Made by a program: the position numbers and the translations under genes. DNA of 64,000 nucleotides. Source: a virus. The DNA lies in IMG/VR virus record IMGVR_UViG_3300031705_000001, positions 85,990 to 149,989 of that record; one strand, written 5' to 3'. A model generated the notes under the pieces. The model did not search any database, had not been told where the DNA came from, and was given only the letters and a program-made list of their open reading frames with translations. Shown one piece after another: positions 1-64,000 of the stretch (position 1 is the first letter of the stretch; each line of letters starts with the position of its first letter).

Positions 1-658
1 TATAAAGGAAATATGCGCTGTAGATATTCCAAGAATTGATTGCATTGAAAAAACTGATAAACTGTGCTTTGGTGATAGCCATTCATTTAGTCAGTATACA
101 CCAGGTTATATGACACAACGTCATGATGGTTTGACTATGCATGGCGCACTCAAAAAAGGTTTAGATGCATACATATACCCATGGGTCAAATCTCTTAGGG
201 TTTACATGGGCAACATTGATGTGCGACACCATTTAATGAGACAAAGTAACCCGTCAGCTTCAGTTAAAACAATACTAATTGACTTTGAAAATGAACTACG
301 TGAAATGTACGAACGTGGAATAAAAGAAATAGAAGTTGTTCATGTATTACCAATTGAAAATGAAAGTAGAGCTTTACCAAAAACAGGGTATTATAAAGAT
401 ACACCATTTGCAGGAACATGGGCACAAAGAACTGCATTGGTCAAAGAAATCAATGATGGTATAGACAGTATGTGTGAAAGAAATAATTGGCAATCACATA
501 AACATCCAGAAGTTTATTATAATTCTAAAAATGAATTAACATTTGACGTAATGGAAAAGCCAAAATCAGTTCATATCGCCAGGGAATATTACAGATGGGA
601 TTTAACCAGTAATGAACCTAATGCTAAATTAATTAAACAAACTATGTCACTTTTTTAA
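1..658 (+). CDS. SGNH/GDSL-hydrolase-like protein, 5'-truncated by the window edge
   Basis: The frame is open from base 2, so the N-terminus lies outside the window and the first Met (base 110) is probably internal. Visible SGNH-family signatures in order: FGDSHS at bases 68-85 (block I, Ser nucleophile), MGNIDVRHH at 206-232 (block III Asn) and SVHIARE near 566-586 (candidate block V His). Such folds hydrolyse esters or acetyl groups on glycans or lipids; here the substrate is unknown. The product ends in MSLF, a hydrophobic tail also seen on several replication proteins in this window. It is followed 3 bases later by a small gene in the same direction. Family assignment is fairly good, function unknown. 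Confidence 0.55.
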   Translation, partial: IKEICAVDIPRIDCIEKTDKLCFGDSHSFSQYTPGYMTQRHDGLTMHGALKKGLDAYIYPWVKSLRVYMGNIDVRHHLMRQSNPSASVKTILIDFENELREMYERGIKEIEVVHVLPIENESRALPKTGYYKDTPFAGTWAQRTALVKEINDGIDSMCERNNWQSHKHPEVYYNSKNELTFDVMEKPKSVHIAREYYRWDLTSNEPNAKLIKQTMSLF

Positions 659-661
659 AAT

Positions 662-805
662 ATGAAAAAATACAAAATACTCATCACACCACATGACGAC
701 ACTAAAGAATCTTATTCGTTTGAAATAAAAACAAAGGATATAGAGTGGGTTATGGAACAATATCAAAGAAATAGAAATCCATTCAAATGGAAAATCATAG
801 AATAA
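662..805 (+). CDS. Small hypothetical protein, 47 aa
   Basis: Short ORF (MKKYKILITPHDDTKESYS...) fitted between its neighbours: it starts 3 bases after the upstream stop and its stop lies 1 base before the next ATG, the tight packing expected of a translated phage gene. Charged, Lys/Glu-rich, without membrane segments. Not recognised. Confidence 0.5.
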   Translation: MKKYKILITPHDDTKESYSFEIKTKDIEWVMEQYQRNRNPFKWKIIE

Positions 806-806
806 G

Positions 807-2033
807 ATGGAAATAAAAACTACTAAATATTACGATGAGTTTTTGAGATACTTTGAACTTGCTAAGAAACAGCAAGAGCTTAGTAACTTAGGTATTGTAC
901 CACATGAAGAAAGCGGCATGAATGATCCTTTAATGGAACACGTGCACTTATATGATGTAGTGGAAAGAAAATATGCAGGTTTTAGTCAGATCATAAACGA
1001 TTGTTTTTATGGTTGGACAGAAGATCATCCATATTGGGAACACATGAAAGCCGGCAAAATATTCCCTCAAAGAGAAGAAGTTGCCAAAAACTGGACTGGA
1101 AAGCACAAAGACTTTGGATTAGAAGAATGGTTATATCTGTTTATTCTACATCGAGTTTGTGGTAGTGCAATTAATTATGCTACCAAACCATCTGGTTATC
1201 ACAACACAGTTATCTTTGCATTACATGAATGTAAAACAATTGAAGAAATGTGCGAGGTTATTAAATATCATCCTACGCCATTTTATACTTCAGTTGGTTA
1301 TCAGTTTCCAGCATTTCCTAAACCACCAAAGCCTTCAGGTAATGAAGATAGTTTTGTAGGTATGGAATCGTTTACAGAACCTGAATATGTTTACAAAAGA
1401 GGCGGAGATTATTTCTTATGTGAATTTGCACCAAGACTTTCAAGAGACTTAGCTGTCTTTTTAAGAAGTGACGGTAAAAAAGATTTAAGAGAGATCGGAG
1501 AATGGATGTTTAAGTGGAATGCTGATAATGGCCTAAGAGCTTATAGATTCCAGTATGCTGCAGTTCTTGCAGATTTAGCAGATTGGTATCCAGAATATGT
1601 AAACAGAGAATCAATGTTTTATTATGGTACAAATGCAGTAGAATGCATTGGATATCTTGCAGATCCTGTTGAAAAGAAAGGTAAAAAGAGTGAAGAATTC
1701 TTGGATGCAGTAATGACAAGAATATACGAAGATACAGGAAGCTTACCATATAATGCTGAAGATGTAGCATGTGATTTTATTAGATGGATTGAAAACTATT
1801 TAAGACCGGGCGCGGCATATAATCATATAGACTTTGATGGTATTTGGAACAGTTCATTTATATTAGATCATCCATATGGAAGACAGAAAGCGATGTTAGA
1901 ATTAGGTCTAGTAGACACATTCAATGGTATCACATCATTTCCATCAGATGACAAAGTTATAGCATCTGTTAACCTAACGGCCGCCGAATATAAAAGCAAA
2001 ATAAATAGTATACTACCAACGACATATGAATAA
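807..2033 (+). CDS. Large conserved phage protein, candidate DNA base-modification enzyme
   Basis: A 408-aa protein. Conspicuous blocks are LHRVCGSAINYA followed by SGYHNTVI (about residues 113-136), YTSVGYQFPAFPKPP, and ESMFYYGTNA. The pattern RxxGSxINY...GYxNT recalls the amino acid:DNA transferase and thymine pyrophosphorylase groups described from thymidine-hypermodifying phages, but this is from memory and unproven. The next gene shares the weak pattern AxxxAxxxPxxVxxESxxxxGT, so the two may be distant paralogues. Its last 8 bases overlap the next start, implying translational coupling. The following genes (LOG, PLP-fold, dUTPase-like) fit a nucleotide or base-modification pathway. Alternative: an unrelated replication or recombination protein. 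Confidence 0.45.
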   Translation: MEIKTTKYYDEFLRYFELAKKQQELSNLGIVPHEESGMNDPLMEHVHLYDVVERKYAGFSQIINDCFYGWTEDHPYWEHMKAGKIFPQREEVAKNWTGKHKDFGLEEWLYLFILHRVCGSAINYATKPSGYHNTVIFALHECKTIEEMCEVIKYHPTPFYTSVGYQFPAFPKPPKPSGNEDSFVGMESFTEPEYVYKRGGDYFLCEFAPRLSRDLAVFLRSDGKKDLREIGEWMFKWNADNGLRAYRFQYAAVLADLADWYPEYVNRESMFYYGTNAVECIGYLADPVEKKGKKSEEFLDAVMTRIYEDTGSLPYNAEDVACDFIRWIENYLRPGAAYNHIDFDGIWNSSFILDHPYGRQKAMLELGLVDTFNGITSFPSDDKVIASVNLTAAEYKSKINSILPTTYE

Positions 2034-3165
2034 AGAACAAGAATTGGAAAAGGATACGAAACTTATAATTGAATTTAATCCAAAAAATGGTTCAAGTAAT
2101 GCAAACTTTTTAAAAAATAGTTTGTTTGAATTTAACGGAAATGACAAAATGAACAAACACAATATATCATATAAAGGCACTTCTGAAATCCTAATGAAAA
2201 AGGGAAAACCAATGGAAAGTTGGATGAAGGATTGGACTCAAGAAGAAAGATTTGATAAATTCTTTGAATTCTGTCATGCTTTTGATAAGAGACAAGACAG
2301 CTTACTTTTAGAAGATTACCAAATATTCTCACATAGATTACACTGGCATGAACATCCATATTGTTATATGATGAAACATGAAACAGATTTAGAAAAGCTA
2401 TTATATTATACAATAGTATTTTCTTTTAGTAATGAACATTGGGGAACTATTAATAGATTGATCAATGACGGTGAAGTAAAAACAAGAAAACACTTTGTTG
2501 AAAACAGACATGCTCGTAATGATCTATTTCAAATATATTATCCAAAGGGCACAATAGTTAAGGATTGGTTATTAGAAGGACCTAAAAAAGCAGCCAAAGA
2601 TATGGCTCATATTTTAGAGAATTTAGAAAGACCATACACTATGATGGAATTTGCTAAAATATTAGAAGCTTATTTTAAAGAACATCAAAACTTTAGAAGT
2701 CCATTATATCCATGTAAAAACACTGCAAGATATGTTGCAATGAGTAGACCGGATCTAGTTGATCCAGAATCAGTGCTTTTTGGTGGAACTGGACATTTTG
2801 ATGGTATGATGCAAATCTTTGGAGGACCAAACTTAAATGGTAAAGTAAAATACTCAATTGACGAAGATGGTCAATTTATAGCAGAGAATAAACATGCTGA
2901 AGAATGGATTAGACAAATGCAAGTTTTATCAGATCATCCAAGTAATCCAATGACTACTCAAACGATGTTAAATGTAGAGGATAAAACATGTTTTTTTTAC
3001 AAACACATCGCAATCAGTCATGGTATTAAATCTCCCACTAAAAGAATTCCATATACTTGGATCTTTGATGGAGCATTTAATTTAGCAAAACATCCAACAG
3101 AGGATGTTATCGTAAACGCAGAAACAACACGTCACATTTGGGGTAAGAATTACCCTAACGAATAA
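2026..3165 (+). CDS. Large conserved phage protein, possible paralogue of the upstream gene
   Basis: A 379-aa protein overlapping the preceding gene by 8 bases. Notable segments are HRLHWHEHPYCYMM (about residues 105-118, His/Trp/Tyr-rich), PLYPCKNTARYVAMSRPDL and SVLFGGTGHFDGMMQIFGG; the last resembles the glycine turn of helix-hairpin-helix DNA-binding folds. The region AMSRPDLVDPESVLFGGTG can be laid over ADWYPEYVNRESMFYYGTN of the upstream protein, suggesting common ancestry. I tentatively place it near the glutamyl/putrescinyl-thymine pyrophosphorylase-like enzymes because of this motif and its neighbours. No catalytic residue can be named with confidence. Confidence 0.42.
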   Translation: MNKEQELEKDTKLIIEFNPKNGSSNANFLKNSLFEFNGNDKMNKHNISYKGTSEILMKKGKPMESWMKDWTQEERFDKFFEFCHAFDKRQDSLLLEDYQIFSHRLHWHEHPYCYMMKHETDLEKLLYYTIVFSFSNEHWGTINRLINDGEVKTRKHFVENRHARNDLFQIYYPKGTIVKDWLLEGPKKAAKDMAHILENLERPYTMMEFAKILEAYFKEHQNFRSPLYPCKNTARYVAMSRPDLVDPESVLFGGTGHFDGMMQIFGGPNLNGKVKYSIDEDGQFIAENKHAEEWIRQMQVLSDHPSNPMTTQTMLNVEDKTCFFYKHIAISHGIKSPTKRIPYTWIFDGAFNLAKHPTEDVIVNAETTRHIWGKNYPNE

Positions 3166-3176
3166 ATACAAACAAG

Positions 3177-3854
3177 ATGAAAAATAAAGCAGATGATGCA
3201 TGGCAAATTCTAAGAATTCAAGGAGAATTTACAAAAGGATTTGACACTTTTAATGAAATAGATGTACCATGTGTATCGATATTCGGAAGTGCAAGAACAA
3301 AACAAGGTAGTAAATGGTATAACGAAGCAAGAGAATTTGCTAAGCTTATATCATGTGAAGGATTCGGAGTAATTACAGGCGGAGGTCCAGGAATAATGGC
3401 TGCAGCAAATCACGGAGCTCATGAAGTTTCAGGTAATTCTATAGGAATTGGCATTGAATTGCCATTTGAATCAGGTATGAACAAATATGTTGATTTAGGA
3501 ATGGAATGCAGATACTTTTTTACAAGAAAGGTAATGTTCTTAAAATATTCGCAAGGATTCGTTGTATTTCCAGGAGGACTTGGAACTCTAGATGAATTAT
3601 TTGAAGCAATTACATTAGCTCAATGTGGTCACAACGTAAAATACCCAATAGTATTAGTTGGAAAAGATTATTGGTCAGGATTAATTGATTGGCTAAAAGA
3701 TACTGTATTGGAAAGTAATAAAATGAGTCCATCGGATTTTGACTTATTTAGAATCGTAGATACTGCAGTGGAAGCAAGAGATAAAATTATGGAATATCAC
3801 AATAAGGAAATGACCGCACCTGGTTATTTAGGTAGCAACAAAACAAACTTTTAA
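3177..3854 (+). CDS. LOG-family (lysine decarboxylase-like fold) nucleotide phosphoribohydrolase
   Basis: A 225-aa Rossmann-like protein with the complete LOG/TIGR00730 signature: FGSAR (36-40), GGGPGIMAAAN (68-78), FFTRK with the conserved Arg (114-118) and PGGLGTLDE with the catalytic Glu (132-140). LOG enzymes cleave nucleoside 5'-monophosphates into base and ribose 5-phosphate. In this cluster it could adjust a nucleotide pool or release a base for modification, which is inference. Family assignment is secure; the phage substrate is unknown. The next start follows 3 bases after the stop. Confidence 0.85.
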   Translation: MKNKADDAWQILRIQGEFTKGFDTFNEIDVPCVSIFGSARTKQGSKWYNEAREFAKLISCEGFGVITGGGPGIMAAANHGAHEVSGNSIGIGIELPFESGMNKYVDLGMECRYFFTRKVMFLKYSQGFVVFPGGLGTLDELFEAITLAQCGHNVKYPIVLVGKDYWSGLIDWLKDTVLESNKMSPSDFDLFRIVDTAVEARDKIMEYHNKEMTAPGYLGSNKTNF

Positions 3855-3857
3855 AAT

Positions 3858-4754
3858 ATGGCACATAACAAACACACAAAAAGTCTAATGAATCAAGATA
3901 TTAATCTGATGATGCCAAATCGTCAAGCTTGGTTAGATTTAGCAGGAGATTGGAAAGATCCATTTTCAGAACCAGTTATCACAGAACATGATGGATTTAA
4001 AGTCGTAAGAGAAGATTTAATGGGATTTGGTTCTAAATGCAGGTTTGGTGATATCTTAGTTCAATCAGCACCAACAGATACATTAGTATATGTACAGCCA
4101 AGGTGTGGATTTGCAGGTATATCACTTGCATATCTTGCAGAAAAATACAATAAAAAATTAGTATTATTTAGTCCATCACAAAAAGAAATTTCAGATCATC
4201 AAGCGATATGTATTGAACGTGGAGCAGAAATGAAATTTAAAAGAGTTGCTGCTATGCCAAACCTTAACGCACATGCTAAAAGATGGGCAGAAGATAACAA
4301 CGCAACGTTTATTCCACTAGGACTTAAGCACGAATTAGTTACAGCAGCCGCAGTGAAAGTTGCATATGATCTTGCAGAAAAACACGGATATCCAGAAGAA
4401 GTTTGGTCAGCAATTTCTACAGGAGTATTACAAAGATCATTACAGATTGCATGGCCTGATGCAGATTTTCATGCAGTTGCAGTTGCTCGTAATATCAAAA
4501 CAGGTGAAAGAGGTAGAGCTGAAATGTGGTCTCATCCTAAACCATTTAATCAAAACGTAAGTCTTGATCAAATGCCACCATTTCCAAGTGCATATAACTA
4601 CGATGCAAAAGCATGGGAATTTATGAAGAAACATGGAAAACCAGGAGCATGGTTCTGGAATGTAGGTGGAGATCCTAGACCAGAATCTGATCAAACAAAA
4701 ATTATAACAGACTCTCAAAGAGAATGGGGACAAATTCTAGAAATGGACAGATAA
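3858..4754 (+). CDS. PLP-dependent fold-type II enzyme-like protein (tryptophan-synthase-beta/ACC-deaminase type)
   Basis: A 298-aa protein. GFGSKCR (56-62) matches the GxKxR setting of the Schiff-base lysine (K60), and RCGFAGISLAYLAEK (82-96) is the loop and helix expected to hold the cofactor phosphate, followed by LVLFSPSQKEISDHQ and an ERGAEM turn typical of this fold. Enzymes of the family do beta-eliminations, beta-replacements or deaminations on amino acids. Phages with amino-acid-decorated thymines carry PLP enzymes that trim the attached group, so the position after two putative base-modification proteins is suggestive. The reaction cannot be deduced from sequence alone. Confidence 0.65.
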   Translation: MAHNKHTKSLMNQDINLMMPNRQAWLDLAGDWKDPFSEPVITEHDGFKVVREDLMGFGSKCRFGDILVQSAPTDTLVYVQPRCGFAGISLAYLAEKYNKKLVLFSPSQKEISDHQAICIERGAEMKFKRVAAMPNLNAHAKRWAEDNNATFIPLGLKHELVTAAAVKVAYDLAEKHGYPEEVWSAISTGVLQRSLQIAWPDADFHAVAVARNIKTGERGRAEMWSHPKPFNQNVSLDQMPPFPSAYNYDAKAWEFMKKHGKPGAWFWNVGGDPRPESDQTKIITDSQREWGQILEMDR

Positions 4755-4808
4755 TAGTTGAAACTATTAATCAAATACACATATTATTAATATAACAAAA
4801 AATACAAA

Positions 4809-5276
4809 ATGGCAAATATAGACAATGAATGCAAAGATCTTGAAGTAAAAGACTTTTACACCAAATCAACAACACATTTAGCAGACATCATGGAAAACCA
4901 AAAAAAGATGCAAGAGCAGACTTATGGTTTTAACTTTGAAGATATGACGTTACGAGAGGTAATGAATTTCTGGCATGTTAACACTCACGCAGTAGTTGAT
5001 GAGATACATGAAATGACAGATGCACTTGGAGGTATTAAAGATGGTTCTGGAAATGCAGTCTGGAAATACTGGAAAAAAGACTTTACAAAATATGATACGA
5101 TGAAAGTATCAGATCTTTCCGAAGGTGATAAGAAAGAATTATTTATGGAATGGGTAGATATTCTCCATTTCTTTATTAACTATGCAGCTTCTATTGGCTT
5201 GGATGCAAAAACAGCATACAACTATTATTTCGCTAAAGCAGAAGAAAATGTAAATCGCCAAAAAAACAACTACTAA
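4809..5276 (+). CDS. Dimeric all-alpha dUTPase / dNTP pyrophosphatase-like protein
   Basis: A 155-aa helical protein with metal-binding acidic pairs of the dimeric dUTPase/MazG-related group: EIHE (65-68), a KYWKK segment, and EWVDILHFF (114-122) followed by YNYYFAKAEENVNRQKNNY, the characteristic C-terminal helix. The family hydrolyses dUTP or dCTP to monophosphate and pyrophosphate. In base-modifying phages such enzymes remove canonical dNTPs from the pool, fitting the genes upstream, but plain dUTP removal for thymidylate synthesis is equally possible. The polymerase gene starts 1 base after the stop. Confidence 0.75.
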   Translation: MANIDNECKDLEVKDFYTKSTTHLADIMENQKKMQEQTYGFNFEDMTLREVMNFWHVNTHAVVDEIHEMTDALGGIKDGSGNAVWKYWKKDFTKYDTMKVSDLSEGDKKELFMEWVDILHFFINYAASIGLDAKTAYNYYFAKAEENVNRQKNNY

Positions 5277-6695
5277 ATGCTATTAGATATTGAGCAAACC
5301 GACAGGGAACTAATTATTTCTTACTACGACAAAGAGGGCAAAGTATCATTTAAAAGATATGGCGTTAATCAATTCCAAAATTGGGTAGTAACTAAAGATA
5401 CTGATAAACACAAAGATGCAACATATAGAAATTGGGATGGTAGAGCTCTAAAAAGAGGTTACGCTAAATCATTCAACAAGTTTAGTTTATTATATTTCAT
5501 GGATTCTCTACCAGAAAAAGACAGGGAAGAGATCTACGAATTTAATATGCCACGAACGTATTTTGTAGATATTGAAACAGAAATAGTTGATGGTTTCCCA
5601 AAAGCAGAAGAAGCTAAAACTAGAATTCTATCGTTTTCAATAATTACACCAGAACGTAAAGCAATTGTATTAGGATTAGAAGACATGTCTCAGGAAGATA
5701 TGAAGAAAATACAGGCAGATACCAACAAACATTTCAAAGACTACGACCAAGATTGGGAATTCTCATATCATAAATTTGATAATGAGTATAATATGTTATA
5801 TACGTTTTTGCATAAGTTTTTACCTAAGTTCCCAATGATGACAGGGTGGAATTTCATCAACTATGATTGGCAGTATATAGTCAATAGATGTAAACGATTA
5901 CAGATCGATATGGAGCAAGTGGCAATCACTGGTGCGTTAGATAGAAAGGATAGTCGTCCATTACATATGGGTATTTTAGATTACATGCAATTATATGACA
6001 AATATGATAGATCGGTTGCTGTTAAAGAATCTAATTCATTAGACTTTGTTTCAGGAGCAGTTTTAGATGTTAAGAAAATTAAATATTCTGGAGGACTTCA
6101 AGAACTATATGAAAATGATTTTACTAAGTACATTTATTACAACGTAGTCGATTCATGTTTAGTATACTATATAGATCAACAGTTAAAATCGATGGAAGTT
6201 CTTTTAACTCTAGCAACCATTACTAAGATGCCATTATATAAAGCATCATCACCTGTTGCGATTACAGAATCACTACTTGCAAGAAAACTTGCAGAACAGA
6301 ATAAAAAGATTGGTGTAGAATATGGTAAAGCCGATGCTCTTAAAGAAGGTAAATTCGAAGGAGCTTTCGTTAAGCAACCAATTGTTGGATATTATAGTGG
6401 AGTAAGTGCATTTGATTTTGCATCGCTATATCCTTCAATAATGAGACAATTTAATATTTCCCCCGAATCATATGTTGAGCAAGTACCTGAAGCAGAAATT
6501 CCAACAAGACGAAAAGACAAAAAGGTAATTGTCTGTGAAAACGGAGTGGTATTCAAAAAAGAAGATTCTATTCTTAAAAAAATATTAGCAGATTTATATG
6601 AGCAAAGAAAGGACTATAAAAAGACCTCTTATGCGTATTACGAGAAGGCTGCTAAGCTAGAAAAGAAATTAAAAAAATTAAATAGAATTAAATAA
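5277..6695 (+). CDS. 43: Family B DNA polymerase, N-terminal half (exonuclease and first palm part), gp43-like
   Basis: First half of the replicative polymerase, 472 aa. The proofreading exonuclease is intact: FVDIETE (Exo I, D98/E100), GWNFINYD (Exo II, N192/D197) and YYNVVDS (Exo III, D292). Polymerase motif A, FDFASLYPSIMRQFNISPE, begins at D380. The protein stops within the fingers, in a Lys-rich helix (KAAKLEKKLKKLNRIK), before motifs B and C. Those are in a separate gene at 11770-12978. Together the halves give 874 aa, close to T4 gp43 (898 aa). The two products must assemble to form an active enzyme; the basic end here and acidic start of the other half could help them meet. Confidence 0.93.
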   Translation: MLLDIEQTDRELIISYYDKEGKVSFKRYGVNQFQNWVVTKDTDKHKDATYRNWDGRALKRGYAKSFNKFSLLYFMDSLPEKDREEIYEFNMPRTYFVDIETEIVDGFPKAEEAKTRILSFSIITPERKAIVLGLEDMSQEDMKKIQADTNKHFKDYDQDWEFSYHKFDNEYNMLYTFLHKFLPKFPMMTGWNFINYDWQYIVNRCKRLQIDMEQVAITGALDRKDSRPLHMGILDYMQLYDKYDRSVAVKESNSLDFVSGAVLDVKKIKYSGGLQELYENDFTKYIYYNVVDSCLVYYIDQQLKSMEVLLTLATITKMPLYKASSPVAITESLLARKLAEQNKKIGVEYGKADALKEGKFEGAFVKQPIVGYYSGVSAFDFASLYPSIMRQFNISPESYVEQVPEAEIPTRRKDKKVIVCENGVVFKKEDSILKKILADLYEQRKDYKKTSYAYYEKAAKLEKKLKKLNRIK

Positions 6696-6698
6696 TAC

Positions 6699-6727
6699 TT
6701 ACATTGTATATTTAGTTGATATATAAT
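6699..6727 (+). promoter_or_regulatory. Possible tandem early-type and late promoter before nrdB
   Basis: The only gap after the polymerase half holds TATATTTAG (early-like -7) immediately followed by GATATATAA (late core, about 6718-6726), 30 bases ahead of the nrdB ATG. This would allow expression in both phases. Confidence 0.45.
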
Positions 6728-6752
6728 TAACATCAAAACACTTAACACTTAT

Positions 6753-7730
6753 ATGAGCGATATTTTTCAAAAAAGAGTAAACATTTTACCATATCAATAT
6801 CCACAGCTTTTGGCATATAAAGATGCTATCAGACATTCTTATTGGATACATACAGAATTTAATTTTACAACAGATATCGATGACTTTAAAACTAAGATTT
6901 CAACCAAAGAACGAGAAGTTATTAAAAGATCAATGCTTGCGATTGCGCAAATAGAGGTAAATGTTAAAACTTTCTGGGCAGATCTTTATAAAAGAATGCC
7001 AATTACAGAAATCGGAGATGTTGGAATGACATTTGCAGAATCTGAAGTAAGACATAAAGATGCATATGCACAGTTACTATTAATCTTAGGACTTGAAAAA
7101 GAGTTCGAACATGTTGTAGAGATTCCTGCAATTAAAGACAGAATTGCATACTTGACTAAATATTTAGATGGAACAAGAAGCAGAGACAATAAAATGTACA
7201 CAAAATCAGTGTTATTATTTTCTTTATTCATTGAACATGTAAGTTTGTTTAGTCAATTCTTTATTATGATGTCTTTCAATAAAGAGAAGAATCTTTTTAA
7301 AGGTATTTCTAATGTTGTCGAAGCTACAAGTAAAGAAGAAGAAATTCATGGAAACTTTGGATCTGAATTGATCAATATTATTAAAGAAGAGAATCCTGAA
7401 TGGTTCGATGAAGAATTCGAACAACTAATAGATTCAGCATGTAAAAAAGCATATGTAGCAGAATGCAAAATATTAGATTGGATATTTGAAAAAGGTGAAC
7501 TTGATTTCTTATCTAAAGAAAATATTAAAAACTTTATTAAAAACAGATTTAACAATTCATTAAATAGAATTGGAATGAAATCAATATTTGATATTGATCT
7601 TATTGAATTAGAAAAATCATTATGGTTTGACGTAGAGATACTATCAACTAAAGAAGGCGATTTCTTTTATAAGAAAAGCGTAGATTACAACAAGAAGTCT
7701 AAGTCAATAACTGAAGACGATTTATTTTAA
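6753..7730 (+). CDS. nrdB: Class I ribonucleotide reductase, beta (R2) subunit
   Basis: A 325-aa ferritin-like protein that holds the di-metal centre and generates the tyrosyl radical for ribonucleotide reduction. Ligand motifs are present: ESEVRHKDAY (ExxH and, four residues on, the candidate radical Tyr), LFIEHVSLFSQF and EEEIHGNFG (ExxH). Length is normal for short phage R2 proteins. It ends in ITEDDLF; the tail is where R2 binds the large subunit. It lies 22 bases before nrdA in the gap between the two polymerase halves. Supplies dNTPs for phage replication. Confidence 0.93.
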   Translation: MSDIFQKRVNILPYQYPQLLAYKDAIRHSYWIHTEFNFTTDIDDFKTKISTKEREVIKRSMLAIAQIEVNVKTFWADLYKRMPITEIGDVGMTFAESEVRHKDAYAQLLLILGLEKEFEHVVEIPAIKDRIAYLTKYLDGTRSRDNKMYTKSVLLFSLFIEHVSLFSQFFIMMSFNKEKNLFKGISNVVEATSKEEEIHGNFGSELINIIKEENPEWFDEEFEQLIDSACKKAYVAECKILDWIFEKGELDFLSKENIKNFIKNRFNNSLNRIGMKSIFDIDLIELEKSLWFDVEILSTKEGDFFYKKSVDYNKKSKSITEDDLF

Positions 7731-7752
7731 AATTATTAAAAAACTAAAACAC

Positions 7753-9378
7753 ATGGAATACGAAAAGAATTACTGGCTTAACGAAGACAGTAGGCAATTT
7801 CTTTCAAGGGGTTATATTGACGAAACCCCAGAGCAAAGAATTAAAGATGTCGCAAATACAGCAGAGAGATATTTAAAAATTGATGGATTTGCGAGAAAGT
7901 TCGAAGATTATATGGAACGCGGATTCTATAGTTTATCAACTCCAGTTTGGATCAACTTTGGAAAAGATAAAGGACTTCCTGTTAGTTGCTATGGATCAAA
8001 CGTTGATGATACATTAGATAGCATCTTAAATGGAAGTAGAGAAATAGGAATGATGTCAAAATACGGAGGAGGAACTTCTGTATATTTAGGAAATATTAGA
8101 TCAAGAGGAACTAATATTTCAACAGGAGGTACAGCAGATGGACCAGTACACTATGCTAGAATGTATGATACAACAGTTGATGTATGTAAACAATCAGAAG
8201 CAAGACGTGGAGCATGTGCAGCTTGGTTACCAGTAGAACACAATGATATTTTAGAATTCTTAGATATTGGTAGTGAAGGTAATCCTATTCAAAACTTACA
8301 ATTCGGAGTTACTGTTGGTGATGAATGGATTGCAGAAATGAAAGCTGGAGATTCTGATAAGCGTAAAATATGGGCAAAGATTATTCAAAAGAGAAATGAA
8401 TTTGGCTTTCCTTATATTATGTTTAAAGATAATTCAAACAACAATTCACCATATAAAGAATTAGGTTTAGAAATCACAGCATCTAATTTATGTAGTGAGA
8501 TTCAGTTACCAACAGATTCTTTTAATTCATTCGTATGTTGCTTAGGTTCTATTAACCTTTTACACTGGGATGAAATTAAAGATACTGATGCAATCGAAAC
8601 ATACACATTATTCTTAAATGCAGTAATGGATGAATTCGTTAAGAAATCTACAAATATGCCAGGTATGGCAAGAGCACATCGTTTTGCTGAACAACACAGA
8701 GCATTGGGATTAGGCGTACTTGGATACCACTCGTTATTTCAATCTAAATTAATTACATTTGATTCTATTCAAGCAAAGGGATTAAATCATGATATATTTA
8801 GTACTTTAAAAGAAAGAAGTGAAAAAGCATCTAAATGGTTACATGACGAAAGAGGTTACAGATCAATTAGACCTGGATTTGCAAACACAACATTGCTTGC
8901 AGTTGCACCAACTAAATCAAGTTCTTTTATATTAGGACAAGTTTCTATGGGTATTGAACCAATCAAATCTAATTATTTTATTAAAGATTTGGCAAAGTCA
9001 AAGACTATCTATAAGAACCCATTCCTTATTGAAGAATTAATCAAATATGATTTAAATACTCCACAAGTTTGGGAAGATATTTTAAAAAGAGATGGATCTG
9101 TCCAACACTTAGACTTTCCAACTAAAGAAGTTTTCAAATCATTTGTTGAGTTATCTCCAAAAGAAATCGTATTACAAGCGGCACAGAGACAAAAGTTCAT
9201 TGATCAATCACAATCGTTAAACATTATGATACATCCAAGCGTACCAGCAAAGGATATTAATCAATTGTATTTATATGCACATGAAGAAGGCGTTAAGACG
9301 CTTTACTATCAATTTAGTCAAAGTTCAGCGCAATCATTTGCAAGAGATATTCTTGAATGTTCAAGTTGCGAGGGTTAA
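7753..9378 (+). CDS. nrdA: Class I ribonucleotide reductase, alpha (R1) subunit, short form
   Basis: A 541-aa catalytic subunit. Active-site elements are visible: PVSCYGSN (first redox Cys), ASNLCSEIQLPT (Asn, thiyl-radical Cys and Glu), CCLGSINL (second redox Cys), two Tyr in a late ...LYLYAHEEGVKTLYY segment for radical transfer, and a C-terminal CSSCEG shuttle pair. It is much shorter than the cellular enzyme (about 750 aa) because it starts without an ATP-cone domain, so classical dATP inhibition through the cone should be absent. Paired with nrdB upstream. A run of three RNA hairpins follows the stop. Confidence 0.93.
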   Translation: MEYEKNYWLNEDSRQFLSRGYIDETPEQRIKDVANTAERYLKIDGFARKFEDYMERGFYSLSTPVWINFGKDKGLPVSCYGSNVDDTLDSILNGSREIGMMSKYGGGTSVYLGNIRSRGTNISTGGTADGPVHYARMYDTTVDVCKQSEARRGACAAWLPVEHNDILEFLDIGSEGNPIQNLQFGVTVGDEWIAEMKAGDSDKRKIWAKIIQKRNEFGFPYIMFKDNSNNNSPYKELGLEITASNLCSEIQLPTDSFNSFVCCLGSINLLHWDEIKDTDAIETYTLFLNAVMDEFVKKSTNMPGMARAHRFAEQHRALGLGVLGYHSLFQSKLITFDSIQAKGLNHDIFSTLKERSEKASKWLHDERGYRSIRPGFANTTLLAVAPTKSSSFILGQVSMGIEPIKSNYFIKDLAKSKTIYKNPFLIEELIKYDLNTPQVWEDILKRDGSVQHLDFPTKEVFKSFVELSPKEIVLQAAQRQKFIDQSQSLNIMIHPSVPAKDINQLYLYAHEEGVKTLYYQFSQSSAQSFARDILECSSCEG

Positions 9379-9387
9379 AATAAAGGT

Positions 9388-9470
9388 GTGGTTTGAATAC
9401 CACTCTTAGGACCGAAACTAGTTTTCGGATAGAAGCCGGGGGTTCGCTACTTCCCGGCTTCGTTTTGTTT
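9388..9470 (+). terminator. Three consecutive hairpins ending in a GC-rich terminator-like stem after nrdA
   Basis: Hairpin 1 GTGGT/ACCAC (9388-9403), hairpin 2 CCGAAA/TTTCGG (9412-9428), hairpin 3 GAAGCCGGG/CCCGGCTTC (9432-9461, 9 bp, 12-nt loop), then gttttgttt. The last stem plus T-rich tract looks like an intrinsic terminator. The two extra hairpins and the local GC richness are unusual here and could form a stable RNA 3' end or a regulatory element. Confidence 0.6.
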
Positions 9471-9480
9471 AAAGAAAAAT

Positions 9481-9490
9481 AGATATATAA
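9481..9490 (+). promoter_or_regulatory. Late promoter core
   Basis: AGATATATAA, 33 bases before the ATG of the first capsid-targeting-like gene and directly behind the terminator hairpins. Same core as before the head and tail genes. Confidence 0.65.
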
Positions 9491-9522
9491 CCTAATAATA
9501 CAACAAACAAAACAAAACAATT

Positions 9523-9834
9523 ATGAAACACGTAAAATTATTTGAAGCATTTGCTTCAACAGTAAACGAAGCAAAATCTTATAAGAAAGAATTCAAAGAG
9601 ATCAAAGATTACTTCTATAATGTAACGCTAGACGGAAACCAAATAACAGTATGGGATTTTGAAGAAAACAAAGACTACGCAGTGGTATTCACATGGTATC
9701 CTGAAGAAGAAACAGCAAATGGTGAAGACCAAAGGATTGCAAGGTCTGATGATGGCGACAAAATTAAAACAGCAGAAGACTTCATAGATTTCGTTAATGA
9801 TCATGCGCCAGAAGAAGAAGAAAACTGGGACTAA
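9523..9834 (+). CDS. Candidate internal head protein with capsid-targeting-like N-terminus (copy 1)
   Basis: A 103-aa acidic protein beginning MKHVKLFEAFASTVNEAKS. This closely resembles the T4 internal-protein targeting peptide MKTYQEFIAEA, which directs proteins into the prohead and is removed by the gp21 protease after a hydrophobic-x-Glu site; here VNE|A would be the cut. The rest (many Glu/Asp/Lys, YFYNVTLDGNQITVWDFEENKDYAVVF) is not recognised. A late promoter and the A-rich leader acaaaacaaaacaatt precede it. Being packaged with the DNA for injection is inference. Confidence 0.6.
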   Translation: MKHVKLFEAFASTVNEAKSYKKEFKEIKDYFYNVTLDGNQITVWDFEENKDYAVVFTWYPEEETANGEDQRIARSDDGDKIKTAEDFIDFVNDHAPEEEENWD

Positions 9835-9854
9835 ATAAATTAAAATATAATATT

Positions 9855-10583
9855 ATGGCAAAAGCATTCGCAGTAACAGAAAATACACCAGATTATGGAG
9901 TAATACACTTGTATTTAAATCAAGGTGCAGCTAAAAAGAAATTAGCAGAACTAGAAAAAGCACAAAAAGAAGATCCTGATTTTGATGATGATGAAGTTGA
10001 ATTTGAAATGAACGATTTTAAATTAACAGATGGTACAGCATATGGTCATAAATCAGAAGGATCTATAGAATACGGAGATGCTCCTGAAGATTCATTTGAA
10101 GAAAGAAAAGAAGATGCAGCTGAATATTCTGAATGGGGCGCAGTTGTCGATTTAGCAAAACACAAGTATGTTCAAATTTACGTAGGATCTGCAATAGAGG
10201 TTGCACCATCAAAGGCATCAGTTTTTATTTATGAAGCAGATGAAATATCAGAACATGTTAAACAAAACAAAACAATTATGAAACACGTAAAATTATTCGA
10301 AGCGTTTGTTGCAAATATCAACGAAGCTAAAGTAAACCTTAAGAAAGAATTTAAAAACTTAGAAAATCAATATGATGCATCATTCGATGGTGATATTATA
10401 TCAATTGTTGGTGAAAATCCATTTGATGATGGCAACGAATACACATTCAATTGGGATGGTACTGCAGTTTGGTCAGACGAAGATAACTACGGTGGTCAAG
10501 AATGGTCAAGTGAAGTAACATCAGTTGATGATTTCACATCTTTAATAGATGGTGGTTCAATTGACGGCGGAGACTGGCAATAA
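9855..10583 (+). CDS. Two-part protein: unknown domain fused in frame to a capsid-targeting-like protein (copy 2)
   Basis: A 242-aa ORF. Residues 1-141 form an acidic domain of unknown function. Residue 142 is a Met (bases 10278-10280) that begins MKHVKLFEAFVANINEAKV, almost identical to the start of the genes before and after, and it is preceded by the same A-rich leader (aacaaaacaaaacaatt). So the second part is probably also translated alone as a 101-aa internal-protein candidate. The arrangement looks like recombination between repeated leader and targeting sequences that removed the stop between two genes. Confidence 0.55.
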   Translation: MAKAFAVTENTPDYGVIHLYLNQGAAKKKLAELEKAQKEDPDFDDDEVEFEMNDFKLTDGTAYGHKSEGSIEYGDAPEDSFEERKEDAAEYSEWGAVVDLAKHKYVQIYVGSAIEVAPSKASVFIYEADEISEHVKQNKTIMKHVKLFEAFVANINEAKVNLKKEFKNLENQYDASFDGDIISIVGENPFDDGNEYTFNWDGTAVWSDEDNYGGQEWSSEVTSVDDFTSLIDGGSIDGGDWQ

Positions 10584-10615
10584 TACAAAATAATACAAAA
10601 CAAAACAAAATAATT

Positions 10616-10900
10616 ATGAAACATGTAAAATTATTTGAAGCATTTGCTTCAACATTAAACGAGAAATATTCATCATCAGACATTAAAAAACTTAGAGTGT
10701 TTACTGATGAGGTTGCAGATGACATTTATGATTCATATGAAGATGAATTCATGGATGGTAAATTAGACGAAGACGATTTTAGCCAAGAAGTAATGTTTGA
10801 TTACATATCTGATTGGGGTGAAAATAATGAAATGACAGTTAAAGAAATCATTGCTGATTTTTACTGGAAAGATTTACGAGATGAATTAGGTCTTAGATAA
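10616..10900 (+). CDS. Candidate internal head protein with capsid-targeting-like N-terminus (copy 3)
   Basis: A 94-aa acidic protein starting MKHVKLFEAFASTLNEKYS, with LNE|K as the predicted protease site. The remainder is helical and Asp/Glu-rich (DEVADDIYDSYEDEFMDG). Same leader (aaaacaaaacaaaataatt) as its two upstream relatives; only leader and targeting segment are conserved among the three, so the cargo part varies. A strong terminator follows. Confidence 0.6.
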   Translation: MKHVKLFEAFASTLNEKYSSSDIKKLRVFTDEVADDIYDSYEDEFMDGKLDEDDFSQEVMFDYISDWGENNEMTVKEIIADFYWKDLRDELGLR

Positions 10901-10926
10901 TATTAAAATTTAAAGTAAAATTAACC

Positions 10927-10959
10927 AAAGGACATACCATAACAGTATGTCCTTTTTTT
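10927..10959 (+). terminator. Intrinsic terminator
   Basis: Perfect 11-bp stem AAAGGACATAC / GTATGTCCTTT with a short loop and a run of T. Separates the internal-protein candidates from the sliding clamp. Confidence 0.85.
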
Positions 10960-11022
10960 ATGAAACTATTTCATAGTTATAGGTATAATATTCAAATATC
11001 ATTATCTAAATAAATAACAATT

Positions 11023-11766
11023 ATGAAATTACAAATTGATCGCATTGACCAACATGCACTAACAGAGTTTATCAATCGCGTTAAACTAATCGACTCATTC
11101 ATTTATATGAAAATAAAAGAGGGTCAAATCCATTCAACTGTTTATCTTCCACAAAGAGATGCTGTAAAGCACCACTCTATTGCTGCAGATAAAATCTTCC
11201 AAGTAAGTGAATGGCCAGATACAGACAAAGAAATGAAGATTGCATTCTTTGAGGGTAACAAAGTTATTGAAGCTATTAAACACTTCGAACACGATGCTAT
11301 CAAAGGTGAATTCGAATTCATTGAAAACGATGAAGAATTCGTAGCATCAACATTACGTATCTTTAATGACGAATTAGAAATTACATTATCATGTTCAGAA
11401 CCTTCTTTAGGATTTAAAGATCTTTCAAAAGAACAACGTGATACTATTTTTGCAAGACAAGATTCTAATTTTGATTTTAAATTAGATACACATTCAATCG
11501 GAAAAGTTAAAAACCTATTTGGTTTAGACAAAGACGAAACATTCGGTATCAAATCTGATGTTGCAGGAATTAATGTAAGCGGGAAATCATTTAATGTAGT
11601 ACTTACGCCCGATACAAGTGGTAATGGTGCAGTTACAGTTTACAAGAAGTATTTAAATCTATTAGACAAAGAAGAACAAACTGTATATGTTTCAGATTCT
11701 AAGGTAGTTTTCGAATCAAACGATTCAGAAACTCTTTTGACAATCTCTACATGCCAAACTGCATAA
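11023..11766 (+). CDS. 45: Sliding clamp, gp45-like
   Basis: A 247-aa protein (T4 gp45 is 228 aa) directly before the C-terminal polymerase half, as in T4 where the clamp belongs to the replication block. It shows the repeated beta-strand character of clamp folds (FEFIENDEEFVASTLRIFNDELEITLSCSEP; SGKSFNVVLTP; a late KVVFESNDSETLLTIS). In T4 the trimeric clamp gives processivity and also activates late transcription through gp33 and gp55, both of which have counterparts here. The call rests on position, length and fold-like pattern rather than a unique motif. Confidence 0.75.
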   Translation: MKLQIDRIDQHALTEFINRVKLIDSFIYMKIKEGQIHSTVYLPQRDAVKHHSIAADKIFQVSEWPDTDKEMKIAFFEGNKVIEAIKHFEHDAIKGEFEFIENDEEFVASTLRIFNDELEITLSCSEPSLGFKDLSKEQRDTIFARQDSNFDFKLDTHSIGKVKNLFGLDKDETFGIKSDVAGINVSGKSFNVVLTPDTSGNGAVTVYKKYLNLLDKEEQTVYVSDSKVVFESNDSETLLTISTCQTA

Positions 11767-11769
11767 TAA

Positions 11770-12978
11770 ATGAATATAGAAGAGTTAGAAAATAAATCAA
11801 TTGATCAACTAACAGATGATGAGGCGAAGTTGCTTGTAGACCACTACAAGCAGCTTTCTGCTAAATTCACTGCTTATGAACAGGCTGTAAAACTAAGTCT
11901 TAACTCTATTTATGGTGCATTCGGTAACAAATGGTTTCACTTTTTCAACATCGACATAGCAGAATCTATAACTAAACAAGGTAAAAATGCAATTCTTTAT
12001 TCTGAAACAATACTTAACAAATATGTTAATGATTTTTGGCACAAGGACACTGCAGTCCATAATCACTTCAATATTAAAGTCAAGGGTAAGATTGAAAAAC
12101 CCTCAGTAATTTATATTGATACTGATTCATGTTATGTACAGTTTCAAGATTTATACGAATCTATTATTTGGGAAGATGAATCTAAGAAGATGGAAATTGA
12201 TGTGTTTATTCTTGCGTTCTATGCATTTAGATTAAGAGACTACATCACAAAGTGCATGGAGAAATATGCAGATGTTAGAAACACAGATAACTTCTTAATG
12301 TTTGAATTAGAATCTCTTGCATATAATGGAATTTGGATGTCAAAGAAAAAATACATTCAAAACATTGCATGGGACGATAAACTAGCAGTAACAGATAGAC
12401 ATCCATCTCTTAAGAAAGTAAAAACAATTGGTTTTGATACAATACAATCATCAACACCTAAGTTTGCTAGAGAACGTTTAGTAGAATGCCTTAAGATATT
12501 GTTTAGATCAGAAATACAACCAACTGCAACAGAGTTACAATTGCTTGTAGAGTATATGAAAAAATGTAAGAAAGAATTCAAATTAACTGACATAGATAAT
12601 ATTTCATTTAATAAGAGAACTAACAACATTGATAAGTATATCTTAGATGATCAAGAAGAATTACAGATTGGGCTAAAATGTCCAGCAAATGTAAAAGCAG
12701 CAGGATACTATAATTATATTTTAAATAATAATAAGAAGTATAAAAATAAGTATAAGCTGATTGGAAATGGTGAAAAGCTTAAGATCTACAATTGTATTGG
12801 TACAATCAGTGAGGTTTATGCATTTCTACCAAACGAACATCCTTATGAAATTGCACCAAAAGTGGACTACGATACTCAATTTGAGAAAGCAATGATTGAT
12901 CCATTGAATAGAGTGCTTACGGCAATAGGATTACAAACGCTAGACACTAACCTAATTTACGCTTCGGCATTATTTTAA
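11770..12978 (+). CDS. 43: Family B DNA polymerase, C-terminal half (palm, fingers end, thumb), gp43-like
   Basis: Second half of the replicative polymerase, 402 aa. It begins with an acidic helix (MNIEELENKSIDQLTDDEAK), then motif B AVKLSLNSIYGAFGNK (about 39-54), motif C VIYIDTDSCYVQF (DTDS at 117-120), and the KKKY motif near WMSKKKYIQNIAW. Palm and thumb residues run to a C-terminus YASALF that parallels the clamp-binding tail of T4 gp43. Motif A and the exonuclease are in the gene at 5277-6695. Both halves are intact at all catalytic positions, so this is a functional split, not decay. It starts 4 bases after the clamp gene. Confidence 0.93.
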   Translation: MNIEELENKSIDQLTDDEAKLLVDHYKQLSAKFTAYEQAVKLSLNSIYGAFGNKWFHFFNIDIAESITKQGKNAILYSETILNKYVNDFWHKDTAVHNHFNIKVKGKIEKPSVIYIDTDSCYVQFQDLYESIIWEDESKKMEIDVFILAFYAFRLRDYITKCMEKYADVRNTDNFLMFELESLAYNGIWMSKKKYIQNIAWDDKLAVTDRHPSLKKVKTIGFDTIQSSTPKFARERLVECLKILFRSEIQPTATELQLLVEYMKKCKKEFKLTDIDNISFNKRTNNIDKYILDDQEELQIGLKCPANVKAAGYYNYILNNNKKYKNKYKLIGNGEKLKIYNCIGTISEVYAFLPNEHPYEIAPKVDYDTQFEKAMIDPLNRVLTAIGLQTLDTNLIYASALF

Positions 12979-12982
12979 CATT

Positions 12983-13159
12983 ATGGAATTAAAAGAACTA
13001 ATATATTTACTAGAAAAGGAAAATCCAAACAACATGACATTTGGCCAAAAGGTCAGAGAACTTGTATGGAAAATGAAAAAAGCTCAAAGTCAAGAAATTG
13101 CTGATGAGCAACTAAGTGGACAAATAGATATGTTTGAAAAGAAACAATTATGGAAGTAA
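12983..13159 (+). CDS. Small protein with a clamp-binding-like motif, 58 aa
   Basis: MELKELIYLLEKENPNNMTF... ends in SGQIDMFEKKQLWK. QIDMF resembles the QLxLF clamp-binding motif of replication and repair proteins. It sits 5 bases after the polymerase stop and its end overlaps the next start by about 10 bases. A regulator of the replisome is conceivable; function unknown. Confidence 0.5.
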   Translation: MELKELIYLLEKENPNNMTFGQKVRELVWKMKKAQSQEIADEQLSGQIDMFEKKQLWK

Positions 13160-13326
13160 ATTTAACAACCGAACAACAGGAATATGTTGACGAGTACACT
13201 CTTATTTTAAATAGATTGTCAAGTATTCAAGAAAGAATAATTGCTCTAAAGGAAGAGGCTGATACAACCGTAGCAGAATTGAATGAACTTAGGCTTCGAG
13301 AGCGTGAGGCGTTTCCTGAACAATAA
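13150..13326 (+). CDS. Small coiled-coil protein, 58 aa
   Basis: MEVNLTTEQQEYVDEYTLIL... is one long predicted helix with heptad-like Leu/Ile spacing and many Glu. It overlaps the previous gene and precedes uvsX. Not recognised. Confidence 0.5.
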   Translation: MEVNLTTEQQEYVDEYTLILNRLSSIQERIIALKEEADTTVAELNELRLREREAFPEQ

Positions 13327-13374
13327 GAAACAATTCAATGTTTCATCATATAATATAAAAATAACAATATAAAA

Positions 13375-14481
13375 ATGGCAAAAAAAGATTTTAGCTTCAA
13401 AGACTTAAACAAAGAATTGGCTGATTTGAATCCATTGGGTTCAATAATGGAAAATTCCACATTTAGTGAAGTTACAGAGTGGATCGACACTGGTAATTAT
13501 CATTTAAATGCATGCGTGAGTGGTTCACTTTTCGGCGGTTGGCCTAATAGTAGAACATGTTCAATTGCAGGACCATCAGGTACAGGAAAAACATTCTTAG
13601 TTTTAAACTCTGTAAAAAGAGCAATAGAAATGGGATATTTTGTAATCTATTATGATTCAGAAGCAGCAGTTGATAAAGATCAAATGGTTAAGTTTGGTAT
13701 TGATGTTTCTAAAGTAAATTATCAACCAATTAATACTGTACAAGAATTCAGAACTTCAGTTACTACATTAACAAGTAAGATGCAAGAAGTTAAGAGAAAT
13801 GGTGGTACAACGCCAAAGATCATGATGATTCTTGATTCTGCAGGTAACTTAGCTACACAAAAAGAAATTGATGATGCTAGATCTGGTAGTGAAAAGGCAG
13901 ATATGACAAGATCTAAGGTTTTAAAATCTATATTCAGGATCATAATGACGCCTCTCGCAGATCTTAAGATACCTTTCATTTTTACTAATCATACATATCA
14001 AACACAAGACTTTATCTCAAGGCAAGTAGCCGGAGGTGGTACAGGACCTGAATATGCTGCGTCAATCGTATTATATTTAGGTAAAGCACAACTAAAAGAA
14101 TCTAGTGGTGAAAAAGCAGGGATTATTGTAACAGCTAAACCTAATAAGAATAGATTTGCTAAACCACATAACATTAAATTTCATTTACACTTTACAGAAG
14201 GAATGAATGCATATGTTGGATTAGAACAGTATATTGATTGGGAAGAAATAGGTATTGCAAAAGGTACTATTGAAAAAGGTGTTAAAACTCCAAAATCTAC
14301 AGCAAGAAATTGGATTTGTAAACATTTAGATGAAACTGTTCCAACTAGAGAATTCTTCTCTGAAAAAGTATTTACCAAAGAGATATTAGATAAAATTGAA
14401 TTAAGAATTAAACCTGTATTCAATTATAATACCGAAGGTAGAGAAATTGATCTTGAATCTATATTAGAAGATGAAGATTAA
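13375..14481 (+). CDS. uvsX: UvsX-like RecA recombinase
   Basis: A 368-aa RecA-fold protein (T4 UvsX 391 aa). Walker A is GPSGTGKT (66-73), preceded by the typical HLNACVSGSLFGGWP segment; IYYDSEAAVDKDQM carries the catalytic acidic residue, MMILDSAG is Walker B, and the loop AGGGTGPEYAASIVLYL matches the L2/dimer region. It forms filaments on ssDNA for strand exchange and recombination-dependent replication. Adjacent to helicase gp41 and gp46/47, which act in the same pathway in T4. Confidence 0.92.
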   Translation: MAKKDFSFKDLNKELADLNPLGSIMENSTFSEVTEWIDTGNYHLNACVSGSLFGGWPNSRTCSIAGPSGTGKTFLVLNSVKRAIEMGYFVIYYDSEAAVDKDQMVKFGIDVSKVNYQPINTVQEFRTSVTTLTSKMQEVKRNGGTTPKIMMILDSAGNLATQKEIDDARSGSEKADMTRSKVLKSIFRIIMTPLADLKIPFIFTNHTYQTQDFISRQVAGGGTGPEYAASIVLYLGKAQLKESSGEKAGIIVTAKPNKNRFAKPHNIKFHLHFTEGMNAYVGLEQYIDWEEIGIAKGTIEKGVKTPKSTARNWICKHLDETVPTREFFSEKVFTKEILDKIELRIKPVFNYNTEGREIDLESILEDED

Positions 14482-14770
14482 TGAAGATAAGTTACCTATA
14501 AAATATGTCTTAGGCATCGAGAGTGACTTACCAGGTTACCCGACTGCCTTCGATTTATTATTATCAGAAATAAAACTATGTGTTAGGATGCCAGACAGGC
14601 ATAAAGGTAACTTTACATTACATGCACTGAAAACATATAGATTTCCGGAAACAGAGGAATCTCATTTATTAGAATCTATTACAGAATTAGTAAAATTAGA
14701 TTTAGTAGATGTACTCAACACTGAGCAAGATAAGTTATCTTGGAAAATAAAAACAAACCCTTTTGAATAA
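14471..14770 (+). CDS. Hypothetical protein between uvsX and gp41, 99 aa
   Basis: MKINEDKLPIKYVLGIESDLPGYPTAFDLLLSE... overlaps the uvsX end by 11 bases, so the two are translationally coupled. A winged-helix-like alternation of helices is possible (LHALKTYRFPETEESHLLESITELVKLDLV). The location suggests an accessory recombination or helicase-loading role, but no T4 counterpart is recognised. Confidence 0.55.
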   Translation: MKINEDKLPIKYVLGIESDLPGYPTAFDLLLSEIKLCVRMPDRHKGNFTLHALKTYRFPETEESHLLESITELVKLDLVDVLNTEQDKLSWKIKTNPFE

Positions 14771-14844
14771 CTCAAAACTACAGGGTATAAAAACAAAATA
14801 TGTTTCGCACATATAAAAAACAATAACTTCAACATTTAATAACT

Positions 14845-16161
14845 ATGCAATTCGGACAAGACTTTGAAAAAATATTCTTTAGATTCTCTTTAATTAAGAC
14901 AAAGTACTTAAAGAGTATTAAAAGCGGATTTTACACATCACAGGAAATTGATATATTAAGTCAATTGTCTAATAAGTTCTTTGAGAAGTTTAACGAAACT
15001 CCAAAAAGAGAACAACTTCTTTTGCTTATTCAAAGAAATGAAAAGGCTAAAGCTAAAATATCAGAAGAGATATTAAATCTTATATTTGAAGTTGACTTAG
15101 ATCAATATGACGAAGAATGGTTAACGTCTACAGCTGAAGCATGGATTAAATGGAGAACATTTGATACTTCATTAATCGATACTATTGAATTCATTAAAAC
15201 AACTCAGGTAACTCCTGAAAATGTAGATAGTATTGTTACTAAAGTTAAGGGTCTTATTAATGATAGAAATAACTTATCATTTAATTCAGATTTAGGTTTA
15301 GATTTCTTTGATGTAGATTCACATGATCAAAAGGATTCAGAAAAGGTTAGTACTGGTTACAATTTCTTAGATAGAATGTTAGGCGGTGGTTATGACAAAG
15401 GTGGTAACTTAATTGTGTATGCAGGTGAACAAAACATTGGTAAGTCAATATACTTAGCAAACGATGCAGCGAACTTCGTTAAGATGGGAACAAATACAGT
15501 AGTAGTTACTGCAGAGATGGCAGCACATAAATTCGTAAAACGTATTGGTGCTAATCTTTTAACTATTGAGATTAACGAATATGGTGATAAGGCTAAAAAC
15601 AAAGATCATATTAAAAGAAGATTAGAAACTGTAGGCGATGGTTTAACACCGCCTGGATCTTTATTTGTAAAACAGTTTCCAACATCACAAGCAACTGTAT
15701 TAGATATTGAAGCATATGTTAATCAAATAGAAGAAGAAAGACAAATTAAAGTAGGTGCAGTCGTAATTGATTACATCAACATTCTTGCAAACTACAGAAA
15801 CCAAAATACTGAGAATACTTATATGAAGATCAAGCAAATTGCAGAAGATCTTAGAGCAATGGGTATTCGTAATAATTGGTTAATAGTTACAGCAACACAG
15901 ATTACTAGAAATGGTTATAATTCAAGTGATATTGGAATGACAGACATTGCAGAATCTGCGGGTCTTTCACATACAGCCGATGTTATGCTTGGTATTATAC
16001 AAGATGATATGATGAGAGCTAACTCAGAATACTGGTTAAAGGTATTAAAAATTAGAGATGGAGAAGGAAAAGGAACCAAGTGTAAATTAAATATTAATTG
16101 GAATTACATGAGGTTGATCGAGACAGAGGAAACTACAAATTCAAACTTACACAGTATATAA
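14845..16161 (+). CDS. 41: Replicative DNA helicase, gp41/DnaB-like
   Basis: A 438-aa two-domain helicase. An N-terminal helical domain of about 150 residues is followed by the RecA-like core: AGEQNIGKS (193-201, Walker A), VVVTAEMAAHKFVKRIG (motif H1a), VGAVVIDYINIL (Walker B), and WLIVTATQITRNGY with the sensor Gln/Thr. T4 gp41 is 475 aa. It unwinds the fork 5'-3' as a hexamer and recruits primase. ATG is preceded by an A-rich leader without Shine-Dalgarno. Confidence 0.92.
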   Translation: MQFGQDFEKIFFRFSLIKTKYLKSIKSGFYTSQEIDILSQLSNKFFEKFNETPKREQLLLLIQRNEKAKAKISEEILNLIFEVDLDQYDEEWLTSTAEAWIKWRTFDTSLIDTIEFIKTTQVTPENVDSIVTKVKGLINDRNNLSFNSDLGLDFFDVDSHDQKDSEKVSTGYNFLDRMLGGGYDKGGNLIVYAGEQNIGKSIYLANDAANFVKMGTNTVVVTAEMAAHKFVKRIGANLLTIEINEYGDKAKNKDHIKRRLETVGDGLTPPGSLFVKQFPTSQATVLDIEAYVNQIEEERQIKVGAVVIDYINILANYRNQNTENTYMKIKQIAEDLRAMGIRNNWLIVTATQITRNGYNSSDIGMTDIAESAGLSHTADVMLGIIQDDMMRANSEYWLKVLKIRDGEGKGTKCKLNINWNYMRLIETEETTNSNLHSI

Positions 16162-16163
16162 TT

Positions 16164-16598
16164 ATGGCACACGATAAAATATTTAACAACAATTTCGAAT
16201 CACCAGACACAGAGTTTACAACTATAAAATTCGAACTAGATCCTAATGTCAAAGACAATAAGGACGAAGAAGATAAAATTCACTATGATTTAATCGCAAG
16301 AAGAATTCATGAATTAATTGAATCATCGAGATTTAAGGTATTTAACAAAGTAGATGAATTAGGTAAATGTACCTCTTTAAAGAAGGCAGACATAAACGAC
16401 ATTTATGGATATGTTATCGATGAAATGTCCATAAAAAACAGTCGTATTGATTTATTCAGCGAGCTATGCGTCTATTTCGATATTAATCCAACTAAATTTT
16501 ACAGTTCACTCTCCAATGTATATAAAGAAGATTTAATACAAGAATTAGATTTGAAAACAGGTATATTAAAGAGAAAGAATATAATGAAACTTTTTTAG
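16164..16598 (+). CDS. 33: Late-transcription coactivator, gp33-like
   Basis: The frame is open further upstream (Met at 16098), but the start at 16164 (tataattATGGCACAC, just after the gp41 stop) matches the leaders of neighbouring genes. The 144-aa protein ends with helices (INDIYGYVIDEMSIKNSRIDLFSEL, FYSSLSNVYKEDLIQELDL) and a hydrophobic tail IMKLF, paralleling T4 gp33, whose C-terminal LDFLL binds the clamp. In T4, gp33 bridges RNA polymerase and clamp to activate late promoters. A gp55 homologue and a late promoter family in this window support the call. Confidence 0.6.
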   Translation: MAHDKIFNNNFESPDTEFTTIKFELDPNVKDNKDEEDKIHYDLIARRIHELIESSRFKVFNKVDELGKCTSLKKADINDIYGYVIDEMSIKNSRIDLFSELCVYFDINPTKFYSSLSNVYKEDLIQELDLKTGILKRKNIMKLF

Positions 16599-16599
16599 A

Positions 16600-17715
16600 A
16601 TGATAGAAGCACATGTTTTAAAGAAAGGCGCAGGAAGAGTTTGGATACTCGGAGATTTGCATTTTGGTGTAAGAGCTAATTCTATGGAATGGCTAGAAAT
16701 TCAAAAGCAATTTTTTGAAGATGTGTTTCTACCGAATCTTAGAGCTAACGTAAAACCAGGCGATGTACTAGTACAAGTCGGTGATACCTTTGATAATAGA
16801 CAATCTATTAATATAAGGGTATTAAACTACGCGGTAACTTTATTTGAAGAACTTGGTAAAATTCTACCAGTTCATGTCATTTGTGGTAATCACGATATTT
16901 GGGCTAAGAACTCAAACGAAGTAACTTCAATAGATTCACTTAAATGGATACCAAACGTACAGATCTATAAAGAACCTAAAATGATGGAATGGCATGGTAG
17001 GAAGGTATTAATGATGCCATGGAGAAGAGATGCTGATCACGAAACAGAAACACTTGTAGAATACCCAACAGCAGAAATAGTATTTTGTCATTCGGAAGTT
17101 AAAGGTATTTATTTAAACGCTAAAGTTAAAAATCAACACGGAACAGACTCAAACATATATGACAGATATTTAAGAGTTTATTCTGGGCATATTCATTTTA
17201 GACAAGAAAAAGGTAAGTTATTAATGGTTGGTACTCCATATCAATTGACAAGATCTGATGCAAATAATGCTAAAGGATTTGACCTAGTAGATTTAGAAGA
17301 CATGTCAGAGACATTTTATGTAAATGATATATCACCTAAGTTCATGAAATATAACATCATGCAGCTATATGATATGCCACTTGGAACGTTTAAACATCAG
17401 ATCAAAAACAATTTTGTAGATTTATTCGTCCCATCAAAGATCGCAACAACAAATGCATTAAGTCAACTTATTAATAAGATACAAAATATTAGTAGAAAAC
17501 TTGAACCGAATATTTATCAAGAAGATAATTATATCGATAAGGATTTTCATGATATGGATGATGTAGAAGAAATGTATAAGAATTACAGTATAATGAATTT
17601 ATGTAATGTATATGTTGAAAGTTTAGGTGATGATGAAGAAACTAAAAGCAGACTAAAAGAAAAACTAATGGCACTATATAATCAATGTGCTCATAATAAC
17701 GGTATAGAAATATGA
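16600..17715 (+). CDS. 47: Recombination nuclease subunit, gp47 (Mre11/SbcD-like)
   Basis: A 371-aa calcineurin-like phosphoesterase with metal ligands GDLHFG (D19, H21), GDTFDNR (D62), CGNHD (N97, H98), FCHSEVKG and YSGHIHF. With gp46 it forms the ATP-driven nuclease complex that processes DNA ends for recombination-dependent replication and degrades host DNA in T4. It starts 1 base after the gp33-like stop and overlaps gp46 by 4 bases (ATGA), the usual coupled arrangement. Confidence 0.93.
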   Translation: MIEAHVLKKGAGRVWILGDLHFGVRANSMEWLEIQKQFFEDVFLPNLRANVKPGDVLVQVGDTFDNRQSINIRVLNYAVTLFEELGKILPVHVICGNHDIWAKNSNEVTSIDSLKWIPNVQIYKEPKMMEWHGRKVLMMPWRRDADHETETLVEYPTAEIVFCHSEVKGIYLNAKVKNQHGTDSNIYDRYLRVYSGHIHFRQEKGKLLMVGTPYQLTRSDANNAKGFDLVDLEDMSETFYVNDISPKFMKYNIMQLYDMPLGTFKHQIKNNFVDLFVPSKIATTNALSQLINKIQNISRKLEPNIYQEDNYIDKDFHDMDDVEEMYKNYSIMNLCNVYVESLGDDEETKSRLKEKLMALYNQCAHNNGIEI

Positions 17716-19382
17716 GAATAGATTTTATAGAATTTAAAAACTTTGCATCTTACGGTAATCAATTACAAAGAATAGAGTTTGAAGAAGATGCTTCTGAATT
17801 GTTTTTGACACTTGGAAAGAATGGCGATGGTAAAACTACTATTGCTAATGCTATTATATACGCGTTATATGGAAGAGTCGAAGGCGTTAAACTTGCAGAT
17901 CTTCCTAATAGGATTAACAAAGAATTACACGTTAAGATCGCATTAAAATGCGGTTCTATAAATGTTATAATAGAAAGAGGTTTAATGCCTACTAAATTTA
18001 GTGTTAAATTAAATGGTGTAGAATTTGATAAGGCTGGTAAGAAATCAGTACAGGACTATTTAGAAGACGAGATATACGGTATACCATATCATGTATTTAA
18101 AAACATTATAATTTTATCAGTTAATGATTTTAAGTCATTTTTGACAATGTCTAATCAAGATAAAAAACAAATTATTGATAAGATGTTTGGTTTCTCTATT
18201 CTTAATGATATGCAAACCTCTATTAAAATGGAGAGAAAGAATATCAAAACAGATATAGATTCATACGAATCAGAGTTAAACCAAATTATAGATTCTATAG
18301 GATCTGTAAAAGGTAAACTTAATACATTACTAGAAGAATCACAAGAAAAGAACAATTCTAAAATAGATGAATTAAAAACAAATTTAATTCAACTTAATGA
18401 AAGCGTTAAGGCATTAGATCTAGAAAAGACTGGAATTGACAAAGAGATCAAATATGATACAACTGTTTATGAAACGGTAAGATCTGATGCATCTACATTA
18501 AAACATGAAATTGAATATCTTAAGAAAAAGTTAGATTTATATGAGAGTGGAAAATGCCCTACATGTGAAACTGAATTAGATAGTCAATGGCACATGGATC
18601 AAAAGGAACATTTTTGTACTAAAATTGAAACTGATACCAATCGTATCAAAGAACTTAAAGAATCATTAACAAGTGTCAAATCAAATATTGATCAATTAAG
18701 AATCAATAAAAATGTATTAGAACAAAGAGCATCAGATATTAGATACAATATGAAATCTTTTAAATCTGAATTGCTTAAAATAAAAGATACACCAGATGAT
18801 TCTCAGTTTGAACACCTTAAGACTTTGATTACAGACTTTGAACAAAAAGAATCTACTAAATCTGGTAATAAAGATACATTGAATGCAGAATATGCATTTA
18901 TGGAAATTGTTGAAAGGGTTTTAGGTGAAGATGGTGTTAAAAATCTTGCAGTCAAAACTATTTTACCAGGATTAAATTCAAATATTGCAGCGATGAGTCA
19001 AACAATGCACTTACCGTTCCATATTAGATTTGATGAGAAATTCAATTGTATTATTAATCACTTAGGTGAAGATATTAATCCAATGACACTTTCTACTGGT
19101 GAGAGAAAGAAGGCAGATTTTATTATTATCATTGCAATCATCAAGATACTTAAATTAAGATTCCCTCAATTGAACTTATTGTTCTTAGATGAATTATTAA
19201 GTTCTGTAGACAATGATGGAGTATATAACATATTGAAAATTCTTAATCAAGTCATAAAAGAAAATAAGATAAATACCTTTGTGATAAACCACTCAGTTTT
19301 ACCACATGAGATATTTGATAAGAAAATTGAGATTTATCGTGAAAACGGGTTCTCTAAGTTTACTATAGAAACAATTGAATAA
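17712..19382 (+). CDS. 46: Recombination ATPase subunit, gp46 (Rad50/SbcC-like)
   Basis: A 556-aa SMC-like ATPase. Walker A LGKNGDGKTT (34-43), two coiled-coil arms flanking a zinc hook CPTCETEL, ABC signature TLSTGERKKADF and Walker B LLFLDELLSSVD are all present. The protein partners gp47 in end resection. Length matches T4 gp46 (560 aa). A variant late-promoter-like motif (gaatatatag) follows the stop. Confidence 0.94.
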   Translation: MRIDFIEFKNFASYGNQLQRIEFEEDASELFLTLGKNGDGKTTIANAIIYALYGRVEGVKLADLPNRINKELHVKIALKCGSINVIIERGLMPTKFSVKLNGVEFDKAGKKSVQDYLEDEIYGIPYHVFKNIIILSVNDFKSFLTMSNQDKKQIIDKMFGFSILNDMQTSIKMERKNIKTDIDSYESELNQIIDSIGSVKGKLNTLLEESQEKNNSKIDELKTNLIQLNESVKALDLEKTGIDKEIKYDTTVYETVRSDASTLKHEIEYLKKKLDLYESGKCPTCETELDSQWHMDQKEHFCTKIETDTNRIKELKESLTSVKSNIDQLRINKNVLEQRASDIRYNMKSFKSELLKIKDTPDDSQFEHLKTLITDFEQKESTKSGNKDTLNAEYAFMEIVERVLGEDGVKNLAVKTILPGLNSNIAAMSQTMHLPFHIRFDEKFNCIINHLGEDINPMTLSTGERKKADFIIIIAIIKILKLRFPQLNLLFLDELLSSVDNDGVYNILKILNQVIKENKINTFVINHSVLPHEIFDKKIEIYRENGFSKFTIETIE

Positions 19383-19400
19383 AAATAGAATATATAGTTA

Positions 19401-20492
19401 ATGGCAACATATAATTTAAAATACAACAAAGACGACAGTGTTATTAGACACGTTATTGTAGGTCTTTTAGCTGATCTAAATAGTAAGCTTAGTTTTTGGA
19501 GACAAGTCTCTAATGACGAAAGGGCTATTATAGATGTACCATTTTTCTATGCCGTTGCTGGAGATGAGAATTTTATAAAAGATAACTTTTTGTTTTCCAA
19601 TATGAATGGAGAAAGCTGTGATCCTGATGGAACATTTGCAGATGGGAATTATGATAAAGTACCAAGAGGTATTGTTAACTTAACTTCATTTTCAGTAGAT
19701 CCTGGAAAACTAGTCAATAAAAGAAATCTCGGTAATTATACTATGATGAATAATCAAGGTTTAATGGAAGGGTATGTTGCAGAATTCGAAATGATTCCAT
19801 GTGTAATTGGTGTAGATATTGAAATATTATTATCTAGTCAATTAGATATGTTTAAGGTTACTGAATCAATCATCAAAAATATGTACAAGGCTAATTTCTA
19901 TCACATAGACGCAGGTCACATAGATGATGGTATGTATAGAATTTCATCGGAATACATGATGCCAGACGATTACACACAGGACAAGCCAATCGAATATGGA
20001 TTTGATGATAAAGAAAACCACAAAATAACATTTAGTTTAGAGATCAGTACATTTATACCTTCATTTGATTTTGAAGACGACATTTATACTAAATTTACAA
20101 GAACTGTATATACTGGTGGTGTTACTGGAAATTATGGAGATCCTAACAAAGTAGCTTTAGATCCATCTTCAATATATGAAGGTGAATTACCAAATCCATT
20201 AACATACACTGATTCTACTTGTGCAATATATACATGGGACGCAGATTCTACTTCATGGATTTTAACACAAACTGCTCCAATTACTGAGTGCACAATCGAC
20301 ACATCATTACTTGGTACAGAATTAACTACAAATTCTCAATTATTGAGAACTTCAAGCAGAAGAAAGAATTCAAATAGAATATTTAAGTTCGGTAATACAT
20401 CTGATATTGCAGAAGGAACGCCAGATAGGTTGAAACCTTCATTTGGTGATCCATTAGACGTTTCATCTACTGATCTACCATTCAACGAATAA
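19401..20492 (+). CDS. 15: Tail terminator / sheath stabiliser, gp15-like
   Basis: A 363-aa protein. The first 230 residues follow the layout of T4 gp15: an N-terminal helix with VIRHVIVGLLADLNSKLSFWRQ, a VPFFYA segment, VNLTSFSVDPGKLVNKRN, and EGYVAEFEMIPCVIGVDIEILLSSQLDMFKVTESIIKNMY, which in gp15 forms the ring contacts. gp15 caps the finished tail and joins it to the neck. About 90 extra C-terminal residues are Ser/Thr-rich. It opens the structural block and is far from the other tail genes, unlike T4. Confidence 0.75.
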   Translation: MATYNLKYNKDDSVIRHVIVGLLADLNSKLSFWRQVSNDERAIIDVPFFYAVAGDENFIKDNFLFSNMNGESCDPDGTFADGNYDKVPRGIVNLTSFSVDPGKLVNKRNLGNYTMMNNQGLMEGYVAEFEMIPCVIGVDIEILLSSQLDMFKVTESIIKNMYKANFYHIDAGHIDDGMYRISSEYMMPDDYTQDKPIEYGFDDKENHKITFSLEISTFIPSFDFEDDIYTKFTRTVYTGGVTGNYGDPNKVALDPSSIYEGELPNPLTYTDSTCAIYTWDADSTSWILTQTAPITECTIDTSLLGTELTTNSQLLRTSSRRKNSNRIFKFGNTSDIAEGTPDRLKPSFGDPLDVSSTDLPFNE

Positions 20493-20498
20493 ACAAAA

Positions 20499-20509
20499 GA
20501 TATATATAA
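20499..20509 (+). promoter_or_regulatory. Late promoter core
   Basis: GATATATATAA, 18 bases before the ATG at 20527; variant with one extra TA. Confidence 0.65.
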
Positions 20510-20526
20510 AAAATTAAACAACACAA

Positions 20527-21711
20527 ATGGCAAAATTAAACAAAGGAATTATTTCACCAGTCATAGAGTCAAAACAAGGTTTTGTATTTCACGCGGGCGG
20601 ACAAAATTTCAAAATGACAGGAAGTCATATAGAAAAAGTTGCAAACGTTTCTGAAGATTTCAAATCATTAGTTAAAGCAAACAATACGTTTAGTATAACT
20701 AACGAGGGTATTTCATTCTACTACGATTATAATAACAAGAAAACTATTTCCAATATTGACGAATCAGCATTAACTAATTTCGATACATTAGTTGGCTTAA
20801 ATGAAAAAATTGATTTCTTAAATGAAAACATTAAATCATATAAGAAATCTGGTAAAAAAGTAGCAGTTACTGAAGTTAAAAAAGAATTAGAACTTTTAGA
20901 ATCAACAAGAACTGATTTACTTAAAAATTCAATTATCGTTAATTTCTCATATAATGTTACTGAAAAGAAATTCTATGCAGGTAATATTGAGTTAGTACAT
21001 ACTGATTCTATGATTTTATCAGAATCTTTATTAGCGTCAGCTTACATTAAGTACGAAGATAAAGAAACAATTAATTTATTTGAATTCGCTTGTAAAAACT
21101 TTAATAACTACAGTGTATTAGATTTCATTAATGAATCAACTGACGGAGACGTTAGGGTTTTAGCAATGAGAACAGAAGACAACATGTTTGTTTATAGATT
21201 CAACGAGTCTACTAAGATTGAGAAATTTACTAAATTACTAGCAGATGCTGCAGTTGAATATGTTGCTGAAAACACTGGAGCAGATATTACACCAATGGTT
21301 GAAGACATCTTAGAATCTTACAAAGAACGCAGAGCTCTTAAAACTCAGAAAACTCAATTGATGTATGAAATGATTGCATTTTTGAAAGATCAGAAAGGCA
21401 GATTATCTGAAGCTAACAGAAACTTACCAGATATTAAAGCAGCAGATCATTTATTAAATTCTGAAATCGAAAGAATTACAGAAGAATTAAACGATTTACA
21501 AAACGAAGATTTCTTAACTAGAGATGATGGATATGTTACTGCAGAAACTACAGTAGAATCTGAAGATTTACCTAAAGGATCTAAAGTTAAAGTTGATGCT
21601 CTTGAATTTACCGGAAAGGGTAAATCAGACATATTAACAGTATTCGTAAACGACGAACCACAGAGAATAGAGAAAAACAAACTTCAAATTTCTGTTGAAG
21701 ATTCTATTTAA
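20527..21711 (+). CDS. Hypothetical structural-region protein, 394 aa
   Basis: Own late promoter upstream and own terminator downstream, so a late monocistron. The N-terminus (ISPVIESKQGFVFHAGGQNFKMTGSH) and middle are beta/alpha mixed; residues about 95-130 and 260-330 are coiled-coil (ERRALKTQKTQLMYEMIAFLKDQ; LNSEIERITEELNDLQ); the C-terminus SKVKVDALEFTGKGKSDILTVFVNDEPQRI is an SH3-like beta pattern. A virion or assembly protein is likely from position; not recognised. Confidence 0.6.
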   Translation: MAKLNKGIISPVIESKQGFVFHAGGQNFKMTGSHIEKVANVSEDFKSLVKANNTFSITNEGISFYYDYNNKKTISNIDESALTNFDTLVGLNEKIDFLNENIKSYKKSGKKVAVTEVKKELELLESTRTDLLKNSIIVNFSYNVTEKKFYAGNIELVHTDSMILSESLLASAYIKYEDKETINLFEFACKNFNNYSVLDFINESTDGDVRVLAMRTEDNMFVYRFNESTKIEKFTKLLADAAVEYVAENTGADITPMVEDILESYKERRALKTQKTQLMYEMIAFLKDQKGRLSEANRNLPDIKAADHLLNSEIERITEELNDLQNEDFLTRDDGYVTAETTVESEDLPKGSKVKVDALEFTGKGKSDILTVFVNDEPQRIEKNKLQISVEDSI

Positions 21712-21734
21712 TCTAACCATATAACTATTTAAAT

Positions 21735-21766
21735 AAGCCCATTTGGAAACAATTGGGCTTTTTTTA
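21735..21766 (+). terminator. Intrinsic terminator
   Basis: AAGCCCA / TGGGCTT stem with a loop of about 12 bases and a T-run. Confidence 0.85.
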
Positions 21767-21792
21767 GTATAATATTAAACATACATTACACT

Positions 21793-22176
21793 ATGGCTAA
21801 AAAAAGCAAAAATTACCTAAATAATAAAGATTTATATAATCAAATGGTCCTTTCAAAAGATGCCGACAAACTCACACCGACTGCAGAGAAGATGTTAGTG
21901 TTGTTAGCCGAAAGAACTATTAACAAATTAAACTATGTTAACAGTGATGATCGGGATGATTGTCTACAGTTTGCAATATTAGATCTTTTGAAATACTGGA
22001 GAAATTTCAACCCTAAATATCCAAATGCATTTGCATACTTTACAGAGATTGCAAAGAGAGGATATGCTAAAGGATGGAATAAAATTCACCCACAAAAATA
22101 CAAAGGCACATTATCAATAGATCGTATCACAACAGGTGGTGGAAGCGATGATGGTGGTGGAATGTTCAACATCTAA
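21793..22176 (+). CDS. 55: Late sigma factor, gp55-like
   Basis: A 127-aa protein. NYLNNKDLYNQM at the start, then KMLVLLAERTINKLNYVNSDDRDDCLQFAILDLLKYWRNFNPKYPNAFAYFTEIAKRGYAKGW parallels T4 gp55 (YVNNKELL..., LIAEGLSKRFNF..., [25 protein letters not shown]), the sigma region-2-like part that recognises the TATAAATA late promoter. The C-terminus, DDGGGMFNI after a Gly-rich linker, corresponds to the clamp-binding tail of gp55 (SLDFLF). The likely target is the GATATATAA core found before most head and tail genes here. It is followed by gp4 with no gap. Confidence 0.8.
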   Translation: MAKKSKNYLNNKDLYNQMVLSKDADKLTPTAEKMLVLLAERTINKLNYVNSDDRDDCLQFAILDLLKYWRNFNPKYPNAFAYFTEIAKRGYAKGWNKIHPQKYKGTLSIDRITTGGGSDDGGGMFNI

Positions 22177-22650
22177 ATGTCAATAAAAAATCTTAAACCA
22201 TCTAATAATTCAGGTTTTATACAAGGATACTTTACACCAAAGAATCCTGACAAGTATATAGGACCACTCCCGATAATCTATAGATCATCATGGGAAAGGA
22301 AGTTTATGATTATATGTGATAATAGAGAAGACGTAATTAAATGGTCAAGTGAACCTGTAGAAATACGGTACATATGGTCATTTGATAAAAGAGAACACAA
22401 ATACTACCCAGATTTCTATATGAAAACTAGCGGACTTGATGGAGATACAGAATTCTTGGTTGAAATTAAACCAGAAGCACAAATCACTATCCCAAAGCCA
22501 CCGACTAAGAACAGTCAAAAGGCACTGAAATCATATAAGTTTTTGGCAGAGCAGTATGTAAAAAATAGAGATAAATATAAATATGCGAAGGCGTATGCTG
22601 ACAACAGAGGTTGGAGGTTTATAGTCTTAACAGAAAAGTCTCTTAAATAA
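22177..22650 (+). CDS. 4: Head completion nuclease-fold protein, gp4-like
   Basis: A 157-aa protein. GYFTPKNPDKYIG...IIYRSSWERKFMIICDNREDVIKWSSEPVEIRYI closely follows the T4 gp4 pattern (GxFxPxxPxKYxGxxxPxYRSSWExxF), and YYPDFYMKT...EFLVEIKPE supplies the PD-(D/E)xK-like D...ExK. gp4 completes the DNA-filled head before tail joining. It ends with a TAATG overlap into the next gene. Confidence 0.8.
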   Translation: MSIKNLKPSNNSGFIQGYFTPKNPDKYIGPLPIIYRSSWERKFMIICDNREDVIKWSSEPVEIRYIWSFDKREHKYYPDFYMKTSGLDGDTEFLVEIKPEAQITIPKPPTKNSQKALKSYKFLAEQYVKNRDKYKYAKAYADNRGWRFIVLTEKSLK

Positions 22651-23276
22651 TGGGTAAGATAAAGAAAGATATTAAGGATTTAAGCAAAGAAGCTGGCGGA
22701 AAAGTCAAAGCACGTAAAAGCGCTGAGAAATGGTTTGCTAAGGCTGTCAAGTCCGTTAAGGATCATACTGTATCAAAACATGGTAAACCATTTAAAACAG
22801 GTATGATTCATGTATTTAGATATGAAAAACCCAAACACATGAAAACATTACCATGGTGGGATATGAATCCAGTAGTACTTGCATTAGAACCACATTCGAG
22901 CGGAACAGATGTTGGTATTAATCTAAATTTATTACCAGTTCAATTTAAAGAGGATTTATTAGATATGGTATATGATCGTATGTCTGGTCAAATAAAATCA
23001 AGCACTGGTAGATCTAAAGAAAACAACGCAAAAACACAAAGTGAAATAAAACTAATATACAAAGATATTGTAAAATTCTTAGTACATTTTGGATTTGATT
23101 TTGCTATTAGACAATATATACCAGAGTTGAAAAAGAACCAGAAAGTAGTTTCATATGAAAGTTGGGCAAAGATCGCATTGTGTGATTTCCAAGATCTATA
23201 TGGTATTGGAATCAACGAGGTCAAGAAAGCATTCAGAGAGCACCTAAAAACGCGCTCAAAAAGAAAAGATATATAA
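22650..23276 (+). CDS. Probable head- or DNA-end-associated protein, gp2 candidate
   Basis: A 208-aa basic protein starting at the last base of the gp4 stop. The conserved-looking segment HVFRYEKPKHMKTLPWWDMNPVVLALE...GINLNLLP resembles proteins annotated as DNA end protector in distant T4 relatives (YxPKxxxxLPYYDxxPLVxxL...GLNLHYLP), though I am recalling this without a search. In T4, genes 2 and 4 are neighbours, which supports it. A late promoter overlaps its stop. Confidence 0.45.
   Translation: MGKIKKDIKDLSKEAGGKVKARKSAEKWFAKAVKSVKDHTVSKHGKPFKTGMIHVFRYEKPKHMKTLPWWDMNPVVLALEPHSSGTDVGINLNLLPVQFKEDLLDMVYDRMSGQIKSSTGRSKENNAKTQSEIKLIYKDIVKFLVHFGFDFAIRQYIPELKKNQKVVSYESWAKIALCDFQDLYGIGINEVKKAFREHLKTRSKRKDI
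23268..23276 (+). promoter_or_regulatory. Late promoter core
   Basis: GATATATAA overlapping the upstream stop codon, 27 bases before the portal ATG. Confidence 0.65.
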
Positions 23277-23302
23277 TAACAAGAACATAATAATATAATA
23301 GT

Positions 23303-24895
23303 ATGGCAGGATTTAACGATAGAAACGGACCACTAAGTAACGGATCAAAACCCTTTAGCATTTCAAATGCTTTGAAGTCTTTATCCTCATTCGGTATGCG
23401 ATATGACGACTTAGTATTAAGACAGTCACAAGCAATCGGCCCAATGGAAGCAGAAATTGGCTATGGTCAAATGAATCCATTTGGCGTTGACAACGATGAC
23501 ATCTATGGTGCATTCGCAGCAATGTCAATGACAGATACTAATCTTAGATCTAATATACCGTTCTTTGATACAGCATATGAAGGTAAAAGAGATGAACTTA
23601 GAAAATTCTCACTTAATGATGAGGTTGAAGATATCTTAGATATTCTTTGTGATGAATCAATAGTATACGATAATAAAAACTTTTTCTGTTACCCAGAAAT
23701 ATTAGGATTGGATGTTTCAGACGACGTTGATAAAGATCTTAATAAATATTTTAGACAACTGTATCACTATTTTGGGTTTAACTCAGATCAATCAGCATGG
23801 TACTTCTTTAGAAAATTCTTAATTGATGGATATTTAGCATTTGAGATTATTTATTCACCAGATCAACAAGAGATTATAGGATTTAAAGAAATAGATCCAA
23901 TTACACTTATTCCTGGATATAACCACGAAGATGGTAAGAAAGTTTGGGTACAATATAAAGATGATCCAGTTAAAGAAAGAAAGTTATATGATTCTCAAAT
24001 AATCTATATTTCATATTCTTCAATAACAACAACATCAAGAGTTTCATATATTGAGAGATTAACAAGATCATTCAACTTGTTAAGAATAATGGAACACACA
24101 AGAGTTATATGGGCAGTAACTAACGCTTCATTTAGAATGAAGTTTGTTATACCTGTCGGTGGTAAATCTAAGACTAGAGCAAAGCAATCGCTTTCTCAGT
24201 TAATGAACTCTTATAAAGAATCAGTTGATTTTGATTGGGAATCAGGAACACTAGCAACAGATGGTAAACCAATGTTACAATTTAGTAAAGAGTATTGGCT
24301 GCCTTCTAAAGATGGTGAATCACCAGAAATTGAAACATTAAACAGTGAAGGACCAGATCTTTCAGATACAGAAGCACTTAAATACTTCTCAGACAAATTA
24401 AAACACGTTTCAAAAATACCTTACTCTAGATTCTTATATGAAGATGGTGGTGGAGATTTCAATCTTGCTGCTGATGGTATGATTAGAGATGAAATTAAGT
24501 TTGGTAAATTTATCAAACGTTTAAGATCTACATTCATGGAAATTTTATCTAAGCCTTTGTTTATTCAAATGTGTCTTAAATATCCTGAATTCACAAACGA
24601 TCCACAATTCAAATCACAAGTCGCATTACGATTTAATGAAGAAAATGTATTCTCAGAATTAAAAGACATGGAATTAATGGAGAAACGTTTAGACTTTATT
24701 GCTACAATGAGAGACTCATTAATGACAACAAATCAAGAAACAATGGAAGAAGAATATTACTTCGATCAAGAATACTTAGTTAAGAAATATCTTAAATTAA
24801 GTGATGATGAAATTAGAGGTAATGAAGCAGCCAAATCTAAATTAAAGAAAACGACTGCTGAAGAGCCAGAGGCTGAAGATCCATTCGCAATGTAA
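23303..24895 (+). CDS. 20: Portal vertex protein, gp20-like
   Basis: A 530-aa protein (T4 gp20 524 aa). Typical portal blocks: NDEVEDILDILCDESIV, the wing/stem segment SAWYFFRKFLIDGYLAFEIIY, IGFKEIDPITLIPG, and the LSQLMNSYKE...DFDWESGTLATDGKP crown region, then LEDLSD-type helices and RDEIKFGKFIKRLRSTFMEIL. It forms the dodecameric DNA entry ring and nucleates prohead assembly. The acidic tail (EEPEAEDPFAM) is common in T4 portals. Confidence 0.92.
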   Translation: MAGFNDRNGPLSNGSKPFSISNALKSLSSFGMRYDDLVLRQSQAIGPMEAEIGYGQMNPFGVDNDDIYGAFAAMSMTDTNLRSNIPFFDTAYEGKRDELRKFSLNDEVEDILDILCDESIVYDNKNFFCYPEILGLDVSDDVDKDLNKYFRQLYHYFGFNSDQSAWYFFRKFLIDGYLAFEIIYSPDQQEIIGFKEIDPITLIPGYNHEDGKKVWVQYKDDPVKERKLYDSQIIYISYSSITTTSRVSYIERLTRSFNLLRIMEHTRVIWAVTNASFRMKFVIPVGGKSKTRAKQSLSQLMNSYKESVDFDWESGTLATDGKPMLQFSKEYWLPSKDGESPEIETLNSEGPDLSDTEALKYFSDKLKHVSKIPYSRFLYEDGGGDFNLAADGMIRDEIKFGKFIKRLRSTFMEILSKPLFIQMCLKYPEFTNDPQFKSQVALRFNEENVFSELKDMELMEKRLDFIATMRDSLMTTNQETMEEEYYFDQEYLVKKYLKLSDDEIRGNEAAKSKLKKTTAEEPEAEDPFAM

Positions 24896-24910
24896 CACAC
24901 TATTAAAAAA

Positions 24911-24918
24911 GATATATA
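24911..24918 (+). promoter_or_regulatory. Late promoter core
   Basis: GATATATA(G), 5 bases before the ATG at 24923; the distance is unusually short, so this copy is less certain. Confidence 0.45.
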
Positions 24919-24922
24919 GATT

Positions 24923-25261
24923 ATGAAAATTATTAAAACATTTGAAGACTTCATTACAGAAGATGCAATGAGAGCCGGAGAAGATTCCAAGATAATTATT
25001 GACGATATTAAATTAGATTCAGGTTCTACTATAAAATCTGCAGAGATTTTAGGAGCTGTAACAGCATCAATGACTGACGATGAATTTAAACAATATTTTT
25101 ATGATAGTTATGGTGAAAACGCTTTCGCAGAAGGTGAAATTGACCAATTAGTTAAGATATACAATGATATAGCTGCAGAAGAACTAGAAGCTGAAAAAGA
25201 AGCTGAAAAGGAAGGCGGAGAAGGCGAAGAGGATGAAGAGGATCCATTAGCAGGATTGTAA
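24923..25261 (+). CDS. Small acidic prohead core protein candidate (gp67/68 position)
   Basis: A 112-aa protein between portal and protease, where T4 has gp67 and gp68. It begins MKIIKTFEDFITEDAM, matching the capsid-targeting pattern MKxxxxFExFIxE with ITE|D as cleavage site, and ends in a Glu-rich segment (EKEAEKEGGEGEEDEEDPL) like other prohead core proteins. Expected to be a scaffold component cut by the protease. Inference from position and composition. Confidence 0.6.
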   Translation: MKIIKTFEDFITEDAMRAGEDSKIIIDDIKLDSGSTIKSAEILGAVTASMTDDEFKQYFYDSYGENAFAEGEIDQLVKIYNDIAAEELEAEKEAEKEGGEGEEDEEDPLAGL

Positions 25262-25285
25262 TAAGATATTTAGATAATAAAGTAT

Positions 25286-25296
25286 GATATATATTA
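25286..25296 (+). promoter_or_regulatory. Late promoter core
   Basis: GATATATATTA, 22 bases before the protease-scaffold ATG. Confidence 0.6.
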
Positions 25297-25317
25297 AAAA
25301 TAGAAAAATAAAACATT

Positions 25318-27378
25318 ATGAAAAATACTAACGATTTATTAATCGTCGAGATGTCTTCATCAGCTCTAAGTGTAACAACTTCAGAGAACAAAGATTACAT
25401 TCTTGAAGGTATTTTTGGTCAAATCGATCAAAAAAACAAAAACAACCGTATATACACTGAGTCGGAGTATGTTCCACAAATTGAAGCATTACAAGCTAAA
25501 ATTAAAGCTAGTAAGTTATTGGGCGAATTAGATCATCCTGCACAATTTGACATTTCTTTAAAGAATGTATCACATATCATTGAAGAACTTGTATATGACA
25601 AAGATAGTAAAGAAGTAAGAGGACGTATCAAATTATTAGATACAGACGCTGGAAGACAAGCTAAAGCTTTAGTAGATGCTGGTGTTCCTTTACAGATTTC
25701 ATCTAGAGCTGCAGGTGCAGTTGAATCTAACGGACAAGTAAAGATTAAACAATTATTTACTTATGATCTAGTTGCTGATCCAGGTTTTGAAAACGCAGAG
25801 TTAAAGAGAGTTAACGAAACGTATGGTTATTCAAACGCAGGAAATTTAGCAATTTACGAAATGAATGGCACAGAAGCTATTGATAACCAACCTATTAAAA
25901 ACACAAACACACAAATAAAAGAAAATAAAAACATGGCAGAATTTGTAAAATCCGAGGATTTCAATAAGTACTCTGAGTATTTGGCGAATGAGATCAAGAC
26001 ATTAAAAGAATCTATCGAAACTAAAAATGAAGAAGTTTCAGAAGATAAAACAGTACAAAACTTGAAAGATCATAGTGATCACGTTGTAGAAAACGTTAAT
26101 CAATTAACAGAATACGTAGAATACATCGCTGGTAAATTAGACGATAACATTCAATATTCTGAACATGTTGCTGAGAAAACAGATCAAAGTATTTCATATG
26201 CTGAATCTTTAGCAGAAACATTAGATAACAATATCTCTTATACAGAGCATGTTGCTGAAGCAGTTTCTAAAGTTAAAGACTTCGCTAATTATTTAGCAGA
26301 AGCACATAACGAAGGAAGTACTTCTCACGAATCTTTATTAGAGTATGTTGAATACTTAAAAGAAAACTTACAATCAGTTTCTGAATATGCAGAGTATATT
26401 GCAGAATCATTAAACGAAACAGTTATTGAAGTACCAGTTAACGCTGAAGCTGAAGAAACTGAAGAGGAAGAAGTTGAAGCAGCTGATAAAGTTGAAGGTG
26501 AAGAAGTTGCTAAAGAAGTAGCAGAAGCTGAAGCTCCTGCAAAAGACGCTGACGAAGCTGAAGAAACTGAAGAAATCGAAAACATCGGTGATAATTCTGA
26601 AGAAGGCGCAGTAGCTGCTGATTCTGATAAAGCTGGTAAAGAAGTTGAAGAAATCGAAGGTGAAGAAGTTGAAGCAGGAGATAATTCAAAAGAAGGTGAT
26701 ACTAAAGGTGAAGTAAATGGAGAAGACGCTGAAGATTTAGAATCTGACGCAATTAAATCTGATTCAGAAATTGAAGCAGAAACCAAAGCAGCTAAAGCTG
26801 GTGAAGGTGAAGAAGAAACTGAAGGTGAAGAAGGAGCATTAGATCCATTAGAATCTTACAAAAGCGAAATCTCATCTAAATTAGATAAATTAGTAGAAAA
26901 TGCTACAGCAAAAGAAAATGAAAATCCTTCATTCTTTAGAGTTGTATCATCTACGACAAGAGAAAAGTATAACGCATTAAATGAATCAGCTAAAACAGAA
27001 GTTAGAAATACAGTTTCTCAAAGAGGCTTTATGACTGAATCTGAAATCTCATCATTAATGAATAACGCAGAGCTTATTGTTGAAAACAAAGGTGCACAAC
27101 CATTGTTTATTACTGCAATGCCAGCGGAATACAGCGCAGCATGGGAAAACTTATCTGAATCTAAACAGAATCAAATAACAGCACAAGCTAAATACCACTC
27201 ATTAAAAACTGAATACCAAGTTGCTAATTTCTGGCAAACTAGAGACTTAAGAGATACTAAAGTTGAAATGGAAAAAGTTGCAATGGTAACAGAATCTAAG
27301 GATGAAGCGCCTAAATCTACCATCGGTTACGATGTTACAGAAATGGCTGAAGCATTCAAAAAGAGATTTAACAAATAA
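25318..27378 (+). CDS. Prohead protease fused to scaffold core protein (gp21-gp22-like)
   Basis: A 686-aa fusion. Residues 1-190 are a prohead serine protease: GELDHP (catalytic His 73) and LQISSRAAG (nucleophile Ser about 128) followed by YDLVADPGFENA. Residues 206-400 are a long coiled coil built from repeats of YxExxAExLDxxIxYxExxAE type, then a very acidic Glu/Ala region (about 400-515) and a C-terminal helical domain, as expected of a gp22-type scaffold. An internal ATG at 25933 (residue 206) has the phage's typical A-rich leader, so a free scaffold protein is probably also made from the same frame. T4 keeps these as two genes. Confidence 0.88.
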   Translation: MKNTNDLLIVEMSSSALSVTTSENKDYILEGIFGQIDQKNKNNRIYTESEYVPQIEALQAKIKASKLLGELDHPAQFDISLKNVSHIIEELVYDKDSKEVRGRIKLLDTDAGRQAKALVDAGVPLQISSRAAGAVESNGQVKIKQLFTYDLVADPGFENAELKRVNETYGYSNAGNLAIYEMNGTEAIDNQPIKNTNTQIKENKNMAEFVKSEDFNKYSEYLANEIKTLKESIETKNEEVSEDKTVQNLKDHSDHVVENVNQLTEYVEYIAGKLDDNIQYSEHVAEKTDQSISYAESLAETLDNNISYTEHVAEAVSKVKDFANYLAEAHNEGSTSHESLLEYVEYLKENLQSVSEYAEYIAESLNETVIEVPVNAEAEETEEEEVEAADKVEGEEVAKEVAEAEAPAKDADEAEETEEIENIGDNSEEGAVAADSDKAGKEVEEIEGEEVEAGDNSKEGDTKGEVNGEDAEDLESDAIKSDSEIEAETKAAKAGEGEEETEGEEGALDPLESYKSEISSKLDKLVENATAKENENPSFFRVVSSTTREKYNALNESAKTEVRNTVSQRGFMTESEISSLMNNAELIVENKGAQPLFITAMPAEYSAAWENLSESKQNQITAQAKYHSLKTEYQVANFWQTRDLRDTKVEMEKVAMVTESKDEAPKSTIGYDVTEMAEAFKKRFNK
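25933..27378 (+). CDS. Nested scaffold protein from an internal start (gp22-like)
   Basis: In-frame ATG at 25933 inside the protease-scaffold gene, preceded by aataaaagaaaataaaaac, which looks like every real leader in this genome and is more A-rich than the surrounding coding sequence. The product (481 aa, MAEFVKSEDFNKYSEYL...) is exactly the coiled-coil plus acidic scaffold part. Such nested scaffolds are known in other phages. Only protein data could confirm its use. Confidence 0.6.
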   Translation: MAEFVKSEDFNKYSEYLANEIKTLKESIETKNEEVSEDKTVQNLKDHSDHVVENVNQLTEYVEYIAGKLDDNIQYSEHVAEKTDQSISYAESLAETLDNNISYTEHVAEAVSKVKDFANYLAEAHNEGSTSHESLLEYVEYLKENLQSVSEYAEYIAESLNETVIEVPVNAEAEETEEEEVEAADKVEGEEVAKEVAEAEAPAKDADEAEETEEIENIGDNSEEGAVAADSDKAGKEVEEIEGEEVEAGDNSKEGDTKGEVNGEDAEDLESDAIKSDSEIEAETKAAKAGEGEEETEGEEGALDPLESYKSEISSKLDKLVENATAKENENPSFFRVVSSTTREKYNALNESAKTEVRNTVSQRGFMTESEISSLMNNAELIVENKGAQPLFITAMPAEYSAAWENLSESKQNQITAQAKYHSLKTEYQVANFWQTRDLRDTKVEMEKVAMVTESKDEAPKSTIGYDVTEMAEAFKKRFNK

Positions 27379-27384
27379 AACATA

Positions 27385-27397
27385 GATATATAAATAA
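27385..27397 (+). promoter_or_regulatory. Late promoter core of the major capsid gene
   Basis: GATATATAAATAA with a long A-rich leader of about 95 bases before the capsid ATG at 27493; the leader also contains an interrupted inverted repeat (tcgac...gtcga; ggg...ccc). Confidence 0.7.
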
Positions 27398-27492
27398 CAA
27401 TCGACGATAAAGGGTGACAGAAGCAGAACACCCATTGAATGTCGAGTTTTTAACTAAACACAAACAAACAAACAAAAAAACATTCTCAAATT

Positions 27493-28872
27493 ATGAATTT
27501 ATTAAACGAAGCTGAGATCAAAAATACATGGGCACCGATAATCTCGGAAGCTACAGGTATTAACGAATCTAGCAAATTAGCATGGATGTCGACTTACTGT
27601 CACAACCATAAACTTTACGAAGACGCGAACATCATGTCTTTAAACCCTAACATGAACTTAGCAGGTATGGGTGCAGTATCTTTCCCTTCAGCAGTATCTA
27701 ACGGTGCAGCAGGTGGTGAAAATGGTTCTGGTGACAAGTCTCCGACTTTATTACCATTAGCAATGCAAGTAGCTGCTCAAACTATCGGTTTAGACTTAGT
27801 ACCAGTAGTACCAATGGCAGGACCAATGGGATTATTGTCTTACTTAGACTTTACTTACGAAGGTGGAAAAGTTGACGGAAACGTTACACCTACTTATATT
27901 AAAGGTGCAGTTGATGCAGTTGCTGCAGGTAACGATGTATTAGTTGGAACTTCTAGAATTGATGGAAAATCAATTATCAAAATTGTTGATGCATTAGACG
28001 GTGAAGCAAATATAGCTGCAAGATATGCAGGTGCTGAATTAGTTAAAGCTTTAGAAGATCACATTCCTGGATTCTCAGGTGCTGATGCAAACGATAAGCC
28101 AATGTCAAGAGATCTTGGTGAATCTACTCCTGATAAAGTAATGGGTCTTTCTTTATTCTCTAAAAGTGTTGCTGCTGAAACTTTCCAAGTTGCTGCTGCA
28201 GTTACAAGAGAGCAAGTACAAGATTTAAAACAATTCGGTGTTGATGCTGTTGCTCAAGTAGAAGCAGTTTTAACTAACGAATTAACTCAATCTATCAATA
28301 CTCACATTTTATCTAAAATGAGATCTATTGCTGGTGAAGGTACTTTAGCTGGAAACTTAGAATTAGTTTACACTCAAGGTGGAAACACTTACGGTGATGT
28401 TAATAGAAGAATCTTAACACACGTTTTAGCCGCTGCAAACTTAATTGCTAACAGAGGTAGAAGAGGTGCTGGTAACTTCGCTGTAGTTGATGCAAAAGTT
28501 GCTTCAGCTTTACAAGGTGTTGCAGGATTTGTATCTAACCCAATGGCTAACACATTTAACCAAGTTGCAGGAGCAATCTACCCAGTAGGTTCTGTTGCTG
28601 GAATCAATGTTTACACTGATCCTAACATGGCTTTCGAAGGTGTTACTGCTGGAGGTAAAACTACACATGAAGTATTAGTTGGTAGAAAAGGTGATGGTAA
28701 CGGTGCTGGATTAATTTTCATGCCTTACTTAATGGCTGAATCAGTTCAAATGATCGCAGAAGGAACAATGGCTCCGAAAGTAGCTGTTAAATCTAGATAC
28801 GCATTAGTTGAAGCTGGATTCCACCCAGGTACACAATACGAAAAATTCTATGTTGAAGGTTTAGCACTATAA
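27493..28872 (+). CDS. 23: Major capsid protein, gp23-like
   Basis: A 459-aa HK97-fold protein. Start and order are as in T4 gp23 (AWAPIISEATGI-type N-terminus, LAWMSTYCHNH, LPLAMQVAAQTIGLDLVPVVPMAGPMGLLSYLDF, QDLKQFGVDAVAQVEAVLTNELTQSINTHIL, RGRRGAGNFAVVDAKVASAL, GRKGDGNGAGLIFMPYLM). The N-terminal sites IISE|A and GINE|S fit gp21-type maturation cleavage. Codon use is more uniform and Gly/Ala-rich than in neighbours, as expected for the most abundant protein. Followed by a strong terminator. Confidence 0.95.
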   Translation: MNLLNEAEIKNTWAPIISEATGINESSKLAWMSTYCHNHKLYEDANIMSLNPNMNLAGMGAVSFPSAVSNGAAGGENGSGDKSPTLLPLAMQVAAQTIGLDLVPVVPMAGPMGLLSYLDFTYEGGKVDGNVTPTYIKGAVDAVAAGNDVLVGTSRIDGKSIIKIVDALDGEANIAARYAGAELVKALEDHIPGFSGADANDKPMSRDLGESTPDKVMGLSLFSKSVAAETFQVAAAVTREQVQDLKQFGVDAVAQVEAVLTNELTQSINTHILSKMRSIAGEGTLAGNLELVYTQGGNTYGDVNRRILTHVLAAANLIANRGRRGAGNFAVVDAKVASALQGVAGFVSNPMANTFNQVAGAIYPVGSVAGINVYTDPNMAFEGVTAGGKTTHEVLVGRKGDGNGAGLIFMPYLMAESVQMIAEGTMAPKVAVKSRYALVEAGFHPGTQYEKFYVEGLAL

Positions 28873-28902
28873 TCTTAAACTAGAATAATTAATATTATTA
28901 TT

Positions 28903-28932
28903 AAAAGGTCATCTTCGGATGACCTTTTTTTT
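28903..28932 (+). terminator. Strong intrinsic terminator after the capsid gene
   Basis: AAAAGGTCATC / GATGACCTTTT stem capped by a TTCG tetraloop and followed by T8. The UUCG cap makes it exceptionally stable. Confidence 0.92.
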
Positions 28933-28958
28933 GTTGTAAACTTTCCAAAATTAAATTA

Positions 28959-28968
28959 GATATATAAT
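28959..28968 (+). promoter_or_regulatory. Late promoter core
   Basis: GATATATAAT, 44 bases before the ATG at 29003. Confidence 0.65.
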
Positions 28969-29002
28969 ATAATAATGCTAAATAGAAAATAAAATAACAA
29001 TT

Positions 29003-30571
29003 ATGAAATTAAAATCTAAATTAAAGCTTTACGAACAATTCGTAAACGAGAACATGCCAACGAACAAGTCGGTTGATCAAGTATCTATTGACACTGTAAC
29101 TCCAGGCGACACAGTTAGAACTGAAGTAATAAGAGACGTTGATACAATTCTAAATACACTGACAGAATTATCTGATAGAATTGGAACAGTTGGTGAATCT
29201 ACTGAATTAGAATCAGAAATTAATGATCTTTTTGAAGAACTTTTTGAATTAACTAATCTTACTTCGGTTAATGAAGGTTTATTAGATTTTATAAAATCTC
29301 CAATTAAATTCACAAAAATTAAAGCTAACCTTAAAAAATATCAGAAAGCATTAGTTCAATCTGCAATTAATGATCTTGATTTTGCAAAGAAAAAGGAAGC
29401 TACAAAAGAAAAAACAGATGCAGCTGATTGGAAAAAGAAATTAGAAGTTCTTAATCAAGCAAATAAAGCTAAAAATCAAGCACTTTCAGATCAGTCTTCT
29501 GCCATAAGCGACAGAATTAAAGAATTAACTGGCGGTGATGAAGGTTTAGCTAAAGTCGCTAGCTTAGGTAAAACTAAAGCTAAATTAATAGCTGCTAAAA
29601 CAGTTATGAAAGCAACATCAGGTGAAGAAGCTAAACAACTTAAATTAGAAATTTCTACACTAGAAGATAGAATTGCTGATGATACTCAATCATTAAAGGA
29701 TTATACATCAGCACAGGGTGATGCTCCAGCTGCTGAACAAACACCGGCAGAAGCAGAAGCTGCTGCAGATGCAAAATCAAAATCTCAGATGTCTGATAAA
29801 GATGATGCTAAAAAGGTACCAGCTGCAAATGATGACGAAGCCACTGCTAAAAAAGCTGATGATAAAAAGAAAAAAGAGGAAAAAGACGCAGCTGATAAGG
29901 TAAAGGCTGATGAGAAGAAAGAAGCTGCAAAAGTTGCTGTTGAAGCAGCGCAAACTAAATATGATGAAGCAAAGGACGGTGATGATGAAGCTAAAAAATT
30001 AACAGCTAATGTTGAATTATTAAAAGCAAAATTAAAACAAGATGATGTTGATGGTAGTGATGACTTAGAAAAAAGTAAAAAACTAGTAGCTGATTTAGGA
30101 AAAGCACAAGAAGATTTAAAAGCACTAAGCGGATCTAAGAATCTTAAAGTTGCAACAAAACCCGTAGATAAAGATGGAAAGCCTATCGTGCCTAAAACAC
30201 CAAATGAAAACGAATCATTAGATACACCAACTGGTGATGATCTTAATGAAGCGACATTATCAGGATTACAATCATATTCAGATGAAGAAGACGAAGATGG
30301 AAAACCAGATTATTCTTATATTAAAGATAAAGGTAAAGAAATTGGAGTTGAAGTTACTATAGATATTGATCCATTCGGAGACGGTTATGATGAAATGACA
30401 ATGACCGGTGATAAAGGTTCTATTATGAAACTAGCCGGTATGACAGGTCATGCTGATTTCGTTAAAGACGGAACATATGAAATAGAAGAATCAGTTGCAG
30501 TAGAATTACCTAAAACTATTAAATTAGATGAAGGTTTAACAATCGCTCAACGATTCGCAAAATTAATGTAA
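29003..30571 (+). CDS. Large charged coiled-coil protein with capsid-targeting-like N-terminus
   Basis: A 522-aa protein beginning MKLKSKLKLYEQFVNENMP, where LYEQFVNE|N fits the targeting/cleavage pattern. The middle (about 85-340) is Lys/Ala/Glu/Asp-rich coiled coil (KADDKKKKEEKDAADKVKADEKKEAA), the end a small acidic domain. It lies after the capsid gene with its own late promoter, so a packaged internal head protein or core component is my best guess. Low-complexity regions prevent family assignment. Confidence 0.6.
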   Translation: MKLKSKLKLYEQFVNENMPTNKSVDQVSIDTVTPGDTVRTEVIRDVDTILNTLTELSDRIGTVGESTELESEINDLFEELFELTNLTSVNEGLLDFIKSPIKFTKIKANLKKYQKALVQSAINDLDFAKKKEATKEKTDAADWKKKLEVLNQANKAKNQALSDQSSAISDRIKELTGGDEGLAKVASLGKTKAKLIAAKTVMKATSGEEAKQLKLEISTLEDRIADDTQSLKDYTSAQGDAPAAEQTPAEAEAAADAKSKSQMSDKDDAKKVPAANDDEATAKKADDKKKKEEKDAADKVKADEKKEAAKVAVEAAQTKYDEAKDGDDEAKKLTANVELLKAKLKQDDVDGSDDLEKSKKLVADLGKAQEDLKALSGSKNLKVATKPVDKDGKPIVPKTPNENESLDTPTGDDLNEATLSGLQSYSDEEDEDGKPDYSYIKDKGKEIGVEVTIDIDPFGDGYDEMTMTGDKGSIMKLAGMTGHADFVKDGTYEIEESVAVELPKTIKLDEGLTIAQRFAKLM

Positions 30572-30574
30572 TAT

Positions 30575-31099
30575 TTAAAGAGAGCGTTTAGCGTTCTTTT
30601 TAGCAAGTCTAAGAAACTCTTGTCTCTCATCGAGCAAGAGTTTTTTACATTTCTTGCGAAACTCAATTGAAGATTTTAAGATACGGCTATCAATCATCGG
30701 AGCCTTTAAGATATCATAATACTCAGGATGTAAGAAGTTCTCCAAATCAAAATTCATAAACTTAGCTTTGATTGGTTTAAGACTTATTGCACAAATCCAC
30801 TCAACAGTATTACAATTATCATGTAATGTAACTAGATCAACCAATATACCATTACTATGATCCCAGTACTTTTTAGTTAAAATAACACTACGAACTGCAG
30901 GTTTTTGCATTCTAAGGACACATGTTACAAATCTATCATCGTCTGACCATCGTTTTATATGCCTGTGGTCTACTAGGAACTTCCTGTAGAGCTTTGCTAG
31001 AGGTGCAAGTATAATACCGTAACGATTTCTAGGATTTGGACCTGACGTACGTGTGATGTTTATATGCGAATATGATTTACCCATTAATATATTTATCAT
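30575..31099 (-). CDS. Hypothetical protein, the only minus-strand gene, 174 aa
   Basis: MINILMGKSYSHINITRTSGPNPRNRYGIIL... is the only ORF that can explain this 580-base interval. Composition is protein-like (balanced, Trp/Tyr/His present, basic C-terminus KKLLLDERQEFLRLAKKNAKRSL). It converges on the preceding late gene and diverges from gp44. The reverse strand at 31131-31140 reads TATATTTACA, like the early promoters, about 32 bases before the ATG. An alternative start is the Met at codon 6. No family recognised. Confidence 0.65.
   Translation of the reverse strand: MINILMGKSYSHINITRTSGPNPRNRYGIILAPLAKLYRKFLVDHRHIKRWSDDDRFVTCVLRMQKPAVRSVILTKKYWDHSNGILVDLVTLHDNCNTVEWICAISLKPIKAKFMNFDLENFLHPEYYDILKAPMIDSRILKSSIEFRKKCKKLLLDERQEFLRLAKKNAKRSL
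30579..30605 (+). terminator. Weak terminator between convergent genes
   Basis: AAGAGAGCG / CGTTCTTTTT forms a short stem with one G-U pair and a T-run on the + strand. It overlaps the 3' coding end of the minus-strand gene. Confidence 0.5.
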
Positions 31100-31130
31100 T
31101 GAAACATTTTGCGGCTTTAGCAGTATAACA

Positions 31131-31140
31131 TGTAAATATA
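31131..31140 (-). promoter_or_regulatory. Early-type -7 element for the minus-strand gene
   Basis: TATATTTACA on the reverse strand, matching the -7 blocks at 57711 and 59507. The upstream conserved block of the strong early promoters is not obvious here. Confidence 0.4.
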
Positions 31141-31148
31141 CTTTATAT

Positions 31149-32105
31149 ATGAAATCAGTAAATCAACTCTTTACAGAGAAATACAGACCATCGACATTAG
31201 ATGAACTAATATTACCAGAAAGGGTAATGTCAAAATTCAACGATGGCCTTGTCCAGAATATGTTATTTGCAGGATCACCAGGAACTGGTAAGACATCTTG
31301 CGCAAAAGCAATCGTCAATCAATTTAAACTACCGTATTTGTATATCAATGCATCTACAGATACTTCAGTTGATGTGATTAGAACCAGAATTACAGATTTC
31401 TGTTCTACTGTTTCAATCATGGATGAGCCGGGAATGTTTAAGGTGGTTATATTAGATGAGGTCGATGGAGTATCGGATCAATTCTTTAAAGCACTTCGTG
31501 CAACTATGGAAACATTCTCTTCAAATTCAAGATTTATTGCAACTTGTAATTACATTAATAAATTACCAGATCCAATTCTTAGTCGTTTTGAAGTTATCGA
31601 TTTTGATTTTGATAAAGCAGAAGAAACAGAACTAACAAAGAAATATATCAAGAGAGTATATGAAATTTGTGGTAAAGAAGGTATGACAATTGAAAAACCA
31701 GCATTGGTTGAATTTGTTAAACGTAACTTTCCAGATTTAAGAACTACTCTTAATAAACTACAGGGATATAAAACACAAGGTACTACCAATATCACAGCGG
31801 TGGATGTGAAGAAGTTCAATTCAGTTTATAAAGATGTATTTGAATTAATCTTTAACGAGACAGATCCTGCTAAAAACTACCAAGCATTAGTAGGAAATTA
31901 TGCAAATAGAGTAGATGATGTACTACAAACATTGGGTGCAGAATTCATCGAGTATATTCAGCAGGAAAAAGGACAATATATAAAACATATACCATCTATT
32001 ATCATAACAGTTGCAAAACACCAAGCACAAAGGACTCATGTAATTGATCCTGTAATAACGATGTTAAGCTGTGTATATGAAATACAAAGTATAATTAATT
32101 CATAA
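31149..32105 (+). CDS. 44: Clamp loader large subunit, gp44-like
   Basis: A 318-aa AAA+ ATPase. The frame is open to 31053, but MKSVNQLFTEKYRPSTLDEL at 31149 is the family's usual start (LWVEKYRP-type). Walker A GSPGTGKT (42-49), Walker B VVILDEVDG, sensor 1 ATCNY and the Arg-finger SRF are present. With the small subunit it opens the sliding clamp and loads it on primer-template junctions. T4 gp44 is 319 aa. The gene is separated from its clamp by about 20 kb, unlike T4. Confidence 0.93.
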   Translation: MKSVNQLFTEKYRPSTLDELILPERVMSKFNDGLVQNMLFAGSPGTGKTSCAKAIVNQFKLPYLYINASTDTSVDVIRTRITDFCSTVSIMDEPGMFKVVILDEVDGVSDQFFKALRATMETFSSNSRFIATCNYINKLPDPILSRFEVIDFDFDKAEETELTKKYIKRVYEICGKEGMTIEKPALVEFVKRNFPDLRTTLNKLQGYKTQGTTNITAVDVKKFNSVYKDVFELIFNETDPAKNYQALVGNYANRVDDVLQTLGAEFIEYIQQEKGQYIKHIPSIIITVAKHQAQRTHVIDPVITMLSCVYEIQSIINS

Positions 32106-32151
32106 TAATTAATAATAGTCATAGTATTAGACTAAGTAAAGAAATAAAAAT

Positions 32152-33423
32152 ATGAAAGTGGGAAAACACACACTATTGATCGACGGAAACTATTTTGTAT
32201 TCAGTAGGCTTTTTGTTTTACCAAAACCTAAAACAGGACAACTGTTAGGCGATGATAAACAAAAGTCTCAGTTTATGAGAAAGTTAGCCATTGACTTTGC
32301 ATCAGAGATGCGAAAGTTAAAAATGTTTGTAGATGACGTGGTTTTGACAGTAGATTCAAAATCATGGCGTAAAGACCTTTATCCAGAAGCGGATTATAAG
32401 GGTACAAGAACACAAAGCAGCAGTGTAAACTGGACTGCAGTATATTCAGTATATGAAGAATTTCAAAAGATTCTTGAAGCTAAAGGCGTTACAGTACATC
32501 AAATACAAGGAGCAGAAGCAGATGATGTTATTTTCGGATGGTCAACTGCACTTAATAATAGAGGTAAATCATGTTTAGTATGGTCAGGTGATAGAGATCT
32601 TATCCAATTGGTTAATTACTCTAAAACTAACGATGCGCACACATTGTGGTATTACAATACTAAAAAGTCTTTGTATGCATATGAAGGTTTTGAAAGAGAC
32701 ATGGAAGATTCAGTAACTGGATCAATGGACAATGATGATTTCCTTTTTAATATGGGAGGTGCAAGTTTAGCCAGAGATTCATACCAAAATAGTGTATTAA
32801 AATGGATCAAAGATCTTAAAATAAACATAACAGAAGTTGATTGTGATAGATTTATTTTCAACAAGATTTTAATAGGTGATAAATCTGATAATATACCATC
32901 AGTAGTTACTTGGCAAAAAGAAATGAAAAATGGTAAGCTTAGAACTTATTCAATCACTGAGAAATCAGCAGATATTATTTATGATCAGTTTGTTAAAGAA
33001 TTAGATAATTTCACAATTGAGTACTTGTTTAATCAAGATTCTAGAAACAATTTAGTAGATATTATTTACAGAGTTATCGGACACAGTACATCAACATTGA
33101 TTAAAGCATCTCTTGCTAATAATATAGCATTAATGTTATTACATATCAAAACTATTCCAGATTCGATTCAGCGTGCAATTTATGATGCAATTGATAAAGA
33201 TTGGGAAGGAGCACTAGAAAAACCAGAACAATTCATGGATATGGAAAAGATCTTAGAAGGAACATCTTGGTTAGAAGATAAAGGTGGGTTTGGTCCAGAT
33301 GCATTTGCAGGTATGGATATTCCAAAAGAAAAAACAGTTAAGGCAGCTCCTATGAAATTAGTTGGTAAAAAGACTGACACTTATAAAGAGCCAACGAATG
33401 CACCTAGCAAAAAATTATTCTAA
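32152..33423 (+). CDS. rnh: RNase H / 5'-3' exonuclease (FEN-1 family), T4 Rnh-like
   Basis: A 423-aa flap nuclease that removes RNA primers. Metal-binding and structural motifs: LLIDGNY (D11), YPEADYKGTR (77-86), GAEADDVIF (E122, D124, D125), SGDRDLIQL (D147, D149) and IGDKSDNIP (D243, D246). T4 Rnh is 305 aa; the extra length is in the C-terminal part, which ends KPTNAPSKKLF-like with a flexible Lys-rich tail and final KLF, a possible clamp contact. The next gene starts within the stop (TAATG). Confidence 0.9.
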   Translation: MKVGKHTLLIDGNYFVFSRLFVLPKPKTGQLLGDDKQKSQFMRKLAIDFASEMRKLKMFVDDVVLTVDSKSWRKDLYPEADYKGTRTQSSSVNWTAVYSVYEEFQKILEAKGVTVHQIQGAEADDVIFGWSTALNNRGKSCLVWSGDRDLIQLVNYSKTNDAHTLWYYNTKKSLYAYEGFERDMEDSVTGSMDNDDFLFNMGGASLARDSYQNSVLKWIKDLKINITEVDCDRFIFNKILIGDKSDNIPSVVTWQKEMKNGKLRTYSITEKSADIIYDQFVKELDNFTIEYLFNQDSRNNLVDIIYRVIGHSTSTLIKASLANNIALMLLHIKTIPDSIQRAIYDAIDKDWEGALEKPEQFMDMEKILEGTSWLEDKGGFGPDAFAGMDIPKEKTVKAAPMKLVGKKTDTYKEPTNAPSKKLF

Positions 33424-33599
33424 TGACGCACGAAGATCTTACAGATATCGAACTTATATTAATAGAAGCAAACGCTTATAACTTAAGAGATGAAGTTAAA
33501 GAACTTGCTGTTGAATTAATAGATAAATATAAGAGCCTTTTAGAAAAAGATGCATATGCGATTGCATTTAAACGAACAACCACAATACTCAACATATAA
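33423..33599 (+). CDS. Small helical protein, 58 aa
   Basis: MTHEDLTDIELILIEANAYN... starts in the last base of the RNase H stop codon. Two amphipathic helices predicted; Glu/Leu-rich. Translational coupling supports it being real. Not recognised. Confidence 0.55.
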   Translation: MTHEDLTDIELILIEANAYNLRDEVKELAVELIDKYKSLLEKDAYAIAFKRTTTILNI

Positions 33600-33604
33600 A
33601 CAAT

Positions 33605-34033
33605 ATGCTAGACGAAACTAAACTATTTGATTTTGTGAAAATTATGTTCACGAAACCAGATCAATATAACAATATTAAAAATCATGCAAAGAAACGTCAT
33701 CATTTTATGATCAATCGCTTCTTTGCAATTAAATATCCTGCGAACGCAAATATGTTTAATCTAAATGGTATAAACGGCGGCAACGTGGTTCAATCATGGG
33801 CAATGGTAGCACAAAGATTTAAAGGTGTTCCTGGATGGTTTTATACAAAGACCAAAAAAGCACCGAAAATACAGCTAGATAAATATACTCCATCAGAAGC
33901 TGCAGTTAGTTTTTTCTTATTAAAAAATGAAATTGGGCTGCGTGAATTCAATGAATTGAAAATACATGCAAAGGCAGAACTGTTTAATGATTTAAAAAAT
34001 ATAGAAAGACAACAAGATGTTTATAGAAAATAG
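33605..34033 (+). CDS. Candidate clamp loader small subunit (gp62-like)
   Basis: A 142-aa helical protein. LFDFVK at the start, KKRHHFMINRFFAIKYP, a NVVQSWAMVAQRF segment and a C-terminal SEAAVSFFLLKNEIGLREFNEL follow the general plan of gp62-like proteins of T4-type cyanophages (FxFV...YxxFxVNRxLS...ANxMN...YxxSxxxAxxALxLLSxxQ). Location just after gp44 and RNase H fits. Similarity is weak, so this is a guess worth testing by structure prediction. Confidence 0.4.
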   Translation: MLDETKLFDFVKIMFTKPDQYNNIKNHAKKRHHFMINRFFAIKYPANANMFNLNGINGGNVVQSWAMVAQRFKGVPGWFYTKTKKAPKIQLDKYTPSEAAVSFFLLKNEIGLREFNELKIHAKAELFNDLKNIERQQDVYRK

Positions 34034-34667
34034 AGATATTTTTACAGAGGTTATTGATATTACGCTATATAAATACAATTCTATAGATGTTAAATTGTGG
34101 GGTTTAATTCAGCGCAGTATTAATACTAAAAGAATAACAACAGATTCGTATTTGATATCAGTAGATGACATGAGTGAATTTATTAATAAATGGTTTGCGT
34201 CAGATGTTAGTAGATTTCAATCGGTTAATGAAGTATCAATACACAAAGAAGCGACTTCTATTTATTTTATTTGGCAAATGTTGAATAATATAAAAAATTT
34301 AACTTGGATTAAAGTAACTTTAAACAAGAATTTGAGTTATAGTAGAATAGTAAATATTGATCAGATTAAAACAATTAAGTATAATATTAAAACAATTAGA
34401 GGATCTCTAAGGCTCTTTGATTTATTTGATACTCGTGAATTAAACATAACTAATGACATATTAGAGCGTTGTAAACTATTATCAAATAATCAAATGTACA
34501 GTGTATTTAAGTTAAAGAAGTTCATGACGATTCTTGATATGTATTTGACAGATGATTCTGCGAACGAAACATTCGGTGTCATAAATGCAATAATTCAAAA
34601 ATTAGAGCCATTTGAAGCAGATGATCCAGAAATACTTTTAATAACGGATAGAAATTCTGATATATAA
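34017..34667 (+). CDS. Hypothetical protein before the neck gene, 216 aa
   Basis: Starts inside the end of the previous gene (17-base overlap). Ile/Asn/Thr-rich, mostly helical (MFIENRDIFTEVIDITLYKYNSIDVKLWGLIQ), without motif I recognise. A late promoter overlaps its stop. As it directly precedes a gp14-like gene, a neck or completion role (gp13 position) is possible but not supported by sequence. Confidence 0.55.
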   Translation: MFIENRDIFTEVIDITLYKYNSIDVKLWGLIQRSINTKRITTDSYLISVDDMSEFINKWFASDVSRFQSVNEVSIHKEATSIYFIWQMLNNIKNLTWIKVTLNKNLSYSRIVNIDQIKTIKYNIKTIRGSLRLFDLFDTRELNITNDILERCKLLSNNQMYSVFKLKKFMTILDMYLTDDSANETFGVINAIIQKLEPFEADDPEILLITDRNSDI

Positions 34668-34670
34668 TAA
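34659..34670 (+). promoter_or_regulatory. Late promoter core
   Basis: GATATATAATAA overlapping the stop of the upstream gene, 27 bases before the neck-protein ATG. Confidence 0.65.
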
Positions 34671-34696
34671 AAATAAGACTTGTAGTCATTACGTTA

Positions 34697-36646
34697 ATGG
34701 TAAATAACTTTACATCAGATCAAATAGGCGATGCATTCCTCGCTAAATTAATTACTCCATATGAAAATGTCACTGACATTAATTCATGGAACATAATAGC
34801 AGGTGTAAATACTCCTAATACGGTAGGTACTTTAGCAATGACAGCGGGTGACTCTATTGTAGTTGGAAATCTTACTAATCTTGATTTAACAACTGGTGAT
34901 AAAATAATAGTAGGAAATACAGAATTCGAAGTAGCATTTATTATTAATGCATTTACATTTACAGTAGTAACACCTCCGATATTTACAGGAACAGCACTTC
35001 AATTTTACAAACCACTGGATGCTAATAACTCATTTGATTATGAATTCAAATGGTCACAAGAGCCATTGAACAGTGATGGTGGTATCATGTCAGAGTACGC
35101 ACCACTGAACATTACAAATGGAGCTGCAGATTTATTAGGTCTTGTATTTGATCCTCTTAAACCACTTTGGATTACTGTTAGATTTACTGTTAATAGATTA
35201 TCAACAGCACATTCGTTATCATTATTAAGTATTACTTTTAATTTAGAAACAGTAGAAGGCGTAATAGTATCATGTCCACAATATTGTACTGATTGTACAG
35301 ATCCAGCAGCAATGAATGGATGTGCAAATATTACGGTAGAATGTTCTGAAAATTTATTTGATCCATATGCTTTACAAAAGCCTACGAATTTATATAAACA
35401 ACTATCTGATGTATCAACTAATATATTTGGACACAAGGTCAAATACTTTAGAGTAGAACCTGATAAAAGATCAAGTGACGTTATATTAATGGAGTATTCA
35501 CTTTATAATGTAAAAGAAAACAAGGAGATCAAGATAATGGTACCTGATAACGAAATGCCATCTAATGAATTTAGATTTGACATATATGGAATGGGTTTCG
35601 AAGATTTTGAAATTCATATAACATCAGCCCAATTTGAAGCAGCTTTCGGTACAGGAAAACAACCTAGAATGAGAGATTACTTGTACTTTCCACTTAATAA
35701 TAGAATGTATGAAGTTAGTGGCGTATCATTTGCAGATGAATTTAATTTGACAACAACATATTGGAGAGTATTACTTAAGAAGTACGAAGATAGAACAAGT
35801 ACAATACATACTGATGATACAACAGAGACAGCTCTTACAGATTTAGTAACAGGCTTAGATGAAGTATTTGGAGAACAAGTACAAGAAGAATATACAAAAG
35901 TTACAAAGCCAGAACAATATCAAACAGTATTCACCGAGGTTGGTGATGGAACTAGAGATAGAATTCACAATGGCCTAAGTATATTAGATACTGAGATCAG
36001 AAACAAATGGACTATAGTTAGTAAAAATGCATACGATCTTAGTAGTATTAAAGATATTGGAATAGAAGCGTTAGTTTACAAAAGAAAATCAGTATTGGCA
36101 GCAGATTCCAATTTAGCAGTTACAGTATGGTTTAAACCTAACTTAACAGTAACAAATCCAAGTGCAACCATATTAGATGGTTTAATTAACGATAAAGGTT
36201 TAAAGATAACAACATCCAACGATGCAGTGTCTGTTCAAATAAACAACGATGTACATCAATTTACATATGATACACCAGTTGCTTCAGATGCATGGTATGG
36301 ATTAGTATTCAATTTAAATAACAAATATAATAAAATATCAACAACTGTATTTAAGTTAGAGCCTGGTAATAATTTATTACCAAGTAATACAACACAGAAC
36401 AGTATCACGAAGATATTAGATGAAACCAAATCTATAGCGTCATATGGATGGTCAACTAGTAAACAATATGCTCTTATGCCAGGACAATTAAAACTGACTA
36501 ATATAAGAATGTTTACAAAACCAATTGAAGCTGAACAAAGACTTAATATATTGCAACAATACATTGTCAGAGATAATCACCTTGCAACTATTATAGATAA
36601 CGCAATACCTTCGATCCAACTGAGACGCTACAATCAAAACAGATAA
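34697..36646 (+). CDS. Neck protein with gp14-like core and lectin-like C-terminal domain
   Basis: A 649-aa structural protein. The middle (about 240-400) resembles T4 gp14: LYxxLSDVSTNIFGHKVKYFRVEPDK, a DIYGMGFEDFEIHITSAQFEAAFG segment, then PRMRDYLYFPLNNRMYEVSGV, comparable to gp14 [20 protein letters not shown]. N-terminal residues 40-110 look like a small beta domain, and a Cys-rich patch CPQYCTDCTDPAAMNGC precedes the core. Residues about 470-640 (LAVTVWFKPNLTV...ILDGLINDKGLKITTSNDAVSVQI...SDAWYGLVFNLNN) have the pattern of a LamG/concanavalin-like carbohydrate-binding sandwich. Neck assignment is moderate; the extra domain could decorate the virion or bind a host glycan. Confidence 0.55.
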   Translation: MVNNFTSDQIGDAFLAKLITPYENVTDINSWNIIAGVNTPNTVGTLAMTAGDSIVVGNLTNLDLTTGDKIIVGNTEFEVAFIINAFTFTVVTPPIFTGTALQFYKPLDANNSFDYEFKWSQEPLNSDGGIMSEYAPLNITNGAADLLGLVFDPLKPLWITVRFTVNRLSTAHSLSLLSITFNLETVEGVIVSCPQYCTDCTDPAAMNGCANITVECSENLFDPYALQKPTNLYKQLSDVSTNIFGHKVKYFRVEPDKRSSDVILMEYSLYNVKENKEIKIMVPDNEMPSNEFRFDIYGMGFEDFEIHITSAQFEAAFGTGKQPRMRDYLYFPLNNRMYEVSGVSFADEFNLTTTYWRVLLKKYEDRTSTIHTDDTTETALTDLVTGLDEVFGEQVQEEYTKVTKPEQYQTVFTEVGDGTRDRIHNGLSILDTEIRNKWTIVSKNAYDLSSIKDIGIEALVYKRKSVLAADSNLAVTVWFKPNLTVTNPSATILDGLINDKGLKITTSNDAVSVQINNDVHQFTYDTPVASDAWYGLVFNLNNKYNKISTTVFKLEPGNNLLPSNTTQNSITKILDETKSIASYGWSTSKQYALMPGQLKLTNIRMFTKPIEAEQRLNILQQYIVRDNHLATIIDNAIPSIQLRRYNQNR

Positions 36647-36664
36647 GCGTATCCAAGATAGGTT

Positions 36665-36673
36665 GATATATAA
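36665..36673 (+). promoter_or_regulatory. Late promoter core
   Basis: GATATATAA, 26 bases before the small terminase ATG. Confidence 0.7.
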
Positions 36674-36690
36674 CCTATAAATAATAATTT

Positions 36691-37356
36691 ATGAGCGAAG
36701 AAAAGAAAAAGAATATATCTGAACAAGCGGATCAAATTCGCCAAGAGTTAGATGACTTGATAGGAAATACAGGAATGATGGATGTAGAAACAGATCCAGT
36801 CGACCTTCCAATTAAACAACCACGCACAGATTCAGTGCCTCGTGTTAGTTATGTTGAATTAAAATCAGCAGCAACTAAAAAGGCACAGAAAACAATAACA
36901 GCTCTTATGAAATTTTATCTCGATGCAGATATTATTGAAAGAGATGAATATATTAGAGCCAAAAAAGAAATGGATGAGATGACTATGTCGTCTTTGATCT
37001 ATCAACTACAAGCTGGCGAGAGAGCATTAACTACACTTTTACAAACAATTGACGATGGTGAATTAGCACCAAGAATGTTTGAAGTTCTTGCAACTTTACA
37101 AAAATCAATGTTAGATATTATTAAATCGCAGACAATGTATTTAATGGCTTCAGAAGAATCTACTAAAAGAATTGCTCGTGATATAGAAATCTATAGAAAA
37201 AGAGACGATGTAAAAGAAATAGAAAGTTCTGGTGGAAACACAAAGGATAAGAATATACAAAGAGGTACGAAGGATCTAATGTCTGCAATTCAAAAGGGTA
37301 TTAAAAGTAGTACTGAAGAAAGCGACATAGAAGACATAGAAATTACAGAAGAATAA
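36691..37356 (+). CDS. 16: Small terminase subunit, gp16-like
   Basis: A 221-aa mostly helical protein directly before the large terminase. APRMFEVLATLQKSMLDIIKSQTMYL matches T4 gp16 ([25 protein letters not shown]), the central helices of the DNA-recognition ring. The acidic tail (SDIEDIEITEE) is typical. It recognises concatemeric DNA and stimulates gp17. The next gene follows after 1 base. Confidence 0.8.
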   Translation: MSEEKKKNISEQADQIRQELDDLIGNTGMMDVETDPVDLPIKQPRTDSVPRVSYVELKSAATKKAQKTITALMKFYLDADIIERDEYIRAKKEMDEMTMSSLIYQLQAGERALTTLLQTIDDGELAPRMFEVLATLQKSMLDIIKSQTMYLMASEESTKRIARDIEIYRKRDDVKEIESSGGNTKDKNIQRGTKDLMSAIQKGIKSSTEESDIEDIEITEE

Positions 37357-37357
37357 A

Positions 37358-39190
37358 ATGGCAAACGATTCATACGTCGGTGATAATAAATGGATACCAA
37401 AGGACGAGAGCGATGTAGATTCAGGCAAAATTGTTTGGTCTACTAAACAAGTTGACGATCTTATGGTTGCAATGGATCAAGGTTTTAGACCTAAAGTTGC
37501 TATGCCATTTTATGAGGGTAAAACATTCCTAAAAAAAGGTAATCTAGTATTTGAATATACTGATGAAGAAATAAGTGAGTTAGCAAAGTGTGCTACTGAC
37601 ATTGTCCATTTTGCAGAAACATACGCAGTTGTAATGACTGATAATGGTATTCAACAAGTAAAGCTTAGAGAATATCAAAAGACAATGTTGAGAAACTTTC
37701 AAGAAGAAAGATTCAATATTGTATTAGCATCACGTCAGATGGGTAAAACAGTTACCGCATCTATATTTAATGCATGGTACTTAATATTCAATACAGATAA
37801 GAACACATTACTACTTGCCAATAAATCAGATTCAACAAAAGAAATTATAGATAAGGCGAAAGTTGTAGTTGAGAACGTTCCATTCTTTATGAAACCAGGT
37901 ATCGTTAAATATGATGTAATGAATGTTAAGTGTGATAATGGTTGTAGATTAGTAGGACAAGCTACCACAGCGAAAGCAGGTATTGGTTTTACAATTCATA
38001 ATCTATATCTTGATGAGTTTGCACATATTCACCCAACGATTGTGGATGCGTTCTATGAGAATGTTTATCCAACGTTATCAGCATCTAAGGTATCTCGTAT
38101 TACAATAACATCAACGCCTAATGGATTTAATAAATTCTATCAAATATATGCGGCAGCAGATAGAGGCGAAAACGAATATAAGCCAATGCGAATTGACTGG
38201 TGGGAACATCCAGACAGAGATGATGCATGGTATGAAAGAGAACTTGGAAATTTAGGTTCTATAGAAGCATTTAATAGACAGTACGGAAATGAATTCGTTT
38301 CATCTTCTAATCTATTATTAGATCCTATTGATTTAAAGAAAATGCGAAAGCGAGTACAGAAATATGTACACCATGATTTTGAAATATTTGATGACACAGG
38401 AATAGATACAAATGGTTTTTTATTATTTGATCCAACATTCGACATAGAAACAGTACAAGATAAAGATAAATTCTGGGTATTTTCTGTAGATATTGCAGAA
38501 GGAAACGGAGGAGATCATTCAGTTATTAATATATTTGAATTAATACCGATGTCTGTTGGTGAAATAGAAGCACAATTGAATCCAGGTGCAATGTATGATT
38601 TCTTTAAATTAAATCAGATAGGGATATTCAGGTCCAACGAACATGTCATTGAAGATTTTGCTAAAGTACTTTATATCTTAGCATGTGATATCTTTTATAA
38701 TGAGAATGTTAAGATGATCGTAGAATACAACACATATGGGTCTATATTATTCCAATACTTAAGATCTGTATTCCCGCAAAGAAATGATTTTGATGATGAT
38801 ATGGTAGTTAAGTTTAGACATAGACATGATTCTAAGACTTTAAAACATGGACTTAAAATTAAATCAGATAATAAAGCTATATTTTGTCAGAATTTTTCAA
38901 AACTGTATAAAATAAATAGGATAAATATAACAGATGAAACGACTATAAACGAAGCAAGTCTTTTTGGTGGTTTACCAAGAGGCGGGTATGGAGCTCAAAT
39001 GGGAAATGACGATGCAGTCATGACAGTTATAAGTTCTACTGAGTTTTTTAACACAACTGATTATGCAGATTGTGTAGAAGAACTTCTAGATTTTATAGAT
39101 CCAGACATTCACGATAAGATGGAGATGGTATTATATAAAGATAATAAATCCGATGGAGATTTACAATATGACATATATGACCTGATCTAA
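37358..39190 (+). CDS. 17: Large terminase subunit, gp17-like (ATPase and nuclease)
   Basis: 610 aa, the same length as T4 gp17. ATPase: ASRQMGKT (124-131, Walker A variant of the SRQLGKT type), NLYLDEFAHI (Walker B, D219/E220), ITITSTPNGF (coupling motif). Nuclease: FSVDIAEGNGGDHS (first Asp), KMIVEYNTYG and the late GNDDAVM (third Asp). It powers DNA packaging through the portal and makes the headful cut. Confidence 0.96.
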   Translation: MANDSYVGDNKWIPKDESDVDSGKIVWSTKQVDDLMVAMDQGFRPKVAMPFYEGKTFLKKGNLVFEYTDEEISELAKCATDIVHFAETYAVVMTDNGIQQVKLREYQKTMLRNFQEERFNIVLASRQMGKTVTASIFNAWYLIFNTDKNTLLLANKSDSTKEIIDKAKVVVENVPFFMKPGIVKYDVMNVKCDNGCRLVGQATTAKAGIGFTIHNLYLDEFAHIHPTIVDAFYENVYPTLSASKVSRITITSTPNGFNKFYQIYAAADRGENEYKPMRIDWWEHPDRDDAWYERELGNLGSIEAFNRQYGNEFVSSSNLLLDPIDLKKMRKRVQKYVHHDFEIFDDTGIDTNGFLLFDPTFDIETVQDKDKFWVFSVDIAEGNGGDHSVINIFELIPMSVGEIEAQLNPGAMYDFFKLNQIGIFRSNEHVIEDFAKVLYILACDIFYNENVKMIVEYNTYGSILFQYLRSVFPQRNDFDDDMVVKFRHRHDSKTLKHGLKIKSDNKAIFCQNFSKLYKINRINITDETTINEASLFGGLPRGGYGAQMGNDDAVMTVISSTEFFNTTDYADCVEELLDFIDPDIHDKMEMVLYKDNKSDGDLQYDIYDLI

Positions 39191-39211
39191 ATAAATTTCG
39201 AAATAAGAGTA

Positions 39212-39220
39212 GATATATAA
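39212..39220 (+). promoter_or_regulatory. Late promoter core
   Basis: GATATATAA, 39 bases before the sheath ATG. Confidence 0.7.
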
Positions 39221-39250
39221 TAAAAGTAAAAAAACAAAAATAGAAAAATT

Positions 39251-42103
39251 ATGGCACTAAGTCCTCAATTACTACAGTTCAAGAGCTCAGGCGTATATCG
39301 CTTAGAGTTTGACAAATCACAAACGGTAAACATTCCAGCAGAAACTATTAGATTAGTTGTAGGATCCTCTAAAAAAGGACCTTATAACACTCCGGTATTT
39401 ATTGAAAATATTGAGCAATTCACTCAAGTATTCGGTGGTATCGACAAATCTTTAGAAAAGAAAGGTATGTATTTCCACAGATCATGTATCGAAACTCTTT
39501 CAAGAGGACCGATCTTGGCTTTAAATTTAACAGTAAAAGACGCAGCAGACAGAATTGCATTGGTATCGCCAGCAACTAACTCTTCACAAGAAGGATTAGC
39601 AGCTACAACGGCATCGGTTCAATACAGTACAGTGTTTGATACAGATAAATTTTGGGTACCATCTGATATAAAAACATTAACAGCAGCAAATAATATTTCT
39701 GCAACTTCAGACAACGCAATTTCATTCGCGAACATCAAACAAGAACCTATTACAGTTATCATAAGACAAGCTGCTAATACTGCAGGTTTTGAAATGACAG
39801 CAAGAGAATGGTATGGTGAAGGAAACGTACCAGAAGGTATTGAAGATTTAGATTACGTATCTGATTACATGGTAGACGTATTTGTATTTAAAGGATCTTT
39901 CGATGCTTCTATATTACAAAATGACCCTACATACGGTGCATTCTTTACTGAAAAAGGTTTAGAAAGATCTAAATTAGCTAGCTTTACAGCTTTGAGAGAA
40001 GTTAGTTTAGTAGCACAATATTCTGGATCAGTTATTCCTGAATTTCAAGATCAAGAAGGTCGTCAATTATACATTGAGACTTTAATTAACTTGGAAGCAA
40101 GAAGAACAGGTTTATTCTGTGCAATCAATGAAGAAGCTTTAGGTTCTATCGATTTCGTTGGTAATGACTTTAACATCTATCAAGATTACAAGGTATTATC
40201 ACATAGAGTTGAACAAGATGCAACACCTAATGCTATTCCAACTGATAAAATAACAGAAGTTTCTGCAAATGAAGTAGTTTTAAAAACTGCAACAATTGGT
40301 GATTTACTAACAGCAGGTATTAGTGACAACGGATATTTAAGAGCAGCAGTTGCAGGAGAATTTACAAAGATTTCTTCAATTGCTCAAGATGCAGGAGATG
40401 TTAGAATTACAACAGAAGCAAATATTAAACCAAATGTATATGAAGAATTTGCAGATCTTACTGCAGGTACTTTTAATTCAGGAGCAGTAACTGTTGTTGA
40501 CGGAGAAATACATATTGCAAGCCCTGCAGGTAACGGAATTAACGCAGGTGCATTAATCGCAGCAAACGGTGTTGTACAAGGTAACTTCTTATTAGCATCA
40601 AACGGTGTAGATTATATAGCTATCGCAACATTAGACGAAGAATACTCGTCACCTAACGGAAACGTTATAAGAATTGTAGCCGCAGGTGGAGGATCATTTA
40701 GTTCAACATACGCAGCACCAATAGCAACATCAATTACAGCAAAAGCAAGAACAGCTAGTACAAGTTTTGAATTTACTACAATTGCACCAAATACTAGAGC
40801 AGTAATATTACCTACACAATTAAGCGGTTATGGTTTCATACATGAATCTGGATCACCAATATTTAAATTATCTTCTCTAGTAGCAAATGATACATTTGAT
40901 TGGAAGACAGTTAAAGTAGGAATGTATGTACCAGCAAAAGACGGTAAATTGGCTAGAATTAAAAGAATTATTAAGACAGTATCAGACGATACACTTTCTA
41001 ATATTTATGAATTCCAATGTCATAGACAACTTGTTGAAAGACCAGCATATACACTTAAGAGATATGAGGAAAGTACAACAACTTATACAATGTTCCCATT
41101 AGCGGCGGCAACTCAACAGCCAAAGTCAATTTCTCAATTATTAACTCAATTGAAACCAGGTAATGGTTTATCTAATACGTTAATAGACAAAGATGCAATA
41201 ACATTCAGATATGTAGTTGATACATTTGGTTCTTTAGAATCAGGTACTATTCTTAATAAAGAAGAAATTACTCAATTATGTAAAGAAAGACAAAATGCTT
41301 CTGCAATTCTTAATGCACCTATGGTGAAAGAATTTAAAGCAGCAACTAATCCTTCTTTCAAAAATTCTTTAGGAGCATTTGATACAAGATTAGTAGCAAC
41401 AGGTGGAAACTTAGAACTTAACCCTACTGCAATCTATACATTACCAAGTCTTAATGAAGGTGCAAACTTCGGTTTCTACTATTCACCAGGACTTAATATC
41501 TCAGAAAACGGTAGAACTAAAGTAATTCCACCAGCAGCATACGTATCTAACAACTATATCGACAAATATTTAGACGCATTACCATGGTCTATTATTGCAG
41601 GACCAAGAAGAGGTGTTGTAGGAGGTACAGGTGTACAAGGTTTAGAATTTGCATTTGATAAAAATGATAGAGATAACTTAGAGCCATTTGGTATTAACCC
41701 AATCGTATTCGAAAGAGGAGTTGGTTTAACTATTAAAGGTAATAAAACTGCACAACAATCAATTCAATCAGCATTATCTTCTGCTCACGTAAGAGAAGCG
41801 ATGATCTATATTGAAGATGGTTTAGCAGAAATCTTGAAAAACTATTTATTCGAGTTCAATAACGCTCAAACTAGATTAGAGATTAAGACTTTAGCAGATT
41901 CATTTATGGAATCAGTTAAGAAAGACGGAGGTGTATACGATTATAGAAACATCATGGATGGATCTAACAACACTAACGATGTAATTGATCACAACATGGG
42001 TATTTTAGATACTTTTGTTGAGCCAGTTAAAGGTCTTGAAATCTTAGTATCGAGAGTAACTATCTTGAATACAGGAGAAATAGCAACTGGGAACTTTGCA
42101 TAA
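39251..42103 (+). CDS. 18: Tail sheath protein, gp18-like, with a large insertion
   Basis: A 950-aa protein against 659 aa in T4. The N-terminus SSGVYRLEFDKS...IPAETIRLVVGSSKKGPYNTPVFIENIEQFTQVFGG and the C-terminal block FERGVGLTIKGNKTAQQSIQSALSSAHVREAMIYIEDGLAEILKNYLFEFNN...GLEILVSRVTILNTGEI are the conserved inner sheath domain. The extra residues (mainly about 100-600) are Ala/Thr-rich beta-type and form the outer, variable domains. The sheath contracts to drive the tube through the envelope. Late promoter upstream; the tube gene follows behind its own late promoter. Confidence 0.92.
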   Translation: MALSPQLLQFKSSGVYRLEFDKSQTVNIPAETIRLVVGSSKKGPYNTPVFIENIEQFTQVFGGIDKSLEKKGMYFHRSCIETLSRGPILALNLTVKDAADRIALVSPATNSSQEGLAATTASVQYSTVFDTDKFWVPSDIKTLTAANNISATSDNAISFANIKQEPITVIIRQAANTAGFEMTAREWYGEGNVPEGIEDLDYVSDYMVDVFVFKGSFDASILQNDPTYGAFFTEKGLERSKLASFTALREVSLVAQYSGSVIPEFQDQEGRQLYIETLINLEARRTGLFCAINEEALGSIDFVGNDFNIYQDYKVLSHRVEQDATPNAIPTDKITEVSANEVVLKTATIGDLLTAGISDNGYLRAAVAGEFTKISSIAQDAGDVRITTEANIKPNVYEEFADLTAGTFNSGAVTVVDGEIHIASPAGNGINAGALIAANGVVQGNFLLASNGVDYIAIATLDEEYSSPNGNVIRIVAAGGGSFSSTYAAPIATSITAKARTASTSFEFTTIAPNTRAVILPTQLSGYGFIHESGSPIFKLSSLVANDTFDWKTVKVGMYVPAKDGKLARIKRIIKTVSDDTLSNIYEFQCHRQLVERPAYTLKRYEESTTTYTMFPLAAATQQPKSISQLLTQLKPGNGLSNTLIDKDAITFRYVVDTFGSLESGTILNKEEITQLCKERQNASAILNAPMVKEFKAATNPSFKNSLGAFDTRLVATGGNLELNPTAIYTLPSLNEGANFGFYYSPGLNISENGRTKVIPPAAYVSNNYIDKYLDALPWSIIAGPRRGVVGGTGVQGLEFAFDKNDRDNLEPFGINPIVFERGVGLTIKGNKTAQQSIQSALSSAHVREAMIYIEDGLAEILKNYLFEFNNAQTRLEIKTLADSFMESVKKDGGVYDYRNIMDGSNNTNDVIDHNMGILDTFVEPVKGLEILVSRVTILNTGEIATGNFA

Positions 42104-42111
42104 CAAAATAA

Positions 42112-42120
42112 GATATATAA
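42112..42120 (+). promoter_or_regulatory. Late promoter core
   Basis: GATATATAA, 19 bases before the tube ATG. Confidence 0.7.
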
Positions 42121-42138
42121 AATAAACACATACAAATT

Positions 42139-42696
42139 ATGGCATTACCACACTATTCAGAAGATCAAACACAAAAGAAAGGGAAGAACTTCGAACCTGT
42201 ACAAGCTAACCTTTTTGAGGTAACTATTTTACCTCCAGACGGTGTTGCTGGACAAGAACTATTATTGCAACATGTTAATACTATTGGAGGATTAGCAGCA
42301 TTGCATAAAGATATTTCACCTATCACTCAAAAGTATAAACAAGCTACTAGATCATTCGCTGGTACAGTAGATGATACTTCGATAGATGTAGCTATTAACT
42401 TTTCATTGAACTTAAATGATTCTAACCAAGCGTACTTATATAAAACATTACGTCAATGGTACAGAGCACAATATAATCCAGAAACTGGTGAAATGGGCTT
42501 GAAGAAGAATTATGTAGGAACAATTGTAATAGTTCAATTTAACAGAGAAGGTGATATTTTCAGAAAAATCACTTTAGATGACTGTTTCATTATTTCAGGA
42601 CTTTCATTTACAGATTCACTTGATTATTCATCAGGAGATGTACAAACATTAGATATCACATGGAGATCTGATGTATATGCAGAAGAAGTAAACTAA
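42139..42696 (+). CDS. 19: Tail tube protein, gp19-like
   Basis: A 185-aa protein (T4 163 aa) right after the sheath. FEPVQANLFEVTILPP at the start, LQHVNTIGG, the beta-strand KYKQATRSFAGTVDDTSIDVAINFSLNLND, LYKTLRQWYRAQYNPETGEMGLKKNYVGTIVI and LSFTDSLDYSSGDVQTLDITWRSD reproduce the T4 tube pattern. It forms the hexameric channel for DNA. Terminator downstream. Confidence 0.92.
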   Translation: MALPHYSEDQTQKKGKNFEPVQANLFEVTILPPDGVAGQELLLQHVNTIGGLAALHKDISPITQKYKQATRSFAGTVDDTSIDVAINFSLNLNDSNQAYLYKTLRQWYRAQYNPETGEMGLKKNYVGTIVIVQFNREGDIFRKITLDDCFIISGLSFTDSLDYSSGDVQTLDITWRSDVYAEEVN

Positions 42697-42704
42697 TTAA
42701 ACTT

Positions 42705-42740
42705 AATAAGAAGGCTTCGCAAGAAACCTTCTTATTTTTT
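42705..42740 (+). terminator. Intrinsic terminator
   Basis: AATAAGAAGG / CCTTCTTATT stem, 12-base loop, T6 run. Confidence 0.85.
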
Positions 42741-42780
42741 GTAAAATAAATATAATATATTATTAACATACCAAAATATT

Positions 42781-42999
42781 ATGAATAACCACAAATTAAC
42801 AAAAAAGCTTCAAGTTCTTCTTAGCGAGATTGAAGTGGCCGCAGTTAATCGATGTATTTTAAATGATGCGTTGGAGACTGAAAACCGGCCAGTTTCTGTT
42901 AGCGCATGGATACGAGATTTAATAAAAAGAGAATTAAGTATCAAAGCCGTCGAACAGAAGTCTTTTATTAAAAATAAGCTAAAAAATCTAAATAAATAA
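42781..42999 (+). CDS. Small basic protein, possible ribbon-helix-helix fold, 72 aa
   Basis: MNNHKLTKKLQVLLSEIEVAAVNRCILNDALE...RPVSVSAWIRDLIKRELSIK. The segment VSVSAWIRDLIKREL resembles the helix pair of CopG/Arc-type DNA-binding proteins. Placed between tube and tail chaperone with a 4-base gap to the next gene. A regulatory role is possible. Confidence 0.55.
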   Translation: MNNHKLTKKLQVLLSEIEVAAVNRCILNDALETENRPVSVSAWIRDLIKRELSIKAVEQKSFIKNKLKNLNK

Positions 43000-43003
43000 T
43001 AAC

Positions 43004-44008
43004 ATGAACGAAAAAGTAAACAAAAACGAAGAAGCTGCAAAAGCGATGTTAGAAGCCAAAGATCAAATTAACTCAAAGGCAACTGACAGTCAAGCAACTG
43101 AAACGGTCGCAGCAGAAATGCTAGAGACAGTAGACTCTAATGGATTAGGTAAAGTCAACATGGATAACTTTGGACAAGCAAGACCTGAAAAGTCTGCAGA
43201 CCAGTTTTTAGGATGGATGAATCTTGATCAAGAAACTCTGCCATCAAAGGGTAAATTCTATCCACGTGATACTGTGATTAAAATCAGATCTGCGAGAGCT
43301 GCTGAAATTAGACACTTTTCTACAATGGATGAGAACAACTACATTGATATGGAAGAGAAATTGAATCACATCGTGGAGATGTGTACTCAGATCACTGCAA
43401 ACGATAAGAGATTATCTTACAAGGATATTTTAGAAGAAGATAGAATTGTAATTCTATTGACTATTAGAGATCTTACCTTTCCAGAACCAGAGAATAAATT
43501 AATTCTTAAAGGTAAAACTGAACACACTAAAAAAACAGTAGATATCGAACTAGCAACTAAATATTTAGTTGCCACAGTAGTCCCTACTGAAATAGAAGCT
43601 TACTATAGTTCTAAAGACAGAACATATGTTATTAAAACTAGATCAGCTGGTGAAGTTATGATGCGTCCACCTTCAATTGGTGTAATGCAAGAAATAACTA
43701 AGTATTTAAAAGACAGGCAGGAAAAAGAAATAGAATTCGATAAAGCATTTATACAAATATTACCGTATATCACGCCAGATTGGAGACAACTTAATTTACC
43801 TAGAATTTTCAATTTAGAAGTTGACTATAAAGCATGGAACGAAAAGAAATTCATGGTTATCTATAGACTAGCAGAAAAAATGAAAATTGGAGTTGAAACA
43901 ACACTTGAAATGGAATTCGATGGGGAGATCGCGAAAGCCCCTCTTGACTTCCCAGGTGGCATCAAAAGTCTTTTCATTATTTCAGATCTCGCTGGAGAAT
44001 TACTTTAA
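43004..44008 (+). CDS. Tail assembly chaperone / gp26-type baseplate protein, frame 1
   Basis: A 334-aa protein. After a disordered acidic N-terminus (about 75 residues) comes LPSKGKFYPRDTVIKIRSARAAEIRHFSTM, LNHIVEMCTQI and DRIVILLTIRDLTFPEP, the pattern of T4-type gp26-like proteins (LPSxGxxYP...). It stands immediately before the tape measure, where phages encode chaperones made as a short and a frameshifted long form. The stop context is GAA TTA CTT TAA GAC, and the downstream frame is open (see next feature). Confidence 0.65.
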   Translation: MNEKVNKNEEAAKAMLEAKDQINSKATDSQATETVAAEMLETVDSNGLGKVNMDNFGQARPEKSADQFLGWMNLDQETLPSKGKFYPRDTVIKIRSARAAEIRHFSTMDENNYIDMEEKLNHIVEMCTQITANDKRLSYKDILEEDRIVILLTIRDLTFPEPENKLILKGKTEHTKKTVDIELATKYLVATVVPTEIEAYYSSKDRTYVIKTRSAGEVMMRPPSIGVMQEITKYLKDRQEKEIEFDKAFIQILPYITPDWRQLNLPRIFNLEVDYKAWNEKKFMVIYRLAEKMKIGVETTLEMEFDGEIAKAPLDFPGGIKSLFIISDLAGELL

Positions 44009-44255
44009 GACTAAGTTCTATCTGGGTATACATCTCAGAATGCAACCGTCAGAGATCGAAAATATGTACTACTACGAGTTTTGGTATTATTTAAAGAATC
44101 TTTCGGAATACATTAAAGAGAAGAATAATCAGAACAAGGATCAGGAAGAACAGTCGGCGCAGCAACAGAGCGATATGAGCTCTAAGTACAAAACGCCTTC
44201 GATGCCTAAGATCCCACAGATGAGTGCACCTTCAATGAAGATGCCCAAATTCTAA
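44007..44255 (+). CDS. Frameshift extension of the tail chaperone (frame 2)
   Basis: This frame, +1 relative to the upstream gene, encodes KTKFYLGIHLRMQPSEIENMYYYEFWYYLKNLSEYI then a Gln/Lys- and Pro/Met-rich tail. LHMQPSEI...FWxYL is what second-frame chaperone domains look like. CTT TAA allows the P-site tRNA to slip to TTT, as in bacterial prfB (CTT TGA), giving a fusion of about 416 aa; a -2 shift would reach the same frame. Alternatively it is translated alone from ATG 44040 or 43887. The frame is open back to 43887, so the exact site is unproven. Confidence 0.6.
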   Translation, partial: KTKFYLGIHLRMQPSEIENMYYYEFWYYLKNLSEYIKEKNNQNKDQEEQSAQQQSDMSSKYKTPSMPKIPQMSAPSMKMPKF

Positions 44256-44256
44256 A

Positions 44257-44266
44257 GATATATAAA
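44257..44266 (+). promoter_or_regulatory. Late promoter core
   Basis: GATATATAAA directly after the chaperone stop, upstream of a terminator-like hairpin and the tape measure. A second degenerate copy (gatatacacataa, 44318) lies closer to the gene. Confidence 0.55.
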
Positions 44267-44276
44267 GAGTACATAG

Positions 44277-44305
44277 ACAAACGCTACATTAGTAGCGTTT
44301 GTTTT
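44277..44305 (+). terminator. Intrinsic terminator before the tape measure
   Basis: ACAAACGCTAC / GTAGCGTTTGT, 11-bp perfect stem with ATTA loop, then TTTTAT. Confidence 0.8.
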
Positions 44306-44330
44306 ATACTAAAAAAGATATACACATAAA

Positions 44331-47300
44331 TTGGCAGCACTAATACCACCATTTTTAGCCAGCGCATTCGAAAGAATGGGTTCAGGTAATAAATTCTTAG
44401 AACAGATAACAGTTAATACCCAGAAAACAGCAACATCGGTTTCTGTAGGTGGTGACCTGTACAAAAAAATTGATGAACTTGTCAAAGCGCTAAAGGGCGG
44501 CAAGGCCTCAGGTGGAAGCAGCAAACTTTCTATTAAAGAAGCATTAGTACTTAGAATTACTTCAGGTGCATTAGAACCTATTGGACTTGGTTTAGGTATA
44601 ATTGTAGATTCATTGAATCGTGCACCAGACGGTGAAGAACTTAAAATAAAAATGGAAGCGCTGACTAACGGTCTTCTATCACTTGGTGATGTAGGTTGGT
44701 CAATATTAAAGTTTGCAGGATTAATGATATTAGCATTACCGCTATTAATTCTTGCAGGACTCGCAATGATAGTAACAGTACCACTAATTAAATTAATGGT
44801 AGACGGTCTAATGTGGGCTACTAAGAAATTAACTAAGAAAGGATTAAAAAACATTGCAGCACTTGGTGATGTAGGTAAAGCTTTAATGATACTATCAGTG
44901 AGTTTAGTATTAGTTGCGTTATTAGCACCTTATGCATTAAAGGGATTATTAGTAGCAGGTGCAATATTACTAGGATTCGGATTGATGTTAATGGTACTAG
45001 ATAAAATGGGACTAGATCCAAAGGGTATCAAAAAACTTGGAAATGCATTAAAATCACTAGCACTTGGTTTATTAGGACTTAGTTTAACACTTGTGTTGAT
45101 AGGATTTATTGGATCTTATGTTTTAGCAGGATTAGGAACAGCAGTGATGGTTGTATTAACAATCGGTGCAATGTTCTGGTTATTAGATAAGATGCAAGTT
45201 GATAAATCAATGAAAAAAACAGGCTTAGCACTTATATTTGCTGCAGGAGCAATATTGTCAGTATCTATAGCATTAGTATTATCTCACCTTATATTAGGAA
45301 GTATTGGTTTTGAAGAAGTAGCGAAAGTCATGTTAATTGTGGCAGGTATAGCAGTAGTATTCGGTGTTATTGGATTAGCTGGTAAACAAATTAGAAAAGG
45401 AGCTAAGGCTCTTATATTTGCAGCCGGAGCAATCGTTGCACTTTCTGTAGCTATTTGGATCATGCAAATGGTTTTAGGTAATATGACAGGAGATGATGTT
45501 TTAACATCGTATAAAGTACTTGCAGTTATTGCAGGTATAGGAATAGTAATGGCAGTTGCAGGTTTAGCACACAAACAAATTAAAAAAGGTGCAATAGCAA
45601 TGGGCTTTGCAGCAATATCGTTAATAGCAATAGGAATTGGTGTGGCAGTAATGGGCTGGGCAGTTAAAGACTTAGAATGGAAACACATCGGTATGATGGG
45701 TGCAATTATAGGTGGCTTAGCAGTAGCATTTGGAGTAGCAGGAATAGGTCCAATACCACTAGCAATTGTATTAGGTTCAGCAGCAATGGCAGTAGCCGGA
45801 CTTGCTTTACTACCAATAGGGTTAGGTGTATCGGTTTTCGGTGCAGCAATTAAAGATTTAACATGGGAACATGTTGGTATGATGGGTGCAATAGTTGTTG
45901 GAGTAGGTCTTGCCATGGCAGGTGCCGGTTTAGCTTCTCCATTTATAATAGCAGGTTCAGCAGCAATGGCAATCGCCGGTGGTGCATTGTTTGCTATTGG
46001 AAAAGGAATCACTCCATTAGCATCTATTAATTTCAAAAAATTATTCACAGGTACAGGTTTATTTGCACCTTCAGGACAAGAAACAGAAGGCTTTATGGGA
46101 ATTGGTGGTGGAAGACCAAAGACATATTTAGAAGTTATGATAGAATCTATGAGAGATTCATTTGCTCTTAATCCATTTACAATTCCATTAGTAATTGCAG
46201 GGTCTGCAGCTATGATATTAGTTGGAAAGGCTTTAAATTCTATAGCAATTGGTTTAGTCGAATTTCAAAAATTATCAGAAGGCATAGATACTAATGTATT
46301 AGCAGTGAATGTAATGTTCATGACAAGTATATTATCAGAGACATTTGCAAGAATAGGTAATAAACACAAAGGAGGATTCTTATTCGGTAGTAATCCAGTA
46401 GCTGATGGTATTAAAGCTGTAATGGGAATGGGCGCAGCTCTTACCAATATAGCAGTTGGTATGCAAAACATGGCCAATCTTAGATTCCCAGTAGAATACG
46501 ATAAAGACGGTAAACCTACTAAATATGAATCAATGGATTCAGACGCACCAGTACGAGTTGCTGCAAACGCAGCTATGATCACTCGTGTTTTAGCAAAAGT
46601 ATTTGGAGATATAGGAACAGAATTTCCAGGTGGTAAAAAATCACTATGGGAATCTGTATTTGGAGGTGGAACACCATCTCCAGTAGCTGATGGTATTTCA
46701 GCTGTGATGGGAATGGGAGGAGCGCTTACTGGCGTAGCTTTAGGATTCCAAGCAATGGCAAATCTTAATTTCCCAATAGCATGGGATAAAGAAGGAAAAC
46801 CAACAAAATATGCTAAAATTTCAAATCTTTCAGCAAACGCACAAAGAGTTGCAGATAATACTAAATTAATAGTAACAGCACTGAGTGGAACCTTCGCTGA
46901 AATCGGCGCCGGTAAAACTTCTAAATGGTGGCAAGGATCCACCTCATTTGAAAAAGGAACCAAAGTAGTTAACGCATTAGGATTACCGCTTAAGAATTTA
47001 GCAGAAGGTGTTCAAAATATGGCAGATATGAAATTTGCAGATGGATACGACGCTGATGGTAAAGCAACTGGATGGACAAGTCTAAGTGACATGAAACCAG
47101 GTGCTTTAAAAAAGAAAATAGGTACTAATACTCAATTATTAATAGAAGCGCTTACCGATACATTTACGGCAATTGGTGGTGGTAAATCTAAAACATCAAG
47201 TTGGTGGCAAGGAACCACTGCATTTGAAAAGGGTATTGAAGTAATCAGTTTAATATCAGAACCTTATAAAAAATTAAGTTCTGTTGTTAAAGAATTAGTA

Positions 47301-48017
47301 GCATTCAAAGATATAGACAGTACGAAAATTAAAAATGATTTACAAAATTTAGTTGCAGGTTTTACAACAGTAGGTGAAACATCAGATGCTAATACTTTAT
47401 TTAATGCTACGAAACTTGCAATCGCAGTAGGTGACACATACGCTAAAATGAGCAACGCCATTCCTGCAATAGCAAATGCTAAAATGGATTCTGAAACAGG
47501 TGACATATTCTCTAATTTATTATTTGGTAGAGTTGACGCAGGAGATGCATCTGTTGGTTATTATAATCAAATGAAAATGCAACATGCATTAGCAGCTACT
47601 TATGGAAAGGCTGGAGAAAACTTCCCTAAAATTCAAGGAGCTATTAATTCATTGGATCTTACTAAATTAACAGAGAGTAGAAAGATGTTTGAAGCATTAG
47701 CAGTTCTATCTGAAGGCGGTTCTCCAGGAGATATTCTATCAGCAATGGGTGAATCATTAGAATCAGCAATGCAACGATTAGCAGACATGTTACAAGAATT
47801 TAAAGGCAGTGTAGAAGAAGGTAATACATCTAGTAATTCAGCATTCGAAGGTATTAAAGATGCAGTATCATCAGTTGGTGCAGCAATGAATCCACTCAAA
47901 GATAAAAACACAGCTGCCGCAGAACCTGCTAAAATGCCATCAAAAATGACAGTGACGTTAGATCAATCATCAATAGATGCTCTAAAAGAAAATGGCTTTG
48001 GTGGTGGAAATTCATAA
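44331..48017 (+). CDS. Tail tape measure protein
   Basis: 1228 aa, the longest gene here. Residues about 125-560 hold a series of hydrophobic Gly/Ala/Ile-rich segments (VALLAPYALKGLLVAGAILLGFGLMLMVL; repeated AGIxxVxxVxGLAxKQIKKG units), followed by repeated blocks (NAxxPVADGIxAVMGMGxALTxxAxGxQxMANL...) and a coiled C-terminus. This is the profile of tape measure proteins, which set tail length and later enter the host membrane. The start is TTG at 44331: other tail genes read aaattATGGCA, here aaattGGCA, as if AT had been lost. It has about nine long internal antisense ORFs, which are artefacts. Confidence 0.88.
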   Translation: MAALIPPFLASAFERMGSGNKFLEQITVNTQKTATSVSVGGDLYKKIDELVKALKGGKASGGSSKLSIKEALVLRITSGALEPIGLGLGIIVDSLNRAPDGEELKIKMEALTNGLLSLGDVGWSILKFAGLMILALPLLILAGLAMIVTVPLIKLMVDGLMWATKKLTKKGLKNIAALGDVGKALMILSVSLVLVALLAPYALKGLLVAGAILLGFGLMLMVLDKMGLDPKGIKKLGNALKSLALGLLGLSLTLVLIGFIGSYVLAGLGTAVMVVLTIGAMFWLLDKMQVDKSMKKTGLALIFAAGAILSVSIALVLSHLILGSIGFEEVAKVMLIVAGIAVVFGVIGLAGKQIRKGAKALIFAAGAIVALSVAIWIMQMVLGNMTGDDVLTSYKVLAVIAGIGIVMAVAGLAHKQIKKGAIAMGFAAISLIAIGIGVAVMGWAVKDLEWKHIGMMGAIIGGLAVAFGVAGIGPIPLAIVLGSAAMAVAGLALLPIGLGVSVFGAAIKDLTWEHVGMMGAIVVGVGLAMAGAGLASPFIIAGSAAMAIAGGALFAIGKGITPLASINFKKLFTGTGLFAPSGQETEGFMGIGGGRPKTYLEVMIESMRDSFALNPFTIPLVIAGSAAMILVGKALNSIAIGLVEFQKLSEGIDTNVLAVNVMFMTSILSETFARIGNKHKGGFLFGSNPVADGIKAVMGMGAALTNIAVGMQNMANLRFPVEYDKDGKPTKYESMDSDAPVRVAANAAMITRVLAKVFGDIGTEFPGGKKSLWESVFGGGTPSPVADGISAVMGMGGALTGVALGFQAMANLNFPIAWDKEGKPTKYAKISNLSANAQRVADNTKLIVTALSGTFAEIGAGKTSKWWQGSTSFEKGTKVVNALGLPLKNLAEGVQNMADMKFADGYDADGKATGWTSLSDMKPGALKKKIGTNTQLLIEALTDTFTAIGGGKSKTSSWWQGTTAFEKGIEVISLISEPYKKLSSVVKELVAFKDIDSTKIKNDLQNLVAGFTTVGETSDANTLFNATKLAIAVGDTYAKMSNAIPAIANAKMDSETGDIFSNLLFGRVDAGDASVGYYNQMKMQHALAATYGKAGENFPKIQGAINSLDLTKLTESRKMFEALAVLSEGGSPGDILSAMGESLESAMQRLADMLQEFKGSVEEGNTSSNSAFEGIKDAVSSVGAAMNPLKDKNTAAAEPAKMPSKMTVTLDQSSIDALKENGFGGGNS

Positions 48018-48066
48018 ACTTGAAACAAAATAAGATGTTATTGTATAATGTTTAAATACACAACAT

Positions 48067-48324
48067 ATGATAACATCAACTACATCTCAATATGATAGCT
48101 CTACTCTTACGTCAGCATCATACAGCTACAAACACAAAACTTTAATGGTTCATTTCAACCATGCTTCATATCTTTATAAAGAAGTAGAAGCCGTTGATTT
48201 TGAAAAATTCAATTCAGCTGATTCTCAGGGTAAAGCCCTTAACGAATTTATCAAAGGTAAATACGAGTTTGATAAAGTAAATGACGATATTTTAGAATTA
48301 GTAACAGAACCAAAAACAATATAA
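48067..48324 (+). CDS. KTSC-domain protein, 85 aa
   Basis: SSTLTSASYSYKHKTLMVHFNHASYLYKEVEAVDFEKFNSADSQGKALNEFIKGKYEFDKV matches the KTSC domain pattern (SSxIxxxxYxxxxxxLxVxFxxGxxYxYxxV...F..A.S.G...N..I). The domain is common in phages and bacteria; its role is unclear. A promoter-like ttgtataatg lies upstream. It overlaps nothing and is 1 base before the next gene. Confidence 0.75.
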   Translation: MITSTTSQYDSSTLTSASYSYKHKTLMVHFNHASYLYKEVEAVDFEKFNSADSQGKALNEFIKGKYEFDKVNDDILELVTEPKTI

Positions 48325-48325
48325 C

Positions 48326-48649
48326 ATGGAACAATTAGCAGCATTCGCATTAGGATCATTAGTAGTATTAGTAACATATGCCGTAGTATATGTAATTAGA
48401 TCAATTATGAAAATTAAAGCATTAACTAACGAACTTGATCTATTCAAATTAGATTTCGAAGACGTACATATCGAATTATTAGATCGTACTCATGCTCTTG
48501 ATATTAGAATTGATCAAGAAATTGACAGAGTAGATGATATTGATGATAAGCAACGAGATCTATTAAGTGAAGCAGTAGATCAGATAACAATGCACTTTGA
48601 AAATGTAGAAGAACAAATTAATTTATGTAAATCTAAAAAGAAGAAATAA
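48326..48649 (+). CDS. Membrane-anchored coiled-coil protein (possible inner spanin)
   Basis: A 107-aa protein with an N-terminal membrane helix (residues about 4-28, LAAFALGSLVVLVTYAVVYVI) and a long acidic coiled coil ending in KSKKKK. Signal-anchor plus periplasmic coil is the architecture of i-spanins of lysis cassettes, but no lipoprotein partner is visible next to it, so this is only one option. Terminator downstream. Confidence 0.55.
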   Translation: MEQLAAFALGSLVVLVTYAVVYVIRSIMKIKALTNELDLFKLDFEDVHIELLDRTHALDIRIDQEIDRVDDIDDKQRDLLSEAVDQITMHFENVEEQINLCKSKKKK

Positions 48650-48672
48650 AGACATCCCTGAAAAAGAAGAAT

Positions 48673-48703
48673 TAAGCACCTAATAAATACGGTGCTTTTT
48701 TTT
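48673..48703 (+). terminator. Intrinsic terminator
   Basis: AAGCACC / GGTGCTT stem with a 10-base loop and T8. Confidence 0.8.
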
Positions 48704-48749
48704 GAAACAAAGTGAAACCAAGTTTGTATAATAACTAAATTAACAAATC

Positions 48750-49082
48750 ATGAACAGAGAATCAATCATAGAAAGGCTATTAGATCAAGGTCACATAACA
48801 ATTAAATGGGCTGATATCATTCTTAATAAGAAAGAGAGATGTATCGATAGAATTACAGAACTACATGAAGACGGTAATATAAATACAAATGAAGCTGTAT
48901 TATTACTTAATGAGAATGTAATAGTTCCAATAATCACAATGCCAGATTTCTCATATCCACCACCAAACATGCCTTATATTCCATTTCCGCCAGGAACAGG
49001 AAATCCACCAAACATATGGTGTCAAACGACAACTGATGGTAGTGTACCACCGTATAATTATCCAATTAATGAAAAAGAGTAA
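48750..49082 (+). CDS. Hypothetical protein with Pro-rich C-terminus, 110 aa
   Basis: The N-terminal half is helical (IIERLLDQGHITIKWADIILNKKERCIDRITEL); the C-terminal half is a Pro/Tyr-rich linker (YPPPNMPYIPFPPGTGNPP). Preceded by a promoter-like tttgtataataac. The next small gene starts inside its end. Not recognised. Confidence 0.6.
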   Translation: MNRESIIERLLDQGHITIKWADIILNKKERCIDRITELHEDGNINTNEAVLLLNENVIVPIITMPDFSYPPPNMPYIPFPPGTGNPPNIWCQTTTDGSVPPYNYPINEKE

Positions 49083-49215
49083 AGATTCACGTGAAGATTA
49101 TGATCCAGGAGATCGTAAACGTAAACTTCATCTAAAAAAGAAGAAGCAACGATTAGACGATATCTATTTTAAAATTAATAGACTAGATGATCTTAACGAA
49201 TTTGAAGATGAGTAA
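49069..49215 (+). CDS. Small basic protein, 48 aa
   Basis: MKKSKDSREDYDPGDRKRKLHLKKKKQRLDDIYF..., overlapping the genes on both sides by 8-14 bases. Lys/Arg-rich then acidic; nucleic-acid binding is conceivable. Not recognised. Confidence 0.5.
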   Translation: MKKSKDSREDYDPGDRKRKLHLKKKKQRLDDIYFKINRLDDLNEFEDE

Positions 49216-49429
49216 TATGAAAGAAAACGATTTTATTTACAAGTATATTGAAAGCATTTTAGATGTACCAGGTGACATAGGTTCTGGTATCAATGGTTGT
49301 ATACCAAAGACTGTATATAATAGAGCATGTAAGATCTTAGAAGCTAATGGAGCACCAAGACCACGTATAGTTCATGTAATAGAAGATCCAGAAGTAGAAA
49401 CTACATATATCGTAGAAAATGGCGGATGA
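49208..49429 (+). CDS. Small hypothetical protein, 73 aa
   Basis: An upstream Met exists at 49187, but ATGAGTAAT at 49208 overlaps the previous stop and is the better start. MSNMKENDFIYKYIESILDVPGDIGSGINGCIPKTVYNRACKILEANG... is helical. Not recognised. Confidence 0.55.
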   Translation: MSNMKENDFIYKYIESILDVPGDIGSGINGCIPKTVYNRACKILEANGAPRPRIVHVIEDPEVETTYIVENGG

Positions 49430-49556
49430 TATGATCTTTTGGGATGAAATGTGGAATCAGTCATCACCAGATAAAAAAATACCCAAACCGGAATGTTGCG
49501 GAGATTGGGATGAATTAGGAATTTGTAATTGTAAAAAACATGAAGATAAAAACTAA
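49419..49556 (+). CDS. Small Cys-containing protein, 45 aa
   Basis: MADDMIFWDEMWNQSSPDKK ends with PECCGDWDELGICNCKK; the CC...CxC spacing could hold a metal ion. Overlaps its neighbours by 11 and 17 bases, as usual in this stretch. Confidence 0.5.
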   Translation: MADDMIFWDEMWNQSSPDKKIPKPECCGDWDELGICNCKKHEDKN

Positions 49557-49761
49557 AAACACAAAGTGGAATTTTAACTTTTCACTACCAACTATTTTAT
49601 TTGCACTACCAACCGCAGTAATAGGACATCACATACATGGAAGTATTTTCTGGTCAATAATGGACTTTATATTTTGGCCATTTGTTTGGATCAAATGGTT
49701 CATATATCATGAAGTATCAATTAGTATAATTAAAGAAACTTTTAGTTGGTTCTTTGTATAA
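49540..49761 (+). CDS. Small membrane protein, 73 aa
   Basis: MKIKTKNTKWNFNFSLPTILFALPTAVIGHHIHG then FWSIMDFIFWPFVWIKWFIYH: two hydrophobic segments, Trp/Phe-rich, with a basic N-terminus. Could act at the host membrane (exclusion or lysis). Not recognised. Confidence 0.6.
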   Translation: MKIKTKNTKWNFNFSLPTILFALPTAVIGHHIHGSIFWSIMDFIFWPFVWIKWFIYHEVSISIIKETFSWFFV

Positions 49762-49767
49762 GACTAT

Positions 49768-49977
49768 ATGCAACTAACGTACACTATATTAAACGAAGAA
49801 TATTTAAATTGGTCATCTGAAAATGGTGACGGAAGAAATTCAACTGATTTGAGGTTTGGACAATACTTATGGTCAGTATACAATAACATGTCATCATTTG
49901 TTGATGTGTTTCATTTTGAATCATGCGAAAGAACATATTCATCTTTACTAAAAGACCTTTATAAACTAGAACAATAA
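49768..49977 (+). CDS. Small hypothetical protein, 69 aa
   Basis: MQLTYTILNEEYLNWSSENGDGRNSTDLRFGQYLW..., rich in aromatic residues. Stop and next start share a base (TAATGG). Not recognised. Confidence 0.55.
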   Translation: MQLTYTILNEEYLNWSSENGDGRNSTDLRFGQYLWSVYNNMSSFVDVFHFESCERTYSSLLKDLYKLEQ

Positions 49978-50309
49978 TGGGATTACTACAAAAAGTATCT
50001 TGGAAAACAAGAAAATGGAATTTACAAATAAATCTATTAGACATTTATTTGCACGATGGCGATGGGTGCTGGGGATTTAATCTTCTACAAATTAGAAAGA
50101 ATTATATTGTTAGTTGCTTATTAGCATTTGAATGTAGATTACCAAACGGAACAAACGTTAAGAGATTTACTGTAGATAATTTTGACATATTATTCTTAGG
50201 AAAACCTAGTAGAACATGGATGGAGAACATGAACGAATCTGAATTATGGGGATATAAGAAAACAAAAAGCGAAACAATACTATATAAAATCTTACATTTT
50301 ATATTTTAA
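49977..50309 (+). CDS. Hypothetical protein, 110 aa
   Basis: MGLLQKVSWKTRKWNLQINLLDIYLHDGDGCWGFNLLQIRKNYIVSCLLAFECRLPNG...: alternating beta-type pattern in the first 70 residues. Coupled to the previous gene by a one-base overlap. Not recognised. Confidence 0.55.
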   Translation: MGLLQKVSWKTRKWNLQINLLDIYLHDGDGCWGFNLLQIRKNYIVSCLLAFECRLPNGTNVKRFTVDNFDILFLGKPSRTWMENMNESELWGYKKTKSETILYKILHFIF

Positions 50310-50343
50310 CTTAAACAATTATAAACTAGACCATATAAACAAT

Positions 50344-50817
50344 ATGAAATTAATACTAGTAGGAAAAGCAGCATCTGGAAAAGATTATTTAAAGCAGAAA
50401 TTAGAAAAGAAAGGATTTACGGTCGGCGTAAGTCATACTAGTAGAAAGGCAAGGCCTAACGAAGTAGATGGTACCGATTATCATTTTGTAACTAAAGAAC
50501 AATTTAAAGCAAAAATAGAAGCAAATGATTTTATTGAGTATATGGAATTCAATGGTTGGTTTTATGGTCAAACTGAAACCGATTTCAATGAAGCTGACGT
50601 AATGATCATGAGTAAAGATGGTTTAGATATGTTACCTGAAGAATACAGAGCTCAATGTGCAGTTATCTATTTAGATGTAGATAGAATGACTAGAATTGAA
50701 AGACTAAACTACAGAGCTGATGTAAACGATACGATACAAAGACGAATGCAAACTGACGAAGCACAATTTAAAGATTTCGAAGACTTCGACATTAGAATAA
50801 AAAACGGAGATTTTTAA
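50344..50817 (+). CDS. Guanylate-kinase-like dNMP kinase
   Basis: A 157-aa P-loop kinase. GKAASGKD (7-14) is the P-loop, and HTSRKARPNEVDGTDYHFVTKEQFKAKIEANDFIEYMEFNGWFYG is the GMP-binding segment of guanylate kinases (SxTTRxxRxxExxGxDYxF). IYLDVDRMTRIERLNYR provides the lid Arg residues. Shorter than cellular GMP kinase (about 200 aa). It would phosphorylate GMP/dGMP or another dNMP for phage DNA synthesis. Confidence 0.85.
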   Translation: MKLILVGKAASGKDYLKQKLEKKGFTVGVSHTSRKARPNEVDGTDYHFVTKEQFKAKIEANDFIEYMEFNGWFYGQTETDFNEADVMIMSKDGLDMLPEEYRAQCAVIYLDVDRMTRIERLNYRADVNDTIQRRMQTDEAQFKDFEDFDIRIKNGDF

Positions 50818-50854
50818 CAAAGATAAATAATAAACAATAACAAATAAATTAACT

Positions 50855-51367
50855 ATGAGTACAAAATTAACAAAACGCCAATCAGAATTAGCAGTAGAAA
50901 TAGATGCTATGCAAACTGAAGCTTCAGAAAAAAGATTCGACATTAAATTTGATAATGTAAAATCTATTAAAACTTTACAAGAACACCTTAACAAAGGATA
51001 TACTTGGAAAACACAAAATGCTGCAGTAGTTGTATCATTATATGATCAATTCAAATCACAAGCTAGAATGGTAACATCTGATGAAGATGCAATCGTTTCT
51101 TTAAGAGGACATGAATTGAATGCGCTTTATCAAGCATTACTTAATGTTGAAGGAACAGGAATTGAGAGCGCACGTAGATTTATCACAATGTTAACACAAG
51201 TTGGTGAATCAGTAGGTATAGCAATGCAAGAATTAAGCACAATGAATACTAAGCTTAATGAATTACATACTGAATTATCAGAAGTTGATGCTAAGTTAGA
51301 TGCTATGACGAAAGTTGAGACAGTATCACCTGAGTTAGAAACAGAAACAAATGAATCGAGCAAATAA
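50855..51367 (+). CDS. Hypothetical coiled-coil protein, 170 aa
   Basis: An N-terminal helix, a middle globular part (MVTSDEDAIVSLRGHELNALYQALLNVEGTGIESARRFITML) and a C-terminal coiled coil (LSTMNTKLNELHTELSEVDAKLDAMTKV). Overlaps the next gene by 17 bases. Not recognised. Confidence 0.6.
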   Translation: MSTKLTKRQSELAVEIDAMQTEASEKRFDIKFDNVKSIKTLQEHLNKGYTWKTQNAAVVVSLYDQFKSQARMVTSDEDAIVSLRGHELNALYQALLNVEGTGIESARRFITMLTQVGESVGIAMQELSTMNTKLNELHTELSEVDAKLDAMTKVETVSPELETETNESSK

Positions 51368-51887
51368 GAGCCAAAAACGTATTGAGTTTCTTGATCTCAT
51401 ATCAGAGTCAATAACACACAATGACATATTTGGTACAATTGATTATAAACGCAAGAATGAGGATCAGATAAAGCAATTTATCTACCCTCATCTTGTCGAA
51501 TCATTGACACAGTATGTAGTAGAAAACGATGGCAAAGAAAAACAGATCGCCAAAGAGTACGTTAAAAAGAATCTGAAATGGGAAGGTAATGTAAATACAA
51601 CAGTACATCATATTTTATTTATGGGTACACAAAACCGACCTGATATGATTGTAGAAATGAATGGACTTAAGGTTGCCATTGAATTCAAAAGAGGACAATC
51701 AGGCAGCGATCTTAGATCTGGTGTTGGTCAATCTATGATATACTCTACACATTATGATTTTGTTCTATATCTTTTCGTAGACAATTCAGATGATAGTAGA
51801 ATTAAAAACGCTCAAGGTGGAGTAAATGAAACTGAATTCGTTTCTCTGTTATGGGATCAATATAACATTAAATTTATAGTAGCATAA
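51351..51887 (+). CDS. PD-(D/E)xK nuclease-fold protein
   Basis: A 178-aa protein. RPDMIVEMNGLKVAIEFKRGQSGSDLRSGVGQSMIYS (about 97-133) has the catalytic pattern D98...E111-x-K113 followed by the helix with Gln, as in restriction-endonuclease-like and Holliday-junction-type nucleases. The N-terminal part is helical. It may cut host DNA or process phage DNA; no closer family is recognised. The next gene begins 3 bases later. Confidence 0.65.
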   Translation: MNRANKSQKRIEFLDLISESITHNDIFGTIDYKRKNEDQIKQFIYPHLVESLTQYVVENDGKEKQIAKEYVKKNLKWEGNVNTTVHHILFMGTQNRPDMIVEMNGLKVAIEFKRGQSGSDLRSGVGQSMIYSTHYDFVLYLFVDNSDDSRIKNAQGGVNETEFVSLLWDQYNIKFIVA

Positions 51888-51890
51888 TAT

Positions 51891-52406
51891 ATGAAAATAT
51901 TTGTAACATCTAACATGCAATTGGGAAGACCATCTGCCATTAAAAAATATAAAAGACCATATACAAATGTCGATGAAATGACAGATGATCTTATTTTAAA
52001 ATGGAATACAGTTGTAAAACAAGAAGATACAGTATATCATCTTGGTAATTTTGCACATGATCCAAAAACTACACAAGATTGCATTACAAGATTAAATGGT
52101 AATATCAAATTCATAGAAGGTGATTTCGATTCAGCAATTGCATTACTAGACGAAAAGAAAATGTTATCGCCTAGATGTTCAATTATTAATCGTGTAAATT
52201 TCATCAGTGATATCAATTGTGCATTTTCATATTGGCCTATGGCTGCTTGGCCCAAAAAGTCTAGTAAATCATGGTCTATTATAGGATATCCTGACAAAAA
52301 GCACAAATCAAATCCAAAGACAAGAATTATTAATGTTTCCACTGACTTATGGGGAAATGTTCCACAAGAACTCGAAAAACTAATAGGTATATTTTCTGAT
52401 TTTTAA
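51891..52406 (+). CDS. Metallophosphoesterase-like protein lacking metal ligands (probable pseudoenzyme)
   Basis: A 171-aa protein. The framework (FVTSNMQLGR...YTNVDEMTDDLILKWNTVVKQEDTVYHLGNFAHDP...ITRLNGNIKFIEGDFDSA) follows the small calcineurin-like phosphoesterases (FxxSDxHxGHxxxI...F.xxEMxxxLIxxWNxxVxxxDxVYHLGDF...LxGxxxLIxGNHD). But SDxHxGH is SNMQLGR, LGDF is LGNF and GNHD is EGDFD: essentially every metal ligand is replaced while the scaffold is kept. It may bind rather than hydrolyse a nucleotide or RNA. Ordinary decay is unlikely because the frame is intact. Confidence 0.6.
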   Translation: MKIFVTSNMQLGRPSAIKKYKRPYTNVDEMTDDLILKWNTVVKQEDTVYHLGNFAHDPKTTQDCITRLNGNIKFIEGDFDSAIALLDEKKMLSPRCSIINRVNFISDINCAFSYWPMAAWPKKSSKSWSIIGYPDKKHKSNPKTRIINVSTDLWGNVPQELEKLIGIFSDF

Positions 52407-52424
52407 TATTAAACAAGTTACTCT

Positions 52425-52790
52425 ATGCAAATAAATTTAAACCCAGCCGAAGAACAGGTAATCAAAGATGCACTAAGTTCATATTCTGAAGAGCTGGTAG
52501 GTCGTGGGGAGCAATACAACACAATCGTTAATATTCTTAATAAGATTAATCAGTCAGGTTTAGTGCAGCTCCAGAGGACTCCAAATGTGTTCCTGTACAA
52601 AGAATATTTGTTCTCTTTTAAAGAAGGTGGTTGGAATACAGTATGGGCTAAAACCAGACGAGGCGCTATAAAAACTGCAATCGAAAAGTTTGAAGATGTT
52701 GAAGATCTAAATCCACAAATAGATTCATTACAAATAGCAACCAAAGAATCTATGATTTCGGCGAATTCTTTATTTCACGAATCACATTGA
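52425..52790 (+). CDS. Hypothetical protein, 121 aa
   Basis: MQINLNPAEEQVIKDALSSYSEELVGRGEQYNTIVNILNKI is an N-terminal helical domain; FLYKEYLFSFKEGGWNTVWAKTRRGAIKTAIEKFEDV is beta then helix. Its TGA overlaps the TTG start of the next gene. Not recognised. Confidence 0.55.
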   Translation: MQINLNPAEEQVIKDALSSYSEELVGRGEQYNTIVNILNKINQSGLVQLQRTPNVFLYKEYLFSFKEGGWNTVWAKTRRGAIKTAIEKFEDVEDLNPQIDSLQIATKESMISANSLFHESH

Positions 52791-53044
52791 AAGATTGGTA
52801 CGTCTATATAGTTAAATGTTCAGATGGTTCTTTATATACAGGAATCACAGTCGACAAAATTCGTAGAGTAATAGAACATAACGAATCTAATAAAGGCGCA
52901 AAGTATACCAGATCAAGACGACCAGTAACTTTAGTATATTCTGAAACATTGTCAGATAGATCAACCGCATCAAAACGAGAAAGCATTATCAAAAAACTAA
53001 ATAGAACAAACAAATTAAAATTAATATCCTCCAATAATGAGTAA
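52787..53044 (+). CDS. GIY-YIG domain protein (YhbQ/UPF0213-like)
   Basis: 85 aa covering just the GIY-YIG fold: WYVYIVKCSDGSLYTGIT (5-21), IEHNESNKGAKYTRSRRPVTLVYSE and a final RESIIKKLNRTNKLKLI. These are the conserved blocks of single-domain YhbQ-type proteins, not of homing endonucleases, which have extra DNA-binding parts. Start is TTG (52787), overlapping the previous stop. Possibly a structure-specific nuclease. Confidence 0.85.
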   Translation: MKDWYVYIVKCSDGSLYTGITVDKIRRVIEHNESNKGAKYTRSRRPVTLVYSETLSDRSTASKRESIIKKLNRTNKLKLISSNNE

Positions 53045-53210
53045 ATTTAAAATAGGCGACAAAGCCACAAAAGAAAAAGGATATAAATTTCCATGTACAA
53101 TAGTATCTGTATTTAAAACGAAAGAAGGTAACGTTAGATTAGTTGCAGAAATGGACGAATATGGATTATTACATATATTTAACGAAAACCAATTAACTTT
53201 AAACAATTAA
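53037..53210 (+). CDS. Small beta-rich protein, 57 aa
   Basis: MSKFKIGDKATKEKGYKFPCTIVSVFKTKEGNVRLVAEMDEYGLLHIFNENQL is an SH3/KOW-like arrangement of strands (GDKA...CTIVSVF...RLVAEMDE..LLHIF). Overlaps the previous gene by 8 bases. Confidence 0.55.
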   Translation: MSKFKIGDKATKEKGYKFPCTIVSVFKTKEGNVRLVAEMDEYGLLHIFNENQLTLNN

Positions 53211-53213
53211 ATC

Positions 53214-53810
53214 ATGGCAACTAGCAACACAGTAAAAAAAGCAGTATTAGAATTTAAAATTCTGAAAAAGACAGTAGAAGATGCACTAATTATACCTTTT
53301 GAAAAAGAGATACTTGCATTAGTAAATAAGTTTGGTGAAAGTGGACAGAGCGGTGGTTCTGCGCCATACACAGCTCGCGCAATTTCAGATGCTGTTAAGA
53401 AATTATGTTTACAAGAACCTCTTTGTGATATCACATGTATTGATTCAGAATGGCGTGAAGTATCAGACCATGTCGGTACTAAAACATCAATGTACCAAAA
53501 TAAAAGATTATCATCTATATTTAAAGACGGTAAAAATGGAGCTCCTTATTATTTAGATGCAATTATATTTAGAGGAGACAATGGCAGCACTTTCACAAGT
53601 AATTCTGTTAAATTAAAAGACGGAAGCGTACTTGCAAGTAGACAGTTTATTAAATTACCTTTCAAACCTAAGACGTTTTTTGTAGATGTTATTGAAACAG
53701 AATGGGCAGATCAAGAAGAAACCGTTGAGAAACCAGGAGGTGGCTGGTGGACCTCAGTTATTAAAGACGAAAGTCAATTAGAAGAGGTATTTGATTACTA
53801 CCAAAGATAA
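53214..53810 (+). CDS. Hypothetical protein, 198 aa
   Basis: MATSNTVKKAVLEFKILKKTVEDALIIPFEKEILALVNKFG is helical; ITCIDSEWREVSDHVGTKTS...YLDAIIFRGDNGSTFTSNSVKLKDG is beta-rich with a GDNG turn. Ends KDESQLEEVFDYYQR. Not recognised. A structured RNA and an early promoter follow. Confidence 0.55.
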   Translation: MATSNTVKKAVLEFKILKKTVEDALIIPFEKEILALVNKFGESGQSGGSAPYTARAISDAVKKLCLQEPLCDITCIDSEWREVSDHVGTKTSMYQNKRLSSIFKDGKNGAPYYLDAIIFRGDNGSTFTSNSVKLKDGSVLASRQFIKLPFKPKTFFVDVIETEWADQEETVEKPGGGWWTSVIKDESQLEEVFDYYQR

Positions 53811-53823
53811 AGAATATTTAAAT

Positions 53824-53936
53824 TAGTATTGCCTTGCGAGAGCTATAGTGAAAAAGAGTAATATGATAAGCAGAACCAAACATTATCATAGAAGTACCAA
53901 CCATAGAGTTTGGGTGCCGGTTGGAAGGCAATATTA
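53824..53936 (+). ncRNA. Structured RNA element A: 12-bp closing helix, two internal hairpins, predicted kissing loop
   Basis: TAGTATTGCCTT (53824-53835) pairs with AAGGCAATATTA (53925-53936), 12 bp with one G-U. Inside: TATGATAA/TTATCATA (53862-53890) with loop GCAGAACCAAACA, and CCAACC/GGTTGG (53897-53924), whose loop contains GTTTGG (53908-53913), complementary to CCAAAC (53876-53881) of the other loop. The interval has no ORF. It could be a stable RNA processed from the upstream transcript or a regulator of the RNA ligase gene. Confidence 0.65.
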
Positions 53937-53944
53937 GTTTATTA

Positions 53945-54012
53945 TAAAAGTTTTTTGAAAATAAGTACTCAAAAGTTTTTTTATGTCAATATAAATGTTT
54001 ATATTAGCATTA
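53945..54012 (+). promoter_or_regulatory. Early promoter (family copy 1) for the RNA ligase gene
   Basis: Conserved blocks tttgaaaataagtactcaaa, a long T-tract and TATATTAGCATTATA (about 54000-54014). The -7 block overlaps a possible upstream ligase start, so the real start must be the later ATG at 54028. Confidence 0.7.
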
Positions 54013-54027
54013 TACTTAAAAATACAT

Positions 54028-55023
54028 ATGGTACTATTAGAAGAATATTACGAACAAGGTTGGTTAATCAAACAAACCCATCCAACACTTCCATTAACTA
54101 TTTGGAATTATTCTCAAGCCACTCAGTTTGAGAAAAAATGGGATAGTATCACTTTACATTGCAGAGGATTGGTTACAGATAATGAAGGTAACATAGTTGC
54201 TAGACCATTTCAAAAGTTTTTTAATATTGAAGAAGCACAACATACACCAACTAAAGAATTTGATGTCTATGAAAAGATGGATGGATCTTTAGGTATTGCG
54301 TTCTATTATAACGGACAATGGGTATTTGCATCTAGAGGATCATTCACTTCTGATCAAGCAATTAAAGGTGCTGAAATGTTTAAAGAGAAGTTTCAAGAAT
54401 CTCATTTTGATAAAGGTTCAACTTATATGTTTGAAATCATTTATCCTGCAAATAGAATCGTAGTAGATTATATTGGTGAAGATAGATTGGTTCTATTAGG
54501 TAGAATCGGAACTATTTCTGGTGAAGAGTATTCATTAGATACTTTCAGAGAAAATGGATATGATGTCGTTAAAAAATATCATACTATTAAAAACTATGAA
54601 CATTTAAAAACATTGAACTGGGAAAATAAAGAAGGATTTGTGGTTAAGTTTGGAAATGGCGATAGATGTAAAATCAAATTTGAGGATTATCTTAGGTTAC
54701 ATAAAATAATGACTGAAATCTCTACAAAATCGGTATGGGAATGTTTAAGTAAGGGTGATGATATTTACGAAATGTTGAAAGATGTGCCGGATGAGTTCTT
54801 TAAGGGGGTTGATGTGTATATTAACGAACTAAAATCCGAATACCGTTTGATAGAAGAACTAACAATTGCAAGATTCAATATTAACAAAAATCTTAATAGA
54901 AAGGAATTTGCAGAATCGGTACAATGGAATAAGTATTCAGCTGTATTATTTAAAATGTTGGATAACAAAGATTATTCAGATACCATTTGGAGACTTATTA
55001 AACCAGAATATAAAAGATTATAA
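54028..55023 (+). CDS. rnlA: RNA ligase, T4 Rnl1-like
   Basis: A 331-aa nucleotidyltransferase. Start chosen at 54028 because the promoter -7 element lies upstream at about 54000. CRGLVTDNEGNIVARPFQKFFNIEE (45-69) followed by YEKMDGSLG, the KxDG motif with adenylated Lys 83; FASRGSF (motif Ia/III region), YMFEIIYPANRIVVDY (motif IIIa), KEGFVVKF (motif IV) and RCKIKFEDY (motif V) are all there, with an Rnl1-type helical C-terminus. T4 Rnl1 (374 aa) reseals tRNA cleaved in the anticodon loop. This phage also carries a permuted tRNA and unusual tRNA-like RNAs, for which a ligase is a natural partner. Confidence 0.9.
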   Translation: MVLLEEYYEQGWLIKQTHPTLPLTIWNYSQATQFEKKWDSITLHCRGLVTDNEGNIVARPFQKFFNIEEAQHTPTKEFDVYEKMDGSLGIAFYYNGQWVFASRGSFTSDQAIKGAEMFKEKFQESHFDKGSTYMFEIIYPANRIVVDYIGEDRLVLLGRIGTISGEEYSLDTFRENGYDVVKKYHTIKNYEHLKTLNWENKEGFVVKFGNGDRCKIKFEDYLRLHKIMTEISTKSVWECLSKGDDIYEMLKDVPDEFFKGVDVYINELKSEYRLIEELTIARFNINKNLNRKEFAESVQWNKYSAVLFKMLDNKDYSDTIWRLIKPEYKRL

Positions 55024-55026
55024 ATT

Positions 55027-55155
55027 ATGGAACAACTAGTAAAATATTTAGTAAGACCGCATGATTGCCATATATGGGAATTAGATGAAAGTAATAACCG
55101 ATATCGTTCATGGTCAACACGAATGTGGTATAAAATAGATAAACGACACAAATAA
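55027..55155 (+). CDS. Small hypothetical protein, 42 aa
   Basis: MEQLVKYLVRPHDCHIWELDESNNRYRSWSTRMWYKIDKRHK; starts 3 bases after the ligase stop with an aattATG leader. Basic, Trp-rich. Confidence 0.5.
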   Translation: MEQLVKYLVRPHDCHIWELDESNNRYRSWSTRMWYKIDKRHK

Positions 55156-55157
55156 TT

Positions 55158-55331
55158 ATGATGATTTTTAAAACCGACAATGACAAATTAATTGCAACAC
55201 AAGCACAGCTTGAATTAATAGACAATATCAAAGGACAAGTGCTAGAATTAGAATCTATGTCCTCAGATGGATTTGACCTGGCATTAGATATAATATCATT
55301 ATTGAAGAATATAAAACCTACAATAAAATAA
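55158..55331 (+). CDS. Small hypothetical protein, 57 aa
   Basis: MMIFKTDNDKLIATQAQLELIDNIKGQVLELESMSSDGFDL..., predicted helical hairpin. Tightly packed (2-base gap upstream, 1-base gap downstream). Confidence 0.5.
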   Translation: MMIFKTDNDKLIATQAQLELIDNIKGQVLELESMSSDGFDLALDIISLLKNIKPTIK

Positions 55332-55332
55332 T

Positions 55333-55566
55333 ATGCAACATACTAAAGAACTAACGATCAATGAGTTAATTACAAACCTTAAAAAAGATTGGAAGCCAAA
55401 GACCGAAGTCAAAACAGGATATGGATATCACGGGAGTATTAAAGGTGATGAGATTGAATATACAATGTACTTTGATGAATTTAGATATGAATGGACTACT
55501 AAAGATAGAGCATTTCAAGGTCTAATGTTCAAACACGTAAACGAATTTTTAAATTTAAGAAATTAA
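55333..55566 (+). CDS. Hypothetical protein, 77 aa
   Basis: MQHTKELTINELITNLKKDWKPKTEVKTGYGYHGSIKGDEIEYTMYFDEFRYEWTTKDRAF: helix followed by three beta strands. Not recognised. Confidence 0.55.
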   Translation: MQHTKELTINELITNLKKDWKPKTEVKTGYGYHGSIKGDEIEYTMYFDEFRYEWTTKDRAFQGLMFKHVNEFLNLRN

Positions 55567-55570
55567 ACAA

Positions 55571-55876
55571 ATGATAACACTTGAAGATATATTAGATGAG
55601 ATGGATGATAATACCCTATCAATGATAAGAGTCATGATGTTAGAGATCAGAAATCGTATTGATGAGCCTGTTGAAATAAACGAATCGACGGTTAAGAGTT
55701 TATATCTTAACTTATTGACAGCGAATTATGATACCATAATGATGTATCATGGAGAATCGTTTACAACAGCTATTATGGAATTATATGCTGATTGTGAATT
55801 ATATGAAAAATGTACAAAGATCAAAGCTGGAATAAAAAACGTAAATGATCTAATTTATAAAACCACAAAATCATGA
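55571..55876 (+). CDS. Hypothetical helical protein, 101 aa
   Basis: MITLEDILDEMDDNTLSMIRVMMLEIRNRIDEPVEINESTVKSLY..., all-helical, acidic. Overlaps the next gene by 4 bases (ATGA). Confidence 0.55.
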   Translation: MITLEDILDEMDDNTLSMIRVMMLEIRNRIDEPVEINESTVKSLYLNLLTANYDTIMMYHGESFTTAIMELYADCELYEKCTKIKAGIKNVNDLIYKTTKS

Positions 55877-56211
55877 CAAAACCAGAACAATGGGTAGTAG
55901 TTAAAATAGAAAACCCAAAAGCAACAGATCCATTTTTAAAAACGATCCATAAGGTATTTGCATCATGGGCCGGTGGTTATTTAGACGGTGACGCATGGAA
56001 GATGAACAGTGGAATTGAGAGAATCATGGAAGATGAATCTACAGTAAAATTCTATGGATATTCAGGTAGTTGTTATGAATGCCGAAAAGGATCATATGGT
56101 ACAGGAACTAGTTTTCCAACTGCGGTTCTAGAGAATTATATTAATAAAGCAAAGGAACTCGGTGGAACTATGACAATCTTACCAGAAGATACAAATTGGA
56201 TGGAATTATAA
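55873..56211 (+). CDS. Hypothetical protein, 112 aa
   Basis: MTKPEQWVVVKIENPKATDPFLKTIHKVFASWAGGYLDGDAWKMNSGI...VKFYGYSGSCYECRKGSYGTG: beta-rich with CYEC pair. This type of small acidic/aromatic protein is common in T4-type phages. Function unknown. Confidence 0.55.
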   Translation: MTKPEQWVVVKIENPKATDPFLKTIHKVFASWAGGYLDGDAWKMNSGIERIMEDESTVKFYGYSGSCYECRKGSYGTGTSFPTAVLENYINKAKELGGTMTILPEDTNWMEL

Positions 56212-56222
56212 AATAAAATAAT

Positions 56223-56456
56223 ATGGTATTTAGAACTGGAAAATACGCTGGAATGACAGCATCTCATGTTAACAAAGTCGCACCATGGTATATTAAGTGG
56301 GTTCGTGAAAATAGACCTGAAATGTTAAAGGATCATACTAGTAAGAAGAGAATGGAACCCCAAGTAAAAAAGGTAGTTGAAAGAGTTGAACCTCCTGAAG
56401 ATGATGGGTCTTATAAGATACAGCCAAACTTAGATTTCGGATCTGAGTGGAAATAG
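56223..56456 (+). CDS. ExoX-C/DUF3820-like small protein, 77 aa
   Basis: FRTGKYAGMTASHVNKVAPWYIKWVRENRPEM (3-34) follows the FxxGKYxGxxxxxVxxxxPxYIxWxxxN pattern of the domain found at the end of exonuclease X-like proteins and as small phage proteins. The remainder is charged and probably disordered. Confidence 0.65.
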   Translation: MVFRTGKYAGMTASHVNKVAPWYIKWVRENRPEMLKDHTSKKRMEPQVKKVVERVEPPEDDGSYKIQPNLDFGSEWK

Positions 56457-56467
56457 TCTTACATATA

Positions 56468-56575
56468 ATGAGTATAAATTTAGTAGCAGTACGATCTGTC
56501 AATTGGACTGAATTCGATGATGGGCAAATTGATGAACTAACAATAGAGTTTATTCCTGAAGTTAAAGAATCTTAA
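56468..56575 (+). CDS. Very small ORF, 35 aa
   Basis: MSINLVAVRSVNWTEFDDGQIDELTIEFIPEVKES; fills the space between the previous gene and the next early promoter. Acidic beta-type. Uncertain. Confidence 0.4.
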   Translation: MSINLVAVRSVNWTEFDDGQIDELTIEFIPEVKES

Positions 56576-56576
56576 T

Positions 56577-56651
56577 TGTTAACAACTTTCCGAAAATAAG
56601 TACTCTAAAGTTTTTTTATATCAATAAAAAGTTGTATATTAGTAGTATAAC
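56577..56651 (+). promoter_or_regulatory. Early promoter (family copy 2)
   Basis: ttgttaacaactttccgaaa start, aataagtactctaaag, T7-tract and TATATTAGTAGTATAAC at about 56634-56651, 11 bases before the ATG at 56662. Confidence 0.75.
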
Positions 56652-56661
56652 AAATTAAGAT

Positions 56662-57075
56662 ATGAAAGATCAATTAGTAAGTTTCGAAACGGCAACATTA
56701 GCAAAAGGAAAGGGATTCGATGAAGATGTGCATGATGCATATTATGTTAGTAAAGATGAACTATCTAAAGTAATGAGAGAAGAATGCTGGGATGGTTATC
56801 CTGTAAATTCAGAAGACGGTAAAGCATATACGTCTGCGCCAACTCAATCTTTATTACAAAGATGGTTAAGAGAAACACATGATATAAATGTAGAATCTAA
56901 TTACTTACCAAATGCTAAAGCATATAGGAGTTTATATGTACCAATGACTGATACTATTCCAAAAGAAGTAAAGTATAGAGCATGGAGTAGATATTACGGA
57001 AATAAAAATTGGCCTAATTACGAAGAAGCATTAGAAGAAGGATTACAAGAAGCATTAAAACTAATAACTATATGA
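56662..57075 (+). CDS. Hypothetical protein, 137 aa
   Basis: MKDQLVSFETATLAKGKGFDEDVHDAYYVSKDELSKVM...PTQSLLQRWLRETHDINVESNYL...NWPNYEEALEEGLQEALKLI. The order (FETAxLAKxKGF...PTQxxLQxWLRExH.I.V......YE.ALExGLxxAL) is that of a widespread small phage protein without known function. Directly behind a strong early promoter, so probably abundant early. Confidence 0.7.
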   Translation: MKDQLVSFETATLAKGKGFDEDVHDAYYVSKDELSKVMREECWDGYPVNSEDGKAYTSAPTQSLLQRWLRETHDINVESNYLPNAKAYRSLYVPMTDTIPKEVKYRAWSRYYGNKNWPNYEEALEEGLQEALKLITI

Positions 57076-57197
57076 AAGATTTAAACTACTGGAAAAACAA
57101 TTGTGAAGAAGACTATTTACATACACCAATAAGCGTATTGCGATATATTACAGAACTAGAAACTAGATTAGAAGATAATACAGAAGTATCAAGCTAA
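57072..57197 (+). CDS. Small hypothetical protein, 41 aa
   Basis: MKDLNYWKNNCEEDYLHTPISVLRYITELE...; overlaps the previous stop (ATGA). Short helical proteins of this type follow the 137-aa protein in related contexts; function unknown. Confidence 0.5.
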   Translation: MKDLNYWKNNCEEDYLHTPISVLRYITELETRLEDNTEVSS

Positions 57198-57199
57198 TG

Positions 57200-57245
57200 A
57201 ATTGTTCGTAACTTTTAAGAAACAATCAACTCACGAAAACAATTA
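57200..57245 (+). promoter_or_regulatory. Partial early-promoter upstream block
   Basis: gaattgttcgtaacttttaa matches the distal block of the early family, but no clear TATATTAG follows before the kinase ATG at 57250. Possibly a degenerate promoter. Confidence 0.35.
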
Positions 57246-57249
57246 AGAT

Positions 57250-57651
57250 ATGAAAGAATTATATTTACTAAGAGGTTTACCAGGATCTGGAAAAACAACA
57301 CTAGCAAAATCAATTGGAGGAATCCACATGGAAGCAGATCAATATTTTATGGAAGATGGTGTATATAACTTTGATGCAACCAAATTAAAGTTAGCACATA
57401 ATTACTGCCAAAATCAAACTAGTGCATGGATGAAAACTGATGGTGAACAGGTTAATGTTGATAAAATTGTTGTTTCAAATACATTTACACAAGAATGGGA
57501 AATGAAAGCATATTATGATCTTGCAAAAGAACATGGATATACTGTGTATTCTTTAATTGTAGAGAACAGACATGAAGGTGAAAACATTCACGGAGTTCCA
57601 GTTGAAGCGTTAGATCGAATGGAGAATAGGTTTGAAGTCAAATTAAGATAA
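57250..57651 (+). CDS. P-loop kinase, polynucleotide-kinase-like
   Basis: A 133-aa protein. RGLPGSGKTTLAK (8-20) is the P-loop; HMEADQYF holds the base-binding Asp and NTFTQEWEMKAYYDLAKEHGYTVYSLIVENRH the Walker-B-like strand and lid Arg; NIHGVPVEALDRMENRFE is the conserved tail of this group. The family includes the 5'-OH kinase domain of T4 Pnkp, but the phosphatase domain of Pnkp is absent. It lies 2.2 kb from the RNA ligase; together they could repair or mature tRNAs, which is inference. Confidence 0.75.
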   Translation: MKELYLLRGLPGSGKTTLAKSIGGIHMEADQYFMEDGVYNFDATKLKLAHNYCQNQTSAWMKTDGEQVNVDKIVVSNTFTQEWEMKAYYDLAKEHGYTVYSLIVENRHEGENIHGVPVEALDRMENRFEVKLR

Positions 57652-57658
57652 TAATATC

Positions 57659-57727
57659 ACATTTTTTGAAAATAAGTCATAAAAAGCTTTTTTTATTCAA
57701 AAGTTTGTGGTATATTTACATATAACA
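57659..57727 (+). promoter_or_regulatory. Early promoter (family copy 3)
   Basis: tttttgaaaataagtcataa, T-tract, and TATATTTACATATAAC at about 57712-57727. Serves only the 29-aa membrane peptide. Confidence 0.75.
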
Positions 57728-57742
57728 AATAAGAAATCAATT

Positions 57743-57832
57743 ATGGATCACATCATTTTACTTTTCACTATCATCGTTTTTATTGTAGTAATATTTAAAA
57801 ACTTAAACAAATCCACTTCACCGTTCGAATAA
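57743..57832 (+). CDS. 29-aa single-span membrane peptide
   Basis: MDHIILLFTIIVFIVVIFKNLNKSTSPFE: one hydrophobic helix (4-18) and a short polar tail. It has its own early promoter and is followed by another early promoter, so it is a monocistronic, probably highly expressed early product. Size and design suggest an inhibitor or regulator acting in the host inner membrane. The leader aatcaattATG is typical. Confidence 0.6.
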   Translation: MDHIILLFTIIVFIVVIFKNLNKSTSPFE

Positions 57833-57833
57833 T

Positions 57834-57907
57834 ATTGTTCGTAACTTTTGAAAATAAGTCACAAAAGACTTTCCCAATTAAATAAAAAGTGTTATATTAG
57901 CACTATA
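57834..57907 (+). promoter_or_regulatory. Early promoter (family copy 4) for the sigma gene
   Basis: ttgttcgtaacttttgaaaa, aataagtcacaaaagacttt, then TTATATTAGCACTATAAT at about 57891-57908; ATG 27 bases further. Confidence 0.75.
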
Positions 57908-57934
57908 ATAATAACAACAACTTAAAATAAATAT

Positions 57935-58546
57935 ATGTCTAAAACAAAACAGCCTAGCTACCGTGAATTATCAGAAAACTTTGTTAATTCTAAATCTGAA
58001 CAAGATTATACAAAATTATACCAAAGAGTAAAACCAGGACTTAGAAACTATATTGCAAATGTAGTTAAAGACGGTGATGCTACAGACGATATTTTAACAA
58101 ACACACTGACTAAGTTATGGACTAAGATTGATCAATATGATCCAAGCTATCAAATTACAACATGGCTATATCGTATTGCATTCAATGAATGTTTAGGTTG
58201 GATACGCCAGAGGAATTCTAAATATAGCATTGATGCTATGAAAGAATTTGGTATTGAATTGTCTGAACAACATGGACATACATCTGCTAAGGATCTATTA
58301 ATCGAGTCTGAATACAAATCAGAACAAGATTGGTTAGATGAAGATCAAGACCTTACAGATAGATATGAATTAGCTTTGACGAACATAAACAGTTTGAAGC
58401 CAATGTATAAAACTATTATTGAAGATCGATTAATTAACAACATGAAGTATGAAGATATTGCAACAAAACATAAGCTTCCATTGCAGACTATAAAGAATCG
58501 TATTAGAAGAGGAAAAACGATCATCGCAGAGAATATGGGATATTAA
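57935..58546 (+). CDS. ECF-type sigma factor
   Basis: A 203-aa protein with both DNA-binding parts of ECF sigma factors: region 2 (YTKLYQRVKPGLRNYIANVVKDGDATDDILTNTLTKLWTKIDQYDPSYQITTWLYRIAFNECLGWIRQR, about 26-95) and region 4 (YKTIIEDRLINNMKYEDIATKHKLPLQTIKNRIRRGKTII, about 150-190). Between them is an acidic linker. It is read from an early promoter, so it probably redirects host RNA polymerase to a middle set of phage genes. With the gp55-like protein it makes two phage sigma factors in one window. Confidence 0.88.
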   Translation: MSKTKQPSYRELSENFVNSKSEQDYTKLYQRVKPGLRNYIANVVKDGDATDDILTNTLTKLWTKIDQYDPSYQITTWLYRIAFNECLGWIRQRNSKYSIDAMKEFGIELSEQHGHTSAKDLLIESEYKSEQDWLDEDQDLTDRYELALTNINSLKPMYKTIIEDRLINNMKYEDIATKHKLPLQTIKNRIRRGKTIIAENMGY

Positions 58547-58589
58547 TTGAAAATAAACCTAGAAATTGTGAAACTTTTAAAAAGTTAAT

Positions 58590-58598
58590 GATATATAG
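58590..58598 (+). promoter_or_regulatory. Late promoter core
   Basis: GATATATAG, 36 bases before the small ORF at 58634. Confidence 0.5.
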
Positions 58599-58633
58599 AC
58601 TATAAATTAAATAAACACTAATTAACACTAACA

Positions 58634-58771
58634 ATGCTAACACTACATAGACATAATACAAATGAACAATTCGGATCTAATCCGACGGTTCAGATTTGTG
58701 GCTTATATTTTAGCAAGTCTATATGGAACTCGGATTTATGCGGTTCTTTTGAAAACAAAATGTTAGTATGA
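58634..58771 (+). CDS. Small ORF between late promoter and terminator, 45 aa
   Basis: MLTLHRHNTNEQFGSNPTVQICGLYFSKSIWNSDLCGSFENKMLV. The DNA also holds a hairpin (CGGAT/ATCCG, 58674-58686) and could be an untranslated small RNA instead. Flanked by a late promoter and a good terminator, so some transcript is made here. Confidence 0.4.
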   Translation: MLTLHRHNTNEQFGSNPTVQICGLYFSKSIWNSDLCGSFENKMLV

Positions 58772-58800
58772 TTTAATTAAATTAATATAACTATCTATTC

Positions 58801-58833
58801 AAAAGGACCTCTCTTCACAGATTGGTCCTTTTT
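58801..58833 (+). terminator. Intrinsic terminator before the RNA island
   Basis: AAAAGGACC / GGTCCTTTTT stem with a 14-base loop and a T-rich tail. Confidence 0.8.
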
Positions 58834-58851
58834 CTTTTTGGTTAATATCGG

Positions 58852-58926
58852 AATTGTTCGCAACTTCAGTAAAAATATTTAAAAAAGGTTTTTAGTTTAA
58901 AAGTTTTGTGGTACATTTACATTGTA
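58852..58926 (+). promoter_or_regulatory. Early promoter (family copy 5) of the RNA island
   Basis: attgttcgcaacttcag distal block, T-tracts, and GGTACATTTACATTGTAA at about 58910-58927, a slightly degenerate -7 element. Drives the first tRNA group. Confidence 0.65.
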
Positions 58927-58939
58927 AATTAAAACAAAG

Positions 58940-58961
58940 TGTTCTTTGACATATTGGTAAT
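58940..58961 (+). promoter_or_regulatory. boxA-like antitermination leader, copy 1
   Basis: GTTCTTTGACATATTGGTAAT. The core TTCTTTGA matches the rRNA-operon boxA (TGYTCTTTRA) that recruits NusB-S10. The same block recurs at 60398-60420. It lies 6 bases before the first tRNA. Functional assignment is inference. Confidence 0.55.
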
Positions 58962-58966
58962 GAAAT

Positions 58967-59039
58967 TGTCCCTTGGTGTAATTGGCAACACGTCTCGTTT
59001 TGATCGAGAAGAGCGTAGGTTCGAACCCTGCAGGGACAA
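58967..59039 (+). tRNA. tRNA-Gln (TTG)
   Basis: Acceptor TGTCCCT/AGGGACA, D-stem GTGT/ACAC, anticodon stem TCTCG/CGAGA with loop TTTTGAT, T-arm GTAGG-TTCGAAC-CCTGC. CCA not encoded. Confidence 0.92.
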
Positions 59040-59071
59040 CAACAAAGATTCTGAAATATGGATCTTTAAAA

Positions 59072-59144
59072 CTAGGTGTAGGAAAGTTGGTATTCCGCTT
59101 GCTTTGGGAGCAAGAGATCGTAGGTTCGAGTCCTACCACTTAGA
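59072..59144 (+). tRNA. tRNA-Pro (TGG)
   Basis: Acceptor CTAGGTG/CACTTAG (one G-U), D-stem GGAA/TTCC, anticodon stem CTTGC/GCAAG with loop TTTGGGA, T-stem GTAGG/CCTAC. CCA not encoded. Confidence 0.92.
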
Positions 59145-59148
59145 CAAT

Positions 59149-59220
59149 GGTCTATTAGTGAAGTGGCTATCATATCTGCCTGTCACGCAGAAGTAGAGGG
59201 ATCGAAACCCTCATAGACCG
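59149..59220 (+). tRNA. tRNA-Asp (GTC)
   Basis: Acceptor GGTCTAT/ATAGACC, anticodon stem TCTGC/GCAGA with loop CTGTCAC, T-stem GAGGG/CCCTC with loop ATCGAAA, discriminator G. CCA not encoded. Confidence 0.9.
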
Positions 59221-59230
59221 CAATTAAATT

Positions 59231-59302
59231 GCGAATGTAGCATAGTGGTTAATGTTCTAGGCTTCCACCCTTGAGACGAGAGTTCGATTCTCTCCATTCG
59301 CT
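59231..59302 (+). tRNA. tRNA-Gly (TCC)
   Basis: Acceptor GCGAATG/CATTCGC, D-stem GCAT/ATGT, anticodon loop CTTCCAC on stem CTAGG/CCTTG (one T-T mismatch), T-stem GAGAG/CTCTC. CCA not encoded. Confidence 0.88.
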
Positions 59303-59363
59303 CATTTCTAGTTTATAGGTCGTTCTGTCCTCGAGTTCTATCCAAAAACTCAAAAAAAGGCAA

Positions 59364-59437
59364 GGACCTCTAGCACAATTGGTTAGTGCACTTCGCTCAT
59401 AACGAAAAGGTTGATGGTTCGAATCCATCGGGGTCCA
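59364..59437 (+). tRNA. tRNA with CAT anticodon (elongator Met or Ile2)
   Basis: Acceptor GGACCTC/GGGGTCC, D-stem GCAC/GTGC, anticodon loop CTCATAA on CTTCG/CGAAA (terminal C-A mismatch), T-stem GATGG/CCATC. The C11-G24 pair and paired 1-72 exclude an initiator. Modification to lysidine, and so Ile identity, cannot be judged. Confidence 0.9.
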
Positions 59438-59449
59438 CTGCAATTAATT

Positions 59450-59523
59450 GTTCGTAACTTTAATAAAATAAGTTACTTAAAGTTTTTTATATCAATTAAA
59501 AGTGTTATATTTACTTATAACAA
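59450..59523 (+). promoter_or_regulatory. Early promoter (family copy 6) inside the RNA island
   Basis: attgttcgtaactttaataa distal block, T6-tract and TTATATTTACTTATAAC at about 59505-59521. Starts a second transcription unit without a protein gene following. Confidence 0.72.
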
Positions 59524-59935
59524 ATAAGAGACTGTATTGATTACCGGTTACAAGCTTTGGTTCTTAACCCACCATTCACGTGGGGTTCTTAATTGAATTG
59601 AACAAACCGGGACGCTTTCATAAACGCATCCAAACGGGCAGTAGGGGATGATGAAAAGAAATAAATCGTACAATAAGCAAGAAATAGTCAACTTAAGATA
59701 AGGCTAAAGTAATGTATGAAAAGAATATCCGAAAGGAAAATAACGAAGCTCAGCGGTATCAATCAAACGCCTCCACGTGGCGATACTGGAAATTGGTTAT
59801 GAACCTCGGCCGAGGAAAGCAACCAAAACTAAGTTTGAATAATGGTAACATGAAGAATGTGGTTCGAGTCCACACCCGTAATAGCCAAAGGGTTGAAGCA
59901 TTGAGGATGATGCGTAAGTTATAACAGATCTGCAG
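59524..59935 (+). ncRNA. About 400-nt structured non-coding segment with tRNA-like pieces
   Basis: Begins right after an early promoter and contains no convincing gene. Visible helices: CCGGTT/AACCGG (59554-59610) enclosing AACCCAC/GTGGG(G)TT with loop CATTCAC; CCTC-GGCC-GAGG inside TTGGTT/AACCAA (59793-59827); a perfect T-arm TGTGG-TTCGAGT-CCACA followed by CCCGTAA (59858-59881); GCAT-TGAGGATG-ATGC, a D-arm-like hairpin (59898-59913); and palindrome AGATCTGCAGATCT (59926-59939). The 12-mer AGCAACCAAAAC (59818) recurs at 60865. A split, permuted or intron-bearing tRNA is possible, but I could not assemble a complete cloverleaf. Confidence 0.5.
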
Positions 59936-59939
59936 ATCT

Positions 59940-59999
59940 AGAAGTGGTCGGTGAAAGCTGTACAGTACAAGCATAAGGTTCGAATCCTTACACTTCACT
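59940..59999 (+). ncRNA. Minimal tRNA-like RNA without D-arm
   Basis: GAAGTG (59941-59946) pairs with CACTTC (59991-59996); a perfect T-arm TAAGG-TTCGAAT-CCTTA precedes it; between lie only about 27 bases, with one hairpin GCTGT/AC(A)AGC and 5-nt loop ACAGT. There is no D-arm and no 7-nt anticodon loop. It sits among normal tRNAs. It could be a decayed tRNA or a tRNA-mimicking RNA. Confidence 0.5.
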
Positions 60000-60002
60000 A
60001 TT

Positions 60003-60076
60003 GACTTCTTAGCTCAGTTGGCTAGAGCACCTCACTTTTAATGAGGGAGTCCCGAGTTCGAGTCTCGGAGAGGTCA
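60003..60076 (+). tRNA. tRNA-Lys (TTT)
   Basis: Acceptor GACTTCT/AGAGGTC, D-stem GCTC/GAGC, anticodon stem CCTCA/TGAGG with loop CTTTTAA, T-stem CCGAG/CTCGG. CCA not encoded. Confidence 0.93.
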
Positions 60077-60082
60077 CAATAT

Positions 60083-60164
60083 GCGTTTGTGGTGGAATTG
60101 GTAGACACGCTAGATTTAGGATCTAGTGTCGCAAGATGTGAGAGTTCGAGTCTCTCCAGACGTA
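60083..60164 (+). tRNA. tRNA-Leu (TAG)
   Basis: Class II tRNA: acceptor GCGTTTG/CAGACGT (G-U pairs), anticodon stem CTAGA/TCTAG with loop TTTAGGA, long variable arm TGTCGCAAGATGT, T-stem GAGAG/CTCTC. CCA not encoded. Confidence 0.92.
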
Positions 60165-60171
60165 CAAATTT

Positions 60172-60252
60172 GGGATGTGAAAGCCGTTCGGATACGGCAG
60201 CGAGACTGTAAATCTCGTCCTAACGGGAGTGGTTCGAGTCCACCGCAGCCCA
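60172..60252 (+). tRNA. tRNA-Tyr (GTA)
   Basis: Class II: D-stem GCCG/CGGC, anticodon stem CGAGA/TCTCG with loop CTGTAAA, long variable arm, T-arm with TTCGAGT. Acceptor GGGATGT/GCAGCCC contains one A-G mismatch. CCA not encoded. Confidence 0.88.
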
Positions 60253-60257
60253 CAATT

Positions 60258-60330
60258 GGTACTATAGCTCAGTTGGTAGAGCACCAGATTGAAGCTCTGG
60301 GTGTCGTTGGTTCGAGTCCAACTATCATCT
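60258..60330 (+). tRNA. tRNA-Phe (GAA)
   Basis: D-stem GCTC/GAGC, anticodon stem CCAGA/TCTGG with loop TTGAAGC, T-stem GTTGG/CCAAC. The acceptor GGTACTA/TATCATC has two mismatches and the discriminator is T, unusual for Phe; editing, repair or weak function is possible. Confidence 0.82.
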
Positions 60331-60339
60331 CAATAAAAG

Positions 60340-60395
60340 TTTTAAAATAATGTAAACTTTTACGATTATCAGTGTATAATAAAAGTAAATTGAAA
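60340..60395 (+). promoter_or_regulatory. Possible divergent member of the early promoters
   Basis: A/T-rich run with tgtataataaaag at 60373-60385 before the second boxA-like block. It lacks the conserved distal block, so it is weaker evidence. Confidence 0.35.
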
Positions 60396-60397
60396 AG

Positions 60398-60420
60398 ATC
60401 TTTGACGTATTGGTAATAAA
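60398..60420 (+). promoter_or_regulatory. boxA-like leader, copy 2, with trailer-complementary segment
   Basis: GATCTTTGACGTATTGGTAATAAA. TATTGGTAATAAA (60408-60420) is perfectly complementary (13 nt) to TTTATTACCAATA (62499-62511) after the last tRNA. Leader-trailer pairing of this sort brackets rRNA precursors for processing. Confidence 0.55.
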
Positions 60421-60425
60421 AAATA

Positions 60426-60568
60426 AGGTTCCTTACAGCAAACAAACTCTATAAGGAAACTGCTATCGCAAGATGTGTAGGTTCAAGTCCTACCTCCCTA
60501 ACAAAATTAATACAAAATTAGGGAGTGGTGGAATTGGTAGACACGGCAGTCAGAAACAATAGGAACCT
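60426..60568 (+). tRNA. Circularly permuted tRNA-Leu gene (3' half before 5' half)
   Basis: The 3' half comes first: ACTGC (anticodon stem, 60459-60463), variable arm TATCGCAAGATGT, T-arm GTAGG-TTCAAGT-CCTAC and acceptor CTCCCTA (60494-60500), then A and a 17-nt A/T linker. The 5' half follows: acceptor TAGGGAG (60519-60525), D-arm GTGGAATTGGTAGACAC and anticodon stem GCAGT (60546-60550). Acceptor strands pair over 7 bp and anticodon-stem strands over 5 bp. Both halves match the normal tRNA-Leu genes nearby. Flanks AGGTTCCT (60426-60433) and AGGAACCT (60561-60568) are perfectly complementary and would hold the open anticodon ends together. The mature anticodon depends on the unknown joining points. 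Confidence 0.8.
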
Positions 60569-60576
60569 GTTAGTAT

Positions 60577-60659
60577 ACTCGGGTGGTGGAATTGGTAGAC
60601 ACGTCAGACTTAAAATCTGATGCCCCTTAGGCGTGCGGGTTCGATTCCCGCCCCGAGTA
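60577..60659 (+). tRNA. tRNA-Leu (TAA)
   Basis: Class II: acceptor ACTCGGG/CCCGAGT, anticodon stem TCAGA/TCTGA with loop CTTAAAA, variable arm TGCCCCTTAGGCGT, T-stem GCGGG/CCCGC. CCA not encoded. Confidence 0.93.
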
Positions 60660-60664
60660 CTTTT

Positions 60665-60760
60665 ATAAGAGAAGCAAGTGAAGCTGATTAAATTGAGATC
60701 AAGGTAAAGGTTAACCTCTCATTCATGCAGTAACCTCGAAAGACCCGAAGCTTCTCTTAT
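60665..60760 (+). ncRNA. Structured RNA element B with 11-bp closing helix
   Basis: ATAAGAGAAGC (60665-60675) pairs perfectly with GCTTCTCTTAT (60750-60760). The interior holds GGTTAACC and the motif GCAGTAACC (60727-60735), shared in form with elements A and C. No ORF; lies exactly between tRNA-Leu and tRNA-Arg. A T-rich end makes it also look like a very long-looped terminator, but the interior motif argues for a stable RNA. Confidence 0.55.
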
Positions 60761-60767
60761 TTTAATT

Positions 60768-60841
60768 GGATCAGTAGTTCAACTGGATAGAATACAGCAC
60801 TTCTAATGCTGTGGTTACAGGTTCGAATCCTGTCTGGTTCA
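60768..60841 (+). tRNA. tRNA-Arg (TCT)
   Basis: Acceptor GGATCAG/CTGGTTC, D-stem GTTC/GAAT, anticodon stem CAGCA/TGCTG with loop CTTCTAA, T-stem ACAGG/CCTGT. Decodes AGA, the dominant Arg codon of this phage. Confidence 0.93.
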
Positions 60842-60853
60842 CATATAAGAATT

Positions 60854-60908
60854 AGGATGCATGCAGCAACCAAAACCAACTTTATTTAGAAAAGCAAAAC
60901 TGCATCCT
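60854..60908 (+). ncRNA. Structured RNA element C with 8-bp closing helix
   Basis: AGGATGCA (60854-60861) pairs with TGCATCCT (60901-60908); the loop contains GCAGCAACC (60863-60871) within AGCAACCAAAACC, of which the first 12 bases also occur at 59818. The following 60920-60990 holds a further hairpin GGTAGA/TCTACC and no gene. Confidence 0.5.
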
Positions 60909-60994
60909 GTTATTTAAAAAGTGTCTTGCTCCGCTCTGAAGAAATTCAACGACAAGGTCTCGGTAGACAAAATGCATTTGATTCTACCCAAAAT

Positions 60995-61067
60995 GCCTCT
61001 TTAGCTCAGTTGGTAGAGCAGCTCACTTGTAATGAGCAGGTCATCCGTTCGAGTCGGATAAGAGGCT
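60995..61067 (+). tRNA. tRNA-Thr (TGT)
   Basis: Acceptor GCCTCTT/AAGAGGC, D-stem GCTC/GAGC, anticodon stem GCTCA/TGAGC with loop CTTGTAA, T-stem ATCCG/CGGAT. CCA not encoded. Confidence 0.93.
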
Positions 61068-61074
61068 CTAATTT

Positions 61075-61735
61075 AATAGATTGCAAAATAGTAAATAAGC
61101 TGACGGGCCAGACAATATAGCTGGAACATATAACCGGACTTATCGCTAGAATGAGAGATAGACTCATTGATCATTAAAATTAATGGAGAGTATTGAGGCT
61201 AATACCCATAGGATGCTCCATATATTTAATAGTAAACCTTTCACCGAGGAAACCCTTTAAAACAGATTCACAACTGCAGAGGTCGTTAGGTTGGGCAATA
61301 TGAAATGTGAGTATTGCCCACTATTAAATTTATTGAAACTTTTTATACATTTGTTATAGGATATATAAGAGTTCAAAAGAACTCGGCAAGTAGAACTGAT
61401 GGCTGCCTAATAATGCCACTACCTTTGAATTTTCAGTTGACTGATGGAACTAGACATCATACTATCAAGGACTTAGATACCTTGGGACTTGCAATGAGTC
61501 CTTAAACATTGTTGGCAACAACCACTCGAGCCAATATCCCATAAACGAGAGTGGTCTGAGGAATAAAGACAGGTAATAGAGTCTCCCAGTAATTTGACTT
61601 TGTTTTATGTGGTAAGACACTAATGCGTTTAATTGAAAGAAAAGAAACCGTTAAAATCTAGTTTAAAAATTCTAATTTAAATGCAAATGCTTTATGGTCC
61701 TGGTTTCGGCCAGGATCATAGACATTTGTCAATTA
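61075..61735 (+). ncRNA. Large structured non-coding RNA, about 650 nt
   Basis: No plausible gene, but many strong helices: ATGGAG/CTCCAT enclosing GTATT/AATAC (about 61183-61220); TGGGCAATA/TATTGCCCA (61292-61320); GAGTTC-AAAA-GAACTC (61369-61384); AACTGA/TCAGTT; AAGG/CCTT and GGACT/AGTCC (about 61467-61501); GTTG-GCAA-CAAC with a GNRA loop (61510-61521); CCACTC/GAGTGG; and a 3' domain CAAATG...CATTTG enclosing ATGGTCCTGG/CCAGGATCAT (61684-61728). Size, helix density and location in a phage tRNA array recall the GOLLD and ROOL giant RNAs, which form multimeric cages. I cannot tell whether it belongs to either class. Confidence 0.6.
61360..61369 (+). promoter_or_regulatory. Late-promoter-like core inside the large RNA
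   Basis: GATATATAAG, identical in core to the head and tail promoters, directly before the GAGTTC hairpin. It could start a shorter late RNA covering the 3' domain, or be chance. Confidence 0.35.
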
Positions 61736-61762
61736 TAGAACAAACAAAAAGTAATTAATATA

Positions 61763-61903
61763 ATGCAGAGTAACAACAGTAACGGCACAAGCCAAGTAGA
61801 AAGTACAAGAAACACATTTAATAAAAATGTTTCTAATTTAAAAATGTTAGGAAGTTCTAGAAGAATCCAATGGGATAGTAAAAGAAGACACCGAGCAATT
61901 TAA
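61763..61903 (+). CDS. Possible small basic protein, 46 aa
   Basis: MQSNNSNGTSQVESTRNTFN...GSSRRIQWDSKRRHRAI with an A-rich leader (aattaatataATG). It is the only reasonable ORF in the 900 bases between tRNAs. Ser/Asn-rich start and Arg-rich end. Uncertain. The remaining stretch 61904-61998 shows only a hairpin GAGAATATTC/GGATATTCTC (about 61969-61995). Confidence 0.4.
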   Translation: MQSNNSNGTSQVESTRNTFNKNVSNLKMLGSSRRIQWDSKRRHRAI

Positions 61904-61998
61904 AACAAAGTAAACAGTACTTTAAATACTTCCCATAAGAACAGTGTCCCAGTTAAAGTCTTTTGCGAGAATATTCGTTATAAAGGATATTCTCTTTT

Positions 61999-62073
61999 GA
62001 TCGATTAGCTTAGGGGAAAAGCGATCGGGGAGCAATTCCCGATAGATGATAGGTTCGAGTCCTATATTGATCA
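61999..62073 (+). ncRNA. tRNA-like RNA with GCAA tetraloop instead of an anticodon loop
   Basis: All arms but one are canonical: acceptor GATCGAT/ATTGATC (one G-U), TA, D-stem GCTT/AAGC with loop AGGGGAA, variable AGATG, T-arm ATAGG-TTCGAGT-CCTAT. The anticodon arm is ATCGGGGA (62024-62031), loop GCAA, TTCCCGAT (62036-62043): eight pairs capped by a GNRA tetraloop, with no U33 or readable triplet. The helix is intact, including compensating pairs, so this is not simple decay. It might be charged or processed like a tRNA while unable to decode. Confidence 0.75.
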
Positions 62074-62078
62074 CATAT

Positions 62079-62150
62079 CGCGGGGTAGAGCAGTGGCAGC
62101 TCGTTGGGCTCATAATCCAAAGGTCGGAGGTTCGAATCCTTCCCCCGCTA
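62079..62150 (+). tRNA. Initiator tRNA-fMet (CAT)
   Basis: Acceptor CGCGGGG/CCCCGCT leaves 1-72 unpaired (C-T), and the D-stem GAGC/GCTC gives A11-T24: two hallmarks of bacterial initiators. Anticodon loop CTCATAA on TTGGG/TCCAA; T-stem GGAGG/CCTTC. Only part of the usual three G-C pairs of the initiator anticodon stem is present (one G-U). Confidence 0.8.
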
Positions 62151-62155
62151 CTTTG

Positions 62156-62215
62156 TATGGTAGTAGAAATTAAAGGACTTAACACGCAGTCAGTTCCCTG
62201 TGCTACCATATTTTT
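62156..62215 (+). ncRNA. Structured element D with 8-bp closing helix, terminator-like
   Basis: TATGGTAG (62156-62163) pairs with CTACCATA (62203-62210) followed by T5; the 39-nt loop contains CACGCAG...CTGTG. Either a long-looped terminator or a member of the small-RNA set of the island. Confidence 0.45.
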
Positions 62216-62395
62216 AAAAGAAAATCAGCCTGATTCCGATGCATAGGATAGGGAACGAAGCCCACGGATGACGGGTTTACTTAATATTAAACCTCAACTA
62301 CTTTCGAGTTTGTTGAATTGTTAAGTAGATTGTCGCGGATGCCGGTCGAATCGTGAGTCGGATTAGTTGGTAACTCTAAGGTGTACTAAAAGTTA
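62216..62395 (+). ncRNA. Gene-free structured stretch before tRNA-Ser
   Basis: No ORF or tRNA. Pairings seen: GGTTTA/TAAACC (about 62274-62293), CTACTT/AAGTAG (62298-62329), GAGT/ACTC and GTAAC/GTTAC (62355-62397). Probably part of the precursor or a further structured RNA; nothing more can be said. Confidence 0.35.
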
Positions 62396-62399
62396 CGAT

Positions 62400-62481
62400 G
62401 GAGGATTGGACAATGGTTGTCAAACTGTCTTGAAAACAGTCGGGTGTTAAAGCTTTGCAGGTTCGAACCCTGTGTCCTCCG
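62400..62481 (+). tRNA. tRNA-Ser (TGA)
   Basis: Class II: acceptor GGAGGAT/GTCCTCC, D-stem GAC/GTC, anticodon stem ACTGT/ACAGT with loop CTTGAAA, long variable arm, T-stem GCAGG/CCTGT, discriminator G. CCA not encoded. Confidence 0.93.
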
Positions 62482-62498
62482 CTAAAAATACGGGCTAC

Positions 62499-62511
62499 TT
62501 TATTACCAATA
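62499..62511 (+). promoter_or_regulatory. Trailer segment complementary to the boxA-like leaders
   Basis: TTTATTACCAATA; perfect 13-nt complement of 60408-60420 and 10-nt complement (ATTACCAATA) of 58952-58961. Marks the end of the RNA precursor. Confidence 0.5.
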
Positions 62512-62534
62512 TAGAAAGAATAATACATAATACA

Positions 62535-63227
62535 ATGAAAGCACATGTAATTTATTTAAGCGGTGATGAATTCTCTGTAAAAATGACAAAGGACGCAGTC
62601 GCATCTCTTGAGAAATTCAATATCGAATATGAATTGTTTGATGGTGTATTGGGTAGAGAAGGCATTAGCGTTCTAGAATCATTTGGTGCAAAACCATCTG
62701 TATATGTTAAACGACACGAATGGACTAATGGTACTATAGGATGTTTAGCAAGTCATTATATATTATGGGATAAATGTTCAAAGCAAGATGAACCATTTCT
62801 AATAATAGAACAGGACGGCATTCTTATTAGAGATCCAAGAGACTTATTACCAGATATTAAAAAGGTGTGTCATTTAGATGCGTATCTTCCTTTTGATAAT
62901 CTAATAAAAACAAAAGGTTACAATCATTTTGATGTATATAACACTAATCTCAATAATTGTGTACCAGGTGTATCACAGCACCCTGAAAATGTATTTTATG
63001 ATAACTCAACCAAAACAGGTTCCACATTTAGAGGAACGTACGGATATATTATAACACCAGATGGTGCTAAAGATATTTTAAATTTTATTACCAATCATGG
63101 TGCATTTCCTTCTGATAGATGTTTATGTACAAACGCTACACATTTACAAAAAGCCAATAGTTCATACGTTAGATTAAATCCATTTTTTGAAAATTTAAAC
63201 ATACAACGAAAATACTCTTCACGTTAA
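62535..63227 (+). CDS. Glycosyltransferase family 25-like protein
   Basis: The frame reaches back to 62472 inside tRNA-Ser, so the ATG at 62535 is taken as start (230 aa). MKAHVIYLSGDEFSVKMTKDAVASLEKFNIEYELFDGVLG, then IGCLASHYILWDKCSKQDEPFLIIEQDGIL (GCxxSHxxxW and the acidic EQDG replacing EDD) and GTYGYIITPDGAKDIL are the GT25/LPS-glycosyltransferase pattern. It may glycosylate phage DNA, a virion protein or host surface sugars; GT25-like enzymes are common in marine T4-type phages. Confidence 0.8.
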   Translation: MKAHVIYLSGDEFSVKMTKDAVASLEKFNIEYELFDGVLGREGISVLESFGAKPSVYVKRHEWTNGTIGCLASHYILWDKCSKQDEPFLIIEQDGILIRDPRDLLPDIKKVCHLDAYLPFDNLIKTKGYNHFDVYNTNLNNCVPGVSQHPENVFYDNSTKTGSTFRGTYGYIITPDGAKDILNFITNHGAFPSDRCLCTNATHLQKANSSYVRLNPFFENLNIQRKYSSR

Positions 63228-63243
63228 ATTTAAGATCATTCTA

Positions 63244-63252
63244 GATATATAA
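63244..63252 (+). promoter_or_regulatory. Late promoter core
   Basis: GATATATAA, 49 bases before the holin-like gene. Confidence 0.65.
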
Positions 63253-63292
63253 GAATATAGTACACAAGTACACTAAAAATATTAAATATATT

Positions 63293-63541
63293 ATGAAATC
63301 AAAAATAATCAACTGGATTAAGGGTTTACTTAATGATGAAAAAGGTAATCCATCATCTAAAAGAATAATGGGCTTAGTAGCGGGTTTTTCTTTGTGTATT
63401 ACAATGATAGCAAATAGTTTCACAGATATCTCAGTAGCACCATCAACACCATTAGTTAACGCAGTTGCTGCTTTAGCATTTGGAGCATTAGGTTTAACAT
63501 CTATTGATAAAATATGGAATAACAAGAAAGATCAAGAATAA
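63293..63541 (+). CDS. Small membrane protein, holin-like, 82 aa
   Basis: MKSKIINWIKGLLNDEKGNPSSKRIMGLVAGFSLCITMIANSF...LVNAVAALAFGALGLTSIDKIWNNKKDQE: a charged N-terminus with the typical NPSSKR turn, two membrane helices (about 26-43 and 53-71) and a charged C-terminus. This is the design of small phage holins and is expressed from a late promoter with its own terminator. No endolysin is visible nearby. Confidence 0.65.
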   Translation: MKSKIINWIKGLLNDEKGNPSSKRIMGLVAGFSLCITMIANSFTDISVAPSTPLVNAVAALAFGALGLTSIDKIWNNKKDQE

Positions 63542-63562
63542 TCTCAAATATTACAATTAACT

Positions 63563-63587
63563 AAAAAGGACCTTACGGTCCTTTTTC
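63563..63587 (+). terminator. Intrinsic terminator
   Basis: AAAAAGGACC-TTAC-GGTCCTTTTT. Confidence 0.88.
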
Positions 63588-63603
63588 TTGTTTAGGGATA
63601 TAA

Positions 63604-63614
63604 GATATATATTA
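63604..63614 (+). promoter_or_regulatory. Late promoter core
   Basis: GATATATATTA, 19 bases before the ATG at 63633. Confidence 0.6.
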
Positions 63615-63632
63615 AAATACAATAAATCAATT

Positions 63633-64000
63633 ATGGAAAATCAAGGAGAAGCTAGCAATACAGGAGCATCTGCTGATGCAAATATGGGAACTGAGGTAAC
63701 CGATTCATCGGCAAGTGCTGGAATTAACGCAAGTGCAGAAGCAAACGCTAATATAGAAAACGAAGAAACTATCGGTGATGTAACATTAACACAAGAAGCA
63801 CATGCAGAAGTTGAAGCACATGCAGAAGCAGAATCATCTGCAGGATTTGATGGTAAAAATGCAACCGTTGATGCTCACGCAGAAGTTGGAGTATCGGCAG
63901 AAGTTGGAGTATCTAATACAGTAGAATCTGGTGGTGTAACTAATACAACTGAAGCTCATGTTGGAGCAGACGCTGATGCATATGTTGGAGCAAGTGGACA
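63633..64000 (+). CDS. Repetitive Ala/Glu/Val-rich protein, 3'-truncated by the window edge
   Basis: Open to the right edge (122 codons seen). MENQGEASNTGASADANMGTE... then short repeats of AHAEVEAHAEAE, AEVGVSAEVGVS and AHVGADADAYVGASG type. The low-complexity acidic composition suggests an extended or fibrous virion protein. Late promoter and leader aatcaattATG support a late gene. No family can be named. Confidence 0.6.
   Translation, partial: MENQGEASNTGASADANMGTEVTDSSASAGINASAEANANIENEETIGDVTLTQEAHAEVEAHAEAESSAGFDGKNATVDAHAEVGVSAEVGVSNTVESGGVTNTTEAHVGADADAYVGASG

Follow-up and report, generated by a model that had tools for sequence, protein, structure and literature searches.

A permuted tRNA-Leu element in a phage tRNA array is probably a Y-RNA-type noncoding RNA with a Ro60-like protein partner

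The tRNA array of a phage, as delineated by ARAGORN, includes an element at positions 60426-60568 in which a permuted tRNA-Leu lies inside an 8-bp outer stem. Coordinates are those of the window, the whole stretch of DNA analysed, which is the final 64 kb of a 149,989-base IMG/VR phage record. We think that the element is a phage noncoding RNA of the Y RNA type, a tRNA-Leu mimic tethered to a Ro-like protein, and put the probability of this reading at about 0.78. Y RNAs are known from phages, and the class with the motif UACAGCAA to which the element belongs looks like a variant of them. Its relatives adjoin a gene for a Ro60-shaped protein, and it is thus most likely that we are dealing with a tRNA look-alike held by a protein, rather than with a tRNA that is cut and joined.

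The element and its homologues

The outer stem, P1, is formed by AGGTTCCT at 60426-60433 and AGGAACCT at 60561-60568, with 8/8 Watson-Crick pairs as the earlier note had it when it called the flanks perfectly complementary, and the motif UACAGCAA (60434-60441) adjoins its 5' strand. The 3' half of the tRNA-Leu domain (60459-60500) follows, and consists of the anticodon-stem strand ACTGC (60459-60463), the variable arm (60464-60476), the T arm (60477-60493) and the acceptor strand CTCCCTA (60494-60500). The 5' half (60519-60551) has the acceptor strand TAGGGAG, the D arm, the anticodon-stem strand GCAGT (60546-60550) and C32. An A/T-rich linker at 60501-60518 bridges the acceptor ends; it measures 18 nt, and not 17 as given before. 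All of these features are on the plus strand, and both halves are recovered by a permuted-tRNA finder, by covariation and by a covariance model. Swapping the halves restores 7/7 acceptor pairs and 5/5 anticodon-stem pairs, and with this geometry and the conserved homologues described below the claim of a phage tRNA-Leu with its 3' half upstream of its 5' half is confirmed. ARAGORN makes no tRNA call on the element in the window, and Rfam at its curated thresholds calls no family there.

We suggest the following arrangement. The 5' and 3' ends of the RNA would pair as P1, and P1 with the single-stranded UACAGCAA would form the binding site of a phage Ro60-like ring protein, the likely candidate being a protein with DUF2828 and the von Willebrand-type domain DUF7788 that is encoded just downstream. 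The variable part of the RNA would be a closed tRNA-Leu look-alike. This domain must be permuted because it is hung from P1 by its anticodon stem, so that the acceptor ends meet mid-way and the linker bridges them, and splicing would be unnecessary. The tRNA domain may present a tRNA surface to tRNA-binding enzymes, and could act as a tether, a gate or an anticodon-nuclease decoy, as has been proposed for YrlA.

Related phages with the same order and covarying acceptor strands, which the earlier note had suggested looking for, do exist. Nine homologues (L356, L443, L444, L451, L460, L461, L477, L480 and L316) were aligned with the window, several of the ten sequences being close relatives. Two other candidates were rejected as homologues: the first BLAST match, Pelagibacter phage HTVC011P, has an ordinary intact tRNA-Leu, and the Vibrio K phages have tandem tRNAs instead. 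The proportion of paired cells is 70/70 for P1, the presence of which was required of the sequences selected, 64/70 for the acceptor stem, 30/30 for the D stem, 50/50 for the T stem and 50/50 for the anticodon stem, the last count being biased upwards as the script put the 3' anticodon strand at its best-pairing position. Double changes are present in 3/7 of the P1 pairs examined and in 5/7 acceptor, 1/3 D, 2/5 anticodon and 1/5 T pairs, and in 2,000 whole-strand swaps the observed pairing was reached 8 times for P1, 0 for the acceptor, 7 for the D, 2 for the anticodon and 185 for the T stem. The cleanest test of covariation comes from the acceptor stem, where pairing was not a ground for selection, and the T stem is uninformative. 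The covariation contradicts the view, which the earlier note had set against its own claim, that the halves belong to two separately degraded tRNAs.

RNAalifold, given seven homologues without the window, recovered P1 and the acceptor, anticodon, T, D and variable arms unaided, with double changes in 6/36 pairs. A covariance model (R1) of the same seven homologues, again without the window and with the structure supplied by hand, scores the window element at 146.6 bits with E 1.3e-29; the match that ranks second in the window is 60854-60908, at 18.2 bits (E 0.09). Tandem ordinary tRNAs (L002) score 32.1 bits with R1, whose matches below about 40 bits therefore prove little.

The element belongs to a larger family with the layout of an outer stem, UACAGCAA and then either a permuted tRNA or a short insert. 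We define class B as P1 followed after 0-2 nt by ACAGCAA, and the window element is in this class. As this definition was made with the window and some other elements already in view, the motif does not count as independent evidence, whereas the stem test does. A correctly placed stem of 7 bp or more is present in 99 of the 129 listed matches to TACAGCAA plus a T arm (mirror control 4), and ACAGCAA has an exact 8-nt stem partner in 29/435 occurrences as against 4-14 for ten permuted control motifs. A looser test is weaker, with at least 7/8 pairs at 135/1,388 occurrences of ACAGCA and 50-113 of 882-1,622 for five control motifs. Several of these pattern scans, the earliest of which sought tRNA 5' halves with non-T at position 33, give counts among the matches listed, and no prevalence is claimed. 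After removal of duplicates, of one element lacking a T arm and of those over 260 nt there are 84 distinct class B elements; a D-arm half is recognisable in 66, of which 51 have at least 6/7 acceptor pairs, as against 5.5% when acceptor strands are swapped between elements.

The permuted-tRNA finder gave 35 matches in 314 sequences (3.09 Mb, window included), as against 6 when the acceptor strand was reversed and 2 when it was complemented, and since the loci scanned were chosen for odd tRNA halves these counts are no measure of prevalence. Six of the 35 are copies of the window element, one in the window itself and the others in loci that overlap it or are its sisters. In four matches one half or both overlap an ARAGORN call; three of these were dropped and one (in L178) was kept. 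Removal of the five other window copies and the three overlapping matches leaves 26 elements besides the window, two of them (L178) near copies of two others (L089). They are of two kinds, class B and the class A discussed below, with some that fit neither. Short non-tRNA inserts are found in the same outer cassette, and one such RNA is in the window itself at 60853-60909 on the plus strand, with a 9-bp stem, GCAGCAACCAAAAC and a short A-rich insert, where there are weak matches to R1 and to the dictyostelid Class I RNAs. In bacteria 48/117 matches are stem-positive (mirror control 7), of which many are probably due to chance and several look like one protein-coding gene. Class B candidates are also seen in the bacterial assemblies L552 (Sarcina sp. 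DSM 11001), L518, L519 and L542, where they may represent prophages or misbinned phages, and all four have DUF2828.

The array of the window has other unusual features. A TCTTTGACRTATTGGTAATRAAA box that resembles the boxA-type leader of Bacteroidetes rRNA operons is present in two leaders (58940-58965 and 60398-60422) behind promoter-like A/T-rich DNA, and the permuted element is the first behind the second box. There is a short tRNA-like unit at 59940-59998 with a 6-bp acceptor-like stem and a perfect T arm and no normal D or anticodon arm, and the ARAGORN tRNA at 61999-62074 has a four-letter anticodon (gcaa) in an enlarged anticodon loop. The structured spacers at 60668-60759 and 62155-62211 have inverted repeats of 8-10 bp but no ACAGCAA motif, and were rejected as family members.

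A partner gene for a protein with a predicted Ro60-like fold

Comparison of proteins in pieces of six carrier records and in the window's record gave two clusters shared by 5/7 of the phages. One is a P-loop kinase and the other a protein of 470-500 residues with the Pfam domains DUF2828 and DUF7788 (in G017, G020, G036, G049 and G050). The P-loop kinase-like protein, at 57250-57651 in the window, is as frequent as DUF2828 in this comparison, which is a point against the Y-RNA reading. DUF2828 is in 21/26 carrier records (20 over the cut-off) as against 1/24 comparison records, the latter being drawn from listed matches of the odd-tRNA-half scans and not host-matched to the carriers. The sole comparison record with DUF2828 (L208) has a weak stem-plus-motif candidate. 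Also against the reading, the domain is missing from five of the 26 carrier records, including records of 137, 182 and 195 kb, which may be incomplete.

By locus, a DUF2828 frame is present in 22/85 of those that are stem-positive, 8/29 of those with the pattern and no detected stem, 5/11 other candidates and 4/227 of all others. The 29 pattern loci are probably carriers too, and two of the four other loci with DUF2828 (L247 and L260) are carriers by a looser stem test. In 22/22 cases the gene and the RNA share a strand, and the gap between them has a median of 548 bp.

Neither TROVE nor DUF2828 was found in the window's own record (G000), and for DUF2828 this is because the record ends too early. 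A near-identical contig, with 2 mismatches in an overlap of 3,575 bp, has the DUF2828 gene starting 2,612 bp past the end of the window and, 297 bp behind the gene, a third RNA of the family. The window ORFs 807-2033 and 2026-3165 had been considered as Ro proteins and were rejected, as neither matched any family over the cut-off. Three further window-type homologues, L446, L480 and L461, have DUF2828 in their records; it was not found in ten others, on contigs of 11-72 kb, nor in L005 (80 kb).

With tblastn the DUF2828 protein finds matches in 681 of 50,697 phage records; eight named phages were taken from the best 60 matches listed of the 681. Family candidates, called in these eight at a stem of at least 6 and without a shuffle control, are directly beside the DUF2828 gene in Listeria LP-048, E. 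coli phiSUSP1, mycobacteriophage LeBron, Enterococcus EF1, Campylobacter CPX and Bacillus FADO, and several kb from it in Vibrio nt-1 and Citrobacter Ci1.

For the DUF2828 protein of the window phage (L059:7269-8708, 479 residues) a structural model predicted from 30 aligned sequences has a mean pLDDT of 88.5. In a Foldseek search of the model the TROVE domain (E 3.1e-9) and Ro60 (E 8.2e-7) were the only matches at E of 0.001 or less. A second aligner gave Ro60 (1yvp) a Z of 22.6 with an rmsd of 3.6 over 408 residues, and other Ro proteins Z values down to 13.1, the first unrelated row having 11.5; VIA-align rows are confined to folds ranked by Foldseek, and no fold is taken as absent on that basis. 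A sequence search of the PDB places an archaeal VWA protein first (E 0.0022) and TROVE proteins next at E 0.18, and with the sequence link to TROVE so weak the relationship of the DUF2828 protein to Ro rests on the fold. PHROGs has the protein as an RNA-binding protein, and many records only as hypothetical. Mycobacteriophage records already annotate it as a "Ro-like RNA binding protein", and its connection with Ro is therefore not a new finding.

Class A is defined by a GGGCCGA...GTTAYY-like flank that resembles the Ro60 site, and appears to be a parallel system. TROVE/Ro60 is encoded in 8/10 of the records that have permuted elements with the GTTAYY flank, the exceptions being L100 and L136, and also in the records L041 and L085. 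DUF2828 is in 0/10 of the TROVE-bearing records, and TROVE (PF05731) is in 0/16 of the records filed as class B and has 0 matches in that of the window. The Rfam YrlA model, with a gathering score of 69, gives sub-threshold matches to permuted elements of both kinds, at 49.1 and 42.5 bits to the class A elements of L139, and at 39.8 bits to an element of mycobacteriophage LeBron that is beside the annotated Ro-like protein. Class A arrays likewise carry non-tRNA inserts. In the TROVE/Ro60 phage records L139, L174, L265, L310, L293, L182, L207 and L277 there are Y-RNA-like elements that contain a permuted tRNA domain; some of these are arranged in tandem, and in some the anticodon loop is intact. 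A permuted tmRNA family match above the gathering score is present at L174:7254-7478, in a phage whose tRNA array is large.

Joining at the anticodon and other explanations

The earlier note treated the element as a tRNA gene whose halves would be joined by the Rnl1 of the phage, and for this we find no support. Rnl1 (PF09511) is in 2/26 carrier records and 4/24 comparison records, and RtcB in 5/26 and 2/24, so that neither ligase is linked to the family and both were rejected as a necessary partner. No bulge-helix-bulge is present at the break in the window, where 25 and 10 nt separate the anticodon stem from P1. For this stretch RNAalifold gives a single hairpin, on the 5' side, which is broken in some homologues. 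The non-tRNA inserts and the Ro60-like partner also count against joining by Rnl1.

Joining is nonetheless kept as a rival because many relatives retain decodable anticodon loops. In 27 of 49 testable class B elements joining can give a complete anticodon stem together with T33, R37 and A38, as against a mean of 0.6 (maximum 4) with shuffled upstream sequence and of 11.4 (maximum 16) with swapped 5' tails. These loops count against a pure mimic, which need not keep them. However, intact joinable loops are also found in 5 of the 18 flanked class A elements (mean of 0.3 and maximum of 2 in the control), in a test that allowed more 5' tail than that for class B, and so they occur in Y-RNA-type elements too. 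Recent origin from a tRNA, selection to keep a complete tRNA surface, and joining could each explain the loops.

In this rival a genuine permuted tRNA gene would give a precursor that is cut at the anticodon arm and sealed by a phage or host ligase. RNase P and a 3' nuclease would take out the linker to leave a decoding tRNA, with P1 and UACAGCAA as the splicing signal. Many isotypes occur among the relatives, and in the window joining of C32 to U33 gives a 7-nt loop with the anticodon AAG, all of which is in its favour. But A34 is unusual in bacterial tRNA-Leu, and the array already encodes tRNA-Leu genes with TAG and TAA according to ARAGORN. In L316 and L461, as read from the alignment, joining restores no leucine anticodon. 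The conservation of TATAAG in the homologue set is no evidence on this point, because TATAAG was part of the search pattern. The break points vary, the same cassette has non-tRNA inserts, no ligase is linked to the family, and class A, mostly with an encoded Ro60, keeps some intact loops as well. We think it unlikely that the element is such a gene. A bolder proposal, that the UACAGCAA cassette and the Ro-like DUF2828 protein form a tRNA-maturation platform on which permuted pre-tRNAs are kept in place during sealing of the anticodon arm, so that decoding tRNAs result, and that with the likeness to dictyostelid Class I RNAs this would be an ancient RNA-protein pair of phages and amoebae, we also regard as rather doubtful.

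Two other explanations were considered. Duplication of a tRNA-Leu in tandem and loss of the outer halves is a plausible origin for the order, with the halves complementary by descent, and the element could then be a decaying relic with no function. This we consider hardly credible, given the compensatory changes (5/7 acceptor pairs, with 0/2,000 swaps matching), the enriched stem-plus-motif flank and the conserved neighbour gene. The element could instead be a decoy for anticodon nucleases or tRNA-directed defence, with or without the Ro-like protein bound. Relatives with intact anticodon loops would suit this role, and YrlA of Salmonella has been proposed, in the part of the paper available, to be a competitive inhibitor of an anticodon nuclease (PMC7790460); the Leu type of the window, however, lacks an ordinary anticodon loop, and we take this explanation to be very improbable.

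A Y-RNA-type RNA held by the DUF2828 protein would account for what had appeared to be an impossible tRNA gene, and for dozens like it that are not called by ARAGORN or by Rfam at curated thresholds. It also provides a searchable signature for likely RNA partners of the DUF2828 family. It would make testable in laboratory phages both the role of Ro-type particles during infection and the question of whether permuted tRNAs with intact anticodons are joined.

Comparison with known systems

Y RNAs of bacteria that contain tRNA-like domains have already been published, as have mycobacteriophage Y RNAs (PMC7790460, PMC12282133 and PMC7765460, each seen here in part). In the titles and abstract beginnings searched, under permuted tRNA, Y RNA, YrlA, DUF2828 and Ro60 and with partial coverage, there is no description of the UACAGCAA class. 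Three features of Y RNAs are found: paired ends and a conserved motif that would be the protein site, a nearby protein with the Ro60 fold, and a tRNA-like domain. The likeness is to the YrlA type (RF02553) with its Ro60/Rsr protein, in which the ends also pair in the protein-binding stem, as they would in the phage RNA. Further points in common are a permuted tRNA-like domain hung at the anticodon position, sister RNAs with no tRNA, and an RNA gene beside that for a Ro-fold protein, which for the window phage is seen on the sister contig. Unlike YrlA, with its CCGA..GTTAYY site and TROVE partner, class B has UACAGCAA as its site motif and DUF2828/DUF7788 as its partner, and the two kinds segregate in the records tested. 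The window is not matched by the Rfam YrlA model even at E 10, and its relatives are below the gathering score; we have therefore filed the RNA as Y-RNA-type and not as RF02553.

In LeBron there are three family candidates right behind gp53, one of them a permuted tRNA, and the mycobacteriophage Y RNAs beside the "Ro-like RNA binding protein" are possibly of the very same class. In Listeria phage cka15 the Ro-like CKA15_055 was detected in purified virions, according to the accessible text of PMC12282133. The most highly transcribed ncRNA region given there (26,236-26,727, next to the array) does not belong to the family, and so that paper gives no direct evidence of expression. TROVE proteins of jumbo phages are mentioned in the available part of PMC7824862.

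The permuted tRNA genes of red algae and archaea also have the 3' half before the 5' half and a linker between the acceptor ends, but the phage element differs from them in having no bulge-helix-bulge at the break.

The dictyostelid Class I RNAs (RF01414) provide another comparison. They have a short stem that joins the ends, an 11-nt motif (Rfam consensus CCUUACAGCAA) behind its 5' strand and a variable remainder, and they share with the phage RNAs the stem and the UUACAGCAA core. RF01414, with a gathering score of 41.5 bits, gives sub-threshold matches to 60427-60569 (20.4 bits) and to 60855-60909 (26.2 bits, E 0.083), and both show a layout of stem and CUUACAGCAA-like motif. Unlike the phage RNAs those of the amoebae are eukaryotic, and the part of PMC7919456 available mentions no tRNA domain and describes Class I RNAs as unique to Dictyostelia. 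The likeness of phage RNAs to RNAs reported only from those amoebae is a further lead.
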